Positions 1-64,000 of a stretch of DNA of 64,000 nucleotides are shown here, in pieces (positions within the stretch are counted from its first letter, which is position 1; every line of letters begins with the position of its first letter). Origin of the DNA: Neoarius graeffei (taxonomy: Eukaryota > Chordata > Actinopteri > Siluriformes > Ariidae). The notes under the pieces were generated by a model, which ran no database searches, was not told the DNA's origin, and worked only from the letters and a program-made list of their open reading frames with translations. The stretch covers positions 68,966,649 through 69,030,648 of the forward strand of contig NC_083569.1 in NCBI RefSeq assembly GCF_027579695.1. Direction: 5' to 3'. The position numbers and the translations under genes were made by a program.

Positions 1-72
1 CAAGCTTTACTGGCACGACCATATACATGGACAGTATTGCCAAGGCAAGTACAGGAAAGAAAAGAAGTAGGC

Positions 73-313
73 TTTATTTGTCATATATGCATTACAACAC
101 AGTGAAATTAATTTCTTCACATATCCCAGCTTGTAAGGAACCTGGGGTCAGAGCTCAGGATCAGTTACAATACAGTGGCCCTGCAGCAGAGAGGAGAGAG
201 TTAAGGGCCTTGCTCAAGGGCCCAACAGTGGCAGCTTTGCAGTACTGGTGCTCGAACCTCCAACCTTCTGATCAGTAACTCAGAGTTTTAACCGTTGAGC
301 CACCACTGCCCCT
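73..313 (-). repeat. tRNA-derived SINE (family C, HAmo-like)
   Basis: On the minus strand the element opens with a tRNA-like head (ggggcagtggtggctcaacgg) containing a B-box-like ggttcgag. The body includes gggcccttgagcaaggccct, and the element ends in a gacaaataaagcc tail. This architecture is that of a tRNA-headed fish SINE. It has no coding capacity, and the short ORFs across it are not genes. Confidence 0.7.
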
Positions 314-365
314 TAATTATAACAAATCACATTTATGATAATTAAAATTTTCATTTCCACAGACC

Positions 366-743
366 GGGCGGCACGGTGGTGTAGTGGTTAGCGCTGTCAC
401 CTCACAGCAAGAAGGTCCGGGTTCAAGCCCCGTGGCCGGCGAGGGCCTTTCTGTGTGGAGTTTGCATGTTCTTCCCGTGTCCGCGTGGGTTTCCTCCGGG
501 TGCTCCGGTTTCCCCCACAGTCCAAAGACATGCAGGTTAGGTTAACTGGTGACTCTAAATTGACCGTAGGTGTGAATGTGAGTGTGAATGGTTGTCTGTG
601 TTTATGCGTCAGCCCTGTGATGACCTGGCGACTTGTCCAGGGTGTACCCCGCCTTTCGCCCGTAGTCAGCTGGGATAGGCTCCAGCTTGCCTGCGACCCT
701 GTAGGACAGGATAAAGCGGCTACAGATAATGAGATGAGATGAG
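366..743 (+). repeat. V-SINE-type (DANA/Mermaid-like) SINE, full length, copy 1
   Basis: The tRNA-related head has an A box (tggtgtagtggttagcg) and a B box (gggttcaagcc). It is followed by the conserved central domain (tttcctccgggtgctccggt) and a tail of gagat repeats. A perfect 13-bp target duplication, atttccacagacc, flanks it at 353-365 and 744-756. This is the reference copy for about 18 relatives in the window. Confidence 0.9.
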
Positions 744-756
744 ATTTCCACAGACC

Positions 757-1516
757 CTGTTGTATTACAAAAAAGTGAAGTTGCAGGCGCATACCAGCAG
801 ATGGCAGTGTTGTAACGTTAATAAGCTCCATTTTCAAACGCTCAATCTCAAGCTTACAGTTTATTATCAAATTCATAGTATGCCTTAGCTCACTGTAAAA
901 AGCCTATGTACTGTATGATTATAAGACCTATTTTAAATATGTACACTCTAAAAAACCCACTGTGCTAAAAAGAACCCAATGTGGGTTGTTTTAAACCCAG
1001 GGACTGGTTAAATATTGGAATTGGACAGAACACACAGTGAGTTAAAGTAAACCCACCAAGATGAGGTGCTTGACCAAACCATATATTGGTTCATTCTGAC
1101 AAGGATGCCGGGATAAAATTACCTAGAAATTTGGTCTGAATTATCACCCCGGACAGGGCTCAAAGTCAGAAAAAGGGCAGCAAGTGCATGATTTTTTTTC
1201 CCGGTCCTTTCCAAAATATGGAAATGTAGAATTAAAATTAACGTACTAATAGGAAGGTAAGTACTTAACTATGTGTCCTGTGTTGGTGAAAGTGATATGC
1301 AATTGCCATTTCTTTTGTGTCAGCAAAATTGTCACTCACATTATCATAGGCTTGGAAGACATGCAAAGCAATAAAACACTGGTGCATTATTAGGCTTTTT
1401 TATTGTTAAAGATTTAACATTGAACAGTGAAAACTGAACTTTGAACAAATAATTAAATAGCCTAATGGACAAAATGATAATCAGTCCTTCCTCTCATAAG
1501 GTAGAAGCCAGGGGCC
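757..1516. other. unassigned, probably repeat-derived
   Basis: I see no supported gene. The part near 950-1010 (a run of aaaaaacccac and ggttgttttaaaccc) looks like the end of a MITE. The part from about 1145 (cacccc ggacagggctc) may be the left end of the hAT relic that follows. Confidence 0.3.
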
Positions 1517-1735
1517 TTAAAGCAGTAACCTTCTGGGGGCCATGTCCCTGTAGATATTAATGACCTCATTGTGATTTATGGGTATGTCTTTTTCAATCAA
1601 GAGGAGAAGGAGATCAGAGAGCCTCTCTTCTTTGCATAGGCTTCTGAGTACATTTTTCACAAGCTTTAGCTTGGAGAAAGACCTCTCCACTGTTGCAGTG
1701 GACACTGGAATCGTGGCGTATATTCTCATCATTTC
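1517..1735 (-). pseudogene. hAT-superfamily transposase fragment (C-terminal dimerisation region)
   Basis: The 71-codon minus-strand frame contains TATVERSFSKLKLVKN followed by LRS and ERLSDLLLLLIEKD. This is the signature of the hAT C-terminal dimerisation domain found at the end of hAT and ZMYM-type transposase-derived proteins. Only this last piece is present; no BED zinc finger and no DDE core can be read nearby. The sequence at 2170-2225 (ggctcaagcacccctaaagcc) could be a terminal region of the same element. I read it as a dead transposon copy, not a domesticated gene. Confidence 0.65.
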
Positions 1736-2235
1736 CTCCAGTAACAGGTCAGACAGTAACAGGTCAGGTCACGTCAGTTAACAAGCAGATTATTAAACTA
1801 CAGAGACTTAAATTACTTGCACAAATGTCATGTACATACAGTTTGAAAGGGCTAACTGTTAGACCATAACTCACATGTTCAAGCTGCCTCACTGTCACGT
1901 CTCCTCTGTTATCATTGTGGCAGCGCAGCGGCTTCTTCCCTCTCACTCACGTCTGCGCGCCCCCTCTCTCTGGCCGCACTCGAGCGGAGCAGCAATGGAC
2001 AGAGAAGCAGCAGCTCAACGCACACAACGACCCCGGATTATAAGAAAATTGGTAGATTGCCGTGGAGTTTTTGTACTGCTGTTGTTTTAAACTTCTAACA
2101 GGACTGTATTATTTATTATTAGGATTATTATTATTATTATTTTAAAAGGGCAACACTTAATTCGAGGCAAAAAGGGCAGGGGCTCAAGCACCCCTAAAGC
2201 CCTATGTGTGCACGTGCCTGACCCCAGAGGTTTAT

Positions 2236-2587
2236 CCATCCATCCAATATCTGTAACCGCTTATCCTGTACAGGGTTGCAGGCAAGCTGGAGCCTATCCC
2301 AGCTGACTACGGGCGAAAGGCGGGGTACACCCTGGACAAGTCGCCAGGTTATCGCAGGGCTGATACATAGAGACACACAACTATTCACACTCACAGTCAA
2401 TTTAGAGTCACCAGTTAACCTAACCTGCATGTCTTTGGACTGTGGGGGAAACCGGAGCACCCGGAGGAAACCCACGCGGACACGGGGAGAACATGCAAAC
2501 TCCACACAGAAAGGCCCTCGCCGGCCACTGGGCTCGAACCCAGGACCTTCTTGCTGTGAGGCAACAGTGCTAACCACTGTGCCACCC
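2236..2587 (-). repeat. V-SINE-type SINE, copy 2
   Basis: This is the same element as at 366-743, in reverse orientation. The tail (ccatccatccaatatctg) is on the left and the tRNA-like head on the right. The duplication cccagaggtttat flanks it near 2223-2235 and 2589-2601. Confidence 0.85.
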
Positions 2588-2774
2588 CCCCAGAGGTTTA
2601 TATTGACCTTTTTTTTTTTAAACTTATCAATTATCTTATTCATTTCAGGCTTACACAGTTGTTTTTTATTATTATTATTTTATGCATACTTTGAGTACAT
2701 CACAGGGAAATAAAACATACCAAGTTTTATTTCACAACAACATTTTATCACATTAATTTATTACAACTAACAGT

Positions 2775-3149
2775 TCAGGCACAGTGGTGTAGTGGTTAGC
2801 ACTGTCGCCTCACAGCAAGAAGGTCCTGGGTTCGAGCCCAGTGGCCGACGAGGGCCTTTCTGTGTGGAGTTTGCATGTTCTCCCCGTGTCTGTGTGGGTT
2901 TGCTCCGGTTTCCCCCACAGTCCAAACACGTGCGGCATGGGCAGCCTTGGACTGAGGTTGGGCTGAAGTGCCCTTGAGCAAAGCACCTAACCCCCAAACT
3001 GCTCATTGCTCACTTGTGTGTGCATGTGTGTGTGTTCACTGCTTCAGATGGGTTAAATGCAGAGGTTAAATTTCATTGTGTGCTTAAGTCTGTGCTTGAG
3101 TGTACGTATGACAAATAAAGGTTTCTTGGCTTGGCTTCTTCTTCTTCAT
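2775..3149 (+). repeat. Chimeric SINE, subfamily B
   Basis: The head and central domain match the V-SINE copies up to about position 2935. The sequence then switches to an unrelated body (cccttgagcaaagcacctaa, then a TG-rich stretch, then gacaaataaaggtttcttgg). Two other copies in the window, near 25178-25515 and 46832-47205, have the same switch, so it is a real subfamily and not a random breakpoint. Confidence 0.75.
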
Positions 3150-3341
3150 ACTCTAAAATAAAGATCGACTCCAAAAACAGATAAAAACAAGATAATTATA
3201 AGTCATACAAATAATAAGTCATGGATCATTTCATTAAAAGATATAAGCAGATAGACCCATGTATTATCTGGCTGCTAAATGAACCCAAGCACAGATTTAA
3301 TGTGAATCAAATTCATAAAAAAGTATAACAGTCTCAAAAAG

Positions 3342-3394
<53 letters not shown>

Positions 3395-3508
3395 ACTAAG
3401 GGAGCCTATGGTGGCTAAGTTAGGAGTTAATTGTGTATTCAAAATTAGACTCTGCCTCCAGATTCAAACACTCATTGGGGAAGAGAAAAAAGAGAGAGAA
3501 AAAAACAG
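3150..3508. other. AT-rich stretch with a (TG)n microsatellite
   Basis: There is no gene. A perfect TG run occupies about 3343-3391. The ORF that reads through it (MCVCVCV...) is a translation of the microsatellite. Confidence 0.6.
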
Positions 3509-3775
3509 TTACGCACATGCCAGTGTTGATTTCAAGAATGTTACTGTAGATGATGGTATTTTGTTTCCCAGCCTGTACGCAACCTCTTGGAAGAACTCCC
3601 AGGTGGAGCCACAAGGTTTGGGGAAATTTATGCTGAAAACATAAAATGCTTGAAAACATACTTCAACAGCCCCCAGCAGGGATTTCTCCTTCAGTGTTCG
3701 GCCCACGAAGATAACAAAGGCCCGTGAGCAGAAATGTTCCTCTCCTAGAGCAAGGACAGATGGGTATGGCCTACT
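3509..3775 (-). pseudogene. Possible exon remnant, unknown protein module
   Basis: The minus strand stays open from about 3770 to 3509. It reads RPYPSVLALGEEHFCSR, then AFVIFVGRTLKEKSLLGAVE, then VCFQAFYVFSINFPKPCGS. The aliphatic/aromatic pattern looks like a real protein module. I recall similar modules in uncharacterised, transposon-associated fish proteins, but I cannot confirm this here. There is no start codon, and it ends just left of the YqaJ-type element. It could be a trapped exon or a fragment of a larger transposon ORF. Confidence 0.35.
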
Positions 3776-3965
3776 GACCGGTGCCTGTTTGAGGTATAGA
3801 CCCCTTTCACATAATGTTACGTATCACATGATAATTACACCTGGGGGTCAAACAGACATTGTCTTTCCTGTAAGCAAGGCTTAATCTGTCTTCACTATGG
3901 TTCATTTTTGCACTGTTTTTGGTTGTTCAAATCGAGAAATAGATTAAAGGTATTACCATCTTCCC

Positions 3966-4342
3966 GGGGCGACACGGTGGTGTAGTGGTTAGCGTTGTCG
4001 CCTCACAGCAAGAAGGTCCGGGTTCGAGCCCCGTGGCCGGCGAGGGCCTTTCTGTGTGGAGTTTGCATGTTTTCCCCGTGTCCGCGTGGGTTTCCTCCGG
4101 GTGCTCCGGTTTCCCCCACAGTCCAAAGACATGCAGGTTAGGTTAACTGGTGACTCTAAATTGACCGTAGGTGTGAATGTGAGTGTGAATGGTTGTCTGT
4201 GTCTATGTGTCGGCCCTGTGATGACCTGGCGACTTGTCCAGGGTGTACCCCGCCTTTCGCCCGTAGTCAGCTGGGATAGGCTCCAGCTTGCCTGCGACCC
4301 TGTAGAAGGATAAAGCGGCTAGAGATAATGAGATGAGATGAG
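3966..4342 (+). repeat. V-SINE-type SINE, copy 4, inside the YqaJ-type element
   Basis: This is a full-length copy with head, central domain and gagat tail. A perfect 11-bp duplication accatcttccc lies at 3955-3965 and 4343-4353. The SINE therefore arrived after the surrounding DNA transposon. Confidence 0.9.
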
Positions 4343-5316
4343 ACCATCTTCCCACTATCAAGAAAAATGTTAACAAAGAGATGCAAATGCTTCAAGAACA
4401 ATGAAGAAATGAGTGGTTAAAGAGAATATGACGAGAGGAGCTCCGCCTGAAAACTCCAGAGAAATTTGTGATTGTATTTAAAAATGTATTTAAAATACTG
4501 TAATAGACAGTCGGAAGTGAGAATGGAAGAGTATGCTTAAGAATCTCGTTTTATTATTTCTGCTCGTATTTGAGTTAGCGTCAGATGAACCAGCTTCCTT
4601 ATTCGACACAGAAAACCCAGATTGGTTTCAAACAACTCGGGACATAACTCAGTAAAAATCCAACAAGGAGCGACATGCACGATATATCCCAAAAGAACAG
4701 AAAACATTAAAAGCAGAGAGCGCTGGAGCTTTGTTTCTGTTATCAGAGGAACACAGTCCTGTGCAAAATGTGACCATGGAGTCAGAGTGTAGTAATGAAC
4801 CTACAGTCCGAGAAAGTTCTACACACACACACACACACTGAACTTGACAACGGCTGCATGCATGTGCAATGGAAATAAATCGACAAAGGCAGGAAAAACT
4901 ATTTTGGATAAAATTGTTACTGTCCGTTACGCACTTATCAGCCTGTGTGACTCAGTTGTGCCTTTTGAATTGAGAATAAATGAAGAGGGAACTGAACATT
5001 AACCATTTATTGAAATTATTATAACAAGGGTGATTATAGTTATTATATGACTACAGCTACAACTGGAATGTGCTGATTCTGTTAGTGTTTGTAATTATTG
5101 TACCATCCATTATTAGATAAAATTAAAATAAAATCTTACAACATTGTTTGAAAGTCTCAAGCAAGATATTTTGTTATTTTACAAATAATAACACTTCAGA
5201 TATTGTTTTAACAATAATAAGCATCACTGTATAAATGATAGAGTGCAAATAGCTGTGTAAGATGTCCTCGGGGTTGCTGAGACACGGAAGGGTGGGGATA
5301 CCATCTAGCCCACAAT

Positions 5317-5658
5317 TCAGGTCGGAGTCCTTTGAGAGTAAAAGCTGATGTCGGGAAAATTATTTACACAAAGCTTTTCTTGCTTTTGTAGTTTTTTTAA
5401 CTGTTCTTCTGTGTCGGAACTCTTTGGGAAAAAGAAGGTATATTCCAATATGTAGCTAATGCTAATGCTAGGCCACAAATCTGCACTGTCACTCCAGTTG
5501 TTTTGAGGAATTTTGTATGGATCATAACCACTAAAAAACTCTAATTTCCACGTATATCTATCCTTTGCTTCTTTCTGACTAAGATTATCCAAGTAATCCG
5601 GTAGTAGAGCTTTTTTAGCTGTAGTTTTGTTCAGACAACAGCAACAGATGCCAGACAT
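5317..5658 (-). pseudogene. Fragment of YqaJ-transposon accessory protein
   Basis: This 113-codon frame begins MSGICCCCLN, continues LLPDYLDNLSQKEAKDRYTW and contains DLWPSISISYILEYTFFF. The order LPDYL / QKEAKDRY / WSDSADLWP / IL-Y is, from memory, that of the N-terminal part of YqaJ- and SWIM-containing proteins of ISL2EU-like transposons. In those proteins it precedes a tyrosine-rich KSLEAY segment. Here the frame diverges after about residue 90, and no SWIM finger or YqaJ nuclease core follows. The N-terminal Cys cluster could be a damaged zinc site. I read it as a non-functional exon remnant inside the 3798-5736 element. Confidence 0.5.
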
Positions 5659-5799
5659 CTTTAGTATGTAAACAAATTTCGCTTGTCCCTAAGGTACAGG
5701 GTAGCGACATAAATGTGACATCAGTGCAAGTGGTCTATTCCACCATACTGGAACACAAGGACAACCAAAACAAAGACTCAGGATGGGTTCAAAGAATAT

Positions 5800-6167
5800 C
5801 CATCCATTATCTGTAGCTGCTTATCCTGTTCTACAGGGTTGCGGGCAAGCTGGAGCCTATCCCAGCTGACTATGGGTGAGAGGCGGGGTACACCCTGGAC
5901 AAGTCGCCAGGTCATCACAGGGCTGACACATAGACACTGACAACCATTCACACTCACACCTACGGTCAATTTAGAGTCACCAGTTAACCTAACCTGCATG
6001 TCTTTGGACTGTGGGGGAAACCGGAGCACCCGGAGGAAACCCACGCGGACATGGGGAGAACATGCAAACTCCACACAGAAAGGCCCTCACCAGCCGCTGG
6101 GCTCGAACCCAGGACCTTCTTGCTGTGAGGCGACAGTGCTAACCACTGCACTACCGTGCCACCTCTT
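5800..6167 (-). repeat. V-SINE-type SINE, copy 5 (left of a tandem pair)
   Basis: This is a reverse-oriented copy with its tRNA-like head at 6101-6167. The outer duplication aaagaatat is at 5791-5799 and recurs only after the second SINE, at 6537-6545. The pair therefore sits between a single pair of target duplications. Confidence 0.85.
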
Positions 6168-6174
6168 AAAAGAA

Positions 6175-6536
6175 TCTCATCTCATCTCATTATCTCAAGC
6201 CGCTTTATCCTTCTACAGGGTCGCAGGCAAGCTGGAGCCTATCCCAGCTGACTACGGGCGAAAGGCGGGGTACACCCTGGACAAGTCGCCAGGTCATCAC
6301 AGGGCTGACACAGACAACCATTCATACCTACGGTCAATTTAGAGTCACCAGTTAACCTAACCTGCATGTCTTTGGACTGTGGGGGAAACCGGAGCACCCA
6401 GAGGAAACCCACGCAGACACAGGGAGAACATGCAAACTCCACACAGAAAGGCCCTCACCAGCCGCTGGGCTCGAACCCAGGACCTTCTTGCTGTGAGGCG
6501 ACAGTGCTAACCACTGCACTACCGTGCCACCTCTTA
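6175..6536 (-). repeat. V-SINE-type SINE, copy 6 (right of a tandem pair)
   Basis: This second reverse copy directly follows the first. About 75 bp covering its head and flank (6467-6543) repeat 6101-6176 exactly, including the non-SINE bases ctcttaaaagaat. Duplication or conversion explains this better than two independent insertions. Confidence 0.85.
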
Positions 6537-6545
6537 AAAGAATAT

Positions 6546-8065
6546 ATTTTTAAAATAGATGTTACTTTCTAAATGTTACATACAGGATGGAGGCCTAATT
6601 TATTATTATTATTGTTGTTGTAGTAGTTGTAGTCGTAGGAGAAGATAGCAGCTAGTTCAACCCACTGTAGCCAATTCCATGTAAAGATTGAACACTTGCC
6701 ATTTAGCAGGCGCTTGGTAAACCTGCAAGAAAAGATGAATAACCTCACTCCATTTATTTAACAGGTGCTTTTATCAAAACAATAATAACAACAATTTTCC
6801 ACTATCATTTTCAAGTGTATGGAGAACCAGACATGTCATGGAAATAATAATAATAAGGCATTTCATGAATTAATAACTAATTGTGTCGTGAAATTAGAGA
6901 GCTTGTTATATCCATCCATGACTATACATACATAATTAATTTACACTGTTTTACCTTGTTGACCAGCACAGTGCCCATAATGTCACAGACAGGATAATTG
7001 GGGAGGCTAAAAGGAGAAGCTTAAGCAAATAGAATAGCTAATAGAAAAAGGAAAATGAACTGGAAGTCTACTTATGTACTTCATGAATGTTTTATGCTGT
7101 TTTTGTAAATCCCAATTTAATTTGAACTATTTATTGATGGACTAATAGTTTGTTTATGAAATTTTTTTTTTTATAATTCCTCTTTTTATTGCACAATTAG
7201 CTTTTAATGAATGAATGAAATGTTTTATGACTACACGATATCCATGACACCTGTGGTCCTCTGTACATGTGCCTGAGCCTGATTTTAGCTGCCCGTCTTT
7301 GGAACTAGCTATTGAACAAACTATATATTTGTATTAAGTTATCTCGCATATAGCTACGTATCCTGAAATACATACACAGCTAAACAAGAACAGCTCAGCA
7401 GCAGTTTCCTAAGTTTACGTTATTAGCTACCGTGCTACAGGATGTCTGATTGTGAGCTGAGTGTGTGAGAGAAGGTGTTTATGGAAGTGTTTTGCGAACC
7501 TTAGCTAACGTAAAGAAAATGTTAGCCTGTACTGCTCGATTGTTGGGTTGATGACAGCCTTGGGATTAGTTAAGTGAAAGATGACAGCTGACTGGGAATC
7601 AGTTACAGTATTCATGTGTCATGTTTGCTGCCTATATAGGAGGCAAGTTTGTAGGAGCACAACATAATATTACAAACGTTAATCTCAGAAGTGCTCTACT
7701 TCTTTTTCAGTGGTCGTTTTCTTAGGCAAAATGACAGTTTGTTGAAAAAACAGTGCTTTTAAATGTACTATGACCCAGTGGCTGCATTGTTTTGACCCGA
7801 CAGATGGGTAGCAACACTCAGTGGCTGGGTAAAATTAGAAGTCACATTTATATTATTTTTATTCATTTATTTATTTTATGCTTTCAACTGTCAGTAAAAC
7901 AGACATAAACTTCAGACATGGGAATTCCACTGTTTCACCCATTTTGGGGTCAGACCTGTGAATCAAACACAAAACAGCCTGATTTGGACTAAAATGACAC
8001 TCAAAAATAGACTTTACATTATAATGAGACATTAATGCAGCATTTAATAAGTTTAATGTTACTTA
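6546..8065. other. unassigned AT-rich intergenic DNA
   Basis: I find no ORF, RNA gene or clear terminal repeat here. The composition is AT-rich, with short low-complexity runs such as tatttattattattattg at about 6600. It separates the SINE pair from the Tc1 element. Confidence 0.4.
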
Positions 8066-8980
8066 CAGTGGTGCTTGAAAGTTTGTGAACCCTTTAGAAT
8101 TTTCTATATTTCTGCATAAATATGACCTAAAACAACATCAGATTTTCACACAAGTTCTAAAAGTAGAGAAAAAGAACCCAGTTAAACAAATGACACAAAA
8201 ATGTCATACTTGGTCATTTATTTATTGAGGAAAATGATCCAATATTGCATATATGTGAGTGGCAAAAGTATGTGAACCTCTAGGATTAGTCAAGTCATGT
8301 CAAGTTTATTTGTATAGCGCTTTTAACAATAAACATTGTCGCAAAGCAGCTTTACAGAATTCGAACGACTTAAAACATGAGCTAATTTTATCCCTAATAT
8401 CCCCAATGAGCAAGCCTGTGGCGACGGTGGCAAGGAAAAATTCCCTCAGACGGCATGAGGAAGAAACCTCGAGAGGAACCAGACTCAAAAGGGAACCCAT
8501 CCTCATTTGGGCAACAACAGACAACATGACTATAACATTAACAGTTTTAACATAAAGTCAGCTTTGTTGATGCTATAAACCCCCCACTGACGGAAACCCG
8601 AGCGCAAAACCCTTCACGACAACCGCAGTCCCAAAGTCAGCAAGTCAACTGCAGTCCCCAGCCACAAAAGCACCACTACAAGAGTCCAGAGCATCCTCCA
8701 GGCATGACCCCCAACTGTCCACATGGGGCCACCCTCCACAGGAGCGATGCGATGAGACTCCAACCAGACACAGGGCACCAGGATGGATCAGACAGGTCCG
8801 AGGAGCAGAAGAGGTTAGCATCTCGATCCCAGGACTGACATGTAACTCAGAGGGACAGATTTGGGGGGCAGGGGGGGGGGGGGGAGAGAGAAAAAACATA
8901 GGTTGTTAGGTATGCCCAATGTCACCTGAATAAGTAGGAACAGTATACATATTGCACTGAGTATAAGCAGGGACTCCGGC

Positions 8981-9030
<50 letters not shown>

Positions 9031-9260
9031 AAGGGGAGAGCCAGAAGGTAACACAGGCATGAGGGAGCCCCGGGACATAAAGCAGCCAGCCACTACACTG
9101 TCAACAAACTCGAGTGAGCAAGCAAGTGGGGACTGACAGCATCCATACATCCCAGTTTACCAAAACACTCTATGTCTGAGAACCCTCCAGATCTACACCT
9201 TTACCTCATAAACACCATTAACACAAGGCTTGACTAAACAGATATGTTTTCAGCCTAGAC

Positions 9261-12200
9261 TTAAACACAGACTGTGTCTGATTCCCGAACATTACTTGGA
9301 AGGCTGTTCCATAACTGTGGGGCTTTGTAAGAAAAGGCTCTGCCCCCTGATGTAGCCTTCACTATATGAGGTACCAGCAGATAGCCTGCACCTTTTGATC
9401 TAAGTAGGCGTGGCAGGCCATAGAGGACCAGAAGTTCACTCAGGTACTGTGGTGCGAGACCATTCAGTGCTTTAAAGGTCAATAGTAGTATTTTATAATC
9501 AATACAAAATTTGATTGGGAGCCAATGCAGTGTGGATAAGACAGGGGTGATGTGGTCATATTTTCTAGTTCTAGTAAGGACTCTTGCTGCTGCATTTTGA
9601 ACTAACTGGAGCTTGTTTATGCACTTATTGGAGCATCCAGACAGTAAGGCATTACAATAATCCAACCTGGAGGTAACGAAAGCATGAACTATTTTTTCCG
9701 CATCATGTAGTGACATTAAATTTCTTATCTTAACAATATTTCTGAGATGAAAGAAAGCTGTCCGGGTGATGTTATCAATGTGAGTTTTGAATGAAAGACT
9801 GGAGTCAATAATCACTCCGAGGTCTTTTACTGCTGCACGTGAAGAAACAAAAAGGCCATCCAGAGTTACTGTGTAATCAGAAAACTTCTAGCTGCTTGTG
9901 GTCCTAGTACAAGTACTTCAGTCTTGTCAGAGTTAAGCAGAAGGAAATTAATAAGCATCCGGTGTCTAATGTCCTTCACACATTCCTCAGTTCTATTAAG
10001 CTGGTGTCTCTCATCAGGTTTTGCAGAAACATACAACTGTGTGTCATCAGCATAACAGTGGAAACTAATACAATGTTTACGAATAATATCACCCAGAGGT
10101 AACATCTCATCTCATCTCATTACCTCTAGCCGCTTTATCCTGTTCTACAGGGTCACAGGCAAGCTGGAGCCTATCCCAGCTGACTACGGGCGAAAGGCGG
10201 GGTACACCCTGGACAAGTCGCCAGGTCATCACAGGGCTGACACATAGACACAGACAACCATTCACACCTACGGTCAATTTAGAGTCACCAGTTAACCTAA
10301 CCTGCATGTCTTTGGACTGTGGGGGAAACCGGAGCACCCAGAGGAAACCCATGCAGACACGGGGAGAACATGCAAACTCCGCACAGAAAGGCCCTCACTG
10401 GCCACGGGGCTCGAACCCGGACCTTCTTGCTGTGAGACGACAGCGCTAACCACTACACCACCGTGCCACCCTCCAGAGGTAACATATATAAAGAAAAAAG
10501 CAGTGGACCGAAGACAGAACCTTGTGGAACACCAAACTTTGCCTCAGTATGTCTAGAAATATCACCATTTACATCAACATACTGATAGCAATCAGTTAAA
10601 TAAGACCTGAGCCAGGAGAGGGCCGTTCCCTTAACTCCCACAACATTTTCTAGTCTATCCAGAAGAATGGAATGATCAATGGTATCAAATGCTGCTCTAA
10701 GTTCAAGCAACACAAGCAGCGAGACACAGCCCTGATCAGACGCCAACAGTAGGTCGTTTACTACTTTAATCAGAAAAGCAGTTTTTGTCTCTGTGCTATG
10801 ACGAGGTCTAAATCCTGACTGATACATTTCATGGATGTTATTCCTATGTAAATATGAGCATAACTGCTGTGCCACAGCTTTTTCAAGGATCTTGGAGATA
10901 AAGGGGAGGTTTGATGTTGGCCAATAATTGGACATCTGGCAGGGCTCAAGGTCAGGTTTTTTAATCAGGGGTTTGATAACTGCTAGTTTAAAGGATTTGG
11001 GTACATAGCCAATCCTAAGAGAAGAATTTATTATTTTTAGAAGCTGTTCAATTACTTCAGGTGTTATCTGTTTGAATAGACGTGTAGGTAAGGGATCTTA
11101 ACTACAGGGTCACTTACATTGTCTGACCTTAAATCAGTAGTTTGAATTTTTTGTCGGATATTCTCAATTTTGTCATTTAAAAAAATTCATGAAATCGTTG
11201 CTATTACATACTACAGGTATGCATGTGTCGATAGTGGACTTATTCCTGGTTAATTTTGCTACCTTATTAAATAGGAATCTAGGATTATTTTTGTTATCTT
11301 CTATTAGGAAGGAGAGATATGTTGATCTAGCAGCACTAGGAGCTTTTCTATACTTCAGGAAGCTCTCCTTCCACGCTAATTTGAACACTACCAACTTTGT
11401 TTGACGCCATTTACGTTCCAATTTTCGAGTGGTCTGTTTTAAAGTGCAAGTGTCATCATTATACCAGGGTGCTAATTTTTTTGTCTCTGACCATTTTCCT
11501 TTTAAGTGGAGCTACATTATCTAAAGTATGACAGAACGTTGACTCTAAGCATTCAGTTGCCTGATCAAGTTCTGCAGGGGCTGACAGTGACCCAATCAAA
11601 GTTGATAACTCTGGGAGACCATTTATAAAGCTCTGTGCAGTAGTTGACATGAATGTACGTTTAATACAGTAGCGTGGTGAGGTGCATATATTATTACTCA
11701 GACATAGTTTGAATGAGATGAGATAATGATCTGAGATAACTTCAGACTGTGGAAGTATGACTATATTTTCTACGTTTAACCCGAATGTTAGTATTAGATC
11801 GAGGGTGTGACCACCATTATGGGTCGGTCCTATGGCATTCTGATTAATCCCTACTGAATCTAAAATGGACACAAATGCTGTTTTCAAAGGGTCTTCTGGG
11901 TTATCGAAATGAATATTAAAATCTCTGACAACTAAAGCTTTGTCTAAGGAAATAACCAGATCTGAGATAAAATCTGCAAATTCAGAAAGAAACTCAGAAT
12001 ATGGCCCCGGGGGCCTGTAAATAATAAGTAACAGAATTAACTGGGTAGACCTATTTTTCGAGGCTACATATGTTATATTAGTATGAAGAACTTCAAATGT
12101 GTTAAATTTATAACCAGGTTTGTGTGTTACACCTAGATAATCATTATAAATAACCGCGACGCCTCCTCCTCTGCCAGTTAGATGAGGCTGGTGTATATAA

Positions 12201-12529
12201 CTGTATCCAGGAGGACTAGCTTAATTTAATGCTATATATTAATTTGGCTTAATCCATTTTTCAGTTAAACAAAGTACGTTAAACTCTTGATCAGTAATGA
12301 GTTCATTAACCATTAGTGCTTTAGATGTAAGAGATCTAATATTTAATAGCCCCACCTTTAGATCAAAGGTGCTGGCAGCAGCTGTACAGTCAGTATGATC
12401 TAATTTTATATTGATTAGGTTACTGGAACAAACTCTCTGAGTATTTCTACCTTTTTGTTTAGCTCGGGGAACAGACACAGTCTCGATGTAGTGGACCCTC
12501 AGTGACGACTCTGTGCAGCTAGCAGACAT
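9261..12529 (-). pseudogene. L2-clade LINE ORF2: endonuclease plus reverse transcriptase, broken
   Basis: Minus-strand order is as follows. The endonuclease start is at about 12470-12360 (LKVGLLNIRSLTSKA, NVLCLTEKW). The endonuclease end is at about 11887-11690 (GGHTLDLILTFGLNVENI and ISDHYLISF). The reverse transcriptase has [64 protein letters not shown], then [25 protein letters not shown] and LGVMIDSSLSF-like text near 9815. The C-terminus (LHWLPIKFCIDYKILLLTFK, LAPQYLSELL) is typical of CR1/L2 LINEs. A SINE splits the gene right after the MLPLG segment, and several frameshifts lie between 10935 and 12240, so no product is expected. Confidence 0.85.
10106..10472 (-). repeat. V-SINE-type SINE, copy 7, inside the LINE reverse transcriptase
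   Basis: This full-length reverse copy is flanked by a perfect 13-bp duplication, ccagaggtaacat (10093-10105 and 10473-10485). Removing it and one duplication restores the reverse-transcriptase frame across MLPLG. Confidence 0.93.
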
Positions 12530-12574
12530 TCGGTTTAGCCTGTTCGTCTGCTCCCTGGCCTTGGCTCTGGATTG

Positions 12575-14306
12575 TCAGAAATTAACTAGGCCTGTTCTGA
12601 GACTATGACCTATGCTACAGGAAATGAGAGCAGCACCTTTCCGAGTGGGATGGATACCGTCCCACCCTAACAGGCCAACAGTGCCCTCAAAATTAGCCCA
12701 ATTATCTATAAAGCCCACACTGTTTTCAGAGCACCACCTGGACAACCAGCAGTTCAGCGACCATAACCTGCTGTAAGCTACATCACCACGCCGCATTGGG
12801 ATGGGACCAGAGCATACTACAGCATCGGACATCGCCTTCGCTAATTTAAACACCTGTACAAAGTTACTCTTAGTAACCTCAGACTGACGAAGGCGTATAT
12901 CATTAGCTCCTGCATGGATAACTATCTTTGAGAACCTGTGCTTGCCTAGGACCCTAAGATTACCTGCTATGTCCGGCACCATAGCTCCCAGTATACACCT
13001 GACTAAGGCCCAATCCCAATTCTAATTTCTACCCCTACCCCTCCCCCTTCCCCTCCGCCTTCCCCTTGGCCCTTCCCCTTGAAACTGAGCTACAAGGGAT
13101 AGGGCTTGAAATTCAACCCTTACGTATTGGGATAGCCCTTCAACGATCGCATACGTCATCGCGTACCTCCGTCAGCGTTTACGTTAGCAAAACGCAACCA
13201 AATGCGTCATTGGCTGCGACCAGCCGCTACAGTCAGAGCCAGAGATCTCTGCTGGCAGGGTGTGATTTGTTAACTAACACCACTGAATGGGATATCTTTG
13301 GCGCTTCGTGCACCACATCCGACAGAATGAGGTGTCAGAACACTCATGTAAACAATAAAAGCGAGAATAACAGAACAAAACGTACGCAGTAAAGCAACCG
13401 AAAACAATACTCACTCCCAAAGCTTTTTAGCAGCAGCTTGGATTTCAGAAATCGCTGCTCATTCTCAGCTCGAAAGCGAATCAAGCGGCGTGTTTCCTCT
13501 GGATAACAACTTAAAACACGTAAATAATGGAGAAAATACATTTATGACAATCTTTCACCGCGGGAACCGCCATCTTTATGAAATCCGCATGAAATCTCGC
13601 TGAAATCCGCATGGCATTGTGGGAAATCACTCAAACCCCTTCGTTCGGAGTCTGCTCCAGGAAAATCTCCGTTTGGAGGGGTACAGAAGCCCTCCCCCTT
13701 CCCCTACCCCTCCGCGTTAACTGGGATTGGGATACCCCTACCCCTTCACGTGAACGCGCAAAATGGAGGGGAAGGGCCAAGGGGTTGGTCCAAGGGGTGA
13801 AATGGGATTCGGCCTAAAGCTGCTGGTGCCCCTAAAGGCTGAGCTAATTTCATGTGCCGTATGACTGAGTCCACTATAACCAGAGTTCTTTCAGGTTTCT
13901 CAGCGGGTGCATCGCTAAGGAGAGCAAACCTGTTCAACACGTGACGCGGAGAGGAGTGGTGCCCCTGTGGGCAAGCCTCAGCGGTAGCTTTGGCTCTATG
14001 CTTATGCCGCCAAGTCGTCACCCATTCGCCCTGCTGTAAGGGTTCTAATGCCAGAGTTGGGGGATTACTAACTCCACCTAGGGCATCCAGACTTTCCTCT
14101 ACAGAAACTACACTGTTCTCATTCTCACTGGCCTTCTCTAAAGCCTGGACATGCGCTTCTAACACTATAATCTTCTCCATCAGAGAGCTAACTAATCTGC
14201 ACTTATCACAAATAAAGCTATCGCTAGCGAGGGAGGAAGAATGACTAAATATCCTACACTCAGCACACTGAACAGGCTGAAGGTGTGCCATGATGAAAGG
14301 ATTCAC
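12575..14306 (-). pseudogene. L2-clade LINE ORF1 (Cys-rich finger, coiled coil, SGNH esterase), broken by a MITE
   Basis: The N-terminal part (14306-13815) reads CAECRIFSHSSSL and ICDKC, a PHD/Cys-rich motif. A heptad-like stretch follows (LMEKIIVLEAHVQALEKASE). After the 13007-13814 insertion, the C-terminal part (12982-12575) reads VIHAGANDIRLRQSE, an SGNH block III (GxND), and later GWDGIHPTRKGA, the DxxH block V. In L2/CR1 LINEs this ORF1 esterase acts with the RNA-binding part in retrotransposition. The MITE and a frame change near it destroy the ORF. Confidence 0.8.
13007..13814. mobile_element. PIF/Harbinger-like MITE nested in LINE ORF1
   Basis: The left end ggcccaatcccaattctaat and the complement of the right end (ggccgaatcccatttcaccc) form terminal inverted repeats. 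Both ends continue into matching CCCCT-rich stretches. The flanking 3-bp duplication TAA (13004-13006 and 13815-13817) fits the TWA duplication of PIF/Harbinger. The 808 bp contain no recognisable transposase. Excision would rejoin the LINE ORF1. Confidence 0.75.
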
Positions 14307-14815
14307 GTACCCTTAATTGAAGATCTGTTGATATTAAAGCAGTTCCGATGTGGATGGCCTCCGCTTGTGGTCTTTACGCAGGAGGAGACAAAAAGAAAGC
14401 TTCCGGTCTCAGCGTTCTTCTGAAAAAAGAGAGAGAAAAAAACGGAAAAAGGAAAGCGAAAGTAGAAAGTACAAAAAGGAAAGCGACAGTACAATAAAAA
14501 TGAAGAGGATACTGGAAAATTATTTGTAGAATTTTTTTTTTTAAAGATTAGTAATTAACGCCAACACTTGAGCAAAAAAGACTCATCGCAAACAACTCGG
14601 GAACCAGGAAGTGCATAGCACAGAATGCGCATGTGCAACCCAATCGCTTAACCATGGATTAGCAGTTAATTTGAAGGTGAAATTAGAGTCAGGTGTTTTC
14701 AATCAATGGCATGACAATCAGGTGTGAGTGGACACCCTGTTTTATTTAAAGAACAGGAATCTATCAAAGTCTGATCTTCACAACACATGTTTGTGGAAGT
14801 GCGTCACGGCACGAA

Positions 14816-15826
14816 CAAAGGAGATTCCTGAGGACCTCAGAAAAAGCGTTGTTGATGCTCATCAGGCTGGAAAAGGTTACAAAACCATCTCTAAAGAGTT
14901 TGGACTCCACCAATCCACAGTCAGACAGATTGTGTACAAATGGAGGAAATTCAAGACCATTGTTACCCTCACCAGGAGTGGTCGACCAAAGATCACTCCA
15001 AGAGCAAGGCATGTAATAGTTGGCGAGGTCACAAAGGACCCCAGGGTAACTTCTGAGCAACTGAAGGCCTCTCTCACATTGGCTAATGTTAATGTTCATG
15101 AGTCCACTATCAGGAGAACACTGAACGACAATGGTGTGCATGGCAGGGTTGCAAGGAGAAAGCCACTGCTCTCCAAAAAGAACATTGCTGCTCGTCTGCA
15201 GTTTGCTCAAGATCACATGGACAAGCCAGAAAGCTATTGGAAAAATGTTTTGTGGATGGATGAGATCAAAATAGAACATTTCGGTTTAAATGAGAAGTGT
15301 TATGTTTGGAGAAAGGAAAACACTGCATTCCAGCATAAGAACCTTATCCCATCTGTGAAACATGGTGGTGGTAGTATCATGGTTTGGGCCTGTTTTGCTG
15401 CATCTGGGCCAGGACGGCTTGCCATCATTGATGGAACAATGAATTCTGAATTATGCCAGCCAATTCTAAAGGAAAATGTCAGGACATCTGTCCATGAACT
15501 GAATCTCAAGAGAAGGTGGGTCATGCAGCAAGACAACGACCCTAAGCACACGAGTTGTTCTACCAAAGAATGGTTAAAGAAGAATAAAAGTTAATGTTTT
15601 GGAATGGCCAAGTCAAAGTCCTGACCTTAATCCAATTGAAATGTTGTGGAAGGACCTGAAGCAAGCAGTTCATGTGAGGAAACCCACCAACATCCCAGAG
15701 TTGAAGCTGTTCTGTACAGAGGAATGGCCTAAAATTCCTCCAAGCCGGTGAGCAGGACTGATCAACAGTTACCGGAAATGTTTGGTTGCAGTTATTGCTG
15801 CACAAGGTGGTCACACCAGATACTGA
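14816..15826 (+). pseudogene. Tc1-like transposase of element A, broken
   Basis: The protein begins ARTKEIPEDLRKSVVDAHQA, an HTH of the paired-like type, and carries VLWMDEIKIEHFG (first Asp), QQDNDPKHTS (second Asp) and [10 protein letters not shown] (Glu), the DD34E triad of Tc1 transposases. It is dead for three visible reasons. The expected ATG before ARTKE is ACG (14816-14818). A one-base shift at about 15590 ends the main frame after KKNKS, and the C-terminal part continues in another frame. A TGA replaces a sense codon at about 15750. Length is close to the usual 340 residues if the shift is ignored. Confidence 0.9.
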
Positions 15827-17856
15827 AAGCAAAGGTTCACATACTTTTGCCACTCACAGATATGTAATATTGGATCATTTTCCTCAATAAATAAATGACC
15901 AAGTATAATATTTTTGTCTCATTTGTTAAACTGGGTTCTCTTTATCTACTTTTAGGATTTGTGTGAAAATCTGATAATGTTTTAGGTCATATTTATTCAG
16001 AAATATAGAAAATTCTAAAGGGTTCACAAACTTTCAAGCACCACTGTAGCTCTGTTTGAAGCTATAAACATTAGCTTACTGACAATGTTTACTACTCCTC
16101 CTAGAACTGCCACCTTATTGTGGTGGAGGGATTTGTGTGCTTGAATGATCCTAGGAGCGATGTCGTCGGGGGCATTACACCCCTGTTAGGGTCTCCCAAG
16201 GCAGACAGGTCCTAGGTGACAGGCCAGACTAAGAGCAGTTCACCAAAACCCCTTATGGATAACAATCTATCAAGGACCGTGATGTCGCCCGGTATGGCGC
16301 AGCCGGGGCCCCACCCTGGAGCCAGGCCCGGGGTTGGGGCTTGTATGCTAGCGCTTGGTGGCTGGGCCTTTGCCCACAGGGCCCGGCCGGGCTCAGCCCG
16401 AAGCGGTGACGTGGGCCCGACCTCCTTTGGGTTCACCACCCACAGAGGTAGCCATAGGGGGCTGGTGCAAGTGGATTGGGCGGCAGTCAAAGGCAGGGGC
16501 CTCAACGACCTGATCCCCGAACACAGCGGCTAGCTGTTGGGACATGGAATGTCACTTCGCTGGGGGGAAAAGAGCCTGAGCTTGTGCGGGAGGTTGAGAG
16601 GTACCAGCTAGAGATAGTCGGGCTCACCTCCACGCACAGCTTGGGCTCCGGAACCCAGCTCCTCGAGAGGGGCTGGACTCTCCACTTCTCTGGAGTTGCC
16701 CATGGTGAATGGCGGCGGGCTGGTGTGGGCTTGCTTATGGCTCCCCAGCTCAGCCGCCATGTGTTGGAGTTTACCCCAGTGAACGAGAGGGTCACCTCTC
16801 TGCGCCTTAGGATCGGGGAGAGGGCTCTTGCTGTTGTTTGTGCCTACGGGCTGAATAGCAGTATAGAGTATCTGGCCTTCTTGGAGTCCCTGGGAGAGGT
16901 ACTGAGAGGTGCTCAGACTGGGGACTCCATTGTTCTACTGGGGGACTTCAGTGCTCACGTGGGCGACGACAGTGACACCTGGAGGGGCATGATTAGGAGG
17001 AATGGCCTCCCTGACACGCCTCTGCAACATCGTGTGCCAGTCGGGGACAGTGCCTCTGGAGTGGCAGACTGGGGTGGTGGTCCCTCTTTTTAAGAAAGGG
17101 GACCAGAGAGTGTGTTCTAATTATAGTGGAATCACACTTCTCAGCCTCCCAGGGAAGGTTTACTCCAGGGTACTGGAGAGGAGAATTCAGCCATTAGTTG
17201 AACCTTGGATTCAGGAGGAACAATGCGGTTTTCATCCTGGTTGCGGAACACTGGACCAACTCTATACCCTTCATAGGGTGCTCGAGGGTTCATGGGAGTT
17301 TGCCCAACCAGTCCACATGTGCTTTGTGGATTTGGAGAAGGCATTCGACCGTGTCCCTTGTGGTATTCTGTGGGGGGTGCTTTGGGAGTATGGGGTTCAG
17401 GGCTCTTTGCTAAGGGCTGTCCGGTCCCTGTACGAATGGAGCAGGAGTCTGGTTCGTATTGCCGGCAGTAAGTCAGACCTGTTCCCAGTGCATGTTGGAC
17501 TCCGGCAGGGCTGCCCTTTGTCACCGGTTCTGTTCATAATCTTTATGGACAGAATTTCTAGGCGCAGCCAGGGACCGGAAGGAATCCTGTTTGGGAACCA
17601 CAAGATTTCATCTCTGCTTTTCGCAGATGATATTGTCCTGTTGGCTTCTTCAAACCAGGACCTTCAGCATGCACTGGGGCGGTTTGCAGTCGAGTGTGAA
17701 GCGGCTGGGATGAGAATCAGCACCTCCAAGTTAGAGGCCATGGTTCTCGACCGGAAAAGGGTGGCTTGCCCTCTCCAGATTGGTGGAGAAGTCCTGCCTC
17801 AAGTGGAGGAGTTTAAGTATCTCGGTCTCTTGTTCACGAGTGAGGGAAGGATAGAG

Positions 17857-18428
17857 CTAGCCTGGGCCCGCCCATCCTAAGTGTGACACAACACGAGGGC
17901 CTGTTGCGAGCTTAGTCTGGCAAGGCAAGCTATCTCCAGCTCTTCCAAGCTCCCGAAAAATCGGGAGCCAATCAACTTTGAGCATCTCCAACGGCCCTGG
18001 GTAGAGGCGTGTTCAAGGCAGTGACATAGTAGAACTGCAACCGGAAGCCATAGATTGTTTACAGAATCTATGCCGGAAGCACTTCATTCACATTACAAAC
18101 ATGGAGCAGCGGCAAGCCTTTGACACAGTGGTAGATGCTGTATTGAAAGCATTCAATGGGAAGTTCTCATTGAAAACAGAGCAAAGAGCAGCCCTGGAGG
18201 TATTTATCTTCTTCCTGTTACTAAAGCAGTTTCCGTCGCGTCACATACGTCAGAGGAAAGAGTGATGTGATTGGTTTAAGCTTTGTCACAGCCTTTTCTG
18301 GCTTCGACCAGTAGCAAACTGAGGCATTTCAGGGAGGCGGGTCAACCACGCCTTTGGGAAACGGTTGGACTTAATATCTTTGCCAGACCAAATGCTCGCA
18401 GAGCTTTGAACTCACGTTAGCCAGACTA
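17857..18428 (+). mobile_element. Unclassified DNA transposon in LINE B, carrying a RecQ-like exon
   Basis: The ends ctagcctgg and ccagactag are inverted. The LINE bases ggatagag occur on both sides (17849-17856 and 18429-18436), giving a 7- or 8-bp duplication because one base is shared with the terminus. Its precise removal restores the LINE frame (SEGRIEREIDRRIG). The inside holds a short ORF with a splice donor (18101-18199). Confidence 0.75.
18101..18199 (+). pseudogene. Possible first exon of a RecQ-like helicase within a transposon
   Basis: ATG at 18101 opens MEQRQAFDTVVDAVLKAFNG, then KFSLKTEQRAALE, followed at once by gtattt, a possible splice donor at 18200. The spacing F-x-L-K-x-E-Q-x-x-A-L resembles the Q-motif region at the start of RecQ-type helicases, where the next segment would be the Walker A loop. 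That segment is absent because the element is deleted after this point. Either the autonomous parent carried a helicase or the element captured a host exon. Homology rests on a short match. Confidence 0.4.
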
Positions 18429-19021
18429 GGATAGAGCGTGAGATCGACAGGCGGATCGGTGCGGTCTCCGTAGTGATGCGGTCACTTTTCCGGTCCGTTG
18501 TGGTGAAGAAGGAGCTGAGCCAAAAGGCAAAGCCCTCGATTTACCGGTCGATCTACGTTCCAACTCTCACCTATGGTCATGAGCTTTGGGTAATGACCGA
18601 AAGAACAAGATCGCGGATACAAGCAGCCGAAATGAGTTTCCTTCATAGGGTGGCTGGGCGCTCCCTTAGAGATAGGGTGAGAAGCACAGTCACTCGGGAG
18701 GAGCTTGGAGTAGAGCCGCTGCTCCTCCACATCGAGAGGAATCAGCTGAGGTGGCTCGGGCATCTCTTTCGGATGCCTCCTGGACACCTCCCTGGGGAGG
18801 TGTTCCAGGCATGTCCCCCCAGGAGGAGGCCCCGGGGAAGACCCAGGACACGCTGGAGGGACTATGTCTCTCGGCTGGTCTGGGAATGCCTCGGTGTTCT
18901 TCCTGAGGAGCTGGCCGAGGTGTCTGGGGAAAGGGAAGTTTGGGCTTCCATGCTCAGACTGCTGTCTCCGCGACCCAGCCCCGGATAAGCGGAAGAAGAC
19001 GAGACGAGGCAATGTTTACTA

Positions 19022-19682
19022 ACATCAGCTAATGTAAGCTATCAACACAATTAGCTTGCAAGCTGCAATAATAGGTATCAATCATTTCACAAAGAGCATG
19101 TCTCGTGCTGGATAATAAGATACAAGATGCCTTTATTTTCACTGTACAAGTACAGTGAGATATCATTTGGAACAAGCCAGCAGATGCTCAGTTAAATTTA
19201 CTGAAGTATAAAAGTATTTATAAAAGTACTTCAGTGAAAAGTAATACAAACACAAATATACACAGTAAAACTGATGTAAAACAGAATTATTGAGATAAAA
19301 CAATTATTGAGGTAATATGTACAAATGAAGGTGTAAGATTAAATAAGGTTAAAGATGCTGACTGCAAAGTCATCTGAAATGTTTTGTTTTATTCTGCATG
19401 GCATTTTCCTATGCCTCTCAAGAACGATATCATGCAGATGAGATGTGATAATTTTGATGTGCTGAGGGTCACTTTTTTTTCCATTTTGGAACTGAATTAT
19501 CCTTGTTCTTGAGGTAAACACTACAGCCTGACGGAAACAGCTGAACATGAGGTGCTTGAACTAATTAGCATGATTATGGAACTGCATCATGCCGAGATGG
19601 TGACGCACGGAAAACATTGTGACTCTGCAATGATTTCAGAGAGTTTTGAGTCACAGGTATGTAATTTGTTGCTGACATTCGT
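19022..19682. other. unassigned AT-rich DNA
   Basis: No gene is visible. It contains a stretch with gtcacaggtatgtaatttg and scattered AT-rich words. It lies between two LINE insertions. Confidence 0.35.
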
Positions 19683-19694
19683 GAATAGATCCGT

Positions 19695-20675
19695 ACAGTG
19701 AGCTGTATGGATCAGTTGTTCCAACTGCACACCTCACTGCTGAAACAGCAGTGAGGTGTGTAGTTGGAATGACTGAATGGTTCAAGGTGAAGGTGAGACT
19801 TCATCAAGGATTTGCTTTGAGTCCTTTCTTGTTTGCCATGGTGATGGATAGCTTGACGGACGAAGTGAGGCAAGAGTCACCATGGAACGTGATGTTTGTG
19901 GATGATATTGCGATATGTGGTGAAAGTAGAAAAGAGGTTGAGTTGGGTTTGGAGAGATGGAGGGATGCATTGGAATGAAGAGGAATGAAGGTAGCAAAAC
20001 AGAATACATGTGCATCAATGAAAATGGGGATGAGAGTGTAGTGAAGATGGAAGGAGTAGACGTAAAGAAAGTTGGTGAATTCAAGTACCTGGGGTCAACT
20101 GTGCAGGAAAATGGGGGCTGTGATAGTGAGGTGAGAAAGAGAGTGCAGGCAGGGTGGAGCAGTTGGAGAAGGATTTCAGGAGTCATTTGTGATAGGAAAG
20201 CTCCAGCAAAAGTGAAAGGTAAGATGTATAAGACAATCGTGAGACCAGCTGTGATGTATGGATTGGAGACCGTACCCTTAACGAAGAGACAGGAAGCAAA
20301 GTTGGAGGTGGCGGAGTCGAGGATGTTAAGGTTTGAGATGGGAGTGACAAGGTTGGACAGGATAAGGAACGAGCACATCAGAGGGACAGCACATGTGGAG
20401 AGCTTGGGAATTAAGCTAAGAGAGATGAGACTGAGATGGTCTGGGCACATCCTGAGAAGAGATGCAGAGCATGTTGGAAGGAGAATGTTGAGGATGGAGC
20501 TGCCAGGCAAATGAAAACGAGGAAGGCCAAAGAGGAGATACATGGATGTGGTGAGAGAGGACATGAAATTGGCAGGTGTGGTACAGAAGGATGAGGAAGA
20601 CAGGGAGCAATGGAGATGAAAGATCTGCTGTGGTGACCCCTCATCGGGAGCAGCCAAAAGAAGAAGAAGATTCAC
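19695..20675 (+). mobile_element. 5'-truncated non-LTR retrotransposon C (RTE-like LINE)
   Basis: The 12-bp duplication gaatagatccgt flanks it (19683-19694 and 20676-20687). Only the last third of the ORF and the tail (cagccaaaagaagaagaaga) are present, the usual result of incomplete target-primed reverse transcription. Transcription would run left to right. Confidence 0.82.
19751..20618 (+). pseudogene. LINE C reverse transcriptase C-terminal part, frameshifted
   Basis: The first frame (19751-19978) reads VRLHQGFALSPFLFAMVMDS (motif B) and MFVDDIAICGES, where the catalytic box is FVDD instead of YADD or FADD. A shift near 19970 moves to a second frame (19957-20514) with GGCDSEVRKRVQAGWSSWRR and RLDRIRNEHIRGTAHVESLG. 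That frame ends at a TGA in place of the expected codon after MELPGK, and the remaining text (RPKRRYMDVVREDMKLAGVV) follows to about 20618. The FVDD box, the shift and the stop all mark a dead copy. Confidence 0.8.
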
Positions 20676-20687
20676 GAATAGATCCGT

Positions 20688-20984
20688 GAAACAAAAGATG
20701 AATATATATTTTCTCTGTTACTGCTTTTGTGTTATCGTTTCTTTCTCTGTAAGATCAAAAACATTAGGTGTATAACTCCATACTCAGACTTGCCAATCCA
20801 AGACAAGTGCTGCAAATTCTTTGTCAGGTTTTGTGCCCATTTCATCCTTCAGTCGATTCCAGCGGTTGATCCGTCTCTTCACAAAAATTCTTGCAGACAA
20901 CCTTTTCTGGTGTGCTTTCTAGCTGATTGACTTTCATATTTTCCTTTTCCACTGGCCTTTAACTGGCGAGAGAGTGGAGTATGC
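20688..20984. other. unassigned
   Basis: About 300 bp of AT-rich DNA between LINE C and the SINE. The 67-codon ORF here has no recognisable features. Confidence 0.35.
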
Positions 20985-20995
20985 CATGTTGACTT

Positions 20996-21359
20996 CATCC
21001 ATCCATTATCTGTAGCCACTTATCCTGTTCTACGGGGTCGAGGGCAAGCTGGAGTCTTTCCCAGCTAACTATGGGTGAGAGGTGGGGTACACCCTGGACA
21101 AGTCACCAGGTAATCGCAGGGCTGGCATAGAGACAAACAACCATTCACATTCACACCTACGGTCAATTTAGAGCCACCAGTCTAACCTGCATGTCTTTGG
21201 ACTGTGGGGGAAACCGGAGCACCCGGAGGAAACCCACGCGGACACGGGGAGAACATGCAAACTCCACACAGAAAGGCCCTCGCCGGCCGCTGGGCTCGAA
21301 CCCAGAGCCTTCTTGCTGTGAGGCGGCAGTGCTAACCGCTACACCACCGTGCCACCGCC
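20996..21359 (-). repeat. V-SINE-type SINE, copy 8
   Basis: This reverse copy has an 11-bp perfect duplication, catgttgactt, at 20985-20995 and 21360-21370. It carries a small deletion in the central region (gagccaccagtctaacctg). Confidence 0.9.
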
Positions 21360-21639
21360 CATGTTGACTTGTTTTGGTTAAAAGTAGGTCAAACATGCCC
21401 CATGATATTTTTGCTCACTTGCTTGTGGAATCGTAAAATGCGGGACACTTTTTATCTCGGCAAAACGTTTACACATAGGATACACGGTGTGTGCAGCAGC
21501 ACAACTCCTCAATTCCAACTCAAATCAACATGAAACATCTCAAAACTCCAACAGTAATAGAAATAAAACATTTTGCCCATCACTCAACTTTGCAGTCAGC
21601 ACCTTTAAAATTAGATATAAACCTTAATTTTACTCCAAA

Positions 21640-21795
21640 ATTTTTTAAAGATATTTTTGGGGCCTTTTGCACCTCTATTGGATAGGACAGTGCAGAGACA
21701 GGAGACGATCGGGAAATGACCTCGGGCCGGAATCAAACGCAGGTCCCCGGACCCATGGCATGGCGCCCCATCCACCTGAGCCACGACACCCCCAA
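21640..21795 (-). repeat. Short interspersed repeat, family D
   Basis: Reading the complement, the unit ends in a T-rich stretch (ttttggggccttttgcacct on the plus strand) and contains ggccggaatcaaacgcaggt, a B-box-like piece. The final ctgagccacgacacccc resembles a tRNA-like head. A SINE is likely, but I see no target duplication. Confidence 0.5.
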
Positions 21796-21882
21796 TTTTA
21801 CTCTAAAATTGACCTATTTTTTTCCCCAGTGCATGTTGAAAACTGCTGCAGAGGATAGTTGGAAGAATGTTTGTTTTTAATA

Positions 21883-23480
21883 CAACCCCGATTCCAAAAA
21901 AGTTGGGACAAAATACAAACTGTAAATAAAAACGGAACGCAATGATGTGGAAGTTTCAAAATTCCATATTTTATTCAGAACATAGATGACATATCAAATG
22001 TTTAAACTGAGAAAATGTATCATTTAAAGAGAAAAATTAGGTGATTTTAAATTTCACGACAACAACACAGCTCAAAAAAGTTGGGACAAGGCCATGTTTA
22101 CCACTGTGGGACATCCCCTTTTCTCTTTACAACAGTCTGTAAACGTCTGGGGACTGAGGAGACAAGTTGCTCAAGTTTAGGGATAGGAATGTTAACCCAT
22201 TCTTGTCTAATGTAGGATTCTAGTTGCTCAACTGTCTTAGGTCTTTTTTGTCGTATCTTCCGTTTTATGATGCGCCAAATGTTTTCTATGGGTGAAAGAT
22301 CTGGGCTGCAGGCTGGCCAGTTCAGTACCCGGACCCTTCTTCTCCGCAGCCATGATGCTGTAATTGATGCAGTATGTGGTTTGGCATTGTCATGTTGGAA
22401 AATGCAAGGTCTTCCCTGAAAGTGACGTCGTCTGGATGGGAGCATATGTTGCTCTAGAACCTGGATATACCTTTCAGCATTGATGGTGTCTTTCCAGATG
22501 TGTAAGCTGCCCATGCCACACGCACTAATGCAACCCCATACCATCAGAGATGCAGGCTTCTGAACTGAGCGCTGATAACAACTTGGGTCGTCCTTCTCCT
22601 CTTTAGTCCGAATGACACGGCGTCCCTGATTTCCATAAAGAACTTCAAATTTTGATTCGTCTGACCACAGAACAGTTTTCCACTTTGCCACAGTCCATTT
22701 TAAATGAGCCTTGGCCCAGAGAAGACGTCTGCGCTTCTGGATCATGTTTAGATACGGCTTCTTCTTTGAACTATAGAGTTTTAGCTGGCAACGGCAGATG
22801 GCACGGTGAATTGTGTTCACAGATAATGTTCTCTGGAAATATTCCTGAGCCCATTTTGTGATTTCCAATACAGAAGCATGCCTGTATGTGATGCAGTGCC
22901 GTCTAAGGGCCCGAAGATCACGGGCACCCAGTATGGTTTTCCGGCCTTGACCCTTACGCACAGAGATTCTTCCAGATTCTCTGAATCTTTTGATGATATT
23001 ATGCACTGTAGATGATGATATGTTCAAACTTTGCAATTGTACACTGTCGAACTCCTTTCTGATATTGCTCCACTATTTGTCGGCGCAGAATTAGGGGGAT
23101 TGGTGATCCTCTTCCCATCTTTACTTCTGAGAGCCGCTGCCACTCCAAGATGCTCTTTTTATACCCAGTCATGTTAATGACCTATTGCCAATTGACCTAA
23201 TGAGTTGCAGTTTGGTCCTCCAGCTGTTCCTTTTTTGTACCTTTAACTTTTCCAGCCTCTTATTGCCCCTGTCCCAACTTTTTTGAGATGTGTTGCTGTC
23301 ATGAAATTTCAAATGAGCCAATATTTGGCATGAAATTTCAAAATGTCTCACTTTTGACATTTGATATGTTGTCTGTGTTCTATTGTGAATACAATATCAG
23401 TTTTTGAGATTTGTAAATTATTGCATTCCGTTTTTATTTACAATTTGTACTTTGTCCCAACTTTTTTGGAATCGGGGTTG
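21883..23480 (-). mobile_element. Tc1/mariner element B, near intact
   Basis: The left end caaccccgattccaaaaaag and its complement at the right end match over about 80 bp and then diverge slowly. TA precedes the left end (21881-21882). The right flank reads CA (23481-23482), a decayed TA. The length of about 1.6 kb and the single central ORF on the minus strand are normal. It lies immediately upstream of the candidate promoter block. Confidence 0.92.
22098..23118 (-). pseudogene. Tc1/mariner transposase (element B), N-terminal frameshift
   Basis: The long open frame (22098-23036, 312 codons, opening with TTG) covers HTH text ([19 protein letters not shown]), [14 protein letters not shown] (Asp 1), [12 protein letters not shown] (Asp 2) and [11 protein letters not shown] (Glu). 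The second Asp and the Glu are separated by 34 residues, so it is a DD34E transposase with all three residues in place. An ATG at 23116-23118 begins [20 protein letters not shown] in another frame. That frame reads [11 protein letters not shown] at the place where the long frame reads LQSLNI. A net 2-base loss near 23030 therefore separates the natural start from the rest. One lesion is visible, so the copy is young. Confidence 0.85.
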
Positions 23481-23699
23481 CATTCTTTTTAAACTCAAAT
23501 AATGATACAACTGAGTAAAAGTGACCCAGTTGTTGGGTAGTTTATGGTCACATCTAGTGGAGCAGAGCAGCGTTGCTTTTGGAGTGGAGAACTGAACATT
23601 TTCCCCAGATCGTAAACAAACTGCATAAACCGTTTCGACAGACAGGGGAGGTGTTCATCAAGTTCACTAGTGCGCATGCGCATCTCAGCACCCCTCCAT

Positions 23700-24611
23700 C
23701 CACGTGCCTTGGTGCGCTTTGGCTGAATCCATGACGTCACCATCTACGTGCCACTGAGGCACGAGGAACTTTGTATGCCCAGGCGATTGAAAACTTACTG
23801 TAATATTTTGATTATTTCCGACTTCAGAAGTCACCAGTCGTCGCAAAAACACGGTTGTCGGGTTGAAAGTTCCAAAATGTGTCATTTCAACCTATGTAAG
23901 TTCATTAGTTATGCAAAAGCATGGATAAATTATTTAGTATTTCCTATCAATTTAAAATAGCATCAACGTTATCTGACGTTTACCACGATGCATTATTTAT
24001 CACATCATATCTGAGCAGCAGTCCATGTTTAGCACGTTTAGAATGGTTTTTCCTGTCTCAGAAAGAAACACGTTAATGATACACATTACTTTGGAATATT
24101 CCAAAACGTGTTTGGGGTCTTTCTGACTTTGTATTTTAGTGTCGTTCTTACGTAGTGCGCGTATATTAGGTGTACATCGGCTACTCTGCAGGCTCAAAGC
24201 TCGCGCCGGTTATGTCTGCTGTGGAGCAGGCATTCTGCAACGTGACAGCTGGGACCCGTGCGGCGAGCTCCTCCCCCTGCAGCCAATCAGCGCTGAGCTG
24301 GGCGTGAATAGGCTGAATTTGGTAGCGCGGGCAGCCAATGGGAATCGCGTATGCGATCAGCTCGCGTTGGGACGCTCAGGAACGTGTACTAATGCGTGTC
24401 TTGGTGTGGCACAGGGAGAAGAAGTGTGCCATGCAGTACGCACTTCAGCTGCGACCTTGAACAGCGTGAAAACCAACTTGATCCGAGCAAGTGAGGCTGG
24501 AAATCGGATAGTTCTGACTGTTCAGGAGTCGCTGTTGGAAACAGGAGACTGTCAGTAGATGAGTGAGAAGGTCTTTTTGTTCCTAGACAACACTACTGCA
24601 AGGCTGGAGAG
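23700..24611 (+). promoter_or_regulatory. Candidate clock-gene promoter and leader exon (possibly per1)
   Basis: A GC- and CpG-rich block (about 24170-24560) holds two CCAAT boxes, in agccaatcagcg (about 24280-24292) and cagccaatggga (about 24331-24342). Upstream are an E-box CACGTG (23701-23706) and a CRE TGACGTCA (23732-23739). CACGTT-type E'-boxes lie at 24069-24074 (forward) and at 24105-24110, 24239-24244 and 24381-24386 (reverse). The block ends with ggctggagag|gtaagg, a good splice donor with intron from 24612. E-boxes and CREs are known control sites of vertebrate Per1. No coding exon is recognisable here, so the exon is probably a leader. Linking it to per1, 32 kb away, rests on strand, the site set and the absence of another gene between. 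Confidence 0.5.
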
Positions 24612-24792
24612 GTAAGGCCAGGCATTTTAATCTTATGCTTTATAGTGATGCAATGTTTAATGTGGTGTTTATTATTTTACTGAAGATCAGCTACTGATCT
24701 TTCTGCTCCTGTGCTATTTATTTAGTCATTCTTTCTATTTTGGAGATATTATGCATGCATGCATGCATATACATATATATAATGTGTGTATA

Positions 24793-25133
24793 TCATCTCA
24801 TTATCTGTAGTCGCTTTATCCTGTTCTACAGGGTCGCAGGCGAGCTGGAGCCTATCCCAGCTGACTACGGGCGAAAGGCGGGGTACACCCTGGACAAGTC
24901 ACCAGGTCATCACAGGGCTGACACATAGACACAGACAACCATTCACACTCACATTCACACCTACGGTCAATTTAGAGTCACCAGTTAACCTAACCTGCAT
25001 GTCTTTGGACTGTGGGGGAAACCGGAGCACCCGGAGGAAACCCACGCGGACACGGGGAGAACATGCAAACTCCACACAGAAAGGCCCTCGCCGGCCACGG
25101 GGCTCGAACCCGGACCTTCTTGCTGTGAGGCGA
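24793..25133 (-). repeat. V-SINE-type SINE, copy 9, head truncated
   Basis: This reverse copy is intact through the tail and core. On its right it stops within the tRNA-like head at ctgtgaggcg and is fused to the family-B tail text aaaggtttcttc. A microsatellite follows (25146-25177). Confidence 0.8.
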
Positions 25134-25141
25134 AAGGTTTC

Positions 25142-25145
<4 letters not shown>

Positions 25146-25177
<32 letters not shown>
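25146..25177. repeat. (AT)n microsatellite
   Basis: A pure AT dinucleotide run within the junction of two SINEs. Confidence 0.9.
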
Positions 25178-25181
<4 letters not shown>

Positions 25182-25514
25182 TTTATTTGTCACATGCACA
25201 CTTCAAGCACAGTGAAATTCATCCTCTGCATTTAACCCATCTGAAGCAGTGAACACACGCACACACCCAGAGCAGTGGGCAGCCACACACAGCGCCCAGG
25301 GAGCAGTCAGGGGTGAGGTACTTCGCTCAAGGGCACCTCAGCACCTCAAGGGCCGCTCCCACTCAGACACGGGGAGAACATGCATGTCTTTGGACTGTGG
25401 GGGAAACCGGAGCACCCCGAGGAAACCCACGCAGACACGGGGAGAACATGCAAACTCCGCACAGAAAGGTCGCCGCTGGGTTAGAACCCGGAACCTTCTT
25501 GCTGTGAGGCGACA

Positions 25515-25515
<1 letters not shown>
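25178..25515 (-). repeat. Chimeric SINE, subfamily B, second copy
   Basis: The tail (aaacctttatttgtcacatg) and body (acccatctgaagcagtgaac, gggcagccacacacagcgcc) are followed by the V-SINE central domain and part of the head. An internal repeat of cacggggagaacatgca (25369-25384 and 25436-25451) suggests a small duplication. Confidence 0.7.

Positions 25516-25560
<45 letters not shown>
25516..25560. repeat. (GT)n/(AT)n compound microsatellite
   Basis: A GT run passes into an AT run directly after the SINE head. ORFs across it are artefacts. Confidence 0.85.
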
Positions 25561-25571
<11 letters not shown>

Positions 25572-26155
25572 TGTAACACTTCACTTATGAAGCTCGTCCA
25601 TGAACACTTCCTAAAGCAGAGTCAAAGCATGAAAGGCAACACAGATCTCCTCACCAGGCAGCCCTGCTGGGAGAAACAGCTTAAAGCAGCATAAAGCTTA
25701 TACCCAGTGTCATGTGAGCTCCACCTACAACACAGCAGCACTAACAACCCGTGTACACTCACTGTAAATTACACCTAATACATCTGAATGCAAAACATAA
25801 CCCATGGCTGGCATACATGACAGCTGCTCATGCATGGTGTTGTTATGTGAAAATAACTATCAGATGGCAGATTCTTTGAACCAGGAACATTTTGCCTGAG
25901 TCAGAGCAGCCTGTGAGTCAGTATTCATTTTTCGGGCTGTTTAAAGCAGCCGTATGTAAGATTTTGTAATTTTGCTGTTGATGCTGGATTAATTCCAAAT
26001 GGTAGTTTGGAGCCAAGCAAATTAATTGGTGACAGAAAATCAGGGATAAAAACCTACATCTAGTTAATATAAGCTGTTGAAATTTTAGACAGTGTTGTTT
26101 AGTTTATGATGCGATACAGCTATGGAATATAAGGCTGAGGCTGGTATATGTATTA

Positions 26156-26158
<3 letters not shown>
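25561..26158. other. unassigned
   Basis: No gene or clear repeat boundary. The sequence has mixed composition without long ORFs. Confidence 0.35.

Positions 26159-26214
<56 letters not shown>
26159..26214. repeat. (AT)n microsatellite
   Basis: A 56-bp pure AT run. The reading frame MEYKAEAGICII through it is spurious. Confidence 0.95.
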
Positions 26215-26217
<3 letters not shown>

Positions 26218-26904
26218 AATTGTTACATTTTTGTTTGTATATTGCATAGTCAGTTCTTGGGATGTTTTTTAAATTATGTTTTATGTTGTACAGTGTGTCT
26301 TTTTTTTCTTTTTGTATGTCTGATAACTTGCTGCTGTAAGATAATTTCCCAGCTTGGGATCAATAAAATATCGATCGATCGGCATTTTAGGTGAAAATTC
26401 AATCCAAATTGCTTGAGACTGCTCTCATTGAATTCAGAATTGAACGCTAAAAAAAAACCTTTTACAGAATTAAAATGTTTCTCTGTTCTTGAGATATTAC
26501 AAATCAAAGATTGAAAAAACGGCTTAATTTTTAGAAAACTGCTGTAATATTTTGTCTGAGGATCACATGGTCCAAAATGGGCCTCATTAACCAATGAGAT
26601 CAATTTTTTTTTTTCTTAATAACTTTTCTATTTTTCAAGGTATTTACATGGAAATTGGCAGCACATAGATGGATGTATACCGAATACAAAGCTTGAAAAA
26701 TTAGGGGAAAAAATTAGTACTTATTTAATTCGTATTAATTATGCTAATTAGGTAAACTGTTAAATCTGTACATTCTTCTCTTCAAAGTTTCACCAAATGG
26801 CTTTATTTGTGCAATATAAAGCTGATCTTAACTTTCATTTATACATCACAAAGAAGGAGAAATCAGTGTTAATTTTAAAATAAGCAAGCACTGAATGTCA
26901 TTCA
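26215..26904. other. unassigned AT-rich DNA
   Basis: No gene. The stretch includes cagcttgggatcaataaaat, which resembles a retroelement 3' tail, and a palindromic cgatcgatcg at about 26373. Confidence 0.3.
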
Positions 26905-26983
26905 GGGGCGGCACGGTGGTGTAGTGGTTAGCACTGTCGCGTCACAGCAAGAAGGTCCCGGGTTCGTGGCCGGCGAGAGCCTT
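26905..26983 (+). repeat. V-SINE head fragment (5' part only)
   Basis: Only the tRNA-like head (gggcggcacggtggtgtagt to ggccggcgagagcct) is present. The rest of the element is missing on the 3' side, the opposite of the usual SINE truncation. Confidence 0.8.
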
Positions 26984-27113
26984 TTTGTTTTTGAGATGCG
27001 TCATGTTTGTGTAACATGATTATGCTTTTGAAATGCACACAAGTGCATTTGTTACAGTAAAGCACATGAGTGTTATGTTTGCGAGAGTGTTGTTTTTCAC
27101 ATGGATGCTTAAC

Positions 27114-27753
27114 ATGAAAGAACTGAAGTCATTTTTAAACTTGCTTTATTTTTTAATTAACGTGTTCTTCAATTACATTTTTGCTTTTAGTAACCTTATA
27201 TCGTGACTCATATTGGCAACTAATTGCAATTAAATATGATACTTATCGGCCTGTTCGGTTTTTAGCCGTGTTGAATGTAGTTCGTTTGGTCCACGGCAGG
27301 CGTCGCTTATCCACGCGATAAGCCAGGTGTCAGCGCCGCCATTTTGAAAACTGTTTTCCAAACAAAATACTGCACAAAAACAAGTTTAAATGACGATTAC
27401 TGCCTACTCTTTTCAAACTTTCCTGATTGCTGTCAAAACAAACAAAGCTTCCGGCTTGATTACATCAGCATTCGAAAGAGGGCGTGCGTGTCTTTTGACA
27501 ACGTTGGCAGATGTCGGTCACTTTGATTTCCGCTGTACATTTTACTTCCGTCCTACGATGTCTCGCACAGGTCTCAACGAATCTCGTTTATGGCCATTGC
27601 TGTGACGTATGGACTGATATATTACAGAGCATATTTCAAACACTCAGAACTTGCTATAGCAGCGACAAAATAGCTGTCAGAAATGCATTCCTGTATTTAA
27701 TAAAATGAGATGAATAGAATTTTGATGATAAATTTGCCTTCAGTTCCCCTTTA
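27114..27753 (+). mobile_element. MITE family E, copy 1
   Basis: The left end reads aaagaactgaag and the right end cttcagttcccctt, which are inverted. The body matches 53328-54269 on the opposite strand over several blocks, such as tggtccacggcaggcgtcgc and gagcatatttcaaacactca. No transposase is present. It contains cggcttgattacatcagcat, where copy 2 carries a further insertion. Confidence 0.7.
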
Positions 27754-27963
27754 ACTTTATTCACATTTAAACATGGGGCTAATACACTTGGGGTTAAACC
27801 ACCAAGTGGCTAAACCACCGGATACCATTCATTGCACAGAGGACTCAGCAATATGAGTTCATCAGGTTTCAGTTTGATCTCGGGTCAAAGATACAGAACA
27901 CAGCCGAATATGAAGCAGGGCACACTATGACCCGCAGAGCAACCGGGACGTTTCCTTTACTTA

Positions 27964-29549
27964 CAGTGGGGCAAAACGTATTTAGTCAGCCACCAATTGT
28001 GCAAGTTCTCCCACTTAAAAAGATGAGAGAGGCCTGTAATTTTCATCATAGGTACACTTCAACTATGAGAGACAAAGTGAAAAAAAAAAATCCAGAAAAT
28101 CACATTGGCTGATTTTTAAAGAATTTATTTGCAAATTATGGTGCAAAATAAGTATTTGGTCAATAACAAAAGTTCATCTCAATACTTTGTTATATACCCT
28201 TTGTTGGCAATGACAGAGGTCAAACGTTTTCTGTAAGTCTTCACAAGGTTTTCGCACACTGTTGCTGGTATTTTGGCCCATTCCTCCATGCAGATCTCCT
28301 CTAGAGCAGTGATGTTTTGGGGCTGTCGCTGGGCAACACGGACTTTCAACTCCCTCCAAAGATTTTCTATGGGGTTGAGATCTGGAGACTGGCTAGGCCA
28401 CTCCAGGACCTTGAAATGCTTCTTACGAAGCCACTCCTTTGTTGCCCGGGCGGTGTGTTTGGGATCATTGTCATGCTGAAAGACCCAGCCACGTTTCATC
28501 TTCAATGCCCTTGCTGATGGAAGGAGGTTTTCACTCAAAATCTCACGATACATGGCCCCATTCATTCTTTCCTTTACACGGATCAGTCGTCCTGGTCCCT
28601 TTGCAGAAAAACAGCCCCAAAGCATGATGTTTCCGCCCCCATGCTTCACAGTAGGTATGGTGTTCTTTGGATGCAACTCAGCATTCTTTCTCCTCCAAAC
28701 ACGACAAGTTGAGTTTTTACCAAAAAGTTCTATTTTGGTTTCATCTGACCATATGACATTCTCCCAATCATCTTCTGGATCATCCAAATGCTCTCTAGCA
28801 AACTTCAGACGGGCCTGGACATGTACTGGCTTAAGCAGGGGGACACGTCTGGCACTGCAGGATTTGAGTCCCTGGCGGCGTAGTGTGTTACTGATGGTAG
28901 CCTTTGTTACTTTGGTCCCAGCTCTCTGCAGGTCATTCACTAGGTCCCCCCGTGTGGTTCTGGGATTTTTGCTCACCGTTCTTGTGATCATTTTGACCCC
29001 ACGGGGTGAGATCTTGCGTGGAGCCCCAGATCGAGGGAGATTATCAGTGGTCTTGTACGTCTTCCATTTTCTAATAATTGCTCCCACAGTTGATTTCTTC
29101 ACACCAAGCTGCTTACCTATTGCAGATTCAGTCTTCCCAGCCTGGTGCAGGTCTACAATTTTGTTTCTGGTGTCCTTTGACAGCTCTTTGGTCTTGGCCA
29201 TAGTGGAGTTTGGAGTGTGACTGTTTGAGGTTGTGGACAGGTGTCTTTTATACTGATAACGAGTTCAAACAGGTGTCATTAATACAGGTAACGAGTGGAG
29301 GACAGAGGAGCCTCTTAAAGAAGAAGTTACAGGTCTGTGAGAGCCAGAAATCTTGCTTGTTTGCTTATTTTACCCAGGAATTTACCAATTAATTCATTAA
29401 AAATCCTACAATGTGATTTCCTGGATTCTTTCCCCCCATTCTGTCTCTCATAGTTGAAGTGTACCTATGATGAAAATTACAGGCCTCTCTCATCTTTTTA
29501 AGTGGGAGAACTTGCACAATTGGTGGCTAAATACTTTTTTGCCCCACTG
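27964..29549 (-). mobile_element. Tc1-like element C, apparently intact
   Basis: The ends (cagtggggcaaaacgtattt on the left and cagtggggcaaaaaagtatt on the complement of the right) are the start of inverted repeats of roughly 160 bp. Repeated inner and outer pieces such as ggtacacttcaactatgaga suggest an IR/DR layout like Sleeping Beauty. TA flanks both sides (27962-27963 and 29550-29551). The single ORF on the minus strand is uninterrupted. Confidence 0.95.
28179..29201 (-). CDS. Tc1-family transposase, complete ORF
   Basis: This 340-codon ATG-to-stop frame encodes a DD34E transposase that would bind the element's terminal repeats and cut and paste it in the nucleus. Residues 1-50 form the first paired-like HTH ([20 protein letters not shown]). 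A GRPR-like hook is at about 57-62 (RSGAPR), and a second HTH follows to about 120. The catalytic Asp residues are D153 ([11 protein letters not shown]) and D244 (FQHDNDPKH), and the Glu is E279 (DLNPIENLW). These positions and the 340-residue length equal those published for Sleeping Beauty. The Gly-rich box [12 protein letters not shown] is intact. No stop or frameshift is visible. Activity is plausible but unproven; one missense change could abolish it. Confidence 0.92.
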
Positions 29550-29551
29550 TA

Positions 29552-30518
29552 TGCTCCATTTGTGGTGGGTTGTAAGTGATATTTTGCAGCTTGTAATTAT
29601 CTCATTTCCCACCTCGGCACGTTCAACAGGTGCAGTGGAATATAAAAACTTGGACGGCGCTACAAAAGCGTGTTTTGTTTGCTGTCAGAACATATAAAAC
29701 TCATAAAAATCTATTCTAACTGCACTTTTACAGGAACACATGCCTGAGTGGCTATTGGTTCTCTTCTGTTGTGGTGAACTTCAGATATTCATGCAACGTT
29801 TTTGGACTGAAATTGCACTGGGGTAGTGCTCGCATGTTAGCAAGAAGCTCGTCAGCTAACGTTAGTTAAACAACATTTAATGATTATCTTCTCAAATTAG
29901 CAATTAATATGGTCAGCTTTATAGATTTAATCAAACACTGTCTGTGTATATTAATTGATCTGAAGCCAGTACTGCGATAAAACACATTGACTGGGGACTT
30001 TATGTCACTCTGTAAATGGGGAAGTTATTGGTAGTTGAAAAGACTCCTCCAAGGTGATGAGTCAAAATTTCAAGTTGTTTTTCTGTGTTTTTCTTGTTAC
30101 TAGTTGGAGGCAGGGAATCACAATTTGCCGCCTCGCCTTAAATGCAGCATTTAATTCCTTAGCAATTAATTCCAAAGGAAGGCACGTAGAACACAGCTAT
30201 GTTTATCAGGTAAAACCTGTGTGAACACGCATGGGTTTGTCACTACTTATATAACACTTCACGTATGAATGAGAGGATGACTAAATGTGACGTATTACAG
30301 CATTACGTAAGAGAACGCTGACATGACAGTGGTGTGGCGTTGTCTTCAGTAGAGCACCACCACTGTTTACCATCAACTTACAGAAGCTTACCGGATATTA
30401 TTTTATCCCCAGGAGGAGGCAGATACTTTATTAGCACTCTTTTGCGAAAAAGAAAATGGTACAATTACAGAGGATTTCGAAAGAAAAGGAGCACACGCCA
30501 CTTGGAAGTAGTTGAGAC
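29552..30518. other. unassigned
   Basis: No gene or clear element boundary. Short ORFs here lack recognisable features. The block near 29590-29700 (cagcttgtaattatctcatt, ggacggcgctacaaaagcg) may be repeat-derived. Confidence 0.3.
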
Positions 30519-30521
30519 TAA

Positions 30522-31047
30522 TACCCCTTTTCCACCAAATCAGTTCCAGGGCTGGTTCGGGGCCAGTGCTGGTGCTGGTTCACAACTCGTTCAACTTGCG
30601 AGCCAGCTGAGAACCAGTTTGCTTTTCCATAGCTCGGGGTGCTAAGGGGAGCCACGTCATTACGTCGCTGTATACGTCAGTTACGTCGCTGCGTTTGCAT
30701 AAACCTTGGCATGAATATCGAAGCAAAAACAACACAGAAGAAGCAGCAGTAGCAACAACAACAACAACAATAGTAATGGATGACTTCGCGTTTGTACAGC
30801 TGCTGCTTCTCGTTGCTTAAAAATGGCGATCTTTCGCGGTCTTGTTATTGTTGTTGGTCTTAACAACTCCGCCCCCCCGCTGACGTAAGCGGTTCTTTCC
30901 TCTGGCCCAGCAGAGAGTTGGTGCTAGCCTGGAACTGGTTTTTCTGGTCCCAGAGCCAGTTCTTTGTCAGTGGAAACAGAAAACCCGGTTCCAAACTAAG
31001 CACTGGCCCCGAACCAGCCCTGGAACTGCTTTGGTGTAAAAGGGGCA
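30522..31047. mobile_element. PIF/Harbinger-like MITE
   Basis: The left end (taccccttttccaccaaatc) and the complement of the right end (tgccccttttacaccaaagc) are inverted repeats that continue into cagttccagggctggttcgg on both sides. The TAA duplication lies at 30519-30521 and 31048-31050. Inside are a run of acaacaaca units and two runs of ttacgtcgct or tacgtcag. There is no transposase. Confidence 0.75.
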
Positions 31048-31050
31048 TAA

Positions 31051-31526
31051 TTGAGCCAAGAGGCTTAGGCCAGGCATTAATTCAAATTGTAGGAGAATAC
31101 ATCAATAAAACTCGCACACAAGAAGAAGTCAACCGCCCACAAAAAAATCAAACACTAACACACACACACACGAAAAGCATAAGGGGGGAAAAACTAGCAA
31201 GGAAAATTATATAGATGAGAAAATTTAGACATGAAACGAAATCGAAGCATTAACTCAGGTGTCTAGCTATCAATACAGCTATCCTGAAGAGAATCCGTTA
31301 AGAGTCTCTTGAAGGAAGAACAGGACTTACTGTACATTTGAAGTCCTGTTCATTGTAAACGACACGTGGCAGCAGACAGTGAGATATGAAGTGTTTGGAA
31401 CGGGGGGAAAAACAGATTGTGTTCGTTGACATAGGAGTGCAGCAGACATGGCGGTTTAAATGACCATTTTGTTTTATATTTTGGGAAAATCAATGGAGCT
31501 AAATTTGTTAGAAAATACAATACACT
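31051..31526. other. unassigned
   Basis: No gene is visible. It contains a short (CA)n near 31162. Confidence 0.3.
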
Positions 31527-31975
31527 CACCGGACACTTTAATAGGAACTTGTTCTTGATTCTAAGATTCCTGTTCTTGGCTGCAGATGTGGTTTTCTCCT
31601 GTTACACGCTGAGATGCTTTTCTGCTCACCACAGGTGTAAAGAGTTGCTATTTCCTTCCTGGCAGCTCGAACCAATCTGGCCATTTTCCTCCGACCTCTC
31701 TCATCAACGAGGCGTTTCCACCTACAGAACCGTCACTCACTCAGTGTTTTTTTTGTTTTCTGCACCATTCTGTCTGTATAAACTCTACAGACGGTTGTGT
31801 GTGAAAACCCCAGGAGATTAGCAGTTTCCAGTCCATCTGGCTCAAACCAACACCTGTGCCACAGTGAAAGTCACACTTTGAGATCACTGTTTTTCCCATT
31901 CTGATGTTTGAAGTGAACATTAACTGAAGCTCTCGATTTGTATCTGCATGATTTGATGCATTGAAGAGTTAAATG
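31527..31975 (-). pseudogene. Tc1/mariner relic D, 5' half
   Basis: On the minus strand a Tc1/mariner-like coding region is legible but shredded. It includes a segment with gatgagagaggtcggaggaa and aatggccagattggttcgag, typical of the DERGQRR-MARLVR linker after the HTH, and cctggggttttcacacacaa upstream. The plus-strand left boundary caccggacactttaatagga looks like a terminal repeat. The catalytic half is missing. Stops and indels occur throughout. Confidence 0.6.
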
Positions 31976-32223
31976 ACCGTCGACAATCTGTCCGTGTACA
32001 AGATATAAATGATGCTAGACATGATAATAACATGAGCATTGGGGCTCCAAGATAAGCATCCGTAGAGCTTTTTTTGTCTCTGAGAGATTTTTTTTTTTAT
32101 TGTCTGAACCTTGGTCCATTTCACCAAGATCTGATTGACTGAGCCTTTCCAATAGCCCTCAAGCATACCTACGTCATCACTTGTTTACCGCAATGCATTA
32201 CGGGGGATCGCCAGGGTCGGTAG

Positions 32224-32457
32224 TTGAATGATATGACGGGCGTCAGATTAATTTTACTTGAGAGCGATGTGAGAAGAGCAGTTTTTGTCGTGGAAGGCAA
32301 TGAAATTGGTGATTTAAAAAGGTGGATAACATGTCGAGGGTTTGCAGCAGGAAAATCGAAATCCAAATCAAGCTTGGTGAGAAGGTCAGAGTCTAGACCG
32401 AGTCTACCACACTGTACAACAACAACAACATCAAATCTCAGAATGTCTTATTTCTGA
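32224..32457 (+). pseudogene. SAP-like fragment, possible transposon exon
   Basis: The 77-codon frame contains EIGDLKRWITCRGFAAGKSK followed by SKSSLVRRSES. The pattern L-x-x-W-L-x-x-R-G ... K-x-x-L-V-x-R is that of a SAP domain (DNA-binding helix-extended loop-helix). Similar SAP segments precede the SWIM and YqaJ parts in transposon proteins of the ISL2EU type, as I recall them, and two fragments of such proteins lie elsewhere in this window. No further domain is readable here. A chance resemblance is possible because the match is short. Confidence 0.35.
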
Positions 32458-32656
32458 GGACGTATATTGGATCACGAAGCAATCTTAGACTTAAGTCTAA
32501 ATTTGCTTCTTTTATAATAATCTTCAGTTATTCCTTACCATTTTCTAAGAAGCTTTGTTCTGTTGAAATCTTAGCCTTATACTTACTCTTGATCCAGCAC
32601 AATGAAAGTTACAGATGCAGTAAGGGAAACTATTACGAAAAATCAACTGTTGTCTT

Positions 32657-33240
32657 AAGTCTGTGTCCAAAATGGCTCCCTACTCACTATACAGGGCACT
32701 ATATAGTGGGGACGCCAGTTTGTAATACTATCTGAAACCTTAGTGAGGATTATTTACACCCTATATAGTGCACTCAAAGTATCCCACAATGCATCACAAA
32801 AAATAGTGTACAACCGATGGTCACTAACCAAAGCAATATATCCCATCATGCATTGTGGCTGCGCTGAAAGAAATCAAATTAAAAGTCTCAAATTTGATTT
32901 AATAAAAGGCAGCAGCAAAGAAGAAAGTATTCAGCCTTGATTTAAAAAACCCCTGAAAGATGCAGGTACTTTGTCTTGATTAATGTGAGAAATACGCTCA
33001 GTATAATATGGATTTATCACAAAAATTCATGCATGTATTTATTATTTTGAAAACCCACCAGCCGACTGATCTGCCACGTTTTAACTGTGCGACAGTAATG
33101 ACGTAAATACCAGCACAACGGACTAGTGTCCGAAAGCATGTTTTTTTCTCATTTTACCAATGAGCTCACTAAACAGTCCTCTGTATAGTAATTCCCTATA
33201 TAGGGAGTAGTGAAGGAGTGAGCGATTTCAGAGACAGGGT
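32657..33240. mobile_element. MITE family F, copy 1
   Basis: The left end (gtctgtgtccaaaatggctc) and the complement of the right end (cctgtctctgaaatcgctca) are related inverted repeats. Near both ends are palindromic words around ctatatag. Part of it is shared with 53637-53890: cactatatagtggggac, gaaaccttagtgaggattat, and acagtaatgacgtaaatacc. No transposase. Confidence 0.65.
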
Positions 33241-33309
33241 AAGATTGCTTTGTGATCCCGGGCCCGGATGAACAGCATCAAAACATTTATAAATGAGTGA
33301 TGAGTTAAA

Positions 33310-33654
33310 GGTGGCACGGTGGTGTAGTGGTTAGCGCTGTCGCCTCACAGCAAGAAGGTCCGGGTTCGAGTCCCATGGCCGGCGAGGAGTTTGCATGTTC
33401 CCCCCGTGTCCGTGTGGGTTTCCTCCGGGTGCTCCGGTTTCCCCCAAAGACATGCAGGTTAGGTTAACTGGTGACTCTAAATTGACGGTAGGTGTGAATG
33501 GTTGTCTGTGTCTATGTGTCAGCCCTGTGATGACCTGGTGACTTGTCCAGGGTGTACCCCGCCTTTCGCCTGTAGTCAGCTGGGATAGGCTCCAGCTTGC
33601 CTGCGACCCTGTGGAACAGGATAAAGCGGCTACAGATAATGAATGAGAATGATT
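33310..33654 (+). repeat. V-SINE-type SINE, copy 12
   Basis: Head, core and tail are present, with a short deletion in the centre (ggcgaggagtttgcatg). The 7-bp duplication agttaaa is at 33303-33309 and 33655-33661. Confidence 0.85.
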
Positions 33655-34059
33655 AGTTAAATAAAACTTGCTATCAGAAAACCTTACCAAAAAAAAAAAA
33701 ATTGGAAACCCACTGATCTGTCGTGCCATGTTCAGTATTAATGCATTTTCTTCAATAAATGCTGCTAGTGAGGTACACTGGACGTTATACATACCCAAAA
33801 GAGAACCCTTCATGGTTTGGGAGGTTTATTGGTCCGACAGGCTCATTCGGCTGCTGAGTGCTTCGGTACGTTGAGAGGCAAAGGCTGAAGAATGCTTCTT
33901 TGTTTCACAAGCTTTGGAATATCGCTAGTTTCAGACGATGAACAGTATTGATTGTTATAATATTCTATAACCGAAGGCCGTTCCACAGACCATGGAAATA
34001 TTGCTGGGTCACAGCTTAAGTCCGTCTTTGCCCCACTAGGGAAATGTAAGCTACAAACA

Positions 34060-34219
34060 CTTGTTCATTTCGAAGGTTTTTGTTGCGGATTAAACTTCTC
34101 CATTTCTTTCTTCTCTTCTTCTCGACTGGCAGCTGATAAAAGCTCAAATTAGGTGTTCTCTTTGTTGTGGAGACACAGTAAGGCACACAGCGATTCACTT
34201 TTGGCACGGTTAAAGCCAC
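34060..34219 (-). pseudogene. THAP-domain fragment, transposon-derived
   Basis: The ATG-led frame at 34219 reads VNRCVPYC, then KRTPNLSFYQLPVEKKRRKK, then WRSLIRNKNL. This is the N-terminal half of a THAP zinc finger. The first two Cys are spaced C-x3-C, followed by the basic W-x-x-x-I-R element. The third Cys and the His (CSEHF in intact domains) are not found downstream, so the finger cannot fold. THAP domains are DNA-binding parts of P-element, Kolobok and ISL2EU-like transposases as well as host proteins. With no other exons and the dense TE context, a transposon origin is more likely. Confidence 0.55.
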
Positions 34220-34339
34220 TTAGACACAACAACGCAGTGTTTAACAAAGTAAACAATATGGCGGAGCTGACCCCGGGTATCGCCCATAATGCATTGCAGG
34301 AAACAAGCCTTGACATAATTATGGGTTAGGGTCATTACC

Positions 34340-35020
34340 AGTTAAACTGTTTACCTGTAAAATGTTCCAAACAGTTGTTTTTTGAGCATTCCACAACTTT
34401 CCCAGTCTCCTGTTGCCCCGTCCCTACTTTTTTGTAATGTGTAGCAGGCATCAGATTCCGAATGAGCGTATATTTCTCATCTCATCTCATTATCTGTAGC
34501 TGCTTTATCCTGTTCTACAGGGTCGCAGGCAAGCTGGAGCCTATCCCAGCTGACTACGGGCGAAAGGCGGGGTACACCCTGGACAAGTCGCCAGGTCATC
34601 ACAGGGCTGACACATAGACACAGACAACCATTCACACTCACATTCACACCTACGGTCAATTTAGAGTCACCAGTTAACCTAACCTGCATGTCTTTGGACT
34701 GTGGGGGAAACCGGAGCACCCGGAGGAAACCCACGCGGACACGGGGAGAACATGCAAACTCCACACAGAAAGGCCCTCGCCGTCCACGGGGCTCGAACCC
34801 GGACCTTCTTGCTGTGAGGCGACAGTGCTAACCACTACACCACCGTGCTGCCCCGAGTGTATATTTATGTTAAAAAAAAAATAAAGTTGATCAGTTTGAA
34901 CATTAAATGTCTTAGACAATATAAATATTGTATTCAGTTGAATATAGGCTGAGAAGAATTTGCAAATCATTCTGTTATTTCTGGTTTACACAGCGTCCCA
35001 GCATTTTTGGAAATGGGTCG
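34340..35020. mobile_element. Decayed Tc1/mariner fragment with SINE inside
   Basis: Sequence such as tgttgccccgtccctacttt before the SINE and gtcccagcatttttggaaat after it forms the end of a mariner-like element. The terminal tttttggaaatgggtcg corresponds to the tttttggaatcggggttg end of element B (21883-23480). No coding part survives. Confidence 0.55.
34476..34858 (-). repeat. V-SINE-type SINE, copy 13
   Basis: A full-length reverse copy with the 8-bp duplication gtatattt at 34468-34475 and 34859-34866, inserted into the decayed mariner. Confidence 0.9.
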
Positions 35021-35909
35021 TAAAATGAACTCTCATTTCCCTCTGATCAAGACTCATATTCACCATGTCCTGAGGATAATCTTCGCTTCATTTAAGCCAC
35101 TCATTTCCTCTGGTTTTCCCAGTCCAGAAAGTGCACTTATTCAAATTAGAAAGGAAATTGCATTAGATGTAAAACAGGAAAAGAAAATATCCGAGGGAAA
35201 ACCAGTTATGCAATTCCCAGATATATTCTTAAAAGGTAGGTTCATGTTTCGAGTTAACATGAAATACACAGCGGATCAAGACAAAGAGAGATGACGGTAA
35301 GAACAAACGTATGGTTATGTCTAAAAACCAAACAGTAATGTACTAAATGTGTTATCGGTGATCAATATTTTGAAGAATATGTATAATCTCTCTGCGTCTG
35401 TGGTTTCTTTTGGGTTTTCTCAGTTTCCTCTCGGCTCTCAAAAACATGACAGTAGGTGGAGTGGCTACCCTTCATTGCCCATAAGTGTTACCGTCTGTGT
35501 GCATTCTCGAACCAACCAGTGGAAATCTTCTACATTTTGTGTAAAATAAGTATTTGTTTCAGAGAAACTCACTGGATGATCTTGTCATTTTTGCAGAGTT
35601 TGTGCGCATAGTACAGGTCATTATAGTTGTCTAATGTATAACTGTAAGTACTGTTGTTTGGTCAACATGTTACATCCAAAGGTTTCACATGGTTTAGGAA
35701 TCAATAGTCACCTTGGTAAAAGTTCTGATAATGTAAGCAATCCATGTTTGCACTGAATCGATTTGCATCATTATACTGTCGGTTATGTGAGCGTATGGAA
35801 GTGAAAAAAGCCACGAGTGTGAAGCCCGTAAGCTTTACTTGTAGTAAATGAAGGCCAACTACAAAAGTCAAGATGATAATAATAATAATAACAACAGTTT
35901 ATTAGCATG
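35021..35909. other. unassigned
   Basis: No gene can be supported. A 95-codon ORF (35007-35294) starts in the mariner tail and shows no recognisable domain. Confidence 0.3.
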
Positions 35910-36275
35910 GGCGGCACGGTGGTGTAGTGGTTAGCACTGTCGCCTCACAGCAAGAAGGTCCGGGTTCGAGCCCCGTGGCTGGCGAGGGCCTTTCTGTGCG
36001 GAGTTTGCATGTTCTCCCCGTGTCCGCGTGGGTTTCCTCCGGGTGCTCCGGTTTCCCCCACAGTCCAAAGACATGCAGGTTAGGTTAACTGGTGACTCTA
36101 AATTGACCGTAGGTGTGAATGTGAGTGTGAATGGTTGTCTGTGTCTATGTGTCAGCCCTGTGATGACCTGGCGACTTGTCCAGGGTGTACCCCGCCTTTC
36201 GCCCGTAGTCAGCTGGGATAGGCTCCAGCTTGCCTGCGACCCTGTACAGGATAAGCGGCTACGGATAATGGATGG
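35910..36275 (+). repeat. V-SINE-type SINE, copy 14
   Basis: A full-length forward copy with head at 35910, conserved core, and tail ending in ggatggatg instead of gagat. That tail places it in a different subgroup from copy 1. Confidence 0.85.
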
Positions 36276-36276
36276 A

Positions 36277-37662
36277 TGTTTTTGAGTAGAGTTTTTATTT
36301 TGTCCTTGGTTGGTTCAGCATTTTGTTTTTCTCTACTCATGGTATATGAGCTGATAGCCTAGTAGTAAAGTAGCCAATCAGAACGTGCGATTGCTCATAT
36401 GCAGTGAATGTGGATAGAATAAGCCGTCACCTGTCTCTGTTGAAACTAAGAATCTCTAACGTGAATATACAAAATGAATCACACACATGGACATAATAAG
36501 AACTGCTCGAGATGCAGTCAGGTGTCTGTGATGTCAGATTTAGACCTTTTCTATAATTAAATCTTGCCACAAATTTGATCGAAACAACTTGGTGCTTTTA
36601 TACTCAAATACATAAACATCTTGAGTTCATGTCTTCTGTGAACATTTCACTAGATTCCTTTTTCTCTCGTCAGTTGTTCTAGTCAGTTTTCACTGCAGCA
36701 GACTTGGCCAGTTTCTTTAAGTGCCAATGAAATTACTCAAGAGCCGTAATTAGACTTCATGTGTTGGTGTATTTCTTTTTGAAACAGTAAGTCAGAGACG
36801 GAGCGGGTCAAAGGGCTTGACTGATCTCCGCAACAGCCAGTCATGTCTGAGATACACAGTGCCTCCCACCAACCTCAACACTGGCTGCTAAATAAAGGAG
36901 AGCTTAAACAGAACTTGCTTTCAAAAGTGTGCGATTTCTCACTGCCAATTTGACTTTGACTTTGTTCTGTTTGGTTTCATAGAGTAGATTTCCAACAGTC
37001 GTGCTTTGGACTGGTATTGGACTGTGGACCTTTTGTAATTGCGCACAGCAGCTTTTCCCTTCTCTATCACAGTAAGTTTCAGTGCAGCCGGGTTGGTGGT
37101 GTCGAGGGGGCGAGGTTGTATGTTTGAAATGAGATCAAGGTTTCTGTGGGGTGAGTGAGTGCAGGCGTACATGCATATGAACTCCAAAAAACCAAACAAA
37201 CCAAAAAAAAAACCTCACAGGAGAGTTTAGAGTGGGAATAACATGCAGGAAACGGCATGACTAAAACGACACGAATCACCCATGTTTGTTGCTAAGCAGC
37301 TGCTACTGTAATCACAGTTTATGAAGCCAAGAGAAATGTGTATGTGTTTGAAGTCCAGTGGACGAGTACAAACGTGTGTCATCAAAAATTTTTGCTGTAA
37401 GTGATAAATTATAAATGAGAATGTCAACATACTGCCCCAAGAAACTCATACAAGAGCCTTAAAACAACAACTTAGATTTTATAAGTCCGATAAAATCCAT
37501 TGAATTTCTCACCAGTTAACACTTTATATTCATTTATTCACATCTCTTTTGGAAATGATCCTTTTTTTAGCTTGATATTCTCCCTCAGCATATCCATTTA
37601 GCTTGATTCCTACTTCATATCTTCTTTCATGTTACTCACCCTCACCAACTTTGGGTGGAAAG
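36277..37662. other. unassigned
   Basis: About 1.4 kb without supported features. ORFs up to 86 codons show no recognisable motif. Confidence 0.3.
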
Positions 37663-37667
37663 CACAG

Positions 37668-38837
37668 CAGGCCTAGACATTAAGCATTTACCACTGGTGG
37701 CCCATTGGGCCAGTGGAATTGAAAAGTTACTGGCCCAAATGGAAAATGCGGTGGCCCGAATGCACGCGGTACCCGAACCACGGGTGCCACAGGCAGCCGC
37801 GGCAAGCACCACAGGTGCTTGCACAAAGAGGGGGGTCCTGGGGCCCTCCCCCAGAAAATTTTGATTTTTCAATTCATATTCATGCATTCTGGTGCATTTT
37901 AAGCCTTAAAATTTAAGGTGAAATTAATGAAAAGATAGCCTAGCAACTGGGGGTGTACTGGGTTTAGCATGGTCTGGTTGTACCAGAGAGGTTCAGAATG
38001 GTTCTTTTTGTTGTAATGAACTAATGTAGACCTAGTTTGGCTATTTTGATAGATTTCATCATCTTTGGATAATTGAATAATATATGGGATCAGATCTAAT
38101 TTACCACATTATTTTATCTGTTCTTCTATTTCAGTCATAACAACCAACATTTATACTTCATTCTTTAATCACTAAAAGTTGATACACGTGTAGCCATATT
38201 TCTTGGCAGTGTATCCTGAAATTTTGATATTAATACGGTATACAAAGTCTGAACGATTTTACACCATCTGAAGCTAAAGCGCGTGTGGTGCAATGCTGTT
38301 TTACGATTTGGCGAGTTGTAAACCGAGCGTGACGTCGCACGCTCTGATTGGCTGCTGAGTTCAAAATGAAGCCGTTCGTTAACACCCGATAGTTAATTTA
38401 TGCACGATCGTATTTAAACTGTTTACCTGGCCTTTGGCCAGGTTGGGGAGCATGGAGTTTGAACATATTTCTATTTGAATTTCACCGTTCTGATGGTCTC
38501 CTTGCCGCAACCGTCTTCGTCTACAAGATGCGATTTTCCTGCCAAAATGACGCTTCCGAACAGCGCCGAACATCTCCGAAGATGCACGAAGAGGGCACAC
38601 TCCTGCCGCGGAGCGTGACGAAAACAAAGATGGCGGAACTCATATCGAAAAGATGCATTTTACGAACAATTTCTTCACAATTCTGGGTAAAATATGAGTA
38701 ATAAAATTTGTTAATTTGTATCAAAAACGTACTGGCCCGCCCGGGCCACTGTTTGGCCAAATTTAGTGGCCCGAACTGGCCCAAAAGACGTAAAAAACAC
38801 CGCCGGGCCATCAGGCAAGTGCTAATGTCGAGCCCTG
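37668..38837. mobile_element. hAT-like non-autonomous element
   Basis: The left end caggcctagacattaagc and the complement of the right end (cagggctcgacattagcact) are inverted repeats. Both are followed by GGCCC-rich stretches, and cacag flanks both sides (37663-37667 and 38838-38842). The CAGG start suggests hAT, but an 8-bp duplication is not evident. Open frames inside show no hAT transposase. Confidence 0.6.
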
Positions 38838-39064
38838 CACAGAGTTGATGATATCTCTCATCTTCTCTGTATTATTCTTGAACATATCTTCTCACTATTG
38901 TATTTAATAAGGCGTAATGCAGACCTTTCAGTTATCAGTGGCTTGCCAAATTTAGCCTTTAAACAAGAACACTGCTTTACCTATTGTATCTAAACTTAAG
39001 AAATTGTAAATGTCATTGCTTTAATCAACTATCGCAGACAGCAAATGTCCTCTTGGGTAGCTAT

Positions 39065-40173
39065 AGAGGACTTTCACTGACGTCATGGATTTTTGTTTAT
39101 CGTGCTGCGTCTGCCATATCGCCGGGCAAACAAAGAACCATAGCCACAACAGGCAACGAAGAAAATCAAGAGGACTGCAGTCAGTAATATCTCTCTGAAG
39201 TGATAAAAATATTTAGATTATACCCGCAGATCGCATTATATCCAAAAGCTGAATCATGCAGGCATCACAGATCTATATAATTTACCCACAAACATATATT
39301 TATTTATTCTGCCCATTGCACTCTCTTTCTCTGTCTCGTGTGTGTATGTGTGTGTGCCACGTGTGTGCAAGGAGGATTGTAACAAAAATAAAGGCTTCTT
39401 CTTAATTTACCCACAAATGTATTTATTCCACTTGAAAAGCGTTCAGCAAACCAGCTACCGGATTTGGGACACTACAACATCCTGAACTATTTAGTATTTG
39501 GGACTTCTAAATACACCAGAGATGCTAAAGACTTACAAAAATACAGAAGCCTACCAATATTTCGAAGCAAGTTTCATGCCGGAATGTTATGGGAAAATCC
39601 CGATAAGGAAAAATACCTTATTATGAAAAAGGTAAGCTCAAATGTGGACTTCTAATAGTAATAAACAAGCAAGAGCCTCGAGCTCGCATATTTTATGGTG
39701 TTTAGACTCATCTACATTATCAGTACACAACACACATACTGCTTGTTAAGCCAAGCATTAGGTCTAATAAGCTATATCGCGTCCAAAACCCACATTCAGA
39801 TATACATTTGAACGCTGCGCAGAGCTTTCACACTACCCTGATATAAAATGTTCTCAACACACACGGGAATGGTTTTATCATCCAGTCTTCCTGTTTAACT
39901 GCAGCTCGCCATTGTCTTTCTGGGTTCGTCGGGAAGCAGTGAGAATTTAAACCAGGCTTATCTCCATGTCTGTTATTACATCCATAAGCACTACAGGTCT
40001 CTGGCATTGTTCTTTTAGATGAAACTTCTACAAGTTTATCTGTAGATGCACTGAATTGGGCTTACAATCACTCGCATACACTTGTGCCAGTCGCTGGCAA
40101 ACACAAAGCTTGCCCAGCAGTATGGCCACGTAAACAGATCCGCAGTTACAATGACGTCACCTGAAAATCCTCT
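39065..40173 (+). mobile_element. YqaJ-type (ISL2EU-like) DNA transposon, second copy
   Basis: The ends agaggactttcactgacgtc and the complement of the right end (agaggattttcaggtgacgt) are inverted. AT occurs directly outside on both sides (39063-39064 and 40174-40175). A coding fragment at about 39440-39632 is flanked by splice-like signals. The ends resemble those of 3798-5736. Confidence 0.6.
39440..39632 (+). pseudogene. Exon of YqaJ-transposon accessory protein
   Basis: The frame reads LPDLGHYNILNYLVFGTSKY then TRDAKDLQKYRSLPIFRSKF. It follows ccagcta and ends at aaaaag|gtaagc, a good donor at about 39633. The pattern W/LPDL, ILNYLV, S-x-YT, and YRSL is the same block that appears, divergently, in the fragment at 5317-5658 (DLWPSISISYILEYTFFF). 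In related transposon proteins this block precedes a SWIM finger and a YqaJ exonuclease. Neither follows here, so the element is a deletion derivative. Confidence 0.5.
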
Positions 40174-40175
40174 AT

Positions 40176-40762
40176 AGTTGTGTTTTGTCGGGTCAGTTTT
40201 GTTGGCTAAAGCATTTCATAATTGAAGCAGTCAGTCACTCGCCTGAGACTTTTTCAGCTTGACGCGACAAGTCCATAGTGCAAGTGGCCAATAACAGAAC
40301 ATTGCCATTTTAGCCTTCACTCTTTTCTACTCTTCAAGCTGTGCAGTCTTGTTAAGTGCAAGTTCTCAGTGTTCAAATGAAGTGCATTACAGTTACTAAA
40401 GGTGGTTCAAAGCAGTATTTCAACATGTCATATAACTCGCCTCACAAACTTGGGTGAAATAATTCCTGGTGTGCGACAGCAGCTATTGCAGATTTTGTCC
40501 CAAACATCTGTCTCTAGCTTCTGTCTGATGATAACTGTAAATGAAATGCACATTCATATGTTCAGTGCATGTCTGCTGCTTATCCCATATCTGAGAATTC
40601 CATACAGAAACACCAGGTGATTTCCAAAGGAAAAAAAGAAATTGTACAAATTGTTTATTGGTTTAACATATTATATTTCTGCCCATATCACAAGTTGAAG
40701 ATTTAACAAAATTTGCCGACTGGTACATCCTGAAGGCATTCATGAGTAGGAGGAGACAAAGC
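40176..40762. other. unassigned
   Basis: No gene is visible. A 72-codon frame at 40402-40620 lacks recognisable features. Confidence 0.3.
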
Positions 40763-40773
40763 CATACACTGAT

Positions 40774-41116
40774 TTATCCATCATCCGTAGCCGCTTATCC
40801 TGTACAGCCTATCCCAGCTGCCTATGGGCGAAAGGCGGGGTACACCCTGGATAAGTCACCAGATCATCACAGGGCTGACACATAGAGACAAACAACCATT
40901 CACACTCCCATTCACACCTACAGTCAATTTAGAGCCACCAGTTAGCCTAACCTGCATGTCTTTGGACTGTGGGGGAAACCGGAGCACCCGGAGGAAACCC
41001 ATGCAGAGAACATGCAAACTCCACACAGAAAAGCCCCTGTCGGCTACCGGGCTCAAACCCAGAACCTTCTTGCTGTGAGGCGACAGTGCTAACCACTACA
41101 CCAACGTGCTGCCCAC
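40774..41116 (-). repeat. V-SINE-type SINE, copy 15
   Basis: This reverse copy has a perfect 11-bp duplication, catacactgat, at 40763-40773 and 41117-41127. Confidence 0.9.
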
Positions 41117-41127
41117 CATACACTGAT

Positions 41128-41505
41128 GCCAGACTAATATGAATGTTATAACAGGAACAAATTCAAATTCCTATTTGAGGAATGTCTCCAGCCAATATCA
41201 GTAATTGGGGCATAGAAAAAAACTGTAACGGGGTCATTGGTAAGAAAAATATTCAATAGTGGCAGCTGCATGGAAAACCAAGTGGGTGTGTAATTAGACA
41301 GTAACTAAATTGAAATTATATGCACACAGTGCAACTTTATTTTAAATAGAACCATAAATGTGCAAAGGGGATTTTGTGGGCTTATAATTCTGTAGTGTCT
41401 TGTATCAAATGATGAATTCATCATTATTGTCCCCAAAAAGGGGTTAATGTGTTCTTTCAAGGCCCCAGGGCCAAATGCAGCCTGTGAATGGATGTCTCGC
41501 CCTTA
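41128..41505. other. unassigned
   Basis: An AT-rich spacer before the Harbinger-like element; no features. Confidence 0.3.
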
Positions 41506-42025
41506 AGCTGCTTTGACACAGGCACTTGCGCCAGAACAAGTTGCTCCAGCGCAACTGCCCATCTAAACACGATTTGTTCTGGAGCAATTTGACACCAGTG
41601 GGGCGCAACTTGTCCCACTTTACAAGGTAGTGCAGCTTGTTCCGGAAAGTTTTGTTCTGGGTGCAACTTCAAGTCAAGTCAAGCCAAGTCAACTTTATTG
41701 TCAAATATGCTATACATGCTCGACATACAGCACAGATGAAATTTCAGTCCTCTCTGACCCACGGTGCAAACAGGCAATGCAATAAATAAAAATAGAATAA
41801 TTGAAAAAAACAAACAACAATATAAACAGTATAAACACTCTAGATAGGAACTAGACATGGACTAAACACTCAGACAAACAATATAAACAGTATAAATAAA
41901 CAGTATAGACACTAGATAAAACAAGACATAGACTAAACACTCAGACAGTATAAACAGTGTAAACACTAGATAAGAACTACACACAGACTAAACAGACAAT
42001 ATAAACAGTATAAACACTCTAGATA

Positions 42026-42543
42026 CAGGGGCGTCACTAGACCCAAGACCATACTGGGGCACAAAAGGGGCACAGGAAATGTATGCGAAGCGCGCGAGCT
42101 AAAAATTTTGCACTATATTTATATTTATATTTATATTTTTTATATAATATATATTACATTTTATGTAATATATATTATATTTTATGTAATATATATTTAT
42201 ATATTGATATTTATATTTAGAAACGGCCTGCTTAAAACTAGTCACTAGAGCTGTAAAACTCAAAATGATTACGAGGACACTGAATCCAGGTCAATCATTT
42301 AATAATAACAGTATGAATATTTGTGATAATAGCAATGTAATACTTATACTGTTGGTAATATTGTAAAAGAACATATTAACATACAATACAACACCGCCGA
42401 GTTTTTAAACTCAACCAAGAGTACTTAATGGCCAACAGTATTCACACTTGATACCTTTTAAATCACCAAACATATCTTTGTAAGCACACGCATTTTCAGC
42501 ATTGAACATCTCTAAACACAATCCAAAAGCCTCTAAAAGCACC

Positions 42544-42599
<56 letters not shown>

Positions 42600-42985
42600 A
42601 AAAATGACAGTGGAATTACTGTCTACTAACCTGTAAACAGTTGAAAAACACGGAGAGATGGTTTCCCCTGCTCTGAATTTCATTGCATCTGAGGGCTGCT
42701 GGAGTCTGCGGTCCCCATAGCAACCAAGATGTTACTCATGTCACGCGCACACTTTTTTCACATTGCTTAGTGTGCGCGAGGCCAGCCAAAACTACCAATG
42801 TAAAAGCATTGTAGATGGTCTTCTTCGCGCATCGGTTAGCCTACCCCACGTTATGAATTAATTAAATTGCAGCTATTCCCAAGTTTAAAATTCAGAGCGT
42901 TTCGTCACTGGATTTTTTTTACTGGGGCACTACAGATCTATACTGGGGCACGTGCCCCAGTAAAATACCCCTGGCGACGCCGATA
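42026..42985. mobile_element. hAT-like MITE in the LINE 3' UTR
   Basis: A perfect 8-bp duplication tctagata (42018-42025 and 42986-42993) flanks it, the length typical of hAT. Both ends share ggggcgtc and an inner actggggcac motif in inverted order. A (TG)n run (42546-42596) and AT-rich filler make up much of the interior. No transposase. Confidence 0.75.
42546..42596. repeat. (TG)n microsatellite
   Basis: A pure TG run inside the hAT-like MITE. Confidence 0.95.
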
Positions 42986-43032
42986 TCTAGATATACACTA
43001 GACGTAGACTAAACACTCATATACACACACAG

Positions 43033-43065
<33 letters not shown>

Positions 43066-43223
43066 AATTGATTCAAATAACCAAACAGTCAAGGGCACTT
43101 GACGTATAGCAGGTAAACACGAAACATGAAATAAGCAGTATAAACAAACTAGCAGCTGTTAAGATGAGGTAGTGCGGAATAGTGCAAATGAGCGAGGTAA
43201 AGTGAGATGTGCGGTCCCTGAGT

Positions 43224-45290
43224 TCAGTGTGTTAATGAACGATGAGGTGTGTGTGTGTGTGTTGGGGGGGGAAACTGTGAGGGTGACATGTCAGATGCTG
43301 AAGGGGGGGCAGGGGTGTGTGCGAGCAGAATCTGTGGCAGGGGGCAGAGGGGGGAGGAGGGGCAGAACAGGGAGGGAGTTGAGCCTCCTGACCGCCTGGT
43401 GAAAGAAACTGTTCTTGAGCCTGCTGGTTTTGGCCCGGAGACTCCGCAGTCTCCCCCCAACGGCAGCAGGCTGAAGAGGCTGTGAGATGGGTGGGTGGGG
43501 TCACCTGCAATCCTGATGACTTTGCGGGTGAGGCAGGAGTTATAGATATCCGTTAGAGAAGGGAGAGAGACACCAATGATCCTCTCAGCTGCTCTCACGA
43601 TGCGCTGCAGAAACTTGCAGCAGGACACGGTGCAGGCGCCATACCACACGGTGATGCAGCTGGTCAGAATGTTCTCGATGGTGCCTCTGTAGAAAGTGTG
43701 CATGATGGGGGCCGGGGCTCTTGCTCTCCTCAGTTTGCGGAGGAAGTACAGACGCTGTTGGGCTTTTTTGGCCAGTGATGTGGTGTTGTTGCTCCAGGAC
43801 AGGTCTTCAGAGATGTGCACACCCAGAAACTTGGTGCTGCTCACCCTCTCCACTGCAGCACCGTCGATAGATAGTGGAGCATGCTGGGTGTGTGCTCTCC
43901 TGAAGTCCACAACAATCTCCTTCGTCTTCTCCACGTTCAGACGGAGATTGTTGTCCTTGCACCACATGGCCAAGCGGCTCACCTCACTCCTGTAGATTGT
44001 CTCATTGCCATTGTTGATGAGACCCACCACAGTCGTGTCATCCGCAAACTTAATGAAGAGATTTGAGCTGGATGTTGGTGTGCAGTCGTGGGTCAGCAGA
44101 GTGAAGAGGAGGGGGCTTAGCACACATCCTTGGGGGGCCCCCGTGTTCAGTGTGATGGTGCTGGAGGAGTTGCTGCCGACTCGTACAGTCTGTGGTCTCC
44201 CCGTCAGGAAGTCCAGCAGCCAGTTGCACAGGGAGGTGTTGAGTCCCAGCTGGTCCAGTTTATGAATGAGCTGCTGAGGAATGATTGTGTTGAATGCTGA
44301 GCTAAAGTCTGTGAACAGCATTCTGACATATGAGTCTTTTGTCTCCAGGTGGGTGAGGGCTGAGTGGAGGGCAGTGGAGATAGCGTCATCAGTCGAACGG
44401 TTGGACTGATATGCAAACTGGAAAGGATCCAGGGCGGGGGGGGAGGCAGACTTGATATGCCTCATGACTAGCCGCTCGAAGCACTTCATGAGGATGGGAG
44501 TGAGTGCGACAGGGCGGTAGTCATTGAAGCAGGAGGGAGACGGCTTCTTCAGGACCGGGATGATGGTGGTGGTTTTGAGGCACGTGGGGACAACAGCCTG
44601 GCTCAACGAGATGTTGAAGATGTCTGTAAAGACATCTGTGAGCTCCTCAGCACAGTCTCTCAGGACACGACCAGGAATGTTATCAGGACCCGGGGCTTTT
44701 CGTGCATTTGTCGTCCTGAGAGCTCTCCTCACGCTGTCTGGGGACAGCGTCAACACCTGGTCGCCGGGAGGTGGTGGGGTCTTCTGTGCCGTGGTACTGT
44801 TGTCTGCCTCAAAGCGAGCGAAGAAGTCATTCAACTGATTCAGCAGAGACGTGGAGTTGTCACAGGTCTGTGGCGAGGGCTTGTAGTCTGTGATGGTCTG
44901 AATCCCCCGCCACAGGTTCCTGGTGTCTCTGCTGTCATTGAAATGGTCAGCAATGTGCCTGGAATACTGTCTCTTGGCCACCCTGATGCCTCGTGACAGA
45001 TTGGCCCTAGCTGTCCTCAGGCCCACCTCGTCCCCAGCTCTGAAGGCGGCGTTCCGAGCCCACAGGAGCCTATAGACTTCCCCTGTCAGCCATGGCTTCT
45101 GATTGGCCCGAATGGAGATGGTTCTGGTGACCATAACGTCATCCATGCACTTCCTCATGTAGGCAGTGACGGTCTCCGTGTACTCCTGGAGATCTGTGGT
45201 GGTGTTGTAGGTGGCCGCCTGTCTGAACATGCTCCAGTCAGTGGTGGAAAAACAGTCCTGGAGTGCCTCTGAGGACCCCTCTGGCCACAC
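43224..45290 (-). pseudogene. LINE reverse transcriptase, 688-codon open frame
   Basis: The frame is open throughout. Motifs in order are [67 protein letters not shown] (motif A), [20 protein letters not shown] (B), [14 protein letters not shown] (C, FADD) and [14 protein letters not shown] (D). The C-terminus has [14 protein letters not shown]. In relatives the text after LLPLG continues [17 protein letters not shown]-like. Here that text exists in another frame, displaced at a run of six C at about 43453-43458. One extra base there would explain the odd [11 protein letters not shown] tail, so the last 90 or so residues are probably out of frame. The endonuclease is missing, so the copy is not autonomous. 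Confidence 0.85.
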
Positions 45291-45478
45291 ACGTATCTGT
45301 TTTGTAGCTGCTTCCCACTTACCGTCTAAACACGATCAGTGGTGAATAGGAGGGCTTACGCATGCGCAATAGCGTTCATCCGGGTTATTTATCATCCGGA
45401 CAAGACTGCTTCACAGCAGATTCGTTGGTCAGTTCTTCTCGAGTGCTTTTCCTTGTCAGACTTCTTCGCCTTTAAACG

Positions 45479-45605
45479 ATGAAGTCCAGCGATTCCCAAG
45501 CCAATCACAGTGATAACTGGACTAAAGAAGAAGTTCTTATCCTCATTCAGTTGTGGGGAGATGCAGATACCCAGTTGGACTTGGAGAAGTCGGGCTACAA
45601 TGAGG
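45479..45605 (+). pseudogene. Myb/SANT-like domain fragment of a Harbinger element
   Basis: ATG at 45479 opens MKSSDSQANHSDNWTKEEVL, then ILIQLWGDADTQLDLEKSGY. The W-T-x-x-E-x-x-x-L-I-x-x-W spacing is that of a Myb/SANT-like domain used by the second Harbinger protein to bind DNA. A SINE interrupts it after YNE, and no continuation is found. The transposase ORF itself is absent. Confidence 0.6.
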
Positions 45606-45793
45606 GGAAGCCATGGCCGAATAGTTAGAGAAGCCGCTTTGGGACCAAAAGGTTGCCGGTTTGATTCCTGGGACCAGCAGGAATGGCTGAAGTACCCTTG
45701 AGCAAAGCACCTAACCCCCAACTGCTCCCCAGGCTGCTCTGGGTATGTTGTACATCGCTCTGGATAAGAGCATCTGCTAAACGCCATTAATGT
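45603..45793 (+). repeat. tRNA-derived SINE, family G
   Basis: The head ggggaagccatggccgaata with a B-box-like ggtttgattc is followed by cccttgagcaaagcacctaa and a tail ctctggataagagcatctgc. A second, shorter copy is at 47918-48046. Confidence 0.7.
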
Positions 45794-45988
45794 AATTATT
45801 TACTGCTGAAATCACTGAACATTTGAGCAGCGAGAGGACAACAAAGCAAGTTCTAAGCAAGCTAATGATTTGCGTTTGTGAACTTTTGTGTTTACCGGTC
45901 TAAGTTTGCCAGCAGTAGAAAGTGAGCATGTAAACACGAAGGAAAGTGGGCACAACTTGTTCCCGCTGCCCGTGTCAAAGCAACTTTG

Positions 45989-46831
45989 GACTGTATGAAA
46001 GGTGGCCCACTGGCCAACATGTTACAGTTTTTCTTTTCAGTTGATAGTGGCAACAGACGGTGTTAACCCTGAGCTAAATTCCAAGATCCTTTTTTTTTTT
46101 TCTTCTGACTATGCTGACTAATTATTTTACTAAATGATATTTAGTCATGGCTACAGACAAAAAGTGCAGTGTTGGGATTGAGAAGGGGCAATTTCAAAAA
46201 CGTTCGAAACAAGAATACTTTTTCTTCGAGTCTCTTAAATAGAGTGAAGTACATCTAAAAAGTGCTGTGATTCCTACACCGTTCACCTGAAAAAAATACG
46301 TCATATTCATTTAATTTCAAGTCCAGTACACTTTGGTGGACATATTTTGGACACCGAGAGTTCGGATGACAAAAGAAGAACGTATTGAACTCATTATCAT
46401 GGCTCCAGCACAAAGATCATTTAAAGGTGACATATTAAACCCCTTTTCCACAAGTTGACACAGTTCCCTGAGGTCTTACAGTCAATGACATGCTTTGGTC
46501 AAAATACCACAAGGATAAAACACCACAGCACCTTCTCATCCTGTCTAGACAGCCCTATTTCGAAACAGCCGATTTGAGTTACTGTTCCTTTAAATGATAA
46601 TGAATCACTGCTCCCCCACCCCTATCTGTCTCCGGTCAATCAGGTAGCACTTTCCTCCTGAATATTCATTCACAAAGGCAGTTCTCAAGCTGTGAGTGGA
46701 GATACTCGGATGAAGCAGCAGCATAGTTCTAATGAGTTCCGCTTGTGACATAGAAAGAGGAGCCAAATCTGAACGACTTGATGAAGCACATTTTCTGAAA
46801 TAAGCAGTCCAAAGGAAACTGACTTATTTGA
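45989..46831. other. mostly unassigned; possible transposase start
   Basis: No complete gene. At about 46367 a frame reads MTKEERIELIIMAPAQRSFK, similar in pattern to the N-terminus of some mariner-like or L1-type HTH proteins (KEER-E-I-LM). It ends within 30 residues. I leave it unnamed. Confidence 0.3.
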
Positions 46832-47205
46832 AAAAGAAAGAAAGCACAACTTTATTCATCACACACCTGTGAAATTTCCTCTCTGCATTTAACCCATCTG
46901 AAGCAGTGAATACACACATGTGAGCAATGAGCACACACACATACCCAGAGCAGTGGGCAGCCATGCTAACAGCGCCAGGGGAGCAGTTGGGCGTTAGGTG
47001 CCTCGCTCAAGGCCGTCCCATATTAGCCTAACCTGCATGTCTTTGGACTGTGGGGGAAACCGGAGCACCCGGAGGAAACCCACGCAGACACGGGGAGAAC
47101 ATGCAAACTCCGCACAGAAAGGCCCTCGCCGGCCGCGAACCCAGAACCTTCTTGCTGTGAGGCGACCGTGCTAACCACTACACCACCGTGCCACCCTTTG
47201 ATTGT
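46832..47205 (-). repeat. Chimeric SINE, subfamily B, third copy
   Basis: The family-B tail and body (acccatctgaagcagtgaat, gagcagtgggcagccatgct) join the V-SINE core and head. A 9-bp duplication cttatttga (46823-46831 and 47206-47214) flanks the element, with about 10 extra bases beyond the head. Confidence 0.75.
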
Positions 47206-47259
47206 CTTATTTGAGAGTTTGTGTGTTAGGCACTCCAAGTACCCAAATGGATGTGCACA

Positions 47260-47495
47260 AGCACTGAAAAAGTGAGTTTATCATAAAACGAGGGTACTTC
47301 AAAAAGTTCTTGGCCTCACCCGGAAACAAGGGGTGTGACCCCCATTTTGGGGTATAACTGTATACTATAAAGCCTTATATCCCTGTCCACAAAAACTCAA
47401 CTGAAAGAAGCACTCAAAGAAAAAAGGAGAGGAAAGAAAGCTTCAAGCGGGTGTGCTGTTGCTCCAGGACAATGCGCCCATGGGGGTACATTAGT
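47260..47495 (+). pseudogene. mariner relic E (DD34D-type fragment)
   Basis: The left part (gggtacttcaaaaagttctt) looks like a terminal repeat. Near 47415-47480 the frame text KEKRRGK followed by a hydrophobic run and QDNAP-like wording is that of the block around the second catalytic Asp of mariner transposases. Everything between is deleted. Confidence 0.45.
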
Positions 47496-47917
47496 ATAGA
47501 CTGTACCTTGGGGGATAGAACTAGACTCCTATTGTACCCCTATTTCTGACAGTGTACTCAATAACTGTGACAGTCACATCAATATGCACCATCAGGTTTT
47601 TCATTCTCATAACACTTATGTAATACTGAGGAAATGGGAGCAGATAATAATGTCCTCAGAGTCAAGAATATTTGGGCCACATCCAAATCACTGAGAATGG
47701 CGTTTATCTACACGGCAGAAAAAAACAGGAAGTGAATGCAGGCAAGATGGAATTCCCGTCCCGGATCTGGATTAGCGCTGACCTGGGAGATAAGTAATCT
47801 CTGGAGTGGAAGTTCGGGGCGGAGCATGACAATTTGTCAAACACTAATCATTTTTGTTTGCTCATAAGTTCCTGTTTACGCAATTGCACTTTATGACTAT
47901 ATAGTATACAGTTATAT

Positions 47918-48046
47918 GGGGAAGCCATGGCTAGAGAAGCAGCTTTGGGACCAAAAGGTTGCCGGTTCGATTCCCTGGACCAGCAGGAATGGCTGAAGTG
48001 CTCTTAAGCAAGGCACCTGACCCCCAACTGCTCTGATAAGAGTGTT
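47918..48046 (+). repeat. tRNA-derived SINE, family G, second copy
   Basis: Matches the head and body of 45603-45793 (ccatggctagagaagcagct, ttgccggttcgattccctgg), with a 3' truncation. Confidence 0.7.
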
Positions 48047-48149
48047 TGATTAGCCAAAGAAAAACTGATGATGCGATTATCAGTTTGGGCAGTGCCCAGC
48101 TAAAACAAAAAAGTATACAGTTATAGGGGAGAAATTATAAATAATCACA

Positions 48150-48368
48150 CTATCCAGTGTCACCCAGATGAGGATTGTTTCACTTCTGAGTTCCTGTCAA
48201 GGTTTCTTCCGCATGTCGTCTCTAGGAGTTTTTCCTCGCCACCATCGCCTCTGGTTTGCTTACTAGGGAAAAATTTATACATTTAAAAGTTATATAGTGT
48301 ATTTCTGTAAAGCTGCTTTGTGGCAATGCCCATTGTTAAAAATGCTATACAAATAAAATTGAATTTAA
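48150..48368 (+). mobile_element. L2-clade LINE 3' end fragment
   Basis: The piece gatgaggattgtttcacttc through gctatacaaataaaattgaa corresponds to the 3' terminal region of the LINE at 8290-14655 (there on the minus strand, 8295-8510). The fragment is severely 5'-truncated, as is usual. Confidence 0.75.
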
Positions 48369-49784
48369 TTGTTTGTTTGGCTAAACACATCTGGTATCTT
48401 ACATCCCTGATCATCGAATAAGAGAGCAATTGTTTTCAGGAGGTAATTAAAAGCAATTCAGATCAGGGCTCAATGATTATTTGAAGGGTTCTTGAAAAAT
48501 CACTGGAGAAATTATTATCGTGGTCTTCCATCTGATTTGTAGTCACTTCAACTGCGTAATAAAGCAGATAATGGAAGGGGTAAGACAAACACTTCAGAAT
48601 GATGGAAAAGATCATTATTTCTGCGTGGGTCAAAGAACAGAATGAGTGAATCAGTTTGATGTCATACTATTTTGATGGTATTTTTAAATGTTTTCATTTG
48701 ATTGCACTTTTTTTATCTTTCTGACAGTCTTTTTTTATTAGTATTATTTCAATCTGGACCAAATGAAGGCTGTATCAGCATCACTGTCACTAGAATCCTG
48801 TATGTAAATGTTATACAAAACTGGGGGAAAAAATGGACCATTATATATTGTATGTTAAAAGTAGACGGCTTTTCGATTTCATAAAATCAGTGAAATTTAG
48901 TTCCCTCTGAAATTTGGTCATGGTGATATATGTTTATTTTTTTAATATCTTAAAAAAAAACTAGGCCATTCTGTGTCTGGAAAGTTATTTAATTTGAGGG
49001 GATTCCTTAACAAATATGCATAAAATCGCTCGCTTTGCGCAGTCAAGCAGACAGAGGAAGTCTTGTGTGCGCATGCGCAGACCTTAGTCATCGTCGTCTT
49101 CTTCATCCCTTGGATTTTACGGCAGCTGGCATCCACAGTGTTGCATTACTGCCATCTACAGGTTTACATTGACCGCGCGCTGACAGTTCCATCATTCTGT
49201 CGCTAAACGAACAGGTGATCACACCGAAGTACTCGCCGACCGCCGATATTTATTAGTTTGGTCCTGCGTTTCCTTTCCTTCACAACATGACATCTTTTCT
49301 TCTCGCTTTCCATTACTGTAGTCGGTCTTTCTTTCACGTTTCAATTGCACACTGACATCCTCCATTTTTCTCTCTTGTTTCAAATTTGTATCCCACAATG
49401 CCTTGCGTGAACGGGGAACGCTCACCACGTGACGCATGACGTAGTATTTTGAATTGGGTCATGGTGAAGCAGGAAAAAATAGCAGAGAATTTAGGGCCAC
49501 ATGGCCCTAAATTCATTAATTGTTCTATTTTTTAAAAAATTAATAAAATTGGAAGTCTGTGATTTGAATTCAGTAGCTTTCAGTCCACTAAAGAAAAATA
49601 ATCGGATGTCAGGGAAAATTCTTTTTATGACCTACACTTGAAAAATCTGAAAGGCAGTATAGCTTTAAAAATGTCTTAACTGTTTAGTTTGTGTAGCAGG
49701 AATAAAAAACAAGAACCAGCTCTTAACCATTGGAGTTGTTGCCTATTAGTTTCACACAGCATCCATAATTAATACGGCACAGTG
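48369..49784. other. unassigned, part probably repeat-derived
   Basis: No gene. The stretch 48890-49690 has CpG words (tgaccgcgcgctgac, ccaccgccgatattt), a cccaccacgtgacgcatgacg block near 49430 and an inverted gggccacatggccc at about 49494. It may be an old element, but I cannot place its ends. Confidence 0.3.
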
Positions 49785-49850
49785 GTGGCACAGTGGTATA
49801 GTGGTTAGCACGGTCGTCTCACAGCAAGAAAGTTCTGGGTTTGAGCCCAG
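49785..49850 (+). repeat. V-SINE head fragment (5' part only), second
   Basis: Only a tRNA-like head is present, with a doubled cagtggt and with gtttgagccca as B box. The rest of the SINE is absent. Confidence 0.7.
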
Positions 49851-50196
49851 ATAGCGATAATGACAGTGTTCACAGTGAAAGCGAGTTTTACTACCCTGAT
49901 GATGACGAAATAAAAGAACATTTCTGGAGAAAGCTAAAAACCTGTAACTGTTGCTAACGCCGAGCAAAAACATGGCTGAATCCTGAATGACTCCTATTTG
50001 TATAAATAGGGGACGACATAGGTGGCAAAATGTAGTTTTTTTTCCTGCCATGGAAGTGCACTTGTATACCAAGGAGGAAGCCATTTGCATTACAGCTGTG
50101 AATGAGGATTCAAAATGGCGGCTCGGCTTGGTTTTGCCTTTCGGGCGCTCTCATTTTCTGTTAGAATTTGGTAAAGAAAAAAATAAAATTATTTAC

Positions 50197-50313
50197 CAGC
50201 TTAAGGTCGGTCCGTATCGTGAAATACCGTGACCTCGGCCTTGAATACTGACCTCGGCCCAGACGCCTCGGTCAGTATGGTATTTCACAATACAGACCTC
50301 CCAGCTGGTAGAT
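50197..50313. repeat. Imperfect palindrome
   Basis: The left arm accagcttaaggtcggtccg with gtgaaatacc and the right arm complement (accagctgggaggtctgtat with gtgaaatacc) can pair around a centre with gacctcggcc motifs. It is likely the end of a palindromic DNA element. See the similar structure at 56424-56530. Confidence 0.65.
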
Positions 50314-50314
50314 T

Positions 50315-50318
<4 letters not shown>

Positions 50319-50366
<48 letters not shown>
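50319..50366. repeat. (AT)n microsatellite
   Basis: An AT dinucleotide run next to the palindrome. Confidence 0.95.
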
Positions 50367-50368
<2 letters not shown>

Positions 50369-51709
50369 GTTTATTTTTTTTTAGCGTTAAAATTGACCGC
50401 AAAGTTGGCATTCGAGCTGCCCCGCTGATCCAGTCAGCCCTGAGTGCGTGACGTCACTGCCATAACCGGTTTTAAGGCCGAGGCCTTTGACAGCTATAGA
50501 CCAAAGTCATATAAAAAAAATTTTCTGGTGAAAGTAAGAAATCCCGTCACCGACTTGCTCAACTAAGACTGATTTGACTTCACTGATTGTGGGTTGACTC
50601 TCATTAAAACAGGATGGGTGTTATAACTTATGCAACATACATGTACATGCATGCATTTTCACTGATAAAACATAAAAGGCTAATTAAATAATCAGATGAA
50701 CTGAGACAATCACATTCTGAAGCAAATTAAATAATCTTATACCGGTAACTTAAACACACAATACAAGTTACATGTATTAATCTAAATGCAGGTAAACAAG
50801 TTGTTTTTGTTGTTTTGTATCCAAATGAGAGTCGGAGCTTACCCGTCTGTGTTCTCGCTTCTTGAAGGCCGATCTTGTGGCCGACTGTTTTGAAACAATC
50901 TGACTTTCAGTTGTTCGTTCAGTTCTCTGTTCATTCGCTTCTTCCACGTAAGGGCGAGATGGCAGCAATATCCAGTTTAGAAATCAGACGGCTGCTCCAC
51001 TCATTCTCTATTTTGTCTATACGGCGTACTCCGCCTTTACTGCTCGGCTCAGGCAATTAATAAAACCTGGGACAGAACAGGATGTCACCGGTTTTAGCAG
51101 CAACCGTGGGGAGGTCACTGCCCGAGTAATATGTCACGTCCTGTTCCATCCCGGGTTTTACCAACAACCCTCGACTCACTCCGGGAGGACTTTGGGTTTT
51201 CGGTCCGATTCGTCCCTCCGACAATGTATGTGTACCATAAATGGTTAATTGTGGGCATGTCTGTATTTAAATGAGCAATCACATGCATGTAAAATATCAA
51301 ACTTGACGCATCAGTCAAAGAAATGTAAATCAGTGGGTATTTCCTTCAGCGTTGGGATGATGGAGTTTGTGGCTGTAAGCGTGTGGTCATGTGAAGGACA
51401 AAGAACAGCTTGTTGGCCTTGATGTTGGAAGTCACAAGTTACTGCACTTATTTAGTCATGAGCAGCAGCAGCATTTCAGTCATGACTTGTGCAGCAGATC
51501 TTACTTCATAGTGAATGGCACAGGCAATCGGTGTTGTAACCGAGTCACTAAACCTCAAGTCCCCAGTGTTCAAGTCCAAGTCATTAAAGACAATTTCGAG
51601 TCGAGTCCAACACTCCAACCGCACCATTTGACGGTGGCTGTTTTAGCACCATTAGCATTAGTTTGTTCCTGAACATGACGTGTGAACAGGTGAATGTGCA
51701 TTCTGTTTA
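50367..51709. other. unassigned
   Basis: No gene is supported. Near 51540-51620 the words aagtccaagtcatt and gagtcgagtccaac belong to the same motif set as the stretch at 52610-52720. Confidence 0.3.
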
Positions 51710-52500
51710 TCAGGGAGTGCGAAGTGTTCTGTCGGAGATGGTTGGGAGACGGATGTAAGTGCAGAAGGTGTGTTTATTAATATAAGTGAAGACAGGTAAA
51801 CAATCCAGAACAGCAGGCAAAATCGTAAAACAGTGAAACAGGCAACAGGTCGAGCGAGGCGCAAACAGGCTATCGTAGACTCGGCAGAATCAAAGACGAG
51901 AAACAGGAAATCAGGGATCAGGAAACCAAACAAGGAAATAAGGCTCGGTAATGTGTCAGCAATGCAACTCAGTACTTTGCAAAGTAAGTGTGTTTTCACA
52001 GTTTTTATATAGGCGTGCTGATTGCGCCTTACACGGTGGTGTAGTGTTTAGCGCTGTCGCCTCACAACAAGAAGGTCCGGGTTCGAGTCCAGTGGCCAGC
52101 GAGGGCCTTTCTGTGTGGAGTTTGCATGTTCTCCCCGTGTCCGCGTGGGTTTCCTCCGGGTGCTCCGGTTTCCCCCACAGTCCAAAGACATGCAGGTTAG
52201 GTTAACTGGTGACTGTAAATTGACCGTAGGTGTGAATGTGAGTGTGAATGGTTGTCTGTGTCTATGTGTCAGCCCTGTGATGACCTGGCGACTTGTCCAG
52301 GGTGTACCCCGCCTTTCGCCCGTAGTCAGCTGGGATAGGCTCCAGCTTGCCTGCGACCCTGCACAGGATAAGTGGCTACAGAGGATGGATGGATGGATGG
52401 ATGGATGGATGGATGGATGATTGCACCCTAATCCTGTACAGGTGCGAGTCATTTACAGATGGCGCCCGAGAGTCTATCTGATGCACATGCCAAGGCATGC
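51710..52500. repeat. Repeat block, interrupted by a SINE
   Basis: The sequence from gatggttgggagacggatgt to about 52030 and again from 52420 to 52500 forms an old interspersed element. A related piece (gtgcaggaagagtgtatta and acaaaa-rich text) lies in the centre of the hairpin at 59240-59330, so it is a family with at least two copies here. I cannot give a class. Confidence 0.45.
52031..52384 (+). repeat. V-SINE-type SINE, copy 18
   Basis: Forward copy, complete. Its tail continues into (ATGG)n at 52385-52420. The words tgattgcgcct and tgattgcaccct on the two sides are the probable imperfect duplication. Confidence 0.85.
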
Positions 52501-52609
52501 AGATGTGACACTCTTGCACGAAATTAATACAAAAATTAATGTAGATATAAATATCTCATGCAAAATTTTTATGGCATGCTCCAAAAAATAAAGAAAAAAT
52601 CAGTCCTCG

Positions 52610-52720
52610 TCTCCAATTTACGAGTCCAAGTCCGAGTCATCAACGCTCAAGTCAAGTCACAAGTCCTTAAAATTAGGGCACGAGTCAGACTCCAGTCCAA
52701 GTCCTGGACTCGAGCACTAC
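52610..52720. repeat. Degenerate tandem of gagtccaagtc units
   Basis: Repeated words such as cgagtccaagtccgagtcat, caagtcaagtcacaagtcct and ggactcgagcac. They probably mark one terminus of a MITE family; 51540-51620 could be the other. Confidence 0.5.
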
Positions 52721-52740
52721 AAGTCTGCAGGCAATGGGAT

Positions 52741-53327
52741 GGCGACAGGAACATTTTACAATTTAGAGGGATTTTTTAGTGTTGACTCTTTCACGGTGTG
52801 TGTGATCCCGTTTTAGACAATCTTGTCTCATGATTTGTTCATGGTTTTCAACAAGTCATCAAGCAAAAATGGCCGTGTAAAGAACGTCCACAGACTGCAG
52901 ATTCCCGGAACCAGTTATCTGTGAGCCAAACAGTGCTAGTGATGTAAAGAAGCACTAAGATTTCAAGCCTCTGTGGGTGGTACACAGTAAAAAAAAAAAT
53001 GAACAGCAAGGTTGCATTTATTTTAACTCTAAAATAAGAAGTGTCAAAACCAGCTTCAGATCTCTCCAAACATCACCAGCAATCCAAGAAACGAGTGACG
53101 CACAGACCTGCGACACTTAATATACTGCTAACCGAGGAGCTTAAGAGATGAGACATATAGAAACAGAGCCACTCAGAAATATCCATTTCAGTGCTGTGAG
53201 AGTGCAGAAATAGTCTTAAGCATTTGCGGCATTAAAATGGTTCCGGATACATAGATCACGTCTGTACAGGGAAATGGTTAAAAAAAAAAACAACAACTCA
53301 CTATCCACCGTGTTGCGTAATGGAATT
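52741..53327. other. unassigned
   Basis: No gene or clear element is visible. Confidence 0.3.
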
Positions 53328-54269
53328 TAAAAGAGAACTGAAGGCCAATTTTTTTCATTTTCAAAATTCTATTTATCTCGTATTATTAAATATAGGAATG
53401 CACTTTTGATAGCTATTTTGTCGCTGCTATAGCAAGTTCTGAGTGTTTGAAATATGCTCTGTAATATATCAGTCCATATGTCAAAGCAATGGCCGTAAAC
53501 GAGATTCGTTGAGACCTGTTCGAGACATTGTAGGACGGAAGTAAAACGTACAGCGGAAATCAAAGCGACCAACATGTGCCAACGTTGTCAAAAGACGCGT
53601 GCGCCCTCTTTCGAATGCTGATGTAATCAAGCCGGGAGTTTTCCCTGCATCCAAAATCGCTCCCTACTCACTACATAGGACACTATATAGTGGGGACACC
53701 ATTTTGTAGTGCTGTCCGAAACCTTAGTGAGGATTATGTGGGAAATACGCTCAGTATAATATGTATTTATCACAAAAACACATGCATGCATGTATTTATT
53801 ATTTTGAAAACCCACTAGCCGCCTGATCTGGCACGTTTTAATTGTGCGACAGTAATGACGTAAATACCAGCGCGACGGAGTAGCCCTTATCCTGTCGCCT
53901 TTCCAACTCTTCTCTACTCCACGTTGGTTCGAAGTCGTATGGAATAATCTTCACTGATGAAGCTGGCAAATCTCGAAATTAATCTAAATTGGAATGGTCT
54001 GGCGATCTGGCCGCTGTGTAAACAGTTTTCAAAATGGCGGCACTGACACTTCACGTTTGAAGTCTCGTACAAGTCTCGTGAAGATCGCGTGGATAAGCGA
54101 CGCCTGCCGTGGACCATACGAACTACATTCAACGTTGCTAGAGGCTGATAAGTGTAATATAACATGCCAATGCGAGTCACGACATGAGATTAATAAAACC
54201 GAAAACGTAATTGAATAACGTTAATTAAGAAATAAAGCAAGTTTAAAAATGACTCCAGTTCCCCTTTAA
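53328..54269 (-). mobile_element. MITE family E, copy 2, with MITE F inserted
   Basis: This is the reverse-oriented relative of 27114-27753. It shares the ends (gagaactgaaggcc and ccagttcccctt) and central blocks. At about 53637-53890 the alignment to copy 1 breaks and text of MITE family F (32657-33240) appears, so the order of arrival is E then F. Confidence 0.7.
53637..53890. mobile_element. MITE family F, copy 2, internally deleted
   Basis: It begins with aaaatcgctccctactcact and shares several blocks with 32657-33240. It lacks the middle 200-300 bp and the right terminus. Confidence 0.6.
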
Positions 54270-54649
54270 CTAGACTGGGTGATCATTTTATACAACCAAA
54301 GAAAGCGGCATGTGATGTACTTCTGTTGATTCGTCATATCTAAATCAAGAACGTTGCCTACTCTTAAATATAGCTTCCAAAATTAACACCCAAATAACTG
54401 CAAATGGGTTTAAAATCATTGGGGTTTTTTGACCGACAGGCCAGACATTAAAACCTGAGTGAATTTGAGAACGTTGGTGTGAAGTGTGATTTATTTTTTT
54501 TTCCCTCTAAATACAAGGAAAAGTTAATTGTCATTTAAAAAGCATAACTGAATAGTATATGTAGATACACTGAAGCGCTGCCTAACTTGCTGACTGTGGT
54601 CGATGCTATAAACAGAGGCACTCTCTGACCTTCTACATGCGCAGCTTTC

Positions 54650-55420
54650 ACCTCCAATTGCTTACTTGCTTAAGCCTGTGGTTCCAAAGAAGAACGTCGG
54701 CCACTGACAATCCTCTTCCACTCTGTCTTTTTCTGTGCTTCTTTCTCCAGCTGCTTCCGGGTGTAGCCAGCTGTCTGGATCTCTGCCGTTGTGTTCCGTC
54801 TCCAGGTATTCTGGGGTGACCTCTCTTTTCTTTTCTGGTGCTTCCACTGTAACGCCTGTCTTGTGATGTAGTTCCTAGGTTTCTGTAGGGTTTGGCCAAT
54901 CCACCCCCATTTTCTTCACTGTATTTGGGTTACCATGGGCGTTTCTTTTGTTCTTGTCAGCAACTCTTCATTGGTAAACTCTTCTGGCCGCCATATCCTT
55001 AGGATCCTGCATGGGCATCGGTTGACAAAAGCCTGGATTTTCTTCAGGAGTGTTTTTGTTGTTCGCCAAGTTTCTGCCCCATACAACAAAACTGATTTCA
55101 CGTTTGAATTGAAGATCCGCAATGTAGTGGGAGGTCGAGATGTTGGAAGCGTGCCTTCTAGATGTTACCCAGCATTCCAAAAGCTGTCCTGGCTTTTCCC
55201 ATTCTGGCTCTTACATTCTTTCCTGTTCTATGATGCTGCCAAGGTAGGTGAAATCTTCGACTTCCTGGATGACGTTTCCTTTTCTCTTCACCGGCTCTCT
55301 CTTGTTGGCATTAGCTATCAGCACCTTGGTTTTGTTGATGCTGATGTGTAGTCCAGTTGATGTGGCATATCCATCCAGTAGATCTACCTTGTCTTGCATC
55401 TGTTTTCACCTCCAAGCACA
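54650..55420 (-). pseudogene. LINE reverse-transcriptase C-terminal region, frameshifted
   Basis: Three minus-strand frames follow one another. The first (55399-55211) reads LDGYATSTGLHISINKTKVL and VEDFTYLGSIIEQ, the D-E motif region. The second (55122-54916) reads FNSNVKSVLLYGAETWRTTK and VNRCPCRILRIW. The third (54899-54648) reads QSGRGLSVADVLLWNHR. This order (INKTK / YLGS / LLYGAETWR / RWR-end) is that of the C-terminal part of RTE/CR1-like LINEs. Indels separate the frames and no catalytic FADD box lies inside. It is an old 5'-truncated copy. Confidence 0.7.
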
Positions 55421-55479
55421 TAACCATCTGAGCCCAGGTCTGCTGCTGGGTTGTGGCAGACTGAGTGTATAAAAAGTCA

Positions 55480-56423
55480 GAGGTCTAGTTGTGAAAATGG
55501 TAGAGAGAAGGTTTTACAAGAAGGAGAACCCAGACATGTCTGAGGATGGGGTGAGTTGATTTAATGGTCATTTTTATCCTCTGTTGGCCAAAAGGCACGA
55601 AGGGAGGTTATGTCGTGGTGATATCCGTCCATCTGTCTGTCCGTCCGTCCCGGGAAGGGTGCTCACCTTCTGAAATCAACTCCTCTCACAATTTTTGGAA
55701 GAATTTCACAAAACTTGACAGGATTCTTTGTTATATGTCGGTAATATGCATATTGCAGTTTCGTTCAATTCAGTCGCATTTCACCAGAGTCATGGCCCTC
55801 GATTACCAAACTTGTACTTTGACAATTTCATGAGGGTGTATTAAGCACTTATAGCACAGATATAGTTGGCAGCGTGGGATATTGTGTTCTCGGAGCACTC
55901 TTGTTCATAATTGCTTGTGTGCCTGTGTGGTTGATTTACACCTGAAATTCATGAGAACTATAAAAGAGCAAAGCCAAATACAACATTCAGATTATGTCCT
56001 TTTATTATATGGCACGAGCTACTTCCGGTAAAATCGTGCGCTCTGATTGGTTCCTTGGCGGGCAGGATTTTCCCGTAATGCCCATGGGCGATTACAGACT
56101 TTTTTTTCTTTCCAAGGCTTTCAATGTTGTAGAAAAACAAAACAACAAAAAAGATGAAATGGAAACCAAAATGGAATGAAAAATGGCCGAAAGACAAACA
56201 CAAGTCACAGAGTTATTCAAGAAATGAGCAATGAAGAGCATTCAGAAACCGCTAACAGAAATTCAGTTTTGAAACCGCTAGCCGTTTTATTCTGCATGCG
56301 TGACTCAACTACGTCACAAATATGACGTGACTGAAAGCACCGTCACACCTTATTATAATGACCGTCTATTTTAATCTTAGAATTATAAAAGCCATATAAT
56401 AAATTCCTTATTAACCTCGCTTG
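55480..56423. other. unassigned
   Basis: No gene. A pyrimidine-rich unit gtccatctgtctgtccgtcc is at about 55626. From about 55990 the sequence may already belong to the palindromic element that follows. Confidence 0.3.
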
Positions 56424-56530
56424 CTCGGGCTTTACAGGAAAATATCAGACTTCAGTCTTTTTGTACGGTCTGTAATGTCAAGACCTCGGTCTGATATTTT
56501 CCCGTAAGGACCTCGTGCTCAGTTAATAAG
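56424..56530. repeat. Imperfect palindrome, second
   Basis: The left arm ttattaacctcgcttgctcg with aggaaaatatcagac and the right arm complement (ttattaactgagcacgaggt with gggaaaatatcagac) can pair. The layout (arms near a core with gacctcgg words) resembles that at 50197-50313, although the sequences differ. Confidence 0.65.
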
Positions 56531-57078
56531 TAGTTATTAATTAATGCACCTCTTTCTTTTCTTCCAAAGCTTCTAGACAACGGCATAGAGGACCAGAGCA
56601 AGCAGGAAAAAAAAGAGAAGAAGAGCAGACAAATCCTGAAAAAGGAGAGTTGAGGCTTTAAGGCTGCTTTTTTTTTTTTGCTGCTTTTTCACTTTCTCAC
56701 TCTGTGTCCATCTGGCTGCAAGATTGCATCCAAGACTGTTTCATAAGCAGTCATTTTTGCCTGCATGTATTTTGGCTGCCACAGCTTCTGAAATTAACAG
56801 TTTATTTACTTCTTGCTCATGAAAAAGGATAATCTCACAGTTCATCATCATTTCCCCAAGGGGTTGGAGGTTACAAGTTGTCCACTCACTTGCTTTTAAG
56901 ACTCGTAAAGGGAACTCTGTGTTACAAAACATATCTAGAATGTTCTGCGTTAGCCAATGAGGAAGATTCAACTCAAAATGATTTGCGTCTCCAGTTCCTG
57001 CAGCCCAACCTAGTGAAATTTATACTACTTTTTCAAACGAGACAGGTGAGACTTATCACCCGGGATTTTCACCGTACT

Positions 57079-57470
57079 ATGAGTGATGACAACTCGGACT
57101 CTGCCCCCAGCAATGCGCTTAGGGTGGGAGCAGCAGGGCCTGAGGAGGAAGAAGAGGTGGTGCAACAGAGCAGCTCGCCAAGCATGAGTGGCAGCTCCCC
57201 ATCATCAAATCCAGCCAGTGGCCGGACAGGATCGTCTCCGGGAGGCGAGTCAGGACCCGCAGGTTTAGCCAGTGATAACCGGGGGCCGAATTCGGACGAC
57301 ATGGACGCGTTATCGAGTGGCAACGACTCCGGAGAGAGGGAGAGTGAAGGAGGGCTGGAGAGAGAGAACGGCTCCAGGGGACGACAGTCCATGCGAAGTT
57401 ACCAGAGCTCCTCAAGTCATAACGGCAAAGATTCTGGCATGATGATGGAGACCACTGAGAGCAACAAGAG
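57079..57470 (+). CDS. per1: period 1 (per1), first coding exon
   Basis: Encodes residues 1-130 plus two bases of codon 131 of PERIOD1, the negative-limb protein of the circadian oscillator that represses CLOCK:BMAL1 in the nucleus with CRY partners. It starts MSDDNSDSAPSNALRVG at ATG 57079-57081 and is rich in Ser, Gly, Glu and Asp. A serine tract near residues 115-119 (YQSSSSHNGKDSG) leads to NKS. It ends aacaagag|gtgaga. Joining to the next exon gives NKSSNSQSLSPP, the known PER1 N-terminal junction region. The start is chosen because no in-frame ATG gives a better PER-like N-terminus; a plausible acceptor (gagacag|gtgag, about 57045) lies just upstream. Paralogue (per1a or per1b) is undetermined. 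Confidence 0.88.
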
Positions 57471-58241
57471 GTGAGAGAAATGAGGTGAAATGAGCAAGAT
57501 TATAGGGATATAGAACAAAGGAAGGATGTTTGTTTTGTTTTTAGTAGAAAGGCATGTTAAATGGATCTGTAATATCACGCACCCTAGATAGACTTACACT
57601 ACCATTCAAAAGTTTGGGGTCACTTTGAAATGTCCTTATTTTTGAAAGAAAATCACTGTTCTTTTCAATGAAGATCACTTTAAACTAATCAGAAATCCAC
57701 TCTATACATTGCTAATGTGGTAAATGACTATTCTAGCTGCAAATGTCTGGTTTTTGGTGCAATATCTCCATAGGTGTATAGAGGCCCATTTCCAGCAACT
57801 CTCACTCCAGTGTTCTAATGGTACAATGTGTTTGCTCATTGCCTCAGAAGGCTAATGGATGATTAGAAAACCCTTGTACAATCATGTTAGCACCGCTGAA
57901 AACAGTTGAGCTCTTTAGAGAAGCTATAAAACTGACCTTCCTTTGAGCAGATTGAGTTTCTGGAGCATCACATTTGTGGGGTCGATTAAATGCTCAAAAT
58001 GGCCAGAAAAATGTCTTGACTATATTTTCTATTCATTTTACAACTTATGGTGGGAAATAAAAGTGTGACTTTTCATGAAAAACACAAAATTGTCTGGGTG
58101 ACCCCAAACTTTTGAACGGTAGTGTAAGTGCTAATACACTAAGTGTAATATTCATTTTCTCTCAATTCACTGCCTGCCTTCATTTCTCTCTGCTTCTCCA
58201 ACTCCCTTTCTTTCTTTGTTTCTCTTTACTCACCGTCCCAG
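57471..58241 (+). other. per1 intron with Tc1-type MITE
   Basis: Donor gtgaga at 57471 and acceptor ccgtcccag at 58233-58241 define the intron. Most of it is the MITE at 57597-58124. Removing it would leave about 240 bp. Confidence 0.75.
57597..58124. mobile_element. Tc1/mariner-type MITE in per1 intron
   Basis: The ends cactaccattcaaaagtttg and the complement of the right end (cactaccgttcaaaagtttg) are nearly identical inverted repeats continuing as gggtcac. TA flanks both sides (57595-57596 and 58125-58126). It has no transposase. Confidence 0.93.
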
Positions 58242-58495
58242 CTCAAACTCCCAGAGTCTGTCTCCCCCCAGCAGCTCACTGGCATACAGTTTGTTGAGTG
58301 CAAGCTCAGAGCAGGACCCTTCATCCACCAGCGGCTGCAGCAGTGAACAGTCAGCTCGCGTGCAGACGCAGAAGGAGCTGATGAGGGCATTGAAGGAGCT
58401 CAAGATTCGTCTGCCTGCTGAGAAGAAGACCAAAGGACGCTCCAGCACCCTCAGCGCCCTCAAATACGCTCTTAGCTGTGTCAAACAAGTCCAAG
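58242..58495 (+). CDS. per1: per1, second coding exon (nuclear-export-like helix region)
   Basis: Encodes residues 131-215 with one base of codon 216. It reads SSNSQSLSPPSSSLAYSLLS, then a Ser-rich stretch, then VQTQKELMRALKELKIRLP (about 171-189), KKTKGRSSTLSALKYALSCV (about 192-211) and KQVQ. The leucine-spaced LMRALKELKIRLP is the position of the N-terminal nuclear export signal described for PER proteins, and the ALKYAL-CVKQVQ block precedes PAS-A in all PERs. Acceptor is at 58240-58241 and donor ccaag|gtgag at 58496. Phase matches both neighbours exactly. Confidence 0.9.
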
Positions 58496-58619
58496 GTGAG
58501 AGGCCACTGCATTTGTTTGTATGAGTGTGCTCTGTTTTTTCCCCGTTTTTTTGTTAAATGGCAGCTCATTAGGCATACGGAGATTCAGCTATGGAGTTAA
58601 GTGATGATGGTTCACTGGA

Positions 58620-60255
58620 ATAGAGGCTTTGCACCGTCACGTGACCCCCCCCCCACACACACACACCCATAGCAGTGGTAACTAGGGTGCCATGACAGGA
58701 GGCACGCTTGTAGTGCTTCATTCAGACAAGTTAGTTGTTATTGTTCGGTATGGAAAGGTTTCGCCGCGTTTCTGGACGTGCAAATCGTTCTGAACGAAAC
58801 AAAGACATCAGAATTTTTTAATTTACCAACAGTAATTCATCATCGTGGAAAAAACTACAGAGTTTTCTTAACGTAGAAAGGAAAATGGGGGGAAAAAACA
58901 TTCAGCAGGACTTGGTGTCAAACAGAGAGCTCAAAAACCCGATGGTATACTCACTTCATTTCCACGAAGGTAAGAATTCCAAAAAAAAAAAAATTTCACA
59001 GCTGGAGCAAGGTGCTCATTCTTATACAGTGATGTGAACATGAGCATCAACACACTTTCACCGAGACTTAAATTGCATTTACATTCAGGGATCCTTCGGA
59101 GCGCGTTGTGCGTGCATTTGGGACCCAGTCATTATGGGAAACACCTGATGCTGATTTGAGCACAATCAGCACATGTACATGAGGACGCTGTTTTCACGGA
59201 GACTTTGCAAGTATTCTGTCAGGTGTGCAGCGGTAGACGGGTCTAAGTGCAGGAAGAGTGTATTAGCAAGCGTGATATTTACAAAAACAAAATGAAACAA
59301 AGCAGAGTCAGAGACATGGATAGAAACAAACGTGACTGTGATAATGATAATACTTCACAAAGCCTCTGTGTCCTTATGTGCATGTGCTGATTGCACTCAA
59401 ATCAGTATCAGGTATTTCCCATAATGACTGGGTCCCAAGCGCACGCACAACGCGCTCCGAAGGATTCCCGAACGTAAATGCACTTTCTTTAAATCTCGAT
59501 GAAAGTAGCTCTGCAGAGACGCTGTGTTGACACTCACGTTCACGTCACTGTATATGAATGAGCACCTTGCTCCAGTTGTGAATTTTTTTTTTTTTTTAAT
59601 TCATTAGCCTCGGTCACAACTGGCCGTACGTGCTCCTACAGCCGGTCTACATGCAAAAAATGCGAGAAACGCACAGAGGGCGCGCGTGAAACGCATGGAG
59701 GGCGCACATGTGACGTGCTGATTTTCGAGCCGTAGACTGGCCGCAGAGGTTCTTTGTCATGTCAAACAAACTCTACGGGCGCTTACGTTTTTTTCAGGTT
59801 GCAAGACAAACTTACGGCCAACGCGCATGAACAAAAAAAACGCAGCGATTTGGGAAACGCCAAAAATCGCACGGCCAAAAAATCGTACGTCCGGTTGTGA
59901 CCTAGGCTTTACCTTTGTGGAAATGAAGTGAGCATACCATAGGGTTTTTGACCTCTCCATTCAACACCGAGTCCCGCTAAATTTTTTTCCTCCCTCATTT
60001 TCACTTCTACATTTAGAAATTTCTCTCATTTTTTTTCCCCCCCTGCTGATGAATTACTTTTGGCAAATTAAAAATTCCGATGTCTTTGTTTCGTTCAAAA
60101 CGATTTGCACATCCAGAAACGCAGTGAAACCTTCCCATACCTGTCAGTAACAACTAACTCGTCTGAGTGAAGCGCTACAAGCGTACCCCCGGTCATGGCG
60201 GCGTAGTTACCGTTGCTATGGGGGTTACGTGACGGTGCAAAGCCTCTACTGCAGT
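58620..60255. mobile_element. Long inverted-repeat (foldback-like) element in per1 intron
   Basis: The left start tagaggctttgcaccgtcac and the right end gtgacggtgcaaagcctcta are perfect inverted copies. Matching continues inward in several blocks: acgtgcaaatcgttctgaac with gttcaaaacgatttgcacat, ggtatactcacttcatttcc with ggaaatgaagtgagcatacc, and ggtgctcattcttatacagt with actgtatatgaatgagcacc. Arms of 550-650 bp therefore surround a centre at about 59180-59390. The right arm carries an extra insert (59607-59907). No ORF of note. Confidence 0.8.
59607..59907. mobile_element. MITE inserted in the hairpin's right arm
   Basis: The left end gcctcggtcacaactggccg and the complement of the right end (gcctaggtcacaaccggacg) are inverted repeats, each followed by tacg. 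The left hairpin arm lacks this block, so it was added after the hairpin formed. Possible TTA duplication, one base off on the right. Superfamily uncertain. Confidence 0.65.
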
Positions 60256-60343
60256 TTGATTTGAAGGCAGCAGTGGGCTCTAAACATGACAGACTGCCCC
60301 TTTGAAGTGTGTATTCATGTCTTTTGCTTCTTTGTTTTTCCAG

Positions 60344-60465
60344 CCAATCAGGAGTATTATCACCAATGGAATGTTGAAGAGTGTCATGGTTGCAGTCTGG
60401 ATCTTTCCACATTTACCATAGAAGAGCTTGATAACATTACCTCAGAATATACGCTGAAAAACACA
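60344..60465 (+). CDS. per1: per1, third coding exon (pre-PAS-A linker)
   Basis: Encodes ANQEYYHQWNVEECHGCSLD, then LSTFTIEELDNITSEYTLKN and T (residues 216-256). The acceptor is tttttccag at 60343 and the donor is aaaaacaca|gtatg at 60466. Coding ends in phase 0 after codon 256. The block ANQEYY ... FTIEELDNITSEYTLKNTD is the universal PER linker just before the PAS-A domain, so the next exon, beyond the window, should begin with the first PAS-A strand. The Cys-rich EECHGC part is unlike what I expect in mammals and may be fish-specific. Confidence 0.9.
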
Positions 60466-60469
60466 GTAT

Positions 60470-60472
<3 letters not shown>

Positions 60473-60507
<35 letters not shown>
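60473..60507. repeat. (AC)n microsatellite in per1 intron
   Basis: A pure AC run close to the splice donor of the third coding exon. Confidence 0.95.
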
Positions 60508-60515
<8 letters not shown>

Positions 60516-60603
60516 TCAAGTGTTCATACAATATTTTTCTCTTTATCTTCTAGCCCCTTTATCATTCTCTCTTTTCCCCAATTTGGATAATATATTGGCT
60601 TCC

Positions 60604-60608
<5 letters not shown>

Positions 60609-60648
<40 letters not shown>

Positions 60649-60803
60649 GGCTCTAATACCTGTATCTGTTGCAATATCCATTAAAGCCTCTTGTTTACTG
60701 AAGGGTCCTGTTTTTTCATAAAGAGTAGGGTTAGTACATGTGAGACCAGAATGTTCCTCTTCCCTCATGCCTTTTTTTACGCTTTTATCCAAATTCATAC
60801 CTC

Positions 60804-60842
<39 letters not shown>
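60609..60842. repeat. Two (TC)n runs in per1 intron
   Basis: TC runs at about 60609-60649 and 60801-60842. ORFs reading through them on either strand are artefacts. Confidence 0.9.
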
Positions 60843-60844
<2 letters not shown>

Positions 60845-60876
60845 ATCTGCGTTTTGTGCCTCATTTATTAAAAATA

Positions 60877-61367
60877 GTACCAGTGACAAGTTTGGACACA
60901 CACCTTTTAATTCAGTCATTATTTTTATTAATTAAAAGTCACTTCATGTCTTAATGTGATGATGGATGTCGTTTCTCTTGACTTAGTCGAGCAGTTCCTT
61001 GACACAATATGGATTACTGCGGTTGTGGAATAGGGCTGTTTACTGTATGTTTATTATGCACTCATTAACTTTTGACGAGGCACCTGTTAATTGAAAAGCG
61101 TTCCATGTGACTACCTCATGAAGCTGGTTAAGATAACGCCAATAGTGTACAAAACGTCATCAAAGTAAACGGTGACTACTTTCAGAATCTAAATTATGAG
61201 ACATGTTTTTTGTTTTTAACACTTTTTGTTTACCACACAACTCCATATATGTTTCAGATGTTCTTTCATAGTTTTGATGTCTTCAGTGTTGTTCTACAAT
61301 GTAGAAAATAATCAAAATACAGAAACACCTATGAATGAGTAGGGGTGCCCAAACTTTTGACTGGCAC
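60877..61367. mobile_element. Tc1/mariner-type MITE, second, in per1 intron
   Basis: Terminal words accagtgacaagtttggac and the complement of the right end (gccagtcaaaagtttgggc) are inverted. TA is expected at 60875-60876 and 61368-61369. A middle section of AT-rich DNA lies between, with no ORF. Confidence 0.7.
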
Positions 61368-61944
61368 TAATATAAAAATCACACACAGTACCCTGCACAA
61401 TTATTGGCACCCTTTGTAAAGATTAGCAAAAAATCCACCTTTTGGTGAAGTCGCTTCATCACACACTGGAAAAAAAATGAGAAAAATCTGACCTTTAACT
61501 GAAATTTATTCGTAGAAAAACAAATCCCTCTTCAAGAAATAATTTTCATCAAAAACATGTGCCACTATTATTGGCACCCCTGTATTTAATACTCTGTACA
61601 ACCTCCCTTTGCCAGTAAAACAGCACTGAGTCTCCTATAACATTTTATAAGGTCGGAGATGCAGAGCAGGGCATCGGAGACCGTTCCTCTTTACACAATC
61701 TCTCCACATCATCCAGGGTTCTCGGCCCTCTCTTGTGCTCTCTCCTCTTCAGCTCAGCCCACAGGCTTTTAGTGGGGTTCAGGTCAGGGCACTGAGAGGG
61801 CCAGGACAGAAGCTTGATTCTGTGGTCAGCGAACCATTTTTGTGTTGATTTGGACATATGCTTGGATCATTGTCCTGCTGGAAGATCCAGTGACGACCCA
61901 GTTTTAGTTTCCTGCCAGAGGCAGCCAGACTTTGATTTAAAATG

Positions 61945-64000
<2,056 letters not shown>

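Follow-up and report, generated by a model that had tools for sequence, protein, structure and literature searches.

A probable per1 promoter and leader exon about 32 kb upstream of the coding start in the catfish Neoarius graeffei

The DNA analysed here (the window, 64,000 nucleotides, positions 68966649-69030648 of its contig) carries the 5' part of a period gene on the forward strand and, well upstream of its first coding exon, a CpG-rich block with a group of clock-type motifs. The earlier note had taken the downstream gene to be per1, and this identification was borne out. The exon at 58240-58495, joined to the next exon, matches Pfam bHLH_PER (PF23170) with an E-value of 3.4e-31; a 113-aa query from the PAS stretch scores 215.8 bits against mouse PER1, versus 201.1 for PER2 and 197.0 for PER3; and three Period_C stretches lie downstream on the same strand within C1:69055806-69058673 (C1 being the contig of the window), such that the gene continues past the window end to about C1:69058673. 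Genome searches with Period_C and with the bHLH exons located three other per loci, two on contig C24 and one on C27; judged by eye from their sequences, two are per2-like and the third is per3-like. The same searches found no second per1, and hence no paralogous per1 promoter was available for comparison. In the exon with the start codon (56833-57471), the reading frame stays open for about 245 bases 5' of the ATG without another ATG, probably by chance. The features referred to below are as follows.

23504..24766 (approximate), + strand: candidate per1 5' regulatory region and leader exon, from genome search and local repeat masking
23701..23706, no strand: E-box CACGTG
23732..23739, no strand: CRE TGACGTCA
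23909..23916, + strand: D-box-like TTATGCAA, absent from the earlier note
24033..24038, + strand: E'-box CACGTT
24041..24620, no strand: CpG-island-like core (GC at least 0.5 and CpG observed/expected at least 0.8 in 300-bp windows)
24069..24074, + strand: E'-box CACGTT
24105..24110, - strand: E'-box, AACGTG on the + strand
24239..24244, - strand: E'-box, AACGTG on the + strand
24283..24287, + strand: CCAAT box 1
24335..24339, + strand: CCAAT box 2
24381..24399, + strand: tandem E-box (EE-type) AACGTG-tactaa-TGCGTG, then T; includes the E'-box AACGTG at 24381
24400..24611 (start approximate), + strand: putative non-coding leader exon, placed by reference to the EE-type element and the donor
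24612..24617, + strand: splice donor GTAAGG, 10.4 bits
57046..57470 (start perhaps 57004), + strand: first per1 coding exon, with ATG at 57079 and donor at 57471
58240..58495, + strand: per1 bHLH-like exon (Pfam bHLH_PER, tblastn)
60343..60465 (ends approximate), + strand: next per1 exon

The block is nearly single-copy. When 23520-24760 was searched against the genome it matched, at that search sensitivity, only itself and a single 82-nt piece on C2. Local repeat masking places a Tc1/mariner element on its upstream side, whose transposase frame (22098-23072, with flank) matches Pfam DDE_3, and repeats from about 24.8 kb on its downstream side. Of five frames upstream of the block, one is a hAT fragment, one matches an endonuclease weakly and the remaining three have no family. 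The motifs previously listed (CACGTG at 23701, TGACGTCA at 23732, CACGTT at 24069 and AACGTG at 24105, 24239 and 24381) were confirmed at their positions, as were the two CCAAT boxes and the donor GAG/GTAAGG with its GT at 24612. The cluster described as four E'-boxes is real, with the count corrected to five by a CACGTT at 24033 that had been overlooked. Likewise, the description of the block as CpG-rich applies to about 24041-24620 and not to the block as a whole; this core has the GC content (at least 0.5), observed/expected ratio (above 0.6) and length (several hundred bp) of a CpG island promoter. No TATA box was seen on reading the block, and no E-type box lies within 60 bp of the D-box-like word. 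A coding reading of the block was rejected, its 143-aa open frame having no Pfam family. Rfam gave no hit at the gathering threshold in the 64-kb window, the matches within the block scoring far below it, and ARAGORN found no tRNA genes.

The five E'-boxes fall within 354 bp (24033-24386). Across the genome (2.342 Gb in 38 contigs) CACGTT occurs 290,075 and 312,812 times on the two strands, 602,887 in all or one per 3.9 kb, rather than the one per 2 kb assumed before; the claimed excess over chance was therefore understated. A hand estimate that assumes a uniform rate gives about 1.5 clusters of five sites for the whole genome, a figure that uneven CpG content raises. Among 3000 Markov-1 sequences of the block's composition, 0.1% had at least four E'-boxes in 348 bp and none had at least five. 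A second comparison used a 264-kb set consisting of the window plus 20 loci of 10 kb each, all of which surround per genes. Apart from the cluster itself, no 348-bp stretch of this set reaches four E'-boxes, and one, in a repeat at 53832, has three. That stretch belongs to an all-repeat CpG patch of the window (53821-54140; sites at 53832, 53920 and 54052), and a mobile element family may spread E'-box sites such as these.

CACGTT/AACGTG ranked first of 2080 hexamer classes under both nulls used (the 264-kb background and a local Markov model) and at all three boundaries tried. Its Poisson probability against the background was 3.9e-5 for 23504-24766 and 8.3e-6 for 23700-24611, or about 0.08 and 0.02 after correction for the 2080 classes. 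The local Markov null gave 5.7e-4 and 3.7e-4 for the same intervals, corrected to about 1 and 0.8 and thus not significant. Only 24001-24440 fell below 0.05 after correction under both nulls (about 0.0005 and 0.015, respectively), and since this interval was picked afterwards, the enrichment is suggestive and not decisive alone. The E-box by itself is unremarkable (13-30% per 912 bp), as are two CCAAT boxes, and the CRE is mildly unusual (0.8-1.9% in simulation, about 4% from the genome count). A group of CACGTG sites upstream of the second per2-like gene (C24:32068248-32068651; L044 1249-1652) was considered as a clock promoter and set aside, as four of the five lie, by eye, in a degenerate tandem repeat. 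These four sites illustrate that E-box clusters can come from repeats.

The C27 locus provided a second CpG island for comparison. It lies on the minus strand at C27:3992299-3992919 (L033 about 8600-9220), about 12 kb upstream of the per3 bHLH exon, and judging from its sequence is probably the per3 promoter. The island contains a CCAAT box, CACGTG, a CRE and the tandem element CACGTT-gcagtaa-TGCGTG. A further CRE lies about 160 bp past the tandem element, just outside the island, and a GTAAGC donor stands 207 bp after the element; the order CCAAT, tandem E-box, donor is common to the per1 and per3 blocks. Both tandem elements also share TAATGCGTGT, positioned just 3' of the E'-box in each, and within the 264-kb set, with both strands considered, the nine-mer TAATGCGTG is confined to these two sites. 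When the flanks of all E-type boxes in the two blocks (12 and 4 flanks) were simulated, a shared 10-nt run in this register next to such a box arose in 0.065% of 20,000 trials (p = 0.00065), a post hoc value because the match was spotted by eye and simulated afterwards. Genome-wide, ACGTK-N2-6-TAATGCGTGT has 63 matches; by hand count, 48 of them are one repeated sequence, and the sites in per1 and per3 are among the other 15. Reversed, the pattern gives 27 matches. Beyond the tandem element, the alignment of the two blocks is not better than that of shuffled sequence, its score being reached by 114 of 500 and by 246 of 1000 shuffles.

The tandem element resembles the EE-element, a tandem E-box-like repeat that Nakahata et al. 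2008 (PMC2254435, in the part available to us) describe for mammalian Per1, Per2 and Per3. The EE-element is defined by a first box with 0-1 mismatches to CACGTG, a second box with 0-2 mismatches, a spacing of 6 or 7 bp and a position at most 1 kb upstream of the start site. The catfish element agrees with three of these four points: in the per1 block the first box, AACGTG, has one mismatch and the second, TGCGTG, has two, and the spacing is 6 bp in per1 and 7 bp in per3. As to position, the per1 element stands 231 bp before the candidate first donor at 24612, with the putative start site a little beyond it. These rules are loose, with 117 fits in the 264-kb set, four of them in the per1 block and two in the per3 block. 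The consensus MACGTG-N6-TGYGTG has 10,490 matches genome-wide, and TG repeats account for many of the 100 listed. A check for tandem partners at spacing 6-7 found two in 24 trials versus about 0.9 expected; the site at 24381 stood out because of the per3 comparison and not because of this check. Compared with the mammalian Per1 element CACGTG-N6-TGTGTG, as given in the accessible part of PMC11457068, the fish AACGTG-N6-TGCGTG differs by one base per box. Unlike the EE-element of PMC2254435, as far as that source is represented here, the catfish candidate element has TGCGTG as its second box, within the longer common core TAATGCGTGT.

Several known systems offer partial parallels, here drawn from portions of the papers cited. 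In mouse Per2 an E'-box CACGTT near the start site is described as the principal circadian cis-element (PMC6561950). The catfish per1 block carries the same hexamer but in five copies and in a fish per1, as read from the sequence. The light-responsive module of zebrafish per2 consists of adjacent E- and D-boxes with a CCAAT box (PMC2759001), and an E-box, CCAAT boxes and a D-box-like word are all present in the catfish block. In contrast to that module as excerpted, the block has neither an E-type box paired with a D-box within 60 bp nor CTTATGTAAA, which makes it a different module. A search of the block for a per2-type light-responsive module was negative, no E-box next to the D-box CTTATGTAAA occurring in it. 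A fuzzy E-box/D-box scan of the 264-kb set found no per2-type module (per2 promoters may lie outside the scanned DNA), BLAST with fragments from PMC2759001 gave only chance-level matches, and a genome search for CACGTG-N0-30-TTATGTAAA had none in the window or at per genes among the matches listed. The zebrafish per1b promoter has a CACGTG E-box (PMC3516543, partial text), so that a per1 gene with this site is found in both fish. Our literature search did not find a teleost per1 promoter sequence for comparison, and a narrow search did not find TAATGCGTGT printed together with per3. The zebrafish per1b promoter was reportedly the subject of a study by Vallone in 2004.

The donor at 24612 compares well with those of two per1 coding exons (9.9 and 10.7 bits with the same consensus matrix), and eight + strand sites in the window, itself included, score at least as high. 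The acceptor at 57046 is mediocre, the pyrimidine tract being better at 57004. A splice from 24611 to 57046 across a 32-kb first intron is thus put forward as a prediction from these signals. The presumed leader contains ATGs at 24431 and 24559, and another at 24392 lies about at the inferred start; their frames (22, 9 and 18 residues for 24392, 24431 and 24559) all end before the main start if the acceptor is 57046, and translational control by these upstream ATGs is possible. The 82-nt piece on C2 corresponds to 24426-24507 of the presumed leader and recurs at 92% identity (C2:50225397-50225479; L036 1501-1583). The C2 copy directly follows a repeat end, 36 of the 40 scored matches to the C2 stretch cover the repeat end only, and two other places match parts further on. 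It resembles a stretch of host DNA that a mobile element has picked up or been joined to. Folded as RNA, the sequence shared with C2 did no better than its shuffles.

The interval from 24.7 to 57 kb has 124 frames that reach 55 aa and are mostly unmasked (53 on the + strand and 71 on the - strand). None of the 53 + strand frames, including the ATG exon, has a Pfam family at E 0.001, a scan that shorter or non-coding exons would escape. The three minus-strand frames scanned gave a transposase of Sleeping Beauty/Tc1 type, a reverse transcriptase of a LINE and a weak match to THAP. The THAP-domain frame (39831-40061, minus strand) scores 22 bits, below the Pfam cut-off, and has a CRE TGACGTCA at 40152, just upstream on its strand; it may belong to a transposon or to a host gene. 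Twelve other CpG patches lie wholly in this interval, and no E-box, CRE or tandem E-box was found in any of them. E'-boxes occur in two, one with a single site at 49335 and one, the all-repeat patch, with three at 53832-54052. In eight of the 12, local masking marks 60% or more of the patch as repeat, and the four without local masking are at 38.3 (38.2-38.9), 45.2, 49.0 and 50.8 (50.8-51.35) kb.

This survey of the gap bears on whether the block could be the CpG-rich promoter of an unannotated non-coding or other transcript, with per1 starting from a promoter nearer to its coding exons. The link from 24611 to per1 is a predicted one, 32 kb is long for an intron, and the gap has the 12 other CpG patches, four of them unmasked, and the THAP-like fragment. 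Against this, the gap offers neither a + strand frame with a Pfam family nor a patch with the E-box, CRE or tandem E-box, and motifs of the clock type are in keeping with a clock gene such as per1 downstream of them; we consider such a nearer start unlikely. Alternatively, the block might be a distal per1 enhancer, an E-box/CRE module without a start site, with the donor a chance match. The seven other + strand donors that score at least as high, the lack of a TATA box on reading and the position of the E-box and CRE, 670-700 bp upstream of the inferred start, would all fit an enhancer. The CCAAT pair, CpG core and donor nevertheless come in the expected order and spacing, and the per3 CpG block repeats the order of CCAAT, tandem E-box and donor, which leaves the enhancer a slim chance.

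Chance is a further possibility, in that CpG-rich DNA could produce both the clustering of motifs and the match between per1 and per3 by coincidence. The motifs were the reason the block was picked, the whole-block CACGTT enrichment is borderline against the background and falls short of significance under the local Markov null, the per1/per3 core was tested only after it had been sighted, and nothing else is alignable between the two blocks. On the other hand, CACGTT keeps rank 1 under every null and boundary, the 264-kb set has no second stretch with four or more E'-boxes, and the flank match of the E-type boxes has the low probability given above. We rate coincidence as improbable.

A nearly single-copy CpG-rich stretch with a cluster of clock sites and a first-exon splice signal is probably the per1 promoter. 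We therefore favor, with a probability of roughly 70%, the reading that per1 has both its promoter and a non-coding first exon in this block, with a leader at about 24.4-24.61 kb and a 32.4-kb first intron. The top-ranked E'-box, the CCAAT boxes, the strong donor and the tandem E-box shared with per3, together with the near single-copy CpG block, give the promoter good circumstantial support, as does a gap with neither a Pfam-recognized + strand exon nor a second CpG patch carrying the motif set. The proposal of a per1 promoter with a leader exon, made in the earlier note, is in this sense well supported circumstantially for promoter and leader and partly supported overall.

Factor binding, start site, splice and rhythmic output are what we infer from this arrangement. 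CLOCK:BMAL1-type factors at the five E'-boxes, the tandem element and the upstream E-box would provide rhythmic drive, a CREB-type factor at the CRE would provide signal input, and NF-Y at the two CCAAT boxes would provide basal activity, roles attributed to such sites in general and in the papers cited. Transcription would start slightly 3' of the tandem E-box at 24381 and produce a leader of about 200 nt ending at the GTAAGG donor. Splicing would then join this leader to the ATG exon, beginning at 57004 or 57046, and remove about 32.4 kb of sequence, much of which comes from transposons.

If this reading is correct, the per1 promoter in this fish is 32 kb from the coding start, and studies limited to 1 kb upstream of annotated per genes, as in the motif discovery described in the sections of PMC11457068 at hand, could miss such promoters. 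The same sections report a search of salmon per regions for the two box sequences of mammals separated by any six bases, which gave one match, far from per3 and in a repeat. They regard an independent origin of the mammalian Per1-like element in salmonids as plausible, with ancestral sequences no longer detectable. The core common to the tandem elements of fish per1 and per3 (an E-box-like hexamer, 3-4 bp and TAATGCGTGT) might instead predate the early-vertebrate split of per1 and per3, a suggestion from sequence that we hold tentatively and consider rather unlikely. Were the core ancestral, the earlier fish search may have failed because it used the mammalian box sequences or 1 kb of upstream DNA. 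The mammalian Per EE-element would then be ancestral and not repeatedly reinvented, and the catfish sites would provide a concrete candidate for an ancestral per tandem E-box, against the independent origin suggested in that part of PMC11457068.
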